Below, one piece after another: positions 1 to 33,578 of a DNA stretch of 33,578 nucleotides (its first letter is position 1; every line of letters begins with the position of its first letter). The position numbers and the translations under genes were made by a program. This DNA is from Dysgonamonadaceae bacterium (lineage in GTDB: Bacteria; Bacteroidota; Bacteroidia; Bacteroidales; Azobacteroidaceae): assembly GCA_031289145.1 (NCBI GenBank), contig JAITQA010000030.1:1-33578 (forward strand), written 5' to 3'. The notes beneath the pieces were generated by a model that saw nothing but the letters and a program-made list of their open reading frames with translations, was not told the origin of the DNA and ran no database searches.

Positions 1-1
1 A

Positions 2-46
2 AATCCTTACCGATACCTCACGCTAAAGCGAAGTTCAGTAAGGATT
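2..46 (-). terminator. Long stem-loop downstream of the flavin reductase gene
   Basis: Bases 2-13 pair with 35-46 over 12 positions, and a second helix pairs 21-23 with 28-30 inside it. The mismatches on the plus strand (C11/A37 and C17/A32) become G-U pairs in minus-strand RNA, so the structure fits a transcript coming from the sod-flavin reductase pair. It probably ends that transcript. The U-tract that would prove a terminator would lie beyond the window edge; only three U are visible. Confidence 0.45.
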
Positions 47-72
47 GAAATGCGATGTTTCAGTATCCGGCT

Positions 73-612
73 TTACAAGCCTTCACAAAATTCCGCAAAT
101 TTGGAAAGGTACATTTGAATAAATTCAATTGAACCGGCTACTACGCCTGTTGCATCCATGGAAGCGGAAGCGTCGAAATAAAACTCCGGTTGATGCATTA
201 AATTCATATCCAAAAAACAACAAACGTTTTTCAAATGTTGTTGGGCGCCGAAGGTTCCTATTTTTCCCAGGGATGCGCCTATGATGGCGGCCGGTTTTCT
301 GCGCCATAGATTGTTCTGTAGCGGACGACTGCCCCAGTCAATAGCATTTTTCAACACGCCGGGAAAAGAACGGTTGTATTCAGGTGTGATAAAGAGAACT
401 GCATCCGCTTCCTTGACCAATCCCTGAAAATGAACCACACTTTCGGGGGGATTATTTTCAATATCCTGTGAATAAAACGGTAGCGTGGATAGCTCACAGG
501 TTTGCAACACAATATTTGCCGTGTTATGTTTAACCAACTCATGATACAAACGCTTGTTAAGAGAATCTTTACTGATACCTCCAATCAACGCTAAAACTTT
601 CAGACGATTCAT
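73..612 (-). CDS. NADPH-dependent FMN reductase family protein
   Basis: A 179-residue flavodoxin-fold protein that probably reduces FMN or small quinone- or azo-type acceptors with NAD(P)H in the cytoplasm. Seen in the sequence: an N-terminal phosphate-binding segment (ALIGGISKDSLNKRL, about residues 8-22), the family-typical stretch TPEYNRSFPGVLKNAIDW near residues 76-93, and a GASLGKIGTFGAQQHL segment around 112-127 that closes the flavin site. Length is normal for the family. The ATG at 612 is well placed, starting 13 nt after the sod stop codon on the same strand, so both are likely one transcript. That pairing suggests a role in redox or oxidative-stress defence, which is inference; the real substrate cannot be read from sequence. 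Confidence 0.88.
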   Translation of the reverse strand: MNRLKVLALIGGISKDSLNKRLYHELVKHNTANIVLQTCELSTLPFYSQDIENNPPESVVHFQGLVKEADAVLFITPEYNRSFPGVLKNAIDWGSRPLQNNLWRRKPAAIIGASLGKIGTFGAQQHLKNVCCFLDMNLMHQPEFYFDASASMDATGVVAGSIEFIQMYLSKFAEFCEGL

Positions 613-625
613 AGTGTGCTATGTT

Positions 626-1273
626 TCAATACCTTGATTCAACAACCGTCCAATCTACAATCTTCCACAACTCTTTCAGATGGTCGGCACGCCTGTTCTG
701 GTAGTCGAGGTAATAAGCATGTTCCCAAACATCGAAGCCCAGAAGCGGCTTTAATCCTTTGACTACCGGATTACTACCGTTTGCTTCTTTGGTAATCGAC
801 AATTTTCCATCTTTGTCTTCAGCCAGCCAAACCCATCCGGAACCGAATAAACCGGCTCCTGCCGTTTCAAATTCTTTCTGAAAATTCTCAAAAGAACCAT
901 ACGCAGCAACAAGAGCAGCGGCTAATTTACCGGACGGTTTCCCGCCCCCATTGGGAGAAAATTGGGTAAAATAGAGATTATGATTCAATATTTGCCCCGC
1001 ATTATTGAAAATAGCGCCATCCGATTCCTTTACAATCGTTTCAAGTTCGGCGTTTTCAAACTTTGTTCCTTGAATCATATTATTCAAGTTATTCACATAC
1101 GTCTGGAGATGCTTACCATGATGGAATTCAATGGTTTGCTTACTAATTACCGGTTCCAGAGCATCTACGGCATACGGTAATTTTACTAATTCAAATTTCA
1201 TATCATTTTCGTTTTTAGCGGTCTCTTGACCATTTGTAATAAATAAAATCAAACTTAAAAATAAAATAATCAT
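626..1273 (-). CDS. sodB: Fe/Mn-type superoxide dismutase, with possible N-terminal leader
   Basis: Converts superoxide to oxygen and hydrogen peroxide using an active-site iron or manganese ion. All four metal ligands are visible. Counting from the internal Met at 1201, the first is His27, then the His in LNHNLYF, then Asp and His in DVWEHAYY. The NNAGQ stretch resembles the cambialistic enzymes of Bacteroidales. Two starts are possible. The ATG at 1201 gives the canonical 191-residue enzyme. The ATG at 1273 adds 24 residues with a very hydrophobic segment (IILFLSLILFIT) resembling a signal peptide or anchor without a basic N-region. A -7 element at 1305-1312 lies just ahead of the longer start, so the longer form is plausible and would place the enzyme outside the cytoplasm. 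Followed 13 nt later by the flavin reductase gene. Confidence 0.92.
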   Translation of the reverse strand: MIILFLSLILFITNGQETAKNENDMKFELVKLPYAVDALEPVISKQTIEFHHGKHLQTYVNNLNNMIQGTKFENAELETIVKESDGAIFNNAGQILNHNLYFTQFSPNGGGKPSGKLAAALVAAYGSFENFQKEFETAGAGLFGSGWVWLAEDKDGKLSITKEANGSNPVVKGLKPLLGFDVWEHAYYLDYQNRRADHLKELWKIVDWTVVESRY

Positions 1274-1304
1274 ATTGATTGATTTTTTTAATAAATATAT
1301 AGGG

Positions 1305-1312
1305 CAAAGGTA
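1305..1312 (-). promoter_or_regulatory. -7 promoter element for sod
   Basis: TACCTTTG on the minus strand matches the Bacteroidota -7 consensus TAnnTTTG. Transcription would begin near 1298, about 25 nt before the ATG at 1273. No good -33 TTTG is seen at the expected distance. The element lies just downstream of the terminator of the preceding operon, which supports an independent sod promoter. Confidence 0.5.
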
Positions 1313-1333
1313 ACGAAAATTTTATGTACTTGA

Positions 1334-1378
1334 ATAAAAAAAGCAAACGATAGTATCTATCGGTAGATAGATACTGTC
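1334..1378 (-). terminator. Intrinsic terminator after the nupG-like gene
   Basis: AGTATCTATC (1352-1361) and GATAGATACT (1366-1375) form a perfect 10-bp stem with a GGTA loop. It extends to 13 pairs (1349-1378) with one wobble. In the minus-strand sense the stem is followed by a T-rich run (1334-1347). It begins 4 nt after the stop codon of the transporter and separates that operon from sod. Confidence 0.82.
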
Positions 1379-1382
1379 AATA

Positions 1383-2606
1383 TCATACCTCCCGAACGTG
1401 CTTGTACCGGAAGAAAAGTGCGAATAACACGCCGATTACGGCTGCATACCCTGCAAACGAAAACCAAGCGACAGGCCAATTGATAAGGCCCTCTTTCGTG
1501 TAGTGATTAATCACGGCTTCTGCGCCATAATTCCCAATAACTGCGCCCAATCCGTTGGTCACCATCATCAACATTCCCTGTGCACTGGCGCGGAATTTGG
1601 CCGGTGTTTCTTTTTCTATAAAAAGCGAACCGGAGATGTTGAAAAAGTCGAAAGCCATACCATATATTATCATGGAAAGCGTTAACCAAAGCATGCCCAT
1701 TCCTGCCGGATTGCCGATACCAAACAAGCCAAAACGCAATACCCAGGCTCCCAGACTCATCAGCATCACGGTTTTGATACCGAACCGGCGCAAAAAGAAA
1801 GGAATAGCCAATATAAACAAGGCTTCCGATATTTGCGAAACGGACATGAAAATGTTGTTGTATTGAACGGCAAACGAATCGGGATAATCCGCTTCGAAAC
1901 TACCAAGAAAAAGGCTCCCGTAAGAATTGGTTATCTGCAGACAGACACCCAACAGTATTGCAAAGAGGAAAAAAACAGCCATCCGTTTTTCTTTCAGCAA
2001 GGCCAAAGCATCCAATCCCAGAAGGGAAACAAGCGAACCGCCTTTTTGCGCTTTAGTAGGCGGAGAAGGCGGTAGCGTAAACGAATACAAACCTAAGAAC
2101 AATGCCGAACCGCAAGCCAACAGCAACTGATTGGGACTGGTTCCCCAACCGGCCAGATTCACTATCCACATGGCAACGATAAACCCAACCGTCCCCCAGG
2201 AACGTATCGGTGGAAAATCTTTCACCGTATCCATGTTGTTTTTGGCCATGATGCTGTAACAAACGGAATAACTCAGCCCGATGGTAGGCATAAAGACCAA
2301 AGCATTCAGAAACATGAACAGGTACAGTCTATTGAAACCGGTAGCCGTTGATGCCAGATAAAGACAACATGCGCCCAGCAGATGCAATATACCCAACAAC
2401 CGTTCCGCATTAAGCCACCGGTCAGCCACAATACCCATGATAGCGGGCATAATAAAAGAAGCAATACCGGCTGTAGCGAACAGTGTTCCGATTTTATCTC
2501 CCATTCCCATGCTGCCCATATAGTTTCCAAACGAAATGAGCCACGAACCCCAAATAAAAAATTCGAGGAATTGTGTAATGGTGAGGCGCAGTTTTAATCC
2601 CATCAT
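1383..2606 (-). CDS. nupG: NupG-like nucleoside:H+ symporter (MFS)
   Basis: A 407-residue inner-membrane carrier of the nucleoside:H+ symporter family, expected to import nucleosides with protons. The sequence follows Escherichia coli NupG closely from memory: an N-terminal FLEFFIWGSWLISFGNYM segment, MPAIMGIVADRWL near residue 53, DFPPIRSWGTVGFIVAMW around 130, LLGLDALALLKEKRMAVFF in the central loop and DFFNISGSLFIEKE in the second half. About twelve hydrophobic segments are present. Two tandem ATG codons (2606 and 2603) could start it. It begins 4 nt after the serA-like stop codon, so it is translated from the same message. Nucleoside transport and a serine-pathway enzyme have no obvious link; the shared operon may simply be ancestral. 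Confidence 0.9.
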   Translation of the reverse strand: MMGLKLRLTITQFLEFFIWGSWLISFGNYMGSMGMGDKIGTLFATAGIASFIMPAIMGIVADRWLNAERLLGILHLLGACCLYLASTATGFNRLYLFMFLNALVFMPTIGLSYSVCYSIMAKNNMDTVKDFPPIRSWGTVGFIVAMWIVNLAGWGTSPNQLLLACGSALFLGLYSFTLPPSPPTKAQKGGSLVSLLGLDALALLKEKRMAVFFLFAILLGVCLQITNSYGSLFLGSFEADYPDSFAVQYNNIFMSVSQISEALFILAIPFFLRRFGIKTVMLMSLGAWVLRFGLFGIGNPAGMGMLWLTLSMIIYGMAFDFFNISGSLFIEKETPAKFRASAQGMLMMVTNGLGAVIGNYGAEAVINHYTKEGLINWPVAWFSFAGYAAVIGVLFALFFRYKHVREV

Positions 2607-2610
2607 CGTA

Positions 2611-3531
2611 TTATTTATTTACCTGAAACTTAGTGTTCCCGTTTTTGAAAAAATCTACAATCTGATTGGCGGCTGCAATTCCGGCATTGTTATTGGCTTC
2701 TGCGGTCTGGGCGCCCATCTTTTTGGGCGTAGTGAAATACCTGCCCGGAAATTTAGCTTTCAACACAGCGTCATTGCCCGGCGTAATATCGGTCAAGTAT
2801 TTGAAATCCGGACGGTCTTCCATCAGTTTTTCCAATTCCGATTCGTTGATTACTTCCTTGCGTGCTGTATTTATCAACACGGCTTTCTTCGGCATTTTGC
2901 TCAACAAAGCGTAATTGATGGAATTTTTTGTTTCGGCGGTTGCCGGTATATGTAACGAGACATACTGACAGGTCGCATACAATTCTTCGGCTGAAGCAAG
3001 CGCTTTCACCCCTTCTTTTTCAATGGCATCGGCAGGAAAAAAAGCGTCGAATGCATACACATCCATTCCGAAACCTTTGGCAATACGGGCTACATTCCGG
3101 CCTACATTGCCATAAGCATGGATACCTAATTTCTTACCCAACAATTCGGTACCGGAACTCCCATCGTAGAAATTACGGGCTGCCGAAACCATCATCCCGG
3201 CCGCCAATTCCGCCACGGCGTTCGAGTTCTGGCCGGGTGTATTCATTACTGCCACTTTGTGTGCGGTAGCCGCCTCCAAATCCACATTGTCATATCCGGC
3301 GCCGGCGCGAACCACTATTTTTAAGTCTTTCGCTGCCGCCAACACTTCTGTATCAATGATGTCGCTGCGGATAATAATAGCATTTACGTCTTTTACCGCA
3401 TCCAATAATTGCGATTTATTCGTGTATTTCTCCAACAGGATAAAATCGAATCCCGCATTATCAATCACTTGTTTAATTTTTTGCACAGCATCTGCTGCAA
3501 ACGGTTTTTCTGTAGCAATCAGTATTTTCAT
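2611..3531 (-). CDS. serA: D-3-phosphoglycerate dehydrogenase-like protein (short type)
   Basis: A 306-residue NAD-dependent 2-hydroxyacid dehydrogenase of the type annotated as SerA in Bacteroides, expected to oxidise 3-phosphoglycerate in the first step of serine synthesis. The nucleotide-binding loop reads GIHAYGNVGRNVARIAKGFG (residues 134-153). The substrate-binding PGQNSNAVAE segment and the catalytic Arg in INTARKEVIN are present. The other two members of the classical Arg-Glu-His triad look replaced: the region equivalent to DVFPTEP reads DITPGND, and TPHxG reads TPKKMG. There is no C-terminal ACT domain, so no feedback control by serine through it. serC, a common neighbour in this phylum, is absent here. 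The gene lies 43 nt after the kinase and 4 nt before nupG. Confidence 0.82.
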   Translation of the reverse strand: MKILIATEKPFAADAVQKIKQVIDNAGFDFILLEKYTNKSQLLDAVKDVNAIIIRSDIIDTEVLAAAKDLKIVVRAGAGYDNVDLEAATAHKVAVMNTPGQNSNAVAELAAGMMVSAARNFYDGSSGTELLGKKLGIHAYGNVGRNVARIAKGFGMDVYAFDAFFPADAIEKEGVKALASAEELYATCQYVSLHIPATAETKNSINYALLSKMPKKAVLINTARKEVINESELEKLMEDRPDFKYLTDITPGNDAVLKAKFPGRYFTTPKKMGAQTAEANNNAGIAAANQIVDFFKNGNTKFQVNK

Positions 3532-3574
3532 AAAAAAGTTTAATATTTAATGTTTAAAAAATAACTTCGTATTG

Positions 3575-6061
3575 TTAGCCGTCCACTGTAACTTTTTCAG
3601 TTAGCAACGAACGGAACTCGTGCGCTTCTTTTATTTTTTCATCAAATAAGCGGAACAAAGATACAATTTTTTCTTGGGATTGACTTCCCTTTTCAAAATC
3701 ATTTAACAGCGAAACAATTTCTGTTGCAGAAATCATTCGCATCAAGGAACTCATTTTATGCGCAAGCCGTTTGACTGTTTCCCAGTCCTTACCCTCAAAA
3801 GCCTTACGCAAAAAAGCTGAATTTATTTCCGTTTCTTCAATAAAAGAGTTAATTATGTTCTGCATAGATTCCTTGTCATCTGGCATAAACTCCAGCAAAT
3901 TGTCGAAATCAAATCCGCTTTGATTCAAATATTTTGTCGGAGAATTTATTTCATGACCGGTGTATTTTTCGATGGTTTTTAATAAATCATGTACCTTAAA
4001 CGGTTTGGAAAGGAAGCCGGAAAAACCATTATCCAAATTATCTTCAATCCAATACGTATTCGCCGAAAAACCAATTACCGGGAGTGTAGCCGCGCCGGGG
4101 AATGACATTTTGCGTAATTTTTCGATCAATTCATATCCCGTCATATCAGGCATTTGTATGTCTACAAAAAGTATATTGAACGACTCTTGCTCTAATAATT
4201 TCAATGCTTTGTTTGCATTGGAACAGCAGATGAAAGACAAGTTTTCTTTTTTCATCACCTCTGAAAGCAGATTAAGGTGCATCCTGTCATCATCAATGAA
4301 TAACACACGTATATTCCGGAGAGGAGCTATGTGTATATCATTTTGTATATTATTTTGGGCTGCCGGAAATTCATCTTCAACCGGGGTTAACGGCAAAAAA
4401 AGCCTGAAATCGGCGCCTTGGCCTACCTGCGACTCAAGCGCAAGGCGACCACCCAGCAGATGCGTGAGTTTTTTGGAAATCGTCAATCCCAAACCGGCGC
4501 CTTCCACATCCAATTTTACATCATCCAAACGAATAAATTCCTCAAAAATTCTGGCTTTATCCTTTTCGGCAATCCCCGGCCCATTGTCTTTAACCGATAT
4601 CCATAGTTCGTTATTATCTTCAACAGAGGCGGAAAGACTGACTTCCCCATTCTCTTGCGTATATTTTATCGCATTGGAAATCAGATTATTCAGTATTTGC
4701 CGGATACGGTAAGCATCGCTTTGGTACTTGGCGTCTTTTTCAATATTTGTCTCCAACTTGAAATTTATCTTTTTCTTTTCCGCCTGCGGAAGGAAACTGA
4801 TATAGATGCCATTCAGTAATGCCAAAGGAGAAAAAGAGGAAATATTCAAGTGCGGTTCATTTCTTTCAAGATGTTGGAAATCAAGTAAATTCTTAACTAA
4901 ATCAATAATATGGAAAGCTGAAGAATTCATATTATTGATATAATATTGTTGTTTTTTCGACAGTTTTTCGTCCGACATTAAATCAAGGAAGCCCATAATG
5001 GAACTGATAGGCGCTTTGATATCGTGCGTAATGGAATAAATCAATTGTTCCCGGGCTACCAATAATTTTTCTACACGTTTTTTAGAAGTACGAATACTTT
5101 TATGCAATTTTTGACTTTGACTCAACGATTTTAGTATCCATGTCATAAAAAAAACAGCGACAAACAATGCTGCCAAACCGATTAGTGCAATATTATTTGC
5201 AAATTTTTTCTGTAATTCGGCCTTATTTTTCAATACGTTCAGGTTACTTTTATATTCGAGGTCTTCAATTTTTCGCATGATTTGCCGGATTTGTGTGCTG
5301 GCCTGTTCATTTATCAGCGAAATATCGCTTTGCCGGATGATTAATTGTTTGATAATGGCAGCATTTTTCTTTAGTGTAGCATAATTTACTTCCTGTATTA
5401 TGTTAACTATCGTATCCGATACGGACGGTAGATCTATTTCATTCAATTCGGAAACCGAACTTTTCTTTACTTGCGTTAATTTTTCCGGCTGAGAAGATTT
5501 CATAGCGCCGAATACGCGCTTGAAAAAACCTTTTTTCTCCGTCATAACCATAGTGGTATCTTCTGTCGTTTGGATTTTATTTATCAAGAGGTTCTGCAAA
5601 GAATCCAAATCATGCCAGGTAGAAATAGTAGAATTTGTAATTTTCTTCACTGTCTTTGCTTCCATATCATGCAATAAACCAAGTAACATTCCGGTATTTT
5701 CTTGTTTTTGTTTCATGAGGGAAGAGAGAGTATCCAAGGCCATACGTATCTCCTTGTCTTTAGATATGGATTTCATCGTGTCTATCCGCAAAAAGACTTC
5801 AGTCATCAATTGGTCATAGTTTTGTACGCGCTTCTCATCGCTGACGATAGCCATAAGCCCTATGGTTCCTTCCAAATGATACATGGCAACCAAGGTATTG
5901 TTAAGTTCAACCAACTCCTTTTTGTATACCGGGTGATCGGAAATATGCAATGATTTGGACATGTCAAGATAAATCGTAACGAATCCGAAGATTGCCAATG
6001 ACAATAAAATACAATATCCCAATATAACAATCAGTCGCGTATTTATCTTGTGTTTCTTCAT
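3575..6061 (-). CDS. Hybrid sensor histidine kinase (HisKA-HATPase-REC-Hpt)
   Basis: An 828-residue membrane sensor. Domains in order: transmembrane helix at about 11-33, a long mostly helical sensor region (34-289) with no recognised ligand fold, second transmembrane helix at about 290-310, coiled linker, HisKA with phospho-His346 in SITHDIKAPIS, HATPase with N box NLISNAIKYT, G1 DNGPG and G2 GAGLGL, receiver domain with acidic residues 590-592 and phospho-acceptor Asp634 in FVDIQMPD, then a C-terminal Hpt domain with His768 in RLAHKMSS. The sensor region is rich in Lys, Ser and Thr and contains a segment KKGFFKRVFGAMKSS that is unusual for a periplasmic loop. The gene follows the NtrC-type regulator by 3 nt, so the two are almost certainly partners. 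The signal is unknown. Confidence 0.92.
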   Translation of the reverse strand: MKKHKINTRLIVILGYCILLSLAIFGFVTIYLDMSKSLHISDHPVYKKELVELNNTLVAMYHLEGTIGLMAIVSDEKRVQNYDQLMTEVFLRIDTMKSISKDKEIRMALDTLSSLMKQKQENTGMLLGLLHDMEAKTVKKITNSTISTWHDLDSLQNLLINKIQTTEDTTMVMTEKKGFFKRVFGAMKSSQPEKLTQVKKSSVSELNEIDLPSVSDTIVNIIQEVNYATLKKNAAIIKQLIIRQSDISLINEQASTQIRQIMRKIEDLEYKSNLNVLKNKAELQKKFANNIALIGLAALFVAVFFMTWILKSLSQSQKLHKSIRTSKKRVEKLLVAREQLIYSITHDIKAPISSIMGFLDLMSDEKLSKKQQYYINNMNSSAFHIIDLVKNLLDFQHLERNEPHLNISSFSPLALLNGIYISFLPQAEKKKINFKLETNIEKDAKYQSDAYRIRQILNNLISNAIKYTQENGEVSLSASVEDNNELWISVKDNGPGIAEKDKARIFEEFIRLDDVKLDVEGAGLGLTISKKLTHLLGGRLALESQVGQGADFRLFLPLTPVEDEFPAAQNNIQNDIHIAPLRNIRVLFIDDDRMHLNLLSEVMKKENLSFICCSNANKALKLLEQESFNILFVDIQMPDMTGYELIEKLRKMSFPGAATLPVIGFSANTYWIEDNLDNGFSGFLSKPFKVHDLLKTIEKYTGHEINSPTKYLNQSGFDFDNLLEFMPDDKESMQNIINSFIEETEINSAFLRKAFEGKDWETVKRLAHKMSSLMRMISATEIVSLLNDFEKGSQSQEKIVSLFRLFDEKIKEAHEFRSLLTEKVTVDG

Positions 6062-6064
6062 ATA

Positions 6065-7402
6065 TTAATTATCAATATTATACAAAGACATTCTTTTATA
6101 TAGGGTTTTTCGGTCAATATGCAATAATTCCGCCGCTTTGGACTTGTTATTTTTAGCTTTACTGAGCGCTTCCTCTATCTGGATTTTTTCTTGCATCTCT
6201 TTGCTTGTTTTTACTTTATTATGGTCATAATGAAAAATAGCGGGCACATTTTCCCGTAATAATTCAAGTTTGATAATGGGGTCTTGTGTCACAAGCGCCA
6301 GCCTGAAAACGACATTCTTCAATTCCCGGAGATTTCCCGGCCAATGATATATCTGAAACAATTGCAAGGTTTTTTCATCAAAACCAATTACATTCTTATT
6401 TATTTCGGTATTCGCTTTTTTCAAAAAATGATGTGCGAACAGACTGATGTCTTCCTTGCAGTTTTCAAGGGTAGGAATATGAATCATAAACTCATTGACA
6501 CGGTGAAACAAATCAGACCGGAACCGGCCGTTAACAATCGCCATATCCATATCCTCGTTGGTTGCTACTACGACTCTTACATCTACCGGAATTTCCTTAT
6601 TTGCGCCTACCGGCTTAATCTTTTTCTCCTGAAGCACACGCAATAACTGCATCTGCGTATCTACCGACAGATTCCCTATTTCGTCGAGAAACAAAGTGCC
6701 GCCGTCTGCTTCCGCAAAATGGCCTCTTTTGTTGCTGATTGCGCCTGTGAATGAGCCGCGTATATGTCCGAAAAAATCACTGGCGGATAATTCTTTTGAC
6801 ATGGCGCCACAATCTACCGGAATAAACGGGCCTGACGACCGATTGCTTTTTTCATGGATCAATCTGGCAATATGCTCTTTACCCACACCACTGTTTCCTT
6901 TAATAAAAACAGAAAGATTTGTAGGCGCTACTAAATTTACATATTCATACATTTTCCGGTATTCTATCGAATTACCCTGGATAAATTCAGCATTGGATTT
7001 TTTACTATTCTCCGTAACTTCCAACAAAGGTTTTTCCATTTTACCCGTTACCTCTGCCATACTGATTTTATCCAATAACTCCTCCGGATTTATCGGTTTT
7101 TCAATATAATCGTAAGCGCCCGCACGAATGCACTCGACGGCAGATTGAATATCCGCATAGCTCGTCATTACAATGAAAACGATATTCGGATGGGCTGTTT
7201 TTACCCATTTTAATAAATCAATACCATTTCCATCCGGAAGACGCATATCTGAAATTATTAAATCCGGCTGCTTCTCTTCTATTGCCTTTTTTGCATCGGC
7301 AATGTTGATAGCTGTAATCACACTAAATCCACGTTTTGTAAACCAAGTTTTCAACATTAGACCTAACGTGATAACATCGTCTAAGATTAGTATATTCTTC
7401 AT
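6065..7402 (-). CDS. NtrC-family sigma-54-dependent response regulator
   Basis: A 445-residue transcription activator. An N-terminal receiver domain has Asp8/Asp9 and phospho-acceptor Asp52 in ISDMRLPD. The AAA+ domain shows Walker A GNSGVGKE, the sigma-54 contact loop as GSFTGA instead of the common GAFTGA, Walker B GGTLFLDEIG, and the arginine-finger region FRSDLFHRVNEF. A Fis-type helix-turn-helix (KAAELLHIDRKTLYKRM) ends the protein. It should open promoters used by RNA polymerase with RpoN after phosphorylation. It is the first gene of the block and is followed 3 nt later by its likely kinase. I did not find a convincing -24/-12 promoter in the window, so its targets are probably elsewhere. 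Confidence 0.93.
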   Translation of the reverse strand: MKNILILDDVITLGLMLKTWFTKRGFSVITAINIADAKKAIEEKQPDLIISDMRLPDGNGIDLLKWVKTAHPNIVFIVMTSYADIQSAVECIRAGAYDYIEKPINPEELLDKISMAEVTGKMEKPLLEVTENSKKSNAEFIQGNSIEYRKMYEYVNLVAPTNLSVFIKGNSGVGKEHIARLIHEKSNRSSGPFIPVDCGAMSKELSASDFFGHIRGSFTGAISNKRGHFAEADGGTLFLDEIGNLSVDTQMQLLRVLQEKKIKPVGANKEIPVDVRVVVATNEDMDMAIVNGRFRSDLFHRVNEFMIHIPTLENCKEDISLFAHHFLKKANTEINKNVIGFDEKTLQLFQIYHWPGNLRELKNVVFRLALVTQDPIIKLELLRENVPAIFHYDHNKVKTSKEMQEKIQIEEALSKAKNNKSKAAELLHIDRKTLYKRMSLYNIDN

Positions 7403-7461
7403 TTAAGCGCTTTAATTTCAAAAAAAATTATCCCTGTCACCACTATCTTTATTTTAGGCTG

Positions 7462-7469
7462 CAAAGTTA
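7462..7469 (-). promoter_or_regulatory. -7 promoter element for the NtrC-type regulator operon
   Basis: TAACTTTG on the minus strand fits TAnnTTTG. It predicts a leader of roughly 50 nt before the ATG at 7402. The -33 region is only a T/A-rich stretch. This is a housekeeping-type promoter, so the operon is probably not sigma-54-dependent itself. Confidence 0.5.
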
Positions 7470-7543
7470 ATTGATAAACTTATAAAAAAAAAATTTAAAC
7501 TGATAAATAAAAGCAACCGGCTGCTTTTTTCCAAAAAAAACAG

Positions 7544-7551
7544 TATTTTTG
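7544..7551 (+). promoter_or_regulatory. -7 promoter element for the radical SAM gene
   Basis: TATTTTTG fits TAnnTTTG. It predicts a start of transcription near 7558 and a very short leader before the ATG at 7570. This argues against the in-frame TTG at 7549, which lies inside the element. Confidence 0.5.
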
Positions 7552-7569
7552 TGTGGTAATTACAGGCGA

Positions 7570-8847
7570 ATGAATCCGAATATCTTCGATAAACTGAAAA
7601 CGCTGGCGGAAGCTGCTAAATTTGATGTTTCTTGCGCATCAAGCGGCACAACGCGCAACAATCCGGGAAATAATCTCGGATCAGCAGCCGGTTGGGGCAT
7701 CTGCCACAGCTTTACGGAAGACGGACGTTGCGTTTCTTTGCTGAAAATCATGCTCACCAACCATTGTATTTACGATTGTGCATATTGCATGAATCGCCGG
7801 AGCAACGATGTTCCGCGTTCTACTTTTGCCGTGTCGGAATTGGTTGAGCTGACCATCGAATTTTATCGCAGAAACTATATCGAAGGACTTTTCCTGAGTT
7901 CGGGAATTGTTCGCAACGCCGATTATACGATGGAGCGCATGGTGCGGGTCGCAAAAGATTTGCGCTTGATTCACAGATACAACGGCTATATCCATTTGAA
8001 GAGTATTCCGGGCGCAGGTAGGGAATTGGTTGCCGAAGCCGGTTTGTATGCCGACCGTTTGAGTTGTAATATCGAGATGCCTTCGGAAGAAAGTCTTCGG
8101 ATTATTGCTCCGGACAAAGATTATCAGAGCGTTTACCGTCCGATGCACTACATACAACAAGGTTTTTTGCAAGGCGCGGAAGATAAAAAGAAATACCGTC
8201 ATGCGCCGCGTTTTGCACCGGCAGGACAAAGCACCCAGATGATTATCGGGGCAAGTCCCGACGATGACAACCGGATTTTGCATTTGGCAAATGATTTGTA
8301 TCAGCGTCCGGCGATGAAAAGGGTGTATTATTCGGGATATATCCATGTCAATACTTACGATACCCGTTTGCCGGCATTAACCACTCCGCCTTTGGTTCGT
8401 GAAAACCGATTGTATCAGGCCGATTGGCTGATGCGTTTCTACCAATTTAAAGTGGACGAAATTGTCGATGAATCCCATCCCAATCTTGATTTGGAGATTG
8501 ACCCGAAATTGTCTTGGGCTTTGCGTCATCCCGAAACCTTTCCTGTGAATGTGAATACGGCCGATTACGAAACCATCCTGAGAATACCGGGTATCGGCGT
8601 GAAATCGGCAAAACTGATTGTCTCTTCCCGTCGCTTCGGACGGCTCACTTCCGATAACCTGAAGAAAATGGGCGTGGTGATGAAACGCGCCGCCTATTTT
8701 ATCACCTGCAACGAACTGCCGACATTTACCGTACAAGAAGCAGGCCCGGAATATATACGGAAAGCCTTGACCGCCCCCAAGAAAAAGAAAACCGACGACC
8801 GTCAACTAATCATTCAATTCGATAACCCCCTAATTCCTAATTCCTAA
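7570..8847 (+). CDS. Putative DNA modification/repair radical SAM protein (TIGR03916-type)
   Basis: A 425-residue radical SAM enzyme. The 4Fe-4S motif CxxxCxxC is at Cys66, Cys70 and Cys73 (HCIYDCAYCMNRR). The N-terminal segment FDVSCASSGTTRNN is typical of this family, and a helix-hairpin-helix lies at about 335-355 (ILRIPGIGVKSAKLIV), a DNA-binding element also found in UvrC- and ComEA-like proteins. The family has long been annotated as a putative DNA modification or repair protein because of this element and its constant DUF4130 partner; its reaction is not known to me. The ATG at 7570 is chosen over TTG 7549, which falls in the promoter. The last six codons (CTA ATT CCT AAT TCC then TAA) are made of the tandem repeat that fills the gap to the next gene. 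Confidence 0.88.
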   Translation: MNPNIFDKLKTLAEAAKFDVSCASSGTTRNNPGNNLGSAAGWGICHSFTEDGRCVSLLKIMLTNHCIYDCAYCMNRRSNDVPRSTFAVSELVELTIEFYRRNYIEGLFLSSGIVRNADYTMERMVRVAKDLRLIHRYNGYIHLKSIPGAGRELVAEAGLYADRLSCNIEMPSEESLRIIAPDKDYQSVYRPMHYIQQGFLQGAEDKKKYRHAPRFAPAGQSTQMIIGASPDDDNRILHLANDLYQRPAMKRVYYSGYIHVNTYDTRLPALTTPPLVRENRLYQADWLMRFYQFKVDEIVDESHPNLDLEIDPKLSWALRHPETFPVNVNTADYETILRIPGIGVKSAKLIVSSRRFGRLTSDNLKKMGVVMKRAAYFITCNELPTFTVQEAGPEYIRKALTAPKKKKTDDRQLIIQFDNPLIPNS

Positions 8848-8871
8848 TTCTCAATTCCTAATTCTCAATTC
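8830..8871 (+). repeat. Six tandem heptamers of YYAATTC spanning a stop codon
   Basis: Units read CTAATTC three times, then TCAATTC, CTAATTC, TCAATTC. The array supplies the C-terminal Leu-Ile-Pro-Asn-Ser codons and stop of the radical SAM gene and the whole gap to the DUF4130 start codon at 8874. A change in unit number would alter gene spacing and the extreme C-terminus. Because a TAA occurs in the repeat in every reading frame within 21 nt, read-through is unlikely. Confidence 0.85.
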
Positions 8872-8873
8872 TC

Positions 8874-9638
8874 ATGCTCTACTTCAAATACGACCGAACT
8901 TTCGATGGATTATTGACTTGCATTTTCGACGCATTCAACCGGAAAGAATTTCCCGACAATATTGTAGGAGAAGATATGCAGTTGCCGTTGTTCACCGAAT
9001 CGTTCAAGGTTGTCACCGACGAAGTCAGGGCTGACCGTGTGTTGAAAGCCTTGCGAAAAAAAATTTCCCCATCGGCTACGGATATGCTGTTTGTTAGTTA
9101 CCTGTCTGAAATAGAGGGAATAGAAATGACCCTTTTCCGGTACATACAAAAAGCGTTGACTGCGGAGTTCAGCATCGAAATGAATTTTGCCGACCCGGAT
9201 GTACTTGAATTGTCGAAAATCTATAAGAAAGTCACCCGCGAAGAAGAGCGAATGAGGCAGTTTGTCCGTTTCCAGAAGACCACCGACGGTATTTTTTTCG
9301 CTGTTATGGATCCGGCGCACAATGTGCTGCCTTTATCGGCGCGATTTTTCCGTACCCGTTATGCCGACCAGCAATGGATAATATACGATATAAGAAGAAA
9401 ATACGGATTTTTTTACGACCTGAAAACAGTCGAAACAGTGCATTTCGATCATTTGGACGTCTCGCTTGAAACAGGCAAACTGACTGCGGAAAAATTAGAT
9501 GATTACGAATTGGCTTTTCAAGGTTTATGGAAAGACTACCTGAAAGCCATTACCATCAACGAACGGAAAAACCTGAAACTGCAACGACAACATCTGCCTA
9601 AACGATTTTGGAAGTATCTTACGGAGAAGCAGGCTTGA
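8874..9638 (+). CDS. DUF4130 protein, partner of the radical SAM gene (TIGR03915-type)
   Basis: A 254-residue protein of the DUF4130 family (described as a probable DNA metabolism protein). Family-typical features seen are the N-terminal FKYDRTFDGLLTCIFDAF, a central REEERMRQFVRFQKT, and the DxxRRKYGFFYDL region with a following DYELAFQGLWKDYLKAITI. No known catalytic motif or metal site can be recognised by eye. As established knowledge, this family occurs almost only beside the radical SAM protein above, and in some bacteria a related domain is fused to a uracil-DNA glycosylase-like domain, so a role in handling damaged or modified bases is likely. It is separated from its partner only by a 26-nt stretch of tandem repeat. 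Confidence 0.85.
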   Translation: MLYFKYDRTFDGLLTCIFDAFNRKEFPDNIVGEDMQLPLFTESFKVVTDEVRADRVLKALRKKISPSATDMLFVSYLSEIEGIEMTLFRYIQKALTAEFSIEMNFADPDVLELSKIYKKVTREEERMRQFVRFQKTTDGIFFAVMDPAHNVLPLSARFFRTRYADQQWIIYDIRRKYGFFYDLKTVETVHFDHLDVSLETGKLTAEKLDDYELAFQGLWKDYLKAITINERKNLKLQRQHLPKRFWKYLTEKQA

Positions 9639-9830
9639 TGCATAAAAATGAAAATAATAAGGAGATGGAGTACACGAACTCCAGATAGGAAAACTGATTT
9701 GCGGACATGTCGATTTTACGGTAAAATAATAATGAGTCATTATAAACGAAATATACCGTAGTTTGGGTGGAATACATAAAAGTTAAGTAAAGAATTAGCA
9801 ACTGTTGTGTAATTATTGTGTAAAAATTCC

Positions 9831-9838
9831 TATATTTG
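9831..9838 (+). promoter_or_regulatory. -7 promoter element for the patatin gene
   Basis: TATATTTG fits TAnnTTTG. A TTG at 9805-9807 lies slightly too far upstream (23 nt) to be an ideal -33 element. The predicted message starts about 10 nt ahead of ATG 9857. The 190 nt before it (9639-9830) hold only a 6-bp hairpin at 9666-9683 without a U-tract. Confidence 0.5.
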
Positions 9839-9856
9839 CTCCCTGTAATCAAGGCT

Positions 9857-12151
9857 ATGGTAAAGAAAGTTTTTATATTCGGATTGCTATTTATCATTCA
9901 TTTTGTATCAGCTTATTCTCAAAAAGTAGGATTGGTTTTGAGTGGCGGCGGAGCAAAAGGAGCAGTGCATATCGGCATTATCAAAGCACTGGAAGAAAAC
10001 GATATACCTATCGACTATATTGCGGGTACATCAATAGGCGCTATTGTGGGAAGTCTTTATGCCGCAGGCTATACGCCTGATGAAATGCTGGGACTGTTTC
10101 AATCGGAAGAGTTTTATTATTGGCAAACGGGAAAAGTAGAGGAAGATTATCAGTATTATTTTCGTAAAGCGCCTAACCGGCCGGATTTTGTCCGGTTCAA
10201 TATTCCGCTCAAAGATTCTATCGCTATCCGGTCGGCCTTGCTCCCCAACAGTCTTATCAATCCTATCCAAATGAACCAGGCATTTATCGGACTGTATGCC
10301 AGGGCCGGAGCACAATGCGGCGGTGATTTTAACAAACTTTTTGTGCCTTTTCTTTGCGTGTCATCGGATGTCTATAACAAAATGCCTATCGTGTTCCGGA
10401 AGGGCGATTTAGGGAATGCTGTCAGAGCTTCAATGACTTTTCCGCTGGTATTCAAACCCTTAATTATAGATAGTGTGCCCTTGTTCGATGGCGGTATTTA
10501 TGATAATTTTCCAATAAGACCGATGAAAAACGCATTCAATCCCGATTTTATTATTGGGTCGTCGGTCGTCGGAAGCAAAATGAAAAGTCCTTCCGAAATG
10601 GATTTATACAACATGATCGAAAACATGGTCATGCAACAAACCAATTATAAGGTCACTCCGAAAGATGGCATGATGATGAATTTCACGCTGGAAGATGTTA
10701 ATTTAATGGATTTCAATAAATCAAAAATGCTTTTTGATATGGGTTACCAGGCTGCTACCGCTATGGTTGATTCCATTAAGAAACGAATAGTCCGCCGGAT
10801 ACCTATGCAGGAATTAACAGCCAAGCGAGAGGCTTACAAAGCCACGCTGCCGCCGCTTGTTTTCAGGCATATTTATATCGACGGCGTGAATGACACCCAA
10901 AAGCAATATATTGAAAGTCAAATTAATCGTGACGACGAAAACAGTTTCACGATGGAAGATTTTAAACAAACCTATTTCCACCTGCTGTCTAATTCAAAAA
11001 TAAAAGAAATCTTGCCGCATACGGTCTGGGACCCGGAAAATAATGCTTTTGATTTGTACTTAAACATCCAAATCAAAGATGAAATCATGATTGCATTTGG
11101 GGGGAATATTTCTTCGATGAGCGCCAATCAATTGTATCTGGGTTTGGGGTACCAGAGCTTAACGGAACTTTCGGTCGGACTTAACCTGGACATGCAAATG
11201 GGTAACGCATACAACGGCGCAGCCATATCCGGGAAAATAGAAATTCCTTCGGCAATTTCTTTGGATATTTCCGGAACAGCTGTCTACAATTACCGCAATT
11301 ATTATGAAAGTGAGAAACTTTTTATTGATACCGATGTTGCTACTTTTATTCATAAACGGGAAGCTTACGGAAAATTAAGTATGGGATTCCCATTTTTAAA
11401 CAAAGCCAGAATGGATGTTTCTTTCGGATACGGCAGATTGGAAGACAAATATTATCAAACCAAAGGGATTTATTATGAAAATCCTTTTGATAAAAGCGTA
11501 TATAATCTTTTTTCTTTCGGCCTGTTTTATAAAAAATTTACGCAAGATGCCAAACAATATCCGATCCAGGGACAAGACCACCATGTCTATGCCCAATACA
11601 TATCCGGAAAAGAAACTTATACTGCGGCGAAAAATGAATATCCGCATAAATCTTTTTACCAATCGTGGATTCAATTAGACGCTTTTATGTACAATCTGCA
11701 TCCGGTAAATAGTTGGTTTCATTTTGGTTATACAGCAGAAGGATTGGTTTCAAGCAAAAACTTGGTGAGTAATTATACGGCGTCTGTCCTGCAAGCGCCC
11801 GCCTACACCCCCACTCCACATAGTAAATTAATTTTTAATGAGGCATTCAGGGCCAATCAATTTTTGGCCGGTGGGGTGATTCCTGTATTGAAAATCAATT
11901 CTACATTTCATTTACGCGGCGATTTTCACGGATTTATGCCTATATACCCCTTTAAGCGAGGGGAAAATGAGAAACCTTATTATGGAGAACTATTTACCAG
12001 ACCTGCCCATTTGGAAGAAGTTAGTTTGGTGGCTCAATTGCCGTTTATGTCGATTGGTTTGTTTGCAAATCGTTATAGCTACCCGAAAGGTAACTGGAAT
12101 TTCGGCTTGAATATCGGGTACTTAATTTTCGGACCTAAATTTATTCCGTAA
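9857..12151 (+). CDS. Patatin-like phospholipase with C-terminal outer-membrane barrel
   Basis: A 764-residue secreted protein. A signal peptide (KKVFIFGLLFIIHFVSAYSQ) is followed by a patatin domain: oxyanion loop SGGGAKGAVHIG, nucleophile Ser59 in GTSIG and catalytic Asp211 in FDGG, a Ser-Asp dyad for lipid acyl hydrolysis. After about residue 340 comes a POTRA-like stretch (FRHIYIDGVND...) and then alternating hydrophobic strands with many aromatic residues up to the end, as in BamA/Omp85-type barrels. This layout matches patatin-barrel proteins related to type Vd autotransporters such as FplA and PlpD, so the lipase is probably held at the outer membrane. ATG 9857 is preferred to TTG 9836, which overlaps the promoter. 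The last residue is Pro rather than the usual aromatic. Confidence 0.87.
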   Translation: MVKKVFIFGLLFIIHFVSAYSQKVGLVLSGGGAKGAVHIGIIKALEENDIPIDYIAGTSIGAIVGSLYAAGYTPDEMLGLFQSEEFYYWQTGKVEEDYQYYFRKAPNRPDFVRFNIPLKDSIAIRSALLPNSLINPIQMNQAFIGLYARAGAQCGGDFNKLFVPFLCVSSDVYNKMPIVFRKGDLGNAVRASMTFPLVFKPLIIDSVPLFDGGIYDNFPIRPMKNAFNPDFIIGSSVVGSKMKSPSEMDLYNMIENMVMQQTNYKVTPKDGMMMNFTLEDVNLMDFNKSKMLFDMGYQAATAMVDSIKKRIVRRIPMQELTAKREAYKATLPPLVFRHIYIDGVNDTQKQYIESQINRDDENSFTMEDFKQTYFHLLSNSKIKEILPHTVWDPENNAFDLYLNIQIKDEIMIAFGGNISSMSANQLYLGLGYQSLTELSVGLNLDMQMGNAYNGAAISGKIEIPSAISLDISGTAVYNYRNYYESEKLFIDTDVATFIHKREAYGKLSMGFPFLNKARMDVSFGYGRLEDKYYQTKGIYYENPFDKSVYNLFSFGLFYKKFTQDAKQYPIQGQDHHVYAQYISGKETYTAAKNEYPHKSFYQSWIQLDAFMYNLHPVNSWFHFGYTAEGLVSSKNLVSNYTASVLQAPAYTPTPHSKLIFNEAFRANQFLAGGVIPVLKINSTFHLRGDFHGFMPIYPFKRGENEKPYYGELFTRPAHLEEVSLVAQLPFMSIGLFANRYSYPKGNWNFGLNIGYLIFGPKFIP

Positions 12152-12166
12152 AAAACAAAAAAAATA

Positions 12167-12198
12167 TTTGGTTAATTAAAAAAGAAACGCTACATTTG
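12167..12198 (+). promoter_or_regulatory. Consensus Bacteroidota promoter ahead of tRNA-Arg and the Phe/Tyr leader
   Basis: TTTG (12167-12170), a 20-nt spacer and TACATTTG (12191-12198) form an essentially perfect -33/-7 promoter. Transcription should start near 12205, 16 nt before the tRNA. No clear terminator or second full promoter is seen between the tRNA and the leader peptide, so this may also drive the aromatic operon. Confidence 0.82.
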
Positions 12199-12220
12199 CA
12201 CTCTCAAAAACAGAGAAATT

Positions 12221-12294
12221 GGCTCCGTGGCTCAACTGAATAGAGCATCTGACTACGGATCAGAAGGTTACAGGTTTGAATCCTGTCGGAGTCA
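12221..12294 (+). tRNA. tRNA-Arg (anticodon ACG)
   Basis: A 74-nt cloverleaf. The acceptor stem is GGCTCCG/CGGAGTC with one G-U pair, the anticodon stem TCTGA/TCAGA encloses the loop CTACGGA with anticodon ACG at 12255-12257, and the T-arm ACAGG/CCTGT encloses TTTGAAT. The discriminator is A and the 3' CCA is not encoded. The first anticodon base would be edited to inosine so that it reads CGU, CGC and CGA. Confidence 0.95.
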
Positions 12295-12349
12295 CAAATT
12301 GAAAAAAGGCAATACATTTATGCCGGAATTCATAATAATTCAAAATTAA

Positions 12350-12406
12350 ATGAATCGGTTTTATTTTACATATTCTTTCTTTTACTTTTACTTTAGCATA
12401 AAGTAA
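12350..12406 (+). CDS. Leader peptide of the Phe/Tyr operon (pheL-like)
   Basis: An 18-codon open frame, MNRFYFTYSFFYFYFSIK then TAA. Six codons are Phe and four are Tyr, with ten aromatic residues between positions 4 and 15. Such a run has no likely role as a protein but is typical of leader peptides that sense charged tRNA. It ends directly at the antiterminator arm (12407) and lies about 105 nt upstream of pheA. A ribosome held on Phe or Tyr codons (12359-12394) would leave that arm free, whereas one reaching the stop codon would cover it. The start codon ATG at 12350 is preceded by A-rich sequence (caaaattaa), as usual in this phylum, where Shine-Dalgarno sites are weak. Confidence 0.88.
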   Translation: MNRFYFTYSFFYFYFSIK

Positions 12407-12472
12407 GACAGGATTTTGTATGATAAAACAAAAATGAAAATAAACAATACAAATTAACTATAAAATCCTGTC
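12407..12472 (+). promoter_or_regulatory. Antiterminator hairpin of the Phe/Tyr attenuator
   Basis: GACAGGATTTT (12407-12417) pairs perfectly with AAAATCCTGTC (12462-12472), and the helix extends by G-U, U-A and A-U pairs to 14 bp. The 3' arm is exactly the 5' arm of the terminator that follows, so only one of the two structures can form. The 5' arm starts at the base after the leader stop codon, where a ribosome at the stop codon would mask it. Confidence 0.88.
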
Positions 12473-12494
12473 AGAGATGGCGGGATTTTTTTTT
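12462..12494 (+). terminator. Attenuator terminator before pheA
   Basis: AAAATCCTGTC (12462-12472) pairs with GGCGGGATTTT (12479-12489) over 11 bp with two G-U pairs and a 6-nt loop. The run of nine T (12486-12494) overlaps and follows the stem. It sits 16 nt before the pheA start codon and can only act as a conditional terminator for the operon. Confidence 0.88.
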
Positions 12495-12510
12495 GAAAAA
12501 AAATATGACA

Positions 12511-13365
12511 ATGAAGACTATCGCAATTCAAGGAGTAGAAGGCGCGTATCATGAGATAGCCGCCCGCATGTATTTCAAGGAGAACCGGGGAGAAGAAATA
12601 AACATTCTGCCCTGTTTACAGTTTAAAGATGTGATCGCCGCTGTGAGAAAAGACCCGAATATCATCGGCATCATGGCTATTGAAAACACCATAGCAGGCA
12701 GTTTGTTACAGAATCACGAACTCATCAGGGAAAGTGATTTATTGGTTATCGGGGAGCAAAAAATACGCATCACCCACAGTCTGGCCTCGCTTCCGGAGGA
12801 TTCGCTTGATACAATCACCGAAGTGAATTCCCATCCGATCGCGCTGATGCAATGCGCCGAATACCTGGCTACCCTTCCCAAAATAAAGATTGTGGAAGAA
12901 GAAGATACGGCCTTGAGCGCCAAACTGATTGCAGAAAAAAATTTAACAGGTCATGCTGCCGTATGCAGCAGATATGCAGCGGAATTATATGGATTGAAAG
13001 TCTTGGAAGAAGGCATTGAAACAAACAAACGCAACTTCACCCGCTTTCTCTTAATCGCGAATCGGTGGTTGGCCGAAGAATTGGTTAAAGACAGTGAAAA
13101 TAATAAATCATCGGTTGTCTTTACCCTGCCCCACACCGAGGGAAGCCTTTCTAAAGTGTTGGCTATCTTGTCTTTCTATGATGTAAATCTGACGAAAATC
13201 CAATCTCTCCCTATTCTGGGACGTGAATGGGAATATCTTTTTTATGTAGACCTGACTTTCAATAATCTGTTGAAATACAAACAAGGTCTGGACGCCATCC
13301 GTCCCCTGACGAAAGATTTCAAAACGCTCGGCGAATACAAGGAAAACAACATCACCAACGTATGA
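12511..13365 (+). CDS. pheA: Prephenate dehydratase
   Basis: Converts prephenate to phenylpyruvate, the Phe-specific step. The protein is monofunctional (284 residues) without a chorismate mutase domain; that activity is fused to DAHP synthase two genes on. Visible features are the N-terminal AIQGVEGAYHEIAA, the substrate-site IENTIAGS (about 57-64), the catalytic NFTRFLLI (about 177-184) with the TRF triad, and a C-terminal ACT domain (SLSKVLAILSFYDVNLTKIQ onward) that would bind Phe for feedback inhibition. ATG 12511 is preferred; ATG 12505 is 6 nt upstream and in frame. A TTG at 12493 lies in the terminator and is not used. First gene of the attenuated operon; 23 nt separate it from the aminotransferase. 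Confidence 0.94.
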   Translation: MKTIAIQGVEGAYHEIAARMYFKENRGEEINILPCLQFKDVIAAVRKDPNIIGIMAIENTIAGSLLQNHELIRESDLLVIGEQKIRITHSLASLPEDSLDTITEVNSHPIALMQCAEYLATLPKIKIVEEEDTALSAKLIAEKNLTGHAAVCSRYAAELYGLKVLEEGIETNKRNFTRFLLIANRWLAEELVKDSENNKSSVVFTLPHTEGSLSKVLAILSFYDVNLTKIQSLPILGREWEYLFYVDLTFNNLLKYKQGLDAIRPLTKDFKTLGEYKENNITNV

Positions 13366-13388
13366 ATAAACTTTAAATTATCTACATT

Positions 13389-14552
13389 ATGTCAATTCAA
13401 CCTGCCAATCGCTTAAAAGCCGTCAGTGAATATTATTTTTCCAAAAAGTTAAAGGAAATTGCCGAGATGAATGCCCAAGGATTGGATGTAATCAGTTTGG
13501 GAGTAGGAAGTCCGGATTTACCGCCTTCCGAGGAAGCCGTCGAAATTTTGTGCAATTCGGCCAAACAGGCCGATACCCACGGCTATCAACCCTGCATAGG
13601 GATTCCCGAATTGCGCCGGGCATTTGCCGCATGGTACAAGGACTGGTACAAAGTCGTTTTAAATCCCGATACGGAGATACAGCCTTTAATCGGTTCGAAA
13701 GAAGGCATTCTGCATATTTCCCTGGCATTTCTCAATCCGGGCGACGGGGTTTTGGTTCCCAATCCTGGATATCCTACTTACAGTTCCGTCAGCCGTTTGG
13801 TGGAAGCCCGCATCCTGTCTTATGATTTGAAAGCAGAAAACGGTTGGCAGCCCGATTTTGAAGCGATCGAACAATTGGATTTGTCGGGTGTGAAATTGAT
13901 GTGGGTCAATTATCCCAATATGCCGACAGGCGCCCCCGCCTCTCAGGAATGTTACCGCAAATTGGTCGATTTTGGAAAGAAACACAGCATAATCATTTGT
14001 AATGACAATCCTTACAGCTTTATATTAAACGACAATCCGAGCAGTATCTTAGCAGTAGACGGCGCCAAAGCTATTTGTATTGAATTAAATTCATTGAGTA
14101 AATCCCAAAATATGCCGGGTTGGCGGATAGCCATGCTGGCGGCCAATCCGCAGTTTGTGGAATGGGTGTTGAAAGTGAAAAGCAATATCGACAGCGGCCA
14201 GTTCAAACCGATGATGCTGGCGGCAGCCAAAGCTTTGCAAGCGCCCAAAGCATGGTATGACGGAATGAACAAAATATACCGTAATCGCCGCAAAATTGCG
14301 GAGCATATCATGACCGTGCTGGATTGTACGTTTGACCCTAAACAGTCCGGAATGTTTTTATGGGGAAAAATTCCGGCCAAATACGGAAGCAGCAGTGAAT
14401 TGGCCGATGAAATCCTGTACAAAGCCGGGGTATTTATCACTCCCGGTTTCATATTCGGAAGCAATGGGAATAATTATATTCGTATTTCGCTCTGTTGTAA
14501 GGAAGAAAAATTGCAAGAGGCATTGGAGAGAATAAAAAACAAACTAAATTAA
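13389..14552 (+). CDS. Class I/II PLP aminotransferase of the Phe/Tyr operon
   Basis: A 387-residue fold-type I aminotransferase. PLP-binding Lys238 lies in SLSKSQNMPGWR, and the conserved Asn/Pro region VNYPNMPTGAPAS, the NDNPYSF motif (Asp and Tyr contacting PLP) and the C-terminal Arg in NYIRISLC that binds the substrate carboxylate are all present. Position between prephenate dehydratase and DAHP synthase suggests that it aminates phenylpyruvate and 4-hydroxyphenylpyruvate, or possibly prephenate. Sequence alone resembles the broad LL-diaminopimelate/aspartate aminotransferase group, so the aromatic role is inferred from context. Starts 23 nt after pheA; the next gene begins 5 nt after its stop. 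Confidence 0.88.
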   Translation: MSIQPANRLKAVSEYYFSKKLKEIAEMNAQGLDVISLGVGSPDLPPSEEAVEILCNSAKQADTHGYQPCIGIPELRRAFAAWYKDWYKVVLNPDTEIQPLIGSKEGILHISLAFLNPGDGVLVPNPGYPTYSSVSRLVEARILSYDLKAENGWQPDFEAIEQLDLSGVKLMWVNYPNMPTGAPASQECYRKLVDFGKKHSIIICNDNPYSFILNDNPSSILAVDGAKAICIELNSLSKSQNMPGWRIAMLAANPQFVEWVLKVKSNIDSGQFKPMMLAAAKALQAPKAWYDGMNKIYRNRRKIAEHIMTVLDCTFDPKQSGMFLWGKIPAKYGSSSELADEILYKAGVFITPGFIFGSNGNNYIRISLCCKEEKLQEALERIKNKLN

Positions 14553-14557
14553 ACAAT

Positions 14558-15625
14558 ATGGAATTTGAATCGATTTTATTGCCGGGCATCAGCGAACAAC
14601 GACCGCTGATAATAGCCGGCCCCTGTAGCGCAGAAACAGAGGAGCAAGTGTTAGAAACAGCGAATGCATTAGCTAATAGAGGTATAAAGGTATTTCGCGC
14701 GGGCATTTGGAAACCCCGTACCAAACCGGGTGGTTTTGAAGGCATAGGTGCGGAGGGACTTCCCTGGTTACAGCGTGTGAAAAAGGAGACAGGCATGTAC
14801 GTCGCTACCGAAGTGGCGACAAAAAACCATGTATTAGAAGCGGTAAAACACAAGATTGATATCTTATGGATAGGCGCAAGAACTTCTGCGAATCCTTTCG
14901 CTGTTCAGGAAATTGCCGACGCCTTGAGAATTACGGCTTTCAATGGTCCCGTATTGGTAAAAAACCCGGTGAATCCCGATTTGGAACTGTGGATTGGCGC
15001 TATTGAACGCTTGTACAATGCCGGTATTCGCAAAATAGGTGTAATTCACAGAGGATTCAGCACTTACGACAAAAAATTGTATCGCAATCTGCCCCAATGG
15101 CATATTCCTATTGAGTTGAAAAGACGGATACCCAACCTGCCGCTGATTGGCGACCCCAGTCATATCGGCGGAAAAAGAGAACTGATTGCACCACTCTGTC
15201 AACAAGCTATGGATTTGAATTACGACGGACTGATTATCGAATCGCATTGTAATCCGGACTGTGCATGGAGCGACAAGGAACAACAGATTACGCCGGATAT
15301 TCTATCCTACATCCTGAATCTTATCGTGGTTCGCGATACCAAACAAACGACTGAAAATCTGACGGAACTTCGCCAACAAATTGACGAATTAGATACCGAA
15401 TTACTCGCTATCCTGGCCAAACGTATGCGTGTTTCCAAAGAAATCGGACAATACAAAAAGGAACACAATATGCCGGTATTGCAAACGGTTCGTTACGATG
15501 AAATTTTAGAAAATCGAATCTCACAAGCCGGGAAAATGGGAATGGGAACAAGTTTTATGAAAACCGTGCTGGAAGCGATTCACGAAGAGTCTATCCGGCA
15601 ACAAATAGAAGTTTTGAATCAGTAA
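14558..15625 (+). CDS. Bifunctional DAHP synthase / chorismate mutase
   Basis: A 355-residue fusion. Residues 1 to about 260 form a class I-beta DAHP synthase (KDSA-like): IIAGPCSAETEEQ near the start, the phosphoenolpyruvate-binding KPRTKPGGFEG, LWIGARTSANPF, and the metal-ligand region DPSHIGGKRE followed by IESHCNPDCAWSD. It joins phosphoenolpyruvate and erythrose 4-phosphate in the first step of the shikimate pathway. Residues about 263-355 are an AroQ-type chorismate mutase (ELRQQIDELDTELLAILAKR, then EIGQYKKEHN), making prephenate. The mutase domain probably also serves for feedback control of the synthase, as in related fusions. Placing the entry enzyme inside the Phe/Tyr-attenuated operon lets the end products govern flux into the whole pathway. 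Gaps to both neighbours are 5 nt. Confidence 0.94.
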   Translation: MEFESILLPGISEQRPLIIAGPCSAETEEQVLETANALANRGIKVFRAGIWKPRTKPGGFEGIGAEGLPWLQRVKKETGMYVATEVATKNHVLEAVKHKIDILWIGARTSANPFAVQEIADALRITAFNGPVLVKNPVNPDLELWIGAIERLYNAGIRKIGVIHRGFSTYDKKLYRNLPQWHIPIELKRRIPNLPLIGDPSHIGGKRELIAPLCQQAMDLNYDGLIIESHCNPDCAWSDKEQQITPDILSYILNLIVVRDTKQTTENLTELRQQIDELDTELLAILAKRMRVSKEIGQYKKEHNMPVLQTVRYDEILENRISQAGKMGMGTSFMKTVLEAIHEESIRQQIEVLNQ

Positions 15626-15630
15626 TCATT

Positions 15631-16404
15631 ATGAGAATACAAATTTTGGGCGCAGGCAAGATGGGTTCTTTCTTCGCCGATGTGTTGAGTTTCGAGCACG
15701 AAGTCGCCATTTTCGACTATAATCCGGAACGTTTGCGATTTACTTACAACTGTATCAGGATGACAGACCCGGCAGAAATCGTTGCGTTTAAACCGGAAAT
15801 ACTGATGAATGCCGCCACCGTGAAATATACGATTGATGCGTTCAGACAAGCGCTCCCATACGTGCCGGAAACTTGCATTATTTCAGATATAGCTTCTGTA
15901 AAAACAGGATTGAAAGAGTTTTACGAAGAAACAGGAAGGCCTTTTGTTTCTACGCATCCCATGTTTGGCCCGACTTTTGCTAATCTGGGCAATTTATCTT
16001 CCGAAAATGCAATTATCATATCGGAATCGTCGTACATGGGCAAAATATTCTTCCGCGATTTATACAGCAAATTGAAACTGAATATTTTTGAATATACTTT
16101 TGACGAACACGACGAAACAATTGCCTATTCGCTTTCTATCCCATTCACTTCAACGCTGGTTTTTGCCTCTGTGATGAAACACCAGGAAGCGCCCGGAACA
16201 ACTTTCAAAAAACACATGGATATCGCACGCGGCTTGCTTTCGGAAGATGACTACCTGTTGATGGAAATATTGTTCAATCCGAGAACGCCCAAACAAGTGG
16301 AACAAATCAGAAATGAATTGGCAAATCTGTTGAAAATTATTGAATCCCGCGATTCGGAGGGTATGAAAGCATTTTTACAGGAAGTAAGGCAGAAAATTAT
16401 ATGA
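15631..16404 (+). CDS. tyrA: Prephenate dehydrogenase
   Basis: Oxidises and decarboxylates prephenate to 4-hydroxyphenylpyruvate with NAD(P)+, the Tyr-specific step. The 257-residue protein begins with the dinucleotide-binding loop ILGAGKMGSFFADVL and continues with DIASVKTGL and the family-typical STHPMFGPT, whose His is the catalytic residue. An all-helical dimerisation half follows (HDETIAYSLSIPF). No ACT or chorismate mutase domain is attached, so the protein is a minimal type. It is the last gene of the operon and begins 5 nt after the DAHP synthase fusion. Together the four genes make Phe and Tyr from shikimate-pathway intermediates, leaving only the central shikimate steps elsewhere. 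Confidence 0.93.
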   Translation: MRIQILGAGKMGSFFADVLSFEHEVAIFDYNPERLRFTYNCIRMTDPAEIVAFKPEILMNAATVKYTIDAFRQALPYVPETCIISDIASVKTGLKEFYEETGRPFVSTHPMFGPTFANLGNLSSENAIIISESSYMGKIFFRDLYSKLKLNIFEYTFDEHDETIAYSLSIPFTSTLVFASVMKHQEAPGTTFKKHMDIARGLLSEDDYLLMEILFNPRTPKQVEQIRNELANLLKIIESRDSEGMKAFLQEVRQKII

Positions 16405-16596
16405 AATCTTTGAAAATTCGGTTAAGGAAAAACTTGAGTTCCAATTGAATTTGATTTTTGCGCCGTAATCCTTATCTTTACCGGATAAAATTAGCAGTAC
16501 AATCCGGCAAGCCTTGCCACCATGAGTAACGTATATCCTTATATAAAAATAATCAGTCAAACATCATTTCTTTCATGATCCTATTCATTTTTTTTA

Positions 16597-16604
16597 TACT
16601 TTTG
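16597..16604 (+). promoter_or_regulatory. -7 promoter element for the SUI1-family gene
   Basis: TACTTTTG fits TAnnTTTG and lies 25 nt before the ATG at 16630. The -33 region is not a clear TTTG. The rest of the 16405-16596 gap shows no gene or strong terminator. Confidence 0.5.
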
Positions 16605-16629
16605 CAGCCGGTACTAAAACGGCAAACAG

Positions 16630-16974
16630 ATGAAACAAAATGAATGGAAGGAAAGATTGAATGTTGTTTACTCAACAAATCCTGATTTTCAATATGATAA
16701 TGGAGAAACGGCCGAAGCGGATACGCTTCCGAAAGAGAAGCAAGCCTTGAGAGTTTTGCTGGATAAACGGAATCGTGGCGGAAAAAAAGTCACATTGATT
16801 ACCGGATTTACAGGCAAAGAAGAAGATTTGCAGTATTTAGGGAAGTGGCTGAAAACAAAATGCGGAGTCGGCGGGTCGGCAAAAGAGGGTGAAATAATCA
16901 TCCAGGGCGATTTCAGGAACCGTATATTGGAATTATTACAGAAAGAAGGCTACCTAAAAACAAAAATCATCTGA
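16630..16974 (+). CDS. SUI1/eIF1-family translation factor (YciH-like)
   Basis: A 114-residue basic protein with the SUI1 fold at its C-terminal two thirds: ALRVLLDKRNRGGKKVTLIT, then GKWLKTKCGVGGSAKEGEI, which is the RNA-contacting Lys/Gly-rich region, and IIIQGDFRNRILELL. Eukaryotic eIF1 checks start-codon choice, and bacterial homologues (YciH) are thought to affect initiation fidelity. The N-terminal 35 residues are acidic and variable. It has its own promoter and is followed by psd, which has a separate promoter at 16981. Confidence 0.9.
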   Translation: MKQNEWKERLNVVYSTNPDFQYDNGETAEADTLPKEKQALRVLLDKRNRGGKKVTLITGFTGKEEDLQYLGKWLKTKCGVGGSAKEGEIIIQGDFRNRILELLQKEGYLKTKII

Positions 16975-16980
16975 GATTTA

Positions 16981-17011
16981 TTTGAAAATTAACAAAAAAT
17001 ACATAACTTTG
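16981..17011 (+). promoter_or_regulatory. Consensus Bacteroidota promoter for psd-pssA-rlmD
   Basis: TTTG (16981-16984), a 19-nt spacer and TAACTTTG (17004-17011). The predicted start of transcription near 17018 leaves a leader of about 14 nt before the psd ATG at 17032. Confidence 0.75.
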
Positions 17012-17031
17012 CATCAAAATGCAAAAAGCGC

Positions 17032-17688
17032 ATGAGGATTCACAAAGAAGGTCATAATATTATTATCAGTACCTTCATTTTACTGACATTGCTCAATTTA
17101 TTGCTCTATCGGGTAGCAAGCAAATCCTTGTTATTCTATTTTGTTTTACTCGTATCAGTGGGCGTTTTTATTCTGATTATCAATTTTTTCAGAAGCCCGA
17201 ATCGTATTTTTAGAAACAAGGAACCCGGTATGATTGTCGCTCCGGCAGATGGTACGATTGTTGTCATTGAAGAAGTGATGGAAAATGAGTATTTCCACGA
17301 AAAACGCCTGCAGGTCTCGGTTTTTATGAGCCTTTTCAATGCACATATCAACTGGATTCCCTGCGATGGCAAAGTGATTCACTCCTCTCACCAGAACGGC
17401 CGTTTCATGGCAGCGTATCTTCCCAAGTCGAGTATAGAAAACGAACGCTCGACAATTGTGATTGAACGGGAAAATGGGGAGCAGATTTTGGTCAGGCAAA
17501 TTGCCGGGGCTATGGCGAAACGAATTGTGACTTATGCTAAACCCGGAAAAAACTACGAGATTAATCAACAATTGGGTTTTATCAAGTTCGGGTCGCGTGT
17601 AGACTTGTTCTTGCCTTTGCATGCAGATATTAAGGTAGATTTGGATGTCGGCGTCAAAGGAAATTTAACGCTGATAGCTCAGTTATAA
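17032..17688 (+). CDS. psd: Phosphatidylserine decarboxylase proenzyme
   Basis: Makes phosphatidylethanolamine by decarboxylating phosphatidylserine at the inner membrane. The 218-residue protein is of the short bacterial type. Two N-terminal hydrophobic helices (about 10-28 and 31-53) anchor it. The core has VAPADGTI, FMSLFNAHINWIPCDG and the self-cleavage site KFGSRVD, where Ser188 becomes the pyruvoyl group. All residues needed for autocleavage seem present. The substrate is made by the product of the next gene, pssA, 11 nt downstream, and the two form a textbook pair. Confidence 0.95.
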   Translation: MRIHKEGHNIIISTFILLTLLNLLLYRVASKSLLFYFVLLVSVGVFILIINFFRSPNRIFRNKEPGMIVAPADGTIVVIEEVMENEYFHEKRLQVSVFMSLFNAHINWIPCDGKVIHSSHQNGRFMAAYLPKSSIENERSTIVIERENGEQILVRQIAGAMAKRIVTYAKPGKNYEINQQLGFIKFGSRVDLFLPLHADIKVDLDVGVKGNLTLIAQL

Positions 17689-17699
17689 TAAAATTCCGA

Positions 17700-18398
17700 A
17701 TGAAGAACGTACCCAATATCATCACTTGCCTCAATCTTTTTGCCGGTTGCCTGTCTTGTGTCATGACACTTGAATATGGAAATTATACCGGGGCTTTCCT
17801 CTTTATCCTGCTGGCAGCTGTCTTCGATTTCCTTGACGGTTTTGCCGCTCGTTTACTGAAAGCTTATTCCGCCATAGGGGCGCAATTGGATTCGCTGGCA
17901 GACATGGTTAGTTTTGGTTTGGCTCCGGGTTTTGTGGTCTATTCTTTCCTGACGACAAGTACATCCGGCATGGAATTCGGAAGCAGCCTCCCCTATCTGG
18001 CCTTTCTTATTCCTATCTTTTCGGCTTTACGATTGGCCAAATTCAATATTGATACCCGTCAAACCTCTTCATTCCTCGGATTACCGGTTCCGGCCAATGC
18101 CCTGTTTTGGGTAGCGCTGGTTCCTTCCATCTCCCTTGCGGAGGGAAATAAAGCGTTCTATACCGTGTTGTTTGTCTTTTTAATAATCGTCTTTTGCCTG
18201 CTGATGGTATCGGAATTGCCTATGTTTTCCCTAAAATTCAAAAATTACGGATGGGCCAACAACCGCTTGCCTTATACACTGATATTGTCGGCAATCGTAT
18301 TTGTTGTCTGCTTCCGGCTTCCGGGAATCAGCTTGACCATAGTCCTTTATGTACTGCTATCATCAGCCGTCTATATCTCAAAACGAAAAAATGAGTAA
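17700..18398 (+). CDS. pssA: CDP-diacylglycerol--serine O-phosphatidyltransferase
   Basis: Makes phosphatidylserine from CDP-diacylglycerol and L-serine. The CDP-alcohol phosphotransferase signature (DGxxAR...G...D...D) is seen in FLDGFAARLLKAYSAIGAQL and the following DSLADMVSF, with both metal-binding Asp clusters intact. The 232-residue protein is mostly hydrophobic with about seven to eight membrane segments, the usual size for the membrane-type enzyme. It lies between psd and rlmD, and its stop codon overlaps the rlmD start by 8 nt (ATGAGTAA), which suggests translational coupling. Confidence 0.95.
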   Translation: MKNVPNIITCLNLFAGCLSCVMTLEYGNYTGAFLFILLAAVFDFLDGFAARLLKAYSAIGAQLDSLADMVSFGLAPGFVVYSFLTTSTSGMEFGSSLPYLAFLIPIFSALRLAKFNIDTRQTSSFLGLPVPANALFWVALVPSISLAEGNKAFYTVLFVFLIIVFCLLMVSELPMFSLKFKNYGWANNRLPYTLILSAIVFVVCFRLPGISLTIVLYVLLSSAVYISKRKNE

Positions 18399-19809
18399 AA
18401 AAGATAAAAAACCTTTAGCGCTTTTGGAAAAGATAAGCATTAGCGGCATCGCTGCCGAAGGAAAAGCGATAGCCCGATTCAATGATTTGGTTATTTTTAT
18501 CCCTTTTGTCGTTCCGGGTGACGTGGTTGATATTCAACTGACACGAAAAAAAAATTCATACGCGGAGGGCAAAGCCGTCTACTTTCACGCCTATTCTCCG
18601 CAAAGAACCGAAGCTTTTTGCGAACATTACGGCGTTTGCGGAGGATGTAAATGGCAGATACTCCCTTACTCCGAACAAATTCGCTATAAACAGCAACAAG
18701 TTACCGACAATTTAAGGCGCATCGGTAAAATCGAATTGCCGGAAATAACGCCGATTCTCGGTTCGGAAAAAACCGTATTTTACAGGAATAAATTAGAATT
18801 TACCTTTTCCAACAAAAGATGGATGACCGAAGCGGAAATCAGTTCCGGGCGGACTTTCGACGATATGAATGCACTGGGTTTCCACATTCCGGGAAAATTC
18901 GACAAGGTGCTGGATATCCATAAATGTTGGTTGCAAGACGATATTTCCAACCGGATTCGCAACGAAATCAAGGATTTTTCCCTGAAAAACAACTATTCGT
19001 TTTTCGACTTGAGAAACCAAAGCGGTCTTTTACGCAATATCATTATCCGGACTGCATCGACCGGAGAAGTCATGCTAATCGTAGTCTTTTATGAAGACGA
19101 CAAAATCGCCCGCGACAATCTGTTAAATCATATTGCCGACCAATTCCCCGCAATAACTTCCTTGCTGTACATCATCAATGAAAAGGCCAACGATACGATT
19201 ACCGACCGTGAAGTATGCGTATTCAAAGGGGTAGACCATATTTTCGAAGCAATGGAAGGTCTGAAATTCAAAATCGGCCCGAAGTCATTCTACCAGACCA
19301 ACAGCGAACAGGCCTATAATTTATACAAAATCGTCCGCGCCTTTGCCGGACTTACCGGGAACGAGTTCGTTTACGACCTCTATACCGGAACCGGAACCAT
19401 CGCCAATTTTGTGGCAAAATACGCCCGTCAGGTCATCGGCATTGAATATGTTCCGGAGGCAATCGAAGACGCCCGTATCAACGCCAGCCTCAACGGAATA
19501 AACAACACCCTTTTTTTCGCAGGCGATATGAAAGACATCCTGACTGCGGATTTTATCGGGAAATACGGCCGACCGGACGTAATCATCACCGACCCTCCCC
19601 GCGCCGGAATGCACGACAACGTCGTTGAGACTATTTTATCCGCCGAACCGGAACGGATTGTATACGTCAGTTGTAATCCGGCTACTCAGGCGCGAGACTT
19701 GAACCTGCTGGACACAAAATATAGTGTAACCAAAGTGCAACCGGTAGATATGTTTCCGCATACCCATCATGTAGAAAATGTTGTACTGCTGAAAAGGAGA
19801 AAAGAATGA
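18391..19809 (+). CDS. rlmD: 23S rRNA (uracil-5-)-methyltransferase, RlmD/RumA type
   Basis: Methylates carbon 5 of a uridine in 23S rRNA using SAM. The 472-residue protein has an N-terminal TRAM-like domain (ISISGIAAEGKAIARF), the iron-sulfur cysteines in CEHYGVCGGCKWQ with a fourth probably in HKCWLQ, a SAM-binding DLYTGTGTIANF, IITDPPRAGMH, and catalytic Cys428 in YVSCNPATQARDL. Family paralogues RlmC and RlmCD modify other uridines, so the exact target is inferred. The start at 18391 overlaps the pssA stop; the longer in-frame opening at 18349 lies inside pssA and is not used. Its stop codon overlaps the ATG of a broken gene (19806) by 4 nt, showing that a fourth coupled gene once followed. 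Confidence 0.92.
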   Translation: MSKKDKKPLALLEKISISGIAAEGKAIARFNDLVIFIPFVVPGDVVDIQLTRKKNSYAEGKAVYFHAYSPQRTEAFCEHYGVCGGCKWQILPYSEQIRYKQQQVTDNLRRIGKIELPEITPILGSEKTVFYRNKLEFTFSNKRWMTEAEISSGRTFDDMNALGFHIPGKFDKVLDIHKCWLQDDISNRIRNEIKDFSLKNNYSFFDLRNQSGLLRNIIIRTASTGEVMLIVVFYEDDKIARDNLLNHIADQFPAITSLLYIINEKANDTITDREVCVFKGVDHIFEAMEGLKFKIGPKSFYQTNSEQAYNLYKIVRAFAGLTGNEFVYDLYTGTGTIANFVAKYARQVIGIEYVPEAIEDARINASLNGINNTLFFAGDMKDILTADFIGKYGRPDVIITDPPRAGMHDNVVETILSAEPERIVYVSCNPATQARDLNLLDTKYSVTKVQPVDMFPHTHHVENVVLLKRRKE

Positions 19810-20113
19810 AAAAAGAAGCATTTAAACAGATCATTGACAAGGATTACACTTTTAAGGGTGAATCGTTTCTTTTGGGAGCGCCGGTTTGTTTTTCAGCGAA
19901 CCTTCGTTCGAAGTCAACGACCTGATGCGGATAGACGAGCAGGACAGACCGAAAATTTTCCACCGACAACTTTGGCTTATACCCTGCTGGTATCGCCCGG
20001 TTCGAGGATGGATATCCTCAACAAAGAGGAGGTAGACGAATTGGTGCGGAAATAGTAAATTGGTTGCCAAATACAACCGGGAAACGAACGGCACGACTGT
20101 TTTTACTTATTGA
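19806..20113 (+). pseudogene. Relic of a HerA-like DUF853 ATPase (YjgR family), internally deleted and frameshifted
   Basis: Four fragments in family order but changing frame make up this stretch. Frame 1 from ATG 19806 gives KKEAFKQIIDKDYTFKGESF and LLGAPV, like the N-terminus of Bacteroidota DUF853 proteins. Frame 2 from 19892 gives SEPSFEVNDLMRIDEQ joined to DRPKIF, like the middle region DLMR.DE...QDRPKLFSTF with about a dozen residues missing. The third frame gives PTTLAYTLLVSPGSRMDIL and then NKEEVDELVRK. From 20054, frame 2 again gives SKLVAKYNRET, the C-terminal motif. The Walker A (GATGTGKT) and most of the ATPase core are missing. The ATG overlaps the rlmD stop as ATGA, so the gene was once part of that operon. 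Its 3' end overlaps the convergent exonuclease gene. Recognition is from memory of the family, not a search. Confidence 0.68.
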
Positions 20114-20873
20114 ATGCCGAACGCAATTTAACAGTTGTGAAGACTTTCTTGGTATGCAAGGTGAAATCTCCACCGATAACCCAGCCATAATAGCCGGGGT
20201 CTTCTCGGAGAATTTCTTCCAAGAGACGTCCCTTGTATTTCCCGAAATTAATGACTTCCTGTCTCTTTTCATTGTAAATCACCCGACCGGCAAAATCGAC
20301 ATTATTGTTGTACGAAGAATATTCCGAAAGAAATTCAATATTGTTCTGTATATCCGGATAACGGTCTAATTGCGATTGCAAAATTTCATACGTCGCTTTC
20401 GTATCCGCTTCGGCAGAATGTGCATTCTCTAAATCCTTTTCGCAGTAGAATTTATACGCAGCTGATAAAGTCCGCTGTTCTTTCTTGTGAAATATGGTCT
20501 GGACATCTACAAATTTTCGTTTCATCAAATCAATATCCACTCCCGCCCTGAGAAATTCTTCGGCCAGAAGGGGAATATCAAAACGATTGGAATTGTAACC
20601 GGCTAAATCGCAGCCTTCTATCTGTTCGGCCAATGATTTGGCTATTGATTTAAAGGAGGGTGCATTTTTCACATCCTCGTCATATATTCCATGAATAGCG
20701 CTTGATTGGGGTGGAATCGGCATCTCCGGATTAATCCGGCGGGTTTTACTCTCTTCATCCCCATTGGGAGACACTTTCAAATAGGAAATCTCTACGATTC
20801 GGTCGGAAACAATATTCGTCCCTGTCGTTTCCAAATCGAAAAAAACAAGGGGATTTTTTAAATTCAGTATCAC
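20103..20873 (-). CDS. DEDDh 3'-5' exonuclease (DnaQ/ExoX-like)
   Basis: A 256-residue nuclease. ExoI motif: Asp13 and Glu15 in VFFDLETTG. ExoII: NSNRFDIPLL with its Asp. ExoIII: HSAEADTKATYEIL with the paired His and Asp of the DEDDh type. The C-terminal part (VINFGKYKGRLLEEILREDP, then GYYGWVIGGDF) matches the ExoX-like C-terminal module. It may act in replication proofreading or in repair. It starts 17 nt after dnaN on the same strand, so it is co-expressed with the sliding clamp, which fits a role at the replication fork. No polymerase-binding domain can be identified by eye. The gene end overlaps about 10 nt of the eroded DUF853 relic on the other strand. Confidence 0.92.
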   Translation of the reverse strand: MILNLKNPLVFFDLETTGTNIVSDRIVEISYLKVSPNGDEESKTRRINPEMPIPPQSSAIHGIYDEDVKNAPSFKSIAKSLAEQIEGCDLAGYNSNRFDIPLLAEEFLRAGVDIDLMKRKFVDVQTIFHKKEQRTLSAAYKFYCEKDLENAHSAEADTKATYEILQSQLDRYPDIQNNIEFLSEYSSYNNNVDFAGRVIYNEKRQEVINFGKYKGRLLEEILREDPGYYGWVIGGDFTLHTKKVFTTVKLRSAFNK

Positions 20874-20890
20874 GCTATTTTATTATTTTA

Positions 20891-22015
20891 TTAGTCGTTT
20901 AGCATCATCGGCATCAACAGCATCAATAAGTCTTCGTCCTGTTCGTTTTCGGAGGGAAGAATCAGACCTGCCCGCGAAGGATCTGCCAATTCGAAGACCA
21001 CCTCTGCAGATGGGATATTATTCATGATTTCAATCAAAAAAGTACCTTTGAAACCGATGCTTATCGGGTCTCCATCATAGATGCAAGCCACTGTTTCCTC
21101 GGCTGATGTGGAAAAATCTATGTCCTGAGCCGAAATAAATATACTGTTTTCCGAAACCTGTAATTTTATCAAGCTGCTGGAAGGATTTGAAAAAACGGAA
21201 ACACGTTTCAAAGCATTCAAACACAATACTCTATCTATGGTAACCCTGTATGGGTTTTCTTTCGGAATCACACTGTTGTAGTTCGGATAACGACCTTCTA
21301 TCAGGCGGGAAATAATCACGATATGTTCCATACTGATATACGCATTGTTATCGTCAAAACCGATAGTCACTCTTCCGGATTCTTTAGGGAGAACCGTTTT
21401 CAGCAGGTTGGCAGGCTTTTTGGGTAAAATAAAAGAAGTGGCCTCATTGCCTTTTACGCTATAATTTTTGAAACGCACCAATTTATGCCCGTCGGAAGCC
21501 ACAAAGGTAGTTTCCGATTCCGAAATATCGAAAAAAATGCCGTTCATAACAGGACGCAACTCATCTTCTGCTGACGCAAACAAGGTGCGGGAGATACCGG
21601 ATAACAATTCTTCTGCGGAAATTTCAATCCTTGCCGCGCCTTCTTTCAATGGTTTGGACTGAGGATATTCCTCACCGTTCTGGGCGATAAAATTGTATTT
21701 CCCGTTTTCATAGTAAATAAAAACTTCAAAACTTTCATCATTAATATCGAAAGTGATAGGTTGTTCCGGCAATTCTTTCAATGAATCCAATAAGTTTTTG
21801 GATGGAATCGCAAAGACGCCTTCCCCTTCAACATCATGCACTTCAACAGAAGTGATCATTCGTGTTTCACTATCTGCAGCCGTTATTTTCAGCAGATTAT
21901 CATGAAGTTCGAATAGAAAACAATCCAGAACAGGAATGGTACTTTTGGAAGCAATAACCCTGCTTACTACTTGTAAATGGCTTGATAAAGCGCTACTTGA
22001 AACAACAAATTTCAT
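20891..22015 (-). CDS. dnaN: DNA polymerase III sliding clamp (beta subunit)
   Basis: The 374-residue ring-forming processivity clamp loaded onto primed DNA. Three repeated clamp folds are apparent. The start reads MKFVVSSSALSSHLQVVSRV, with the family-typical TIPVLDCFLFEL, and MITSVEVHDVEG and FIAQNGEEYPQ in the first domains. The C-terminal LMPMML-ND end is the usual hydrophobic tail near the protein-binding pocket. Length is standard. dnaN is not beside dnaA or recF here; in many Bacteroidota dnaN stands alone or with an exonuclease, as seen. Transcription probably starts from a -7 element at 22056-22063. Confidence 0.96.
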   Translation of the reverse strand: MKFVVSSSALSSHLQVVSRVIASKSTIPVLDCFLFELHDNLLKITAADSETRMITSVEVHDVEGEGVFAIPSKNLLDSLKELPEQPITFDINDESFEVFIYYENGKYNFIAQNGEEYPQSKPLKEGAARIEISAEELLSGISRTLFASAEDELRPVMNGIFFDISESETTFVASDGHKLVRFKNYSVKGNEATSFILPKKPANLLKTVLPKESGRVTIGFDDNNAYISMEHIVIISRLIEGRYPNYNSVIPKENPYRVTIDRVLCLNALKRVSVFSNPSSSLIKLQVSENSIFISAQDIDFSTSAEETVACIYDGDPISIGFKGTFLIEIMNNIPSAEVVFELADPSRAGLILPSENEQDEDLLMLLMPMMLND

Positions 22016-22055
22016 ACGATATAATAATTTTTATTTATAATTAATTTTCGGAGCA

Positions 22056-22063
22056 CAAATGTA
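22056..22063 (-). promoter_or_regulatory. -7 promoter element for dnaN
   Basis: TACATTTG on the minus strand is a perfect -7 match, giving a leader of about 35 nt before ATG 22015. No clear -33 element. The short open frame that runs through it (to 22041) is therefore not meaningful over its last 30 codons. Confidence 0.55.
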
Positions 22064-22163
22064 AATAAAAAAATTCAGATTCTGCGATTTTTCTGTATAT
22101 TTTTCCGTGAATGTAAGAAAACGGGGTGCTGAACTCAATGAATTTTCTGAATGCACAAGACAC

Positions 22164-22379
22164 ATTCAGTTTTTCTGCATTTTTAAAGCCTGCCTGTTTC
22201 TTGCTTATAGTTCCCAAACCTTTGATAACAGGCAAACTGTTCAATTTCAAATAGTCGTTCATAAATTCAATCCACTGTTGCATAGTGGTTGGGAGTTGCC
22301 GTTCGGCGCGAAGTACTCGAATTTTTCGAGTAGTTGAAATTTCGTCCAATTCGCCACTTTTGCAAATTTCTTGCGTCAT
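22164..22379 (-). pseudogene. Probable relic of a RhuM-family gene, internally deleted
   Basis: From ATG 22379 the frame reads QEICKSGELDEISTTRKIRV, like the N-terminal half of RhuM (virulence/phage-related) proteins where GELDE..T.RKIR is typical. It then passes directly to LPTTMQQWIEFMNDYLKLNS and VIKGLGTISKKQAGFKNAE, which resembles the C-terminal segment (W...LD.FL......L...G.ISh..A...A). The roughly 200 residues normally lying between these segments, and the first 40 or so residues, are missing. The frame stays open to 22041, but the last 40 codons match nothing I know and run over the dnaN promoter. A perfect 8-bp hairpin (22314-22332) sits at the apparent junction. RhuM genes often travel with restriction systems or mobile islands. 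The assignment is from recall and moderate at best. Confidence 0.45.
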
Positions 22380-22724
22380 TCAACAAGTTGATTGTCTATT
22401 GTTTGCGGTATATTCTTATTTGTCTTCATTCTATTGATAAAATTATTTTGTTTGTAATTCCATTAACCGTTTCCCTGTTCTTCGTGAAATTCTTACAGTT
22501 TCAAAACACAAGCCGTTCAACACATCTAACGGCAAAAAAACAGGGACTTTGGCGGTTTTTCTTTTTAAATCGCCAATCCGAATCATTGTGGGCAGTTCGT
22601 CTTGTTGTACTGCCGGTGTTCTATCCGTTGTCAAAAACTTGAACAGCGAGCAAGCGTAGCATGCACGCTAAGGGATGTATTTTACGTTGAGTAAATTGAA
22701 AAAAAAGGCAATGTGAATCAAATA
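22380..22724. other. Stretch without a convincing gene
   Basis: Both strands carry only short open frames. The best is a 63-codon minus-strand frame at 22443-22634 ending in ISRRTGKRLMELQTK, which I cannot place in any family and which lacks a good start. A small imperfect palindrome (AGCGT, then GCATGC, then ACGCT) lies at 22653-22669. Position next to the RhuM-like relic suggests this is decayed accessory DNA. Confidence 0.45.
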
Positions 22725-22756
22725 TTTGGCAAAATAAAATATAATGACTAATTTTG
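22725..22756 (+). promoter_or_regulatory. Consensus Bacteroidota promoter for the EamA gene
   Basis: TTTG (22725-22728), a 20-nt spacer and TAATTTTG (22749-22756). Transcription should start near 22763, about 9 nt before ATG 22772, which excludes the TTG at 22754 as start. Confidence 0.78.
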
Positions 22757-22771
22757 AAAGAAATACCTGTT

Positions 22772-23677
22772 ATGTGGTTGATTTTTGCTTTTATTTCGGC
22801 TTTTACATTGGGCTGCAATGATGCTTTCAAGAAAGTTTCTTTGGTCAATAACACGCTTCTTCCGGTGGTATTCCTCAATACTGTCTTTTGTTGTTTGATT
22901 CTTACTCCTTTTTTGTTAACTTCCCGTTATGTTCCTGATTCTTTAGAGGAAACGCTTTTCTTTGTTCCCAAGGTAGATTTACCAACTCATTTGTTTATTT
23001 TATTTAAAGCAGGATTGGTTTTGTTGGCTTGGCTACTCATTGATTCGGCGATTAAACATTTACCGCTCACGTTTGTGTCTCCAATAAAAGCGGCTCAACC
23101 GATGCTCGTAATTGTAGGCGCAATGATTTTTTTCTCGGAGAAATTGAATGTATATCAATGGATTGGGGTCATTTTTGCAATTACCTCATTTTTCTTACTG
23201 TCAACATCAGGGAAGAAAGAGGGTATTTATCTGAATCGAAATAAATGGGTATTTTGCCTCATTACTGGGGTTATAGTGAATGCTGCATGTGGACTTTATG
23301 ATAAATTCCTGATGAATCAATACGACCGGATGGCTGTGTTGGTCTGGTATAATATTTACCAGTGTTTGTTTATGGGTATTGCCTTTTCTGTCTGGTTTTT
23401 CTTCTTTAAAAAAGGTTCTTTTATCTGGCGATGGCAAATATTGTTGGTATCCTTATTTATCTGCTTTACGGACTTCACTTATTTCTATTCTTTGAGTTGT
23501 GAAGGAGCCATGATTTCAATCGTATCAATGATTCGACGTAGCGGTATTATCGTTTCTTTTCTGTTGGGAGTTTGGTTTTTCCGCGAAAAAAATCTCAAAG
23601 GAAAAGCGGCGGGACTTGTACTAATGCTGATAAGTATGGTATTGCTTTTTGTCGGGTCAATAAATCAGGGTACGTAA
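22772..23677 (+). CDS. EamA/DMT-family membrane transporter
   Basis: A 301-residue inner-membrane protein with about ten hydrophobic helices arranged as two repeats, typical of the drug/metabolite transporter superfamily. The first repeat ends with PMLVIVGAMIFFSEKLNVYQ and WIGVIFAITSFFLLS, and the second with RRSGIIVSFLLGVWFFREKN and LKGKAAGLVLMLISMVLLF; both show the family pattern of a conserved helix followed by E(K)L and a Gly-containing helix. The substrate cannot be deduced. It has its own promoter, stands alone between the relic region and the glycan operon, and converges with the latter. Confidence 0.87.
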   Translation: MWLIFAFISAFTLGCNDAFKKVSLVNNTLLPVVFLNTVFCCLILTPFLLTSRYVPDSLEETLFFVPKVDLPTHLFILFKAGLVLLAWLLIDSAIKHLPLTFVSPIKAAQPMLVIVGAMIFFSEKLNVYQWIGVIFAITSFFLLSTSGKKEGIYLNRNKWVFCLITGVIVNAACGLYDKFLMNQYDRMAVLVWYNIYQCLFMGIAFSVWFFFFKKGSFIWRWQILLVSLFICFTDFTYFYSLSCEGAMISIVSMIRRSGIIVSFLLGVWFFREKNLKGKAAGLVLMLISMVLLFVGSINQGT

Positions 23678-23740
23678 TTGCCAACTGTTTGCAACCATGT
23701 TTTTTATCTGCATAAATACTTTCTTCCCTTTTGGAAATTT

Positions 23741-25927
23741 TTATTTAAACGTTACATCATTCAAATTATTGAGAACGACATTGTGCGCATCATCAAAAAT
23801 AATGGACGGACGATAATCTTCGTTTCGAAGCGTGAGTTCCACATTCTTTAGCGAAACATTTTTTACATGCCTGAAAAACAAGGCGCTCGAAGGATAAACC
23901 TGTCCGTACATCCGATTTTCGGGATAAGAACCTGCATATTCTTTCAGTACAATCGCAGCTTCATCGGCTGTGCCATTGCCCATCGTGCTGATTTTCACAT
24001 TATCAAAACTTACATTTTCCACATAATTACCTGCCGAAGCGGTAATGGAACTTGCCATTTTGCTATGGCTTGTCGCCGTTATGTTTTTGAAAGAAAGGTT
24101 GACCGCTTTTCCCGCTTTTAGTCTTGTATCAAGCGGCGTTTGTCCGTTGTAAAACGCGGGGTCGCCTGCCTGTCCGATATTTCTTCGTCCCAGAATGACA
24201 AAAATGGGCGTCTGTACATCCTGCATCTCAAGGTCCGAAACTTCAATATTTTCGATAATCCCGCCATCGACCGATTCAAAAGCCAGACCGGCTAAGACGG
24301 TAACAGGCTTTTCGATAAATTTCAAAGTATTCTGCCAGTTTCGTATTTTACTTTCGGATGCCGCTTGAATTTTACAATTTTCAATACGTATATTGCGAAA
24401 ACCACCATCGGATTTTGTCCCGAATTTAATTGCGTTGCAATTGCTTCCAATCGTACAATTGCGTATGCTTACATTCTCGACTATGCGGTCGGTATTATGG
24501 CTTTTCAGGCAAACACCATCATCATCCGAATCAATGCTACAATTTTCGACCAGCACATTGCTTGCGTCAATATCCATTCCATCCTGATTGTAATTACAGT
24601 GGTTGTGAATATTCAACCCACTCAGAACAAGCGTATCGCAGGCAATGTAGTTTTGCATCCAGTAAGCTGAATTTTGCAGGCGTAAGCCTTCCACCTTTAC
24701 ATTGTTGCATTTTATAAAACAAATAACGCTCGGACGAGCGCGGCTTTCTGCCGTCGCATCATTTCCAAGTTGAAATTCTGAACTATAACCGTTTCCATCA
24801 ATGGTTCCTGTGCCTGTGATTGAAATGTTCTGCAAGGCTTCTCCAAAAATAAACGCCTTGTTACCAAACGGTTTTCCGGGATGTGAAAACGAATTGTGAT
24901 AGTGTACCGAATTGTCGGGATAATCTTTGAACGAAGGGCTGCCTTTCAAAGTGGCTTCCGCATCAATGAATAGATTTACATTGTTCTTCATATAGAGCGT
25001 TCCGGACAAAAACACACCTTGAGGAATAATCACTTTCCCTCCACCACTGTTACTACATTCATCAATGGCATTTTGTATGGCGGAAGTATTTATTGTTTCT
25101 CCATCGCCGACAGCGCCGTAATCCAACACCTTATATTCCCCTTTCTTGTTTTGAATCTGTTTCAACTTTTCAGCATATCTTATCCCCAATTTTCGAGCAG
25201 AAGCAGCATCTAAATGAATGTTATCGGGATTTGAAGTTAAACCTTTGCCCGAAGCGACATCGTAATTTTTTACAAAAGATTTCACTTGGTGCAAAACAGG
25301 ATTGAAATTTTCCGAACAGGATTGAAATTCGGGTAACTCTCCTGCAATAAACGGCACATTGGGAGTGTTTAGTTCCAAGCTCAGTTTTTTCACCAATGCG
25401 ATTAGTTTTTCGGCATAAACTTCGGACTTTTTCGCACCACAATCAGCTTCTCCCTGATGCCACAAAATACCTTTCAGAACACCGGACTTCATCGCTAATT
25501 TAGTACGTAAAACAGCATTGTTGTACGGAACAGATTTTGTTTGTTCCCAAAACAAATCATTGAGCCAGATATCAATGCCTGAACCTCCTGCGGCACAAGG
25601 AATCAGACCGATAACCACATTGTCGTCGGCTGCGGTGAGTAGCTCGCGGGCAAAAGCCAAACCGGGACCTACACCCGCGCCGCTTTTGTCGAAATGAAGC
25701 GGCTCGCGGGCAATTTCCCATTCGCCGTTGCGGTTCAGCTTTAAAATTCGCGGATTTCCAACCGTATCTTGCGGCTCAACTATTCCACGACCTGCCATAT
25801 TTGACTGTCCTGCAAGGAGGTATAGATGAAAGTTCTCTTTCGTTATTTTTGCTTTTTGTGAAAACAAAGTATTTGTTCCGAAAAAAACAAATAAAAAAAT
25901 CAGGGAAAATTTTGTAAAGTGTATCAT
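23741..25927 (-). CDS. SGNH acetylesterase fused to GH28 pectinase-like hydrolase
   Basis: A 728-residue secreted protein. A signal peptide (1-23) precedes a sialate-O-acetylesterase-like SGNH domain (34 to about 255): GQSNMAGRG with nucleophile Ser42, AGGSGIDIW, LWHQGEADCG, and DNIHLDAASARKLG supplying Asp/His. From residue 264 (EYKVLDYGAVGDGETINTSA) begins a GH28 right-handed beta-helix with NQDGMDID (Asp449, Asp452) and a DDDG motif at 468-470 holding the expected catalytic Asp residues. The usual GHG motif is replaced by SNCN in IGSNCNAIKFGTKSDGG, so the active site is a variant. It probably deacetylates and cuts a pectic chain such as rhamnogalacturonan or homogalacturonan. It is the last gene of the SusCD operon, 7 nt after the type IX tail protein. 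Confidence 0.87.
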   Translation of the reverse strand: MIHFTKFSLIFLFVFFGTNTLFSQKAKITKENFHLYLLAGQSNMAGRGIVEPQDTVGNPRILKLNRNGEWEIAREPLHFDKSGAGVGPGLAFARELLTAADDNVVIGLIPCAAGGSGIDIWLNDLFWEQTKSVPYNNAVLRTKLAMKSGVLKGILWHQGEADCGAKKSEVYAEKLIALVKKLSLELNTPNVPFIAGELPEFQSCSENFNPVLHQVKSFVKNYDVASGKGLTSNPDNIHLDAASARKLGIRYAEKLKQIQNKKGEYKVLDYGAVGDGETINTSAIQNAIDECSNSGGGKVIIPQGVFLSGTLYMKNNVNLFIDAEATLKGSPSFKDYPDNSVHYHNSFSHPGKPFGNKAFIFGEALQNISITGTGTIDGNGYSSEFQLGNDATAESRARPSVICFIKCNNVKVEGLRLQNSAYWMQNYIACDTLVLSGLNIHNHCNYNQDGMDIDASNVLVENCSIDSDDDGVCLKSHNTDRIVENVSIRNCTIGSNCNAIKFGTKSDGGFRNIRIENCKIQAASESKIRNWQNTLKFIEKPVTVLAGLAFESVDGGIIENIEVSDLEMQDVQTPIFVILGRRNIGQAGDPAFYNGQTPLDTRLKAGKAVNLSFKNITATSHSKMASSITASAGNYVENVSFDNVKISTMGNGTADEAAIVLKEYAGSYPENRMYGQVYPSSALFFRHVKNVSLKNVELTLRNEDYRPSIIFDDAHNVVLNNLNDVTFK

Positions 25928-25934
25928 GTGTTTT

Positions 25935-26432
25935 TTAGTTTGACAGAATTATTTTTTCCACGCCAGGAATTTTAGCATTAACCATCATTTGCAAAAGATA
26001 AGTTCCATTGCTCAAATGAACTCCCCTGTCATTTGCAAAATTCCAGGTTAGGGTGTTTTCGTTTGCCTGTGAAGCAATTTCACTGTTCGTCAACGATTTT
26101 ACAAGACCTCCCTGTAAATTATACATATTCAGTGAAACAGGGGCGGACGAAGGCGCTTTATAGCGTATGTTTATATTGCCCTTGGTCGGATTTGGAAACA
26201 CTTTCAACAAATAATCATCCTCCGGCGATTTCACTGCATCAATATCCGCAGGAATAAAAACCGTTCCGGAAGGTAGCGGAACCGTATATTCTACGCCATT
26301 CTGCACTACCGTTACAGAACGTGTGTCGCTTTCGGTAAAGCATGAAACCAGAGGATATACCGATACATCGGCGCTTAATTTCGTGCATATCAACAGAAAC
26401 CCGATAAAAATATAATTGACGTATTTCACCAT
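25935..26432 (-). CDS. Small secreted protein with type IX secretion C-terminal tail
   Basis: 165 residues. A signal peptide-like N-terminus (YVNYIFIGFLLICTKLSA) is followed by a short unrecognised segment (22-75: SVTVVQNGVEYTVPLPSG and neighbours), then a type A sorting domain (about 78-165): VFPNPTKGNINIRYKAP, SLNMYNLQGGLVKSL, HLSNGTYLLQMM and a final KIILSN. Such tails direct export through the type IX system across the outer membrane and are usually attached to enzymes or adhesins; here almost the whole mature protein is tail. It lies between two glycoside hydrolase genes with gaps of 5 and 7 nt, so it belongs to the operon. Its job is unknown; it might be a remnant of a tail once fused to an enzyme, or a small surface protein. 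Confidence 0.8.
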   Translation of the reverse strand: MVKYVNYIFIGFLLICTKLSADVSVYPLVSCFTESDTRSVTVVQNGVEYTVPLPSGTVFIPADIDAVKSPEDDYLLKVFPNPTKGNINIRYKAPSSAPVSLNMYNLQGGLVKSLTNSEIASQANENTLTWNFANDRGVHLSNGTYLLQMMVNAKIPGVEKIILSN

Positions 26433-26437
26433 ACTAT

Positions 26438-29044
26438 TTATTTTATCAAACTCTCAGATAAAGATTTAATCTTTAAACTTTTAAGCAATTCTTCTTTTGT
26501 AAGCAAAGTTTCCAGGACTATTTTCTGGATTTTTCCGGGAAGAATATCAATAAAATTGTCTGAGAACATCGTCTTTTCATCTTCCACCGAAACAAATACA
26601 GCCCTCGCAAACTTATCCGACGACAAAGATAACTCAAAACTTCCATTAACGGAAGTAATTGTCGTCTGAATTTCAACTTGCGGGAAATTTATCTCCTTTT
26701 GACGCAGCAAAAAATAATTGTTGACGTATGATTTCCCGTTCTTTTCTTTTAGTTCCAAGCACACAACAACATCCGCATTGGATTGTCCTTTCAGCAATTC
26801 ATCTTCCTTTACCGAAAAACTTTTCGTACTTGCATTTGCCTGAACGTTAACGGATTTCTCATACCGGTTCACTTCTCTTCCATCGAGCGTTATCAAACTG
26901 ATTTTCAATTCGGCTTTGAATGTTTTCAGGCGGTCGGAAACCAGATAGACGGCAAGTGCATCGTCTTCCCTGTTTGCCGTAACGAGTACATCATCGTAAG
27001 CTTTTCGTGCAAAATAATGTTGCGCTTTCCACCGTCCGTAATAATCGCGGGTCGCCCACGAAGCCACAGGCCAGCAGTCGTTTATTTGCCAATACAAACT
27101 GCCCATGCAAAATGGCATGTTCCGTCGATGCGATTCCATAGCTATTTTCATGGCATCGCCCTGTAACACCTGACTGAGGTAAAGCATTGATTCAAAATCA
27201 CGGGCTTTTCCGTAATCGTTATTCATGCACGTTTCGATACGTCCGTTGGCTTTACTCCCTCCGCGTTGGTGCCACATCATTACTTCGGAATAAATATCCC
27301 AATCCCTTTCGTCGGGTGCATATTTTTTTACCGATTCAAAGACGGGGAAGGATTGAAATCCATATTCGCTAAAATAACGGCCTTTCACTTCATTGAAAGT
27401 AGCAATGGGCAAAGCGTTACCCCATGCCGTCCAGTAGTGCATATCGCCTGCATTTTCGGAGCGTGTTCCCTTAATATCGTTGTAAGGCGACGAAGGAACA
27501 TAAAATCTATCCGGGTCGTTTTGTGCAAGCGTTTCGGGCAAAACCTCATGAAAAAGAGCGTAATACTGTTTCCAAACGGTTTCGGGGTATTCGGGTTTCA
27601 TGCGGCGGTATTCTTCAAGCCAGCCCTTACCGCTGTCACCCCAATGCATCAGCGCATCCATGATTTCGTTATTTCCGCACCAAACAGCCAACGAAGCATG
27701 GTTTCGCAAACGGCGCACATTGTCAATGGCTTCCTGGCGAATATTTTCCATAAACGCGCCTTCGGACGGATAGGTTTTGCAGGCAAACATAAAGTCCTGC
27801 CAAACAAGAATACCGTACTCATCACAAAGTTCGTAAAAATAATCATCCTCATAAATGCCGCCTCCCCATACGCGCAACATATTCATATTTACATCTGCCG
27901 CATCCTGAATGGTTTTTTGATAGATTGCTTTCGTAATGCGGGGCAAAAAAATGTCGCAAGGAATAAAATTTGCACCTTTGGTAAAAATTGGAACGCCATT
28001 CAATTCAAAATAAAAGGATTTACCGTACTTGTCATTTTCAGTTACCAAACGAATAGAACGGATACCTGTTTTATTATATTCACTGTCAATCTCCTTATTA
28101 TTCAGGGTCAATGCCGTTTTAAATTCATACAAATGCGCTTTTCCCAGACCATTGCTCCACCACAATTCAGGATTTTTTATCGAAAATTTTACTTCCACAC
28201 GATTCAATCCTTTTTTCAAATCGACAAAAGTTTCTCCAAATAATTTATTCTCCTGTTTATCAATTACTTGAATTTTTGCATTGGGAAGATTTCCGTCCGA
28301 AAGAACTTCCACCGTCGTGAAAATATCGGCATTTTTAGCGGTAACGTTCTTTTGTTGTACCTGCACATTTTCTATTTTAGCATCGTTCCATGCTTCCAAA
28401 ACTACCGGTCGCCAGATACCCGATGTTACCAAACGAGGCCCCCAATCCCAGCCGAAATGATAACCTGCTTTTCGGATGTATGGGCTAAGTTTTTTGCCAA
28501 AAACGCCTCCATTATAAGATAAATCGCTGGCATCCGACGCCCAGTATTTAATTTCGGAAGCATCGCAAAGAGCCATGGTTATTTTGATGGGTGAATGGAA
28601 GTAAATCCTCAATTGGTTGCCTTTTTCTTTTACAACAGATTTAATATCTACTTTCCATTCACGAAACATATTGTCGGCTTTCAAAATCTTAACATCATTC
28701 AGATAAACATCGGCAAACGTATCTAATCCTTTGAAAAAAAGACGAATATTGTTCTTGTTTATGATTTGCGAAGGGACATTAAAACTTGTTTCATAAATCC
28801 AATCTTCTTTGTCCACCCATTGCACACTTCTTTCGTTCAGACTGAAAAAAGGGTCTTCTATTATTTTATTGTTTATTAAATCAGTGTGAACTACGCCCGG
28901 AACAGTAGCCGGATACCAGTTATTGAAACGGGCTTGTTTGAATTTCCATCCATTATTTATTTCAACTTTTTCAGGTGTTGCGTAAATAAAAATTACATTA
29001 AATACTAAGAAACAAGCAAAAAAGAATTTCCTTATCGTAATCAT
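26438..29044 (-). CDS. GH2-family beta-mannosidase-like glycoside hydrolase
   Basis: An 868-residue exported enzyme with a signal peptide (about 1-22). The N-terminal sugar-binding domain starts at NNGWKFKQARFNNWYPATVP and includes ADVYLNDVKI, then the immunoglobulin-like domain, and the TIM barrel with acid/base Glu460 in WCGNNEIMDALMHWGDSG and nucleophile Glu560 in YFSEYGFQSFP. The WGGGIYEDDYFYELCDEYGI segment and the WCGNNE form are typical of beta-mannosidases rather than beta-galactosidases. It should release terminal beta-mannose (or a related sugar) from oligosaccharides in the periplasm. It starts 11 nt after susD and ends 5 nt before the tail protein. Confidence 0.9.
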   Translation of the reverse strand: MITIRKFFFACFLVFNVIFIYATPEKVEINNGWKFKQARFNNWYPATVPGVVHTDLINNKIIEDPFFSLNERSVQWVDKEDWIYETSFNVPSQIINKNNIRLFFKGLDTFADVYLNDVKILKADNMFREWKVDIKSVVKEKGNQLRIYFHSPIKITMALCDASEIKYWASDASDLSYNGGVFGKKLSPYIRKAGYHFGWDWGPRLVTSGIWRPVVLEAWNDAKIENVQVQQKNVTAKNADIFTTVEVLSDGNLPNAKIQVIDKQENKLFGETFVDLKKGLNRVEVKFSIKNPELWWSNGLGKAHLYEFKTALTLNNKEIDSEYNKTGIRSIRLVTENDKYGKSFYFELNGVPIFTKGANFIPCDIFLPRITKAIYQKTIQDAADVNMNMLRVWGGGIYEDDYFYELCDEYGILVWQDFMFACKTYPSEGAFMENIRQEAIDNVRRLRNHASLAVWCGNNEIMDALMHWGDSGKGWLEEYRRMKPEYPETVWKQYYALFHEVLPETLAQNDPDRFYVPSSPYNDIKGTRSENAGDMHYWTAWGNALPIATFNEVKGRYFSEYGFQSFPVFESVKKYAPDERDWDIYSEVMMWHQRGGSKANGRIETCMNNDYGKARDFESMLYLSQVLQGDAMKIAMESHRRNMPFCMGSLYWQINDCWPVASWATRDYYGRWKAQHYFARKAYDDVLVTANREDDALAVYLVSDRLKTFKAELKISLITLDGREVNRYEKSVNVQANASTKSFSVKEDELLKGQSNADVVVCLELKEKNGKSYVNNYFLLRQKEINFPQVEIQTTITSVNGSFELSLSSDKFARAVFVSVEDEKTMFSDNFIDILPGKIQKIVLETLLTKEELLKSLKIKSLSESLIK

Positions 29045-29055
29045 AATTTTTTTAA

Positions 29056-30723
29056 TTAATATCCGTTATTCTGAGTAAGATTTTTATTCATATCGCGTTG
29101 CGACTGCGGAATTGGAAACCAAATTTTGTATTCAGCCCAATTTTCCTTCAATGCTTTCGCGCTATCATTGGCTCCGCCTGCAGTCACATCTACACCTTCA
29201 ATAGCAGAAGTCAATCTTCCGAATCGAATCAGGTCAATACGCCGTTTGCTTTCGGCACAAAGTTCCCTGCGGCGCTCATCGAGCAACTCGTCGAGAAAAT
29301 TGGTTTTGTGATAGGCAATATCAAGGTCTTCCACAGCTTGACCGGCAGCCAAAGCTCGTGAACGTACTTGCGTAAGCATGGCGCGAGCCGTTGTTTCGTC
29401 GCCCAGGAAATACATTGTTTCGGCATATTGCAGTAAAATGTCGGCATAACGAAGCAAGGGCATTGAAATACCCGAATTGGAGGCAGACAATGCGCGTGTA
29501 TCTAATTTTTGGATGCGGTATTTTCCTATGAACAAGGTTGTACTCGTCAGAACGGCTGCGGCAGGTACTAAATACACGCCGCCCTCAACTGTTTCGGTTA
29601 CGTTAGCTTGATAATTTCCCGTTACATTGTGTTTGTAACGAACATCCAAACTTTGGTTGTAGGATTTATACAATTCCATCGTACCTCTGTAAATACCGAA
29701 CGAGCCTCCAAGCGCACTACTTCCCGGCGCAAATAACAGGGTTGAAGCCGGATAGGAATCGCCGCCTGTTACAGTCGCCACCTCATAAGTAAATAAACAT
29801 TCCTCCTGCTGTTTGGCTTTGGTGGCTTCGCGGAAAAGGCAATCATATTTTGGAGTCAAAATATATCCGCTGTTTAGAATGACGTCTTCCAACAAAGGCT
29901 GTGCAGCGGCGGTCATTGCATTGGCGTCTACCCAGTCGAATTTATTCAAATCGCTGTTTGGCAATGCTCCACCCACATTGTTGCGCTTGCAAGCCGCTAA
30001 ATAATTATATACCACAGCCAAATAACCGGCGGCAGTCCATTTATTGGCAGCGCCCATGACGGTTGCGCGGTGAGGCAGCTTACTGTAAGCATATTCAAAA
30101 TCGGGAATAATCACTTTATACACATCCTCAATAGGTTGACGTGCAGCATAAGCGTCACTTTCGGGTGCAGTGTAAACCGGCACGCCCCCAAACAGTTGCG
30201 CCAAGTGCAGATAGAAAAATCCCCTCAAAAAATGCGCTTCCGCTACAATTTCTTCCAAACGCGCTTGGGCGCCTTCACCATCAAATGTTATATCTTTAGC
30301 CTTATCTATAACGTAATTACAACGCATAACGCCTGCAAAATAAGCCGTCCAATGTTGTCCGACAGCCGAATTGACAGCCGTGTAGGCAGCCTGTCCGAAA
30401 GCGGTATAATCGTTGGTACCCGGATTATTGGAAAGCACCGACTCATCGTTTCCGCCCGTGAGCATAAAGACCAGACCGTTTTTATAGGTGCCGTAAGTAA
30501 CATCAACACTACCCACCGCATGTGTACCCACCACATCGTAACAACCGACAATGGCATTTTCAAAATCCAAAGTTGTTTTGTAAAAATTTTCAGGCGAACT
30601 GCTTGAATAAGGCGCCTGATTGAGAAATGCAATGTCTTCGCAAGAGATAAACAAGTTTGTTGAAAACGCTACAGCCAATGCACCGATTGCTATCTTTTTC
30701 AAATTTTTATATATGTAATTCAT
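29056..30723 (-). CDS. susD: SusD/RagB-family outer-membrane glycan-binding lipoprotein
   Basis: A 555-residue surface lipoprotein that binds oligosaccharides and acts as the lid on the SusC channel. The signal peptide ends in LFISC, with lipidated Cys28, and is followed by EDIAFLNQAPYSSSSPENFY, typical of SusD N-termini. TPR-like helices are seen in AEAHFLRGFFYLHLAQLFGG, and the C-terminal region has the usual LLRYADILLQYAET and LLDERRRELCAESKRRIDL motifs. The end (PIPQSQRDMNKNLTQNNGY) is typical. It is coupled to susC 36 nt upstream and to the GH2 gene 11 nt downstream. Confidence 0.95.
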   Translation of the reverse strand: MNYIYKNLKKIAIGALAVAFSTNLFISCEDIAFLNQAPYSSSSPENFYKTTLDFENAIVGCYDVVGTHAVGSVDVTYGTYKNGLVFMLTGGNDESVLSNNPGTNDYTAFGQAAYTAVNSAVGQHWTAYFAGVMRCNYVIDKAKDITFDGEGAQARLEEIVAEAHFLRGFFYLHLAQLFGGVPVYTAPESDAYAARQPIEDVYKVIIPDFEYAYSKLPHRATVMGAANKWTAAGYLAVVYNYLAACKRNNVGGALPNSDLNKFDWVDANAMTAAAQPLLEDVILNSGYILTPKYDCLFREATKAKQQEECLFTYEVATVTGGDSYPASTLLFAPGSSALGGSFGIYRGTMELYKSYNQSLDVRYKHNVTGNYQANVTETVEGGVYLVPAAAVLTSTTLFIGKYRIQKLDTRALSASNSGISMPLLRYADILLQYAETMYFLGDETTARAMLTQVRSRALAAGQAVEDLDIAYHKTNFLDELLDERRRELCAESKRRIDLIRFGRLTSAIEGVDVTAGGANDSAKALKENWAEYKIWFPIPQSQRDMNKNLTQNNGY

Positions 30724-30759
30724 AATGTATGTTTTTATTTTTGTTTGTAAATCAATAAT

Positions 30760-33578
30760 TTAAAAAGCAATATCAACACCCAAGCTAAAGGTGCGTGCAC
30801 GCGGATATTGCAAACGGTCGTAACCCGGCAGCAACTTTTCCGAAGAACGCACGTCGGGGTCTAAGCCGCTGTATTTGGTCCACACATACAGATTATCGAC
30901 CATGGCGAAAACCCTTGCAGAACTCAGTTTCAAAGTGTTTAATAATCTTTTTTCGAGATTATACGACAATGAAAGCGTTTTAAAGCGCAGGTAGGAACCG
31001 TCTTCCACATAGTAAGTTGAGGCGAGATTATCGCTTTGTCTTGTCAATGCGCCATAACGGGTGCTCGGATTTTCCGGCGTCCAGCGGTTGTACCAGTACT
31101 CTTGTGTCAAGTTGAACGACACTTCGCCTTGTCCGGCTTCCGTCCGACTGGGAAATTCATTGAAAATTTGGTTTCCATAAACGCCTTCAAAAAAGACGAG
31201 GAGACTAAAATTTTTGTACGTAAATTCGTTGGAAATACCACCCGCAAATTTCGGATTACTATCACTGATAATACGGCGGTCTTTTGCATCGACAACGTTA
31301 TCTTCATCGGGATTCAGGTTTTTATATTTGAATTCGCCCGGTTTGGCAGCGATTCCGGCAATACTTGGAATGCCATCTTTCAGCGTGTAGGTTCTGCTTG
31401 CGTGCGGAATACTTGGGTCGCTATTGTTTTGCCATGTAAAATCACTGATTTGGTAAATTCCATCCCAAAGGTAACCATAAGCAGTTCCCAAAGGTTCGCC
31501 TTCGCGAACAATACCTACATCCCGGATGTATCCATATTCGATAATTACAGGAATTTCTTCCGAACCGCCAAGACTCAATATCTTGTTTTTGTTGGTATAA
31601 ATATTGAAACTTGTCACCCAGTCAAAATTTTTTGTTTTGAGATTTTGCGTGTTTATTGTCAATTCAAGCCCTTTGTTCTCCATATCGCCGATATTTTGCC
31701 ATTGCTTGGGAAAACCTGCCTGCGAAGGTAGAAAAGCATTGAGCAACATGCCGGTTGTTTTCTTGTAATAGGCGTCGAAAACCAGCGAAATACGGTTGTT
31801 GAACATACCAAAATCCAAACCACCATTGTATTGCGTGGTCGTTTCCCATTTTAAATCGGGATTAGCCGAGGTTATAGGAGCCGCTCCGTAATCAGGCGTA
31901 CCATTGCTTGCATAATAGGCGTTGCCAAGCGTAGCCATACTTTGATAAGGCGTGATACGGTCGTTACCCGTAACTCCATAGCTTAAACGCAGTTTGGCAT
32001 TAGATATTTCCTTTACATCCGTCAGGAAGGACTCATTGTTGATACGCCAGGCGAAAGCTACTGAAGGGAAATAGCCAAAACGATTGCCGTATCCAAAATT
32101 CGACGACCCGTCAGCCCTGAACGTACCCGTAAATAAATAGCGGTCGAGCAGGTCATAATTGACACGTCCGAAAAACGAAAGCCTGTTTTGTACATATACA
32201 TTTGAGGTCGGTTTGCCTACAATAGACCCTTTTGAAATGTCATATACGCCGGTTGATTCGTCGTCGAAAGACGTACTGGTTATGCGGAAAGTTTCGTATT
32301 TATAGGAATTGACTTCCGAACCTGCCATCAATTTCAGCTTGTGGATTTTGTTGTAAGTTTTCCCATATTCAAGGTACCCCGTTCCGTTATATGAATTGGT
32401 AGTCACATTATTTAACGTAGCGCGTCCATTTTCTGTCCGTCCCCATAAAGTTTGTTTTCCGTAAAACTCCGAGAGATTTGAGGTGGAAAAGTTTCCGCCG
32501 CCGGATACACGTAAGCTCAAATTTTTCAATATTTTATAATTGGCGTAAGCATTTCCGATAATGCGGCTGTAGTCGGTTTCCCTTGTCGCATCGTAAATCA
32601 TGGTTGCCAATGAATATTTTTGCGATTGGTCTTCCGAATCATTGACCAAAAGAATCGGACGGAAGGTATAAATGGATTGTACGATACCGGCCCAATAGCC
32701 ATTTCCGCCGCCGCTCGAAGCCAAACCTGTGTTTACTGTTTTTCCCCAGATGGCGCTTAATCCCACATTCAGCTTGTTGGAAACTTTGCTATCCAGTTTA
32801 AAACGCGCCGACAAGGATGTATAATCGTTGTTTTTTACCAATCCTTTTTGGTCGAGATAGCCCAAACTTGCCGAATAGGTAGTATTGTCTTTACCGCCTT
32901 GCAATTGAAGGTCAAATTTCCCGATAGCTCCTTGCCGGAACAATTCATTTTGCCAATTATGGTTAGCATAGTTAGTCGAAGAAATATCAAGCGGTATGTA
33001 TTCCGTCACCCCGTTTACAACAACTTCTTGCCGATAGGCAGCATCCGTAGGCGCCAGTTCGTGCCGATAGTCAACATATTCCTGCGCATTCAACATATTA
33101 TATCCATTGGTATATTGCGACCACCCATACGATGCGTTTGCTGTAATCTTGGTTTTGGTATTGAATTTTCCCGATTTCGTGGTAATAATTACCACACCAT
33201 TAGCGCCGCGTGCTCCGTAAATGGCTGTTGCAGATGCATCTTTCAAGATTTCCATCGACTCAATATCACCGGGGGCAATAATTGACAAAGGGTTGTAGGT
33301 TGTTGTACCGCCCACGCTCGAAGACGCTACTTCTCCCGCATTAACATCCATCGGGATGCCATCAATCACATACAAAAGCTGTGTTCCTGCATTGATAGAG
33401 TTAGCGCCGCGAATTTGAATATTAATATCGGCGCCGGGTTCGCCCGATTGGGAATTGACACGCACACCGGCTACTCTGCCCTGCATGGCTTCACTAAACG
33501 AATTAAGCCTTGACTCTGTCAACGTTTTGGCGTTAATGCTCGTTACCGAACCGGTCAAATCGCTTTTCTTAACCGTAC
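30760..33578 (-). CDS. susC: SusC/RagA-family TonB-dependent outer-membrane transporter (5' end beyond window)
   Basis: A partial gene; 938 codons are visible and the frame is open to the window edge, so the signal peptide, carboxypeptidase-like domain and TonB box lie outside. The first codons read TVKKSDLTGSV, the standard start of the SusC plug. Further plug motifs are GRVAGVRVNSQSGEPG, IQIRGANSINAG, LLYVIDGIPMD and IYGARGANGVVIITTKSGK. The barrel ends in SLGVDIAF with the C-terminal Phe needed for outer-membrane insertion. It imports oligosaccharides held by SusD using TonB energy and is the first visible gene of the operon. A frame beginning at TTG 33558 is an artefact of the edge. Confidence 0.96.
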   Translation of the reverse strand, partial: TVKKSDLTGSVTSINAKTLTESRLNSFSEAMQGRVAGVRVNSQSGEPGADINIQIRGANSINAGTQLLYVIDGIPMDVNAGEVASSSVGGTTTYNPLSIIAPGDIESMEILKDASATAIYGARGANGVVIITTKSGKFNTKTKITANASYGWSQYTNGYNMLNAQEYVDYRHELAPTDAAYRQEVVVNGVTEYIPLDISSTNYANHNWQNELFRQGAIGKFDLQLQGGKDNTTYSASLGYLDQKGLVKNNDYTSLSARFKLDSKVSNKLNVGLSAIWGKTVNTGLASSGGGNGYWAGIVQSIYTFRPILLVNDSEDQSQKYSLATMIYDATRETDYSRIIGNAYANYKILKNLSLRVSGGGNFSTSNLSEFYGKQTLWGRTENGRATLNNVTTNSYNGTGYLEYGKTYNKIHKLKLMAGSEVNSYKYETFRITSTSFDDESTGVYDISKGSIVGKPTSNVYVQNRLSFFGRVNYDLLDRYLFTGTFRADGSSNFGYGNRFGYFPSVAFAWRINNESFLTDVKEISNAKLRLSYGVTGNDRITPYQSMATLGNAYYASNGTPDYGAAPITSANPDLKWETTTQYNGGLDFGMFNNRISLVFDAYYKKTTGMLLNAFLPSQAGFPKQWQNIGDMENKGLELTINTQNLKTKNFDWVTSFNIYTNKNKILSLGGSEEIPVIIEYGYIRDVGIVREGEPLGTAYGYLWDGIYQISDFTWQNNSDPSIPHASRTYTLKDGIPSIAGIAAKPGEFKYKNLNPDEDNVVDAKDRRIISDSNPKFAGGISNEFTYKNFSLLVFFEGVYGNQIFNEFPSRTEAGQGEVSFNLTQEYWYNRWTPENPSTRYGALTRQSDNLASTYYVEDGSYLRFKTLSLSYNLEKRLLNTLKLSSARVFAMVDNLYVWTKYSGLDPDVRSSEKLLPGYDRLQYPRARTFSLGVDIAF

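Follow-up and report, generated by a model that had tools for sequence, protein, structure and literature searches.

Several leader RNAs that regulate amino-acid operons through a translated peptide are close to the locus described here. In the enterobacterial pheL, the leader peptide carries runs of Phe codons, hairpins 2:3 and 3:4 compete, and a U run completes the layout; pheL is not known to sense any amino acid but Phe. The thrL and ilv leaders of E. coli carry codons of more than one product of their operons. In Bacteroidota, Bacteroid-trp has been reported as a leader RNA (PMC2864571, accessible part). In Flavobacterium psychrophilum, structured 5' elements conserved in Flavobacteriaceae were described before pheA and hisG in 2021; the pheA element matched no Rfam family, and hints of attenuation by leader peptides ahead of amino-acid operons in Flavobacterium were presented (PMC9723704, accessible part). 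The accessible part of that report does not state that the pheA element is a leader-peptide case, and it gives no leader sequence, Phe/Tyr content or pairing model (PMC9723704). One B. thetaiotaomicron 5' UTR with sORFs has been described ahead of another gene (PMC7366714, accessible part), and the accessible part of PMC2965389 contains no mention of Bacteroid or pheA.

We analysed a stretch of 33,578 nucleotides, the window, in which a 145-nt element precedes pheA. Sequence comparison indicates that this element is very probably a ribosome-mediated transcription attenuator of the operon consisting of pheA, an aminotransferase gene, a DAHP synthase/chorismate mutase gene and tyrA. Judged from the sequence, the 1:2 / 2:3 / 3:4 layout is that of a classical attenuator and is complete. 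The parts of the element and their conservation, covariation and spacing can be read directly in the window and its relatives. Positions are those of the window.

12221-12295: tRNA-Arg(acg) gene, ending 54 nt 5' of the leader
12313-12320, + strand: degenerate -7 element TACATTTA; TAnnTTTG stands at this place in most relatives
12350-12406, + strand: leader ORF MNRFYFTYSFFYFYFSIK of 18 codons, ATG at 12350, stop codon TAA at 12404-12406, conserved in relatives
12358-12388, + strand: arm 1, leader codons 3-13, forming an interrupted helix with 12400-12429, the protector hairpin 1:2
12359-12394, + strand: control-codon run, leader codons 4-15, with six Phe, four Tyr, one Thr and one Ser
12407-12420, + strand: arm 2, the antiterminator 5' arm GACAGGATTTTGTA
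12459-12472, + strand: arm 3, TATAAAATCCTGTC, pairing with arm 2 and from 12462 also the terminator 5' arm
12462-12489, + strand: terminator hairpin 3:4 of 12 bp (12462-12473, loop 12474-12477, 12478-12489)
12486-12494, + strand: nine-T run, the first four T also paired in arm 4
12511-13365, + strand: pheA, prephenate dehydratase (Pfam PDT, E 3.2e-52), start from comparison with relatives
13389-14552, + strand: class I/II aminotransferase of the operon
14558-15625, + strand: DAHP synthase-chorismate mutase fusion, called aroF here
15631-16404, + strand: tyrA, prephenate dehydrogenase

The original prediction for this DNA had proposed an 18-codon leader with six Phe and four Tyr codons, and the leader agrees with it base for base; in MNRFYFTYSFFYFYFSIK the two kinds of codon are interleaved. 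It had also proposed that an arm at 12407-12417, which starts right after the stop codon, pairs with 12462-12472, and that 12462-12472 doubles as the 5' arm of a terminator with nine T. Both pairings were found, and the antiterminator helix is longer than proposed, extending to 14 bp (12407-12420 with 12459-12472). The Pfam match verified that pheA lies downstream. The tRNA-Arg gene and the pairing of leader codons with arm 2 in the long interrupted 1:2 helix were absent from that prediction. The pheA start is most likely ATG 12511 and not the mechanical TTG 12493, because near relatives begin with MKTxAIQG. The identities of the four genes (12511-16404) indicate that the operon makes both Phe and Tyr, and joint reading of Phe and Tyr by the leader fits such an operon. 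The same gene order follows the element in all three named relatives checked, P. vulgatus (L101), P. distasonis (L089) and D. alginatilytica (L106).

With 0.56, the leader has the highest Phe plus Tyr fraction of all ORFs of 12-40 codons in the window (497 on the two strands); the next is 0.33. Folded alone, the 145 nt form 1:2 and 3:4 at -32.5 kcal/mol (z -5.1), and 0 of 200 shuffles were as good. RNA truncated after arm 3 folds into 2:3 (-22.1), and RNA truncated before arm 3 folds into 1:2 (-17.8). Thus the element combines a leader ORF rich in codons for the products of the operon, mutually exclusive and conserved helices 2:3 and 3:4, and a terminator with a U run before the first gene. 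To these are added a 1:2 protector that includes the control codons, with weak column covariation, and a spacing that, in a fixed-footprint model, leaves arm 2 free when a ribosome stalls and hides it when a ribosome finishes.

The arrangement suggests the following mechanism. When charged Phe-tRNA and Tyr-tRNA are ample, the ribosome would pass the 12-codon Phe/Tyr-rich stretch and reach the last codons and the stop codon, where it would cover arm 2; 3:4 would then pair and RNA polymerase would terminate at the T run. Under shortage of Phe or Tyr, the ribosome would wait at one of the ten control codons and leave arm 2 free; 2:3 could then form ahead of the synthesis of arm 4, and transcription would continue into the operon. 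When the ribosome is absent, the leader codons would pair with arm 2 in 1:2, and termination would again be allowed. We infer from the sequences that stalling and read-through would take place in the cell, that shortage of either amino acid alone would be sufficient, and that ribosome-free RNA would be terminated.

The spacing between the control codons and arm 2 is consistent with this mechanism. The last Phe/Tyr codon is separated from arm 2 by 12-17 nt in 102 of 105 leaders. The ribosome was modelled as a fixed block of 16 nt from the first P-site base, a footprint value that is that of the E. coli ribosome. When the RNA from the window stops at arm 3, every Phe/Tyr codon in the A site gives a P(2:3) of 0.98-1.00, S16 gives 0.88, I17 gives 0.33, and both K18 and the stop codon give 0.00; the mean of 53 of the 105 sequences, for RNA to arm 3, is 0.97 at the last control codon and then 0.71, 0.18 and 0.00. 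The switch thus falls no later than the third codon past codon 15, and the run of control codons stops at the point where the footprint starts to hide arm 2. The scan fixes the downstream limit only, because stalls before the Phe/Tyr codons also free arm 2. The stop codon lies inside or past arm 2 in 57 of the 105 leaders, and with the ribosome at the stop P(2:3) averages 0.22. RNA to arm 3 forms 2:3 also when it carries no ribosome (0.98 in the window, mean 0.65), and 2:3 outcompetes 1:2 at equilibrium; the predicted no-translation branch would therefore require that 1:2 form first. With the ribosome block and at equilibrium, the full-length RNA prefers 3:4 almost everywhere (0.83-0.95 in the window, except 0.48 at F10), and P(2:3) is 0.49 at F10 in the window, peaks at 0.30 as the mean over the 105 sequences, and is 0.00 after the last control codon. 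Since the complete RNA at equilibrium prefers the terminator, the choice would have to be kinetic, made during transcription.

We examined the pheA upstream regions of relatives from three sources: 30 loci from 34 of 38 genomes of the genus, the best 30 loci from 126 of 295 genomes of the order, and the best 80 of 553 matches in named GTDB genomes. The 137 loci gave 121 distinct upstream strings, a sample of near relatives in which at least six loci, recognized by like sequences, were counted twice from two collections (L008/L062, L014/L068, L018/L119, L020/L070, L028/L075, L031/L079). The element is present in 110 of the 121 distinct strings, 105 recognized through leader and arms and five (L021, L057, L080, L099, L108) through the model at 54-98 bits. 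Among the carriers are the culturable gut bacteria Phocaeicola vulgatus ATCC 8482 (L101), Parabacteroides distasonis (L089) and Dysgonomonas (L106). Nine of the 121 strings showed neither a leader nor a model match at E 0.1 (L025, L026, L029, L030, L066, L069, L076, L082, L085); five of these loci belong to a Tannerella sp. MAG, three genomes named 'Bacteroidia bacterium' and Candidatus Azobacteroides pseudotrichonymphae. The upstream region of L009 is ended by the contig edge. In L012 (1373-1481), the leader is lost and the terminator is retained (32 bits) behind a promoter-like TACTTTTG. This locus is a natural deletion, from which low read-out is expected if the attenuator model is true.

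Conservation of the leader frame and of the alternate pairing in relatives had been proposed as a check, and the outcome was favourable for both. In 83 of 83 aligned leaders, the start codon and the end of the conserved FYF lie a whole number of codons apart, a result partly built in because the leaders were preselected as ORFs; the length of the spacer shows no such regularity (36/25/22 by remainder). The alignment used here, A1, was reduced from 99 to 84 and then 83 sequences, with near-duplicates of at least 95% similarity removed; it also omits second tandem copies, L057 and L080, whose arms were misplaced by the script, and L018, which has a shortened leader. In these 83 sequences the covariation score is 0.304 for 2:3 and 0.445 for 3:4 (95.7% paired), against 0.208 and 0.267 in shuffles, with 0 of 500 shuffles reaching either. 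For pairs changed on both sides, shuffles match the alignment in 133/500 (2:3) and 11/500 (3:4), and for further pair types in 204/500 and 23/500; two of the five covariation measures for 2:3 (133/500 and 204/500) thus fail to exceed shuffles. Pairing in 2:3 is 84.9% and fell to 40-49% when the partner was slid by 1-3 columns; in 3:4 it is 95.7% and fell to 39-58%.

Column covariation of 1:2 is weak (0.231 against 0.220 shuffled, 11/500), and alignment-free swap tests were added, in which each arm was paired with its own partner and with partners from other species. In 99 sequences, native pairing gave -14.6 (1:2), -16.8 (2:3) and -16.2 (3:4), against -10.7, -11.6 and -11.4 for swapped partners, and 0 of 5000 permutations reached the native value for each helix. 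The same was seen in 46 elements that lie outside the order and had no part in model building, several of them from the same genera: native values were -16.3, -16.0 and -18.7 against -12.1, -12.3 and -13.4, and again 0 of 5000 permutations reached native for each helix. The 3:4 result in these 46 is not independent, because the search model contains 3:4; the structure of the model is without 1:2 and 2:3. Helix 2:3 is at -10 kcal/mol or better in 44 of the 46, L212 and L216 being weaker. In addition, the 1:2 segment folds better than the mean of 60 shuffles in 103 of 103 distinct elements (mean z -3.1). The conserved frame, the covariation of 2:3 and 3:4, and the advantage of all three native helices over swapped partners support the attenuator interpretation.

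The sequence before the leader holds a degenerate -7 element. TAnnTTTG, which we take to be the -7 element of Bacteroidota, lies at most 70 nt from where the leader begins in all but two of 105 loci (103), the exceptions being the window and L103; in the window this element is one base away from the consensus. A good promoter of Bacteroides type, TTTG at 12167-12170 and TACATTTG at 12191-12198, precedes the tRNA-Arg gene, and no terminator was seen by eye between this gene and the leader. With the -7 element of the leader off consensus and no terminator seen in between, transcription of the pheA operon may start at the tRNA promoter. In the sister locus L003 the tRNA is present too, but TACATTTG is perfect. 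The T arm of the tRNA resembles the attenuator arms; this was taken as a coincidence, because the same arms occur in L004, where no such tRNA is seen by eye.

The neighbouring tRNA gene raises another reading, namely that the hairpin merely ends the upstream tRNA-Arg transcript and that the ORF came to be rich in Phe and Tyr codons by chance, the sequence being rich in T. The 54-nt distance and the T-richness of the region are in its favour, but changes in arm 2 go along with changes in arms 3 and 4, no other of the 497 short ORFs in the window is as extreme as the leader, and L004, with no such tRNA upstream by eye, retains the whole element; we regard this reading as extremely improbable. 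Control might instead be translational, with hairpin 3:4 blocking pheA initiation and transcription not ended. A T run after the stem, with at least five T in 98 of 105 loci (paired T included), and a variable distance to pheA (about 265 nt from leader start to pheA match in L106 and L049 against 155 in the window) speak against such control, which we consider very unlikely even though the likely pheA start is 16 nt after the T run and 21 nt after the stem. The position ahead of an amino-acid operon would also suit a T-box (tRNA-binding) or metabolite-binding leader. However, tRNA is the sole Rfam family at gathering score in the window, T-box included in the search, and at a low threshold 12296-12520 gave 27 Rfam listings, all below gathering and none of them a T-box (PyrR 16.1 against 54 bits), which leaves almost no room for a leader of this kind.

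A ribosome-mediated attenuator could also sense general ribosome slowing or one amino acid only, with the other aromatic codons as filler. Phe codons outnumber Tyr codons (median 6 and 5 per leader), Trp codons occur in 8 of 105 leaders, and any upstream stall frees arm 2 in the footprint scan, all of which would agree with a single signal. On the other side, 102 of 105 leaders have at least three Phe and at least three Tyr codons, Phe and Tyr are frequently exchanged at the same columns, and the operon has both pheA and tyrA; a single signal is thus unlikely. In leader columns 37-57 the variable fraction is 0.01 at codon position 1, 0.17 at position 2 (T or A) and 0.15 at position 3. With position 1 almost invariant and position 2 switching between T and A, one species often has a Phe codon where another has a Tyr codon. 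Such exchange is what a sensor of either amino acid would allow, and it is no proof that each alone is sensed. Trp codons are also found in several leaders outside the order. There, Trp stands beside Tyr and Phe in L162, L170, L171, L172, L173, L174, L181, L184, L185, L193, L195, L197 and L213. Leaders bearing Trp hint at sensing of all three aromatic amino acids.

The distribution of the attenuator was searched with the covariance model R1. The genome of the window has one strong place (130 bits; next 27.9). Its weak matches (21-28 bits) were by eye ordinary terminators, coding sequence or chance. A separate look for His-codon runs in the same genome gave three hits, which by eye resemble ordinary coding sequence. 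The best 50 places by E-value in 396 genomes of the class Bacteroidia comprise 42 before pheA, six before aroF and two before neither gene and without a leader (L191, L196); any R1 match at E 0.001 occurs in 121 of the 396 genomes, many of them partial and weak. The aroF-type copies (L179, L180, L182, L183, L189, L190), before a DAHP synthase-chorismate mutase gene, are all of f134, another family of the class. This family also has pheA-linked members (L173, L184). In G416, pheA lies 2.4 kb past the DAHP synthase gene; for G603, the 9.3 kb of sequence covered showed no pheA. Across the phylum, at E 1e-5, R1 matched in 44 of 392 genomes, 41 of them inside the class. Outside the class, G764 and G831 have the element before pheA with 2:3 at -12.2 and -13.6, and are plausible examples outside Bacteroidia by their sequences; the match in G917 is doubtful, with poor pairing (-6.3).

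Seven loci of the order (L033, L034, L037, L038, L040, L041, L045) have two elements in series before pheA, and both copies of each pair match R1 at E 0.003 or better. The second copy has a different leader (such as MKTFQRFYFYYFYYFMST); a script placed the arms of this copy in four of the seven loci. Where read, the second copy has GGTGGGAT- or AGGTG-type arms. We lean slightly towards the view that an ancestral, phylum-level family of dual Phe and Tyr attenuators guards the aromatic pathway of Bacteroidota, before pheA or aroF, in tandem in some lineages and sometimes with Trp added, on ribosomes without Shine-Dalgarno pairing, so that transcription and translation would be closely coupled. 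Bacteroidia ribosomes do not use Shine-Dalgarno sequences, according to the accessible parts of PMC6847099 and PMC9976891. Such attenuators need a ribosome close behind the polymerase, and this makes coupling of RNA polymerase and ribosome directly testable in the phylum.

The element is like pheL in having a leader with Phe codons before pheA, competing 2:3 and 3:4 helices and a U run, and unlike it in its mixture of Phe and Tyr codons and in the presence of tyrA in the operon. Phe_leader (RF01859) scores 16.1 bits in the window and at best 29.8 bits across nine pheA-linked relatives scanned, against a cut-off of 55. Bacteroid-trp (RF01692, cut-off 49 bits), a leader RNA of the same phylum, was among the matches neither of the window nor of any of the nine scanned pheA-linked loci; the same genome has its own copy at a separate locus (G000:C60:20007-20130, L147, 50 bits), in which the leader MTNLFNAYWWRLFLYKE carries Trp-Trp codons in place of the Phe/Tyr run. 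The original prediction was aware of no described Phe/Tyr attenuator in this phylum. In the open-access literature searched, none appeared by title or start of abstract among the matches listed, and Lopatovskaya 2010 (Mol Biol 44:128) may bear on priority. The phylum is not wholly new ground, because a pheA 5' element and leader-peptide clues were reported in 2021 (accessible part of PMC9723704), and this Flavobacterium pheA element is probably of the same family. The proposed attenuator offers an RNA switch that can be tested in culturable gut bacteria and that stands before an essential pathway, and it falls in no Rfam family at gathering score. Like the thrL and ilv leaders of E. coli, it places codons of several operon-product amino acids in one leader, Phe/Tyr here and Thr/Ile or Ile/Val/Leu there. 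The kind of attenuator is itself known, and this member of it shows wide spread in the class, mixed Phe/Tyr codons and tandem forms.
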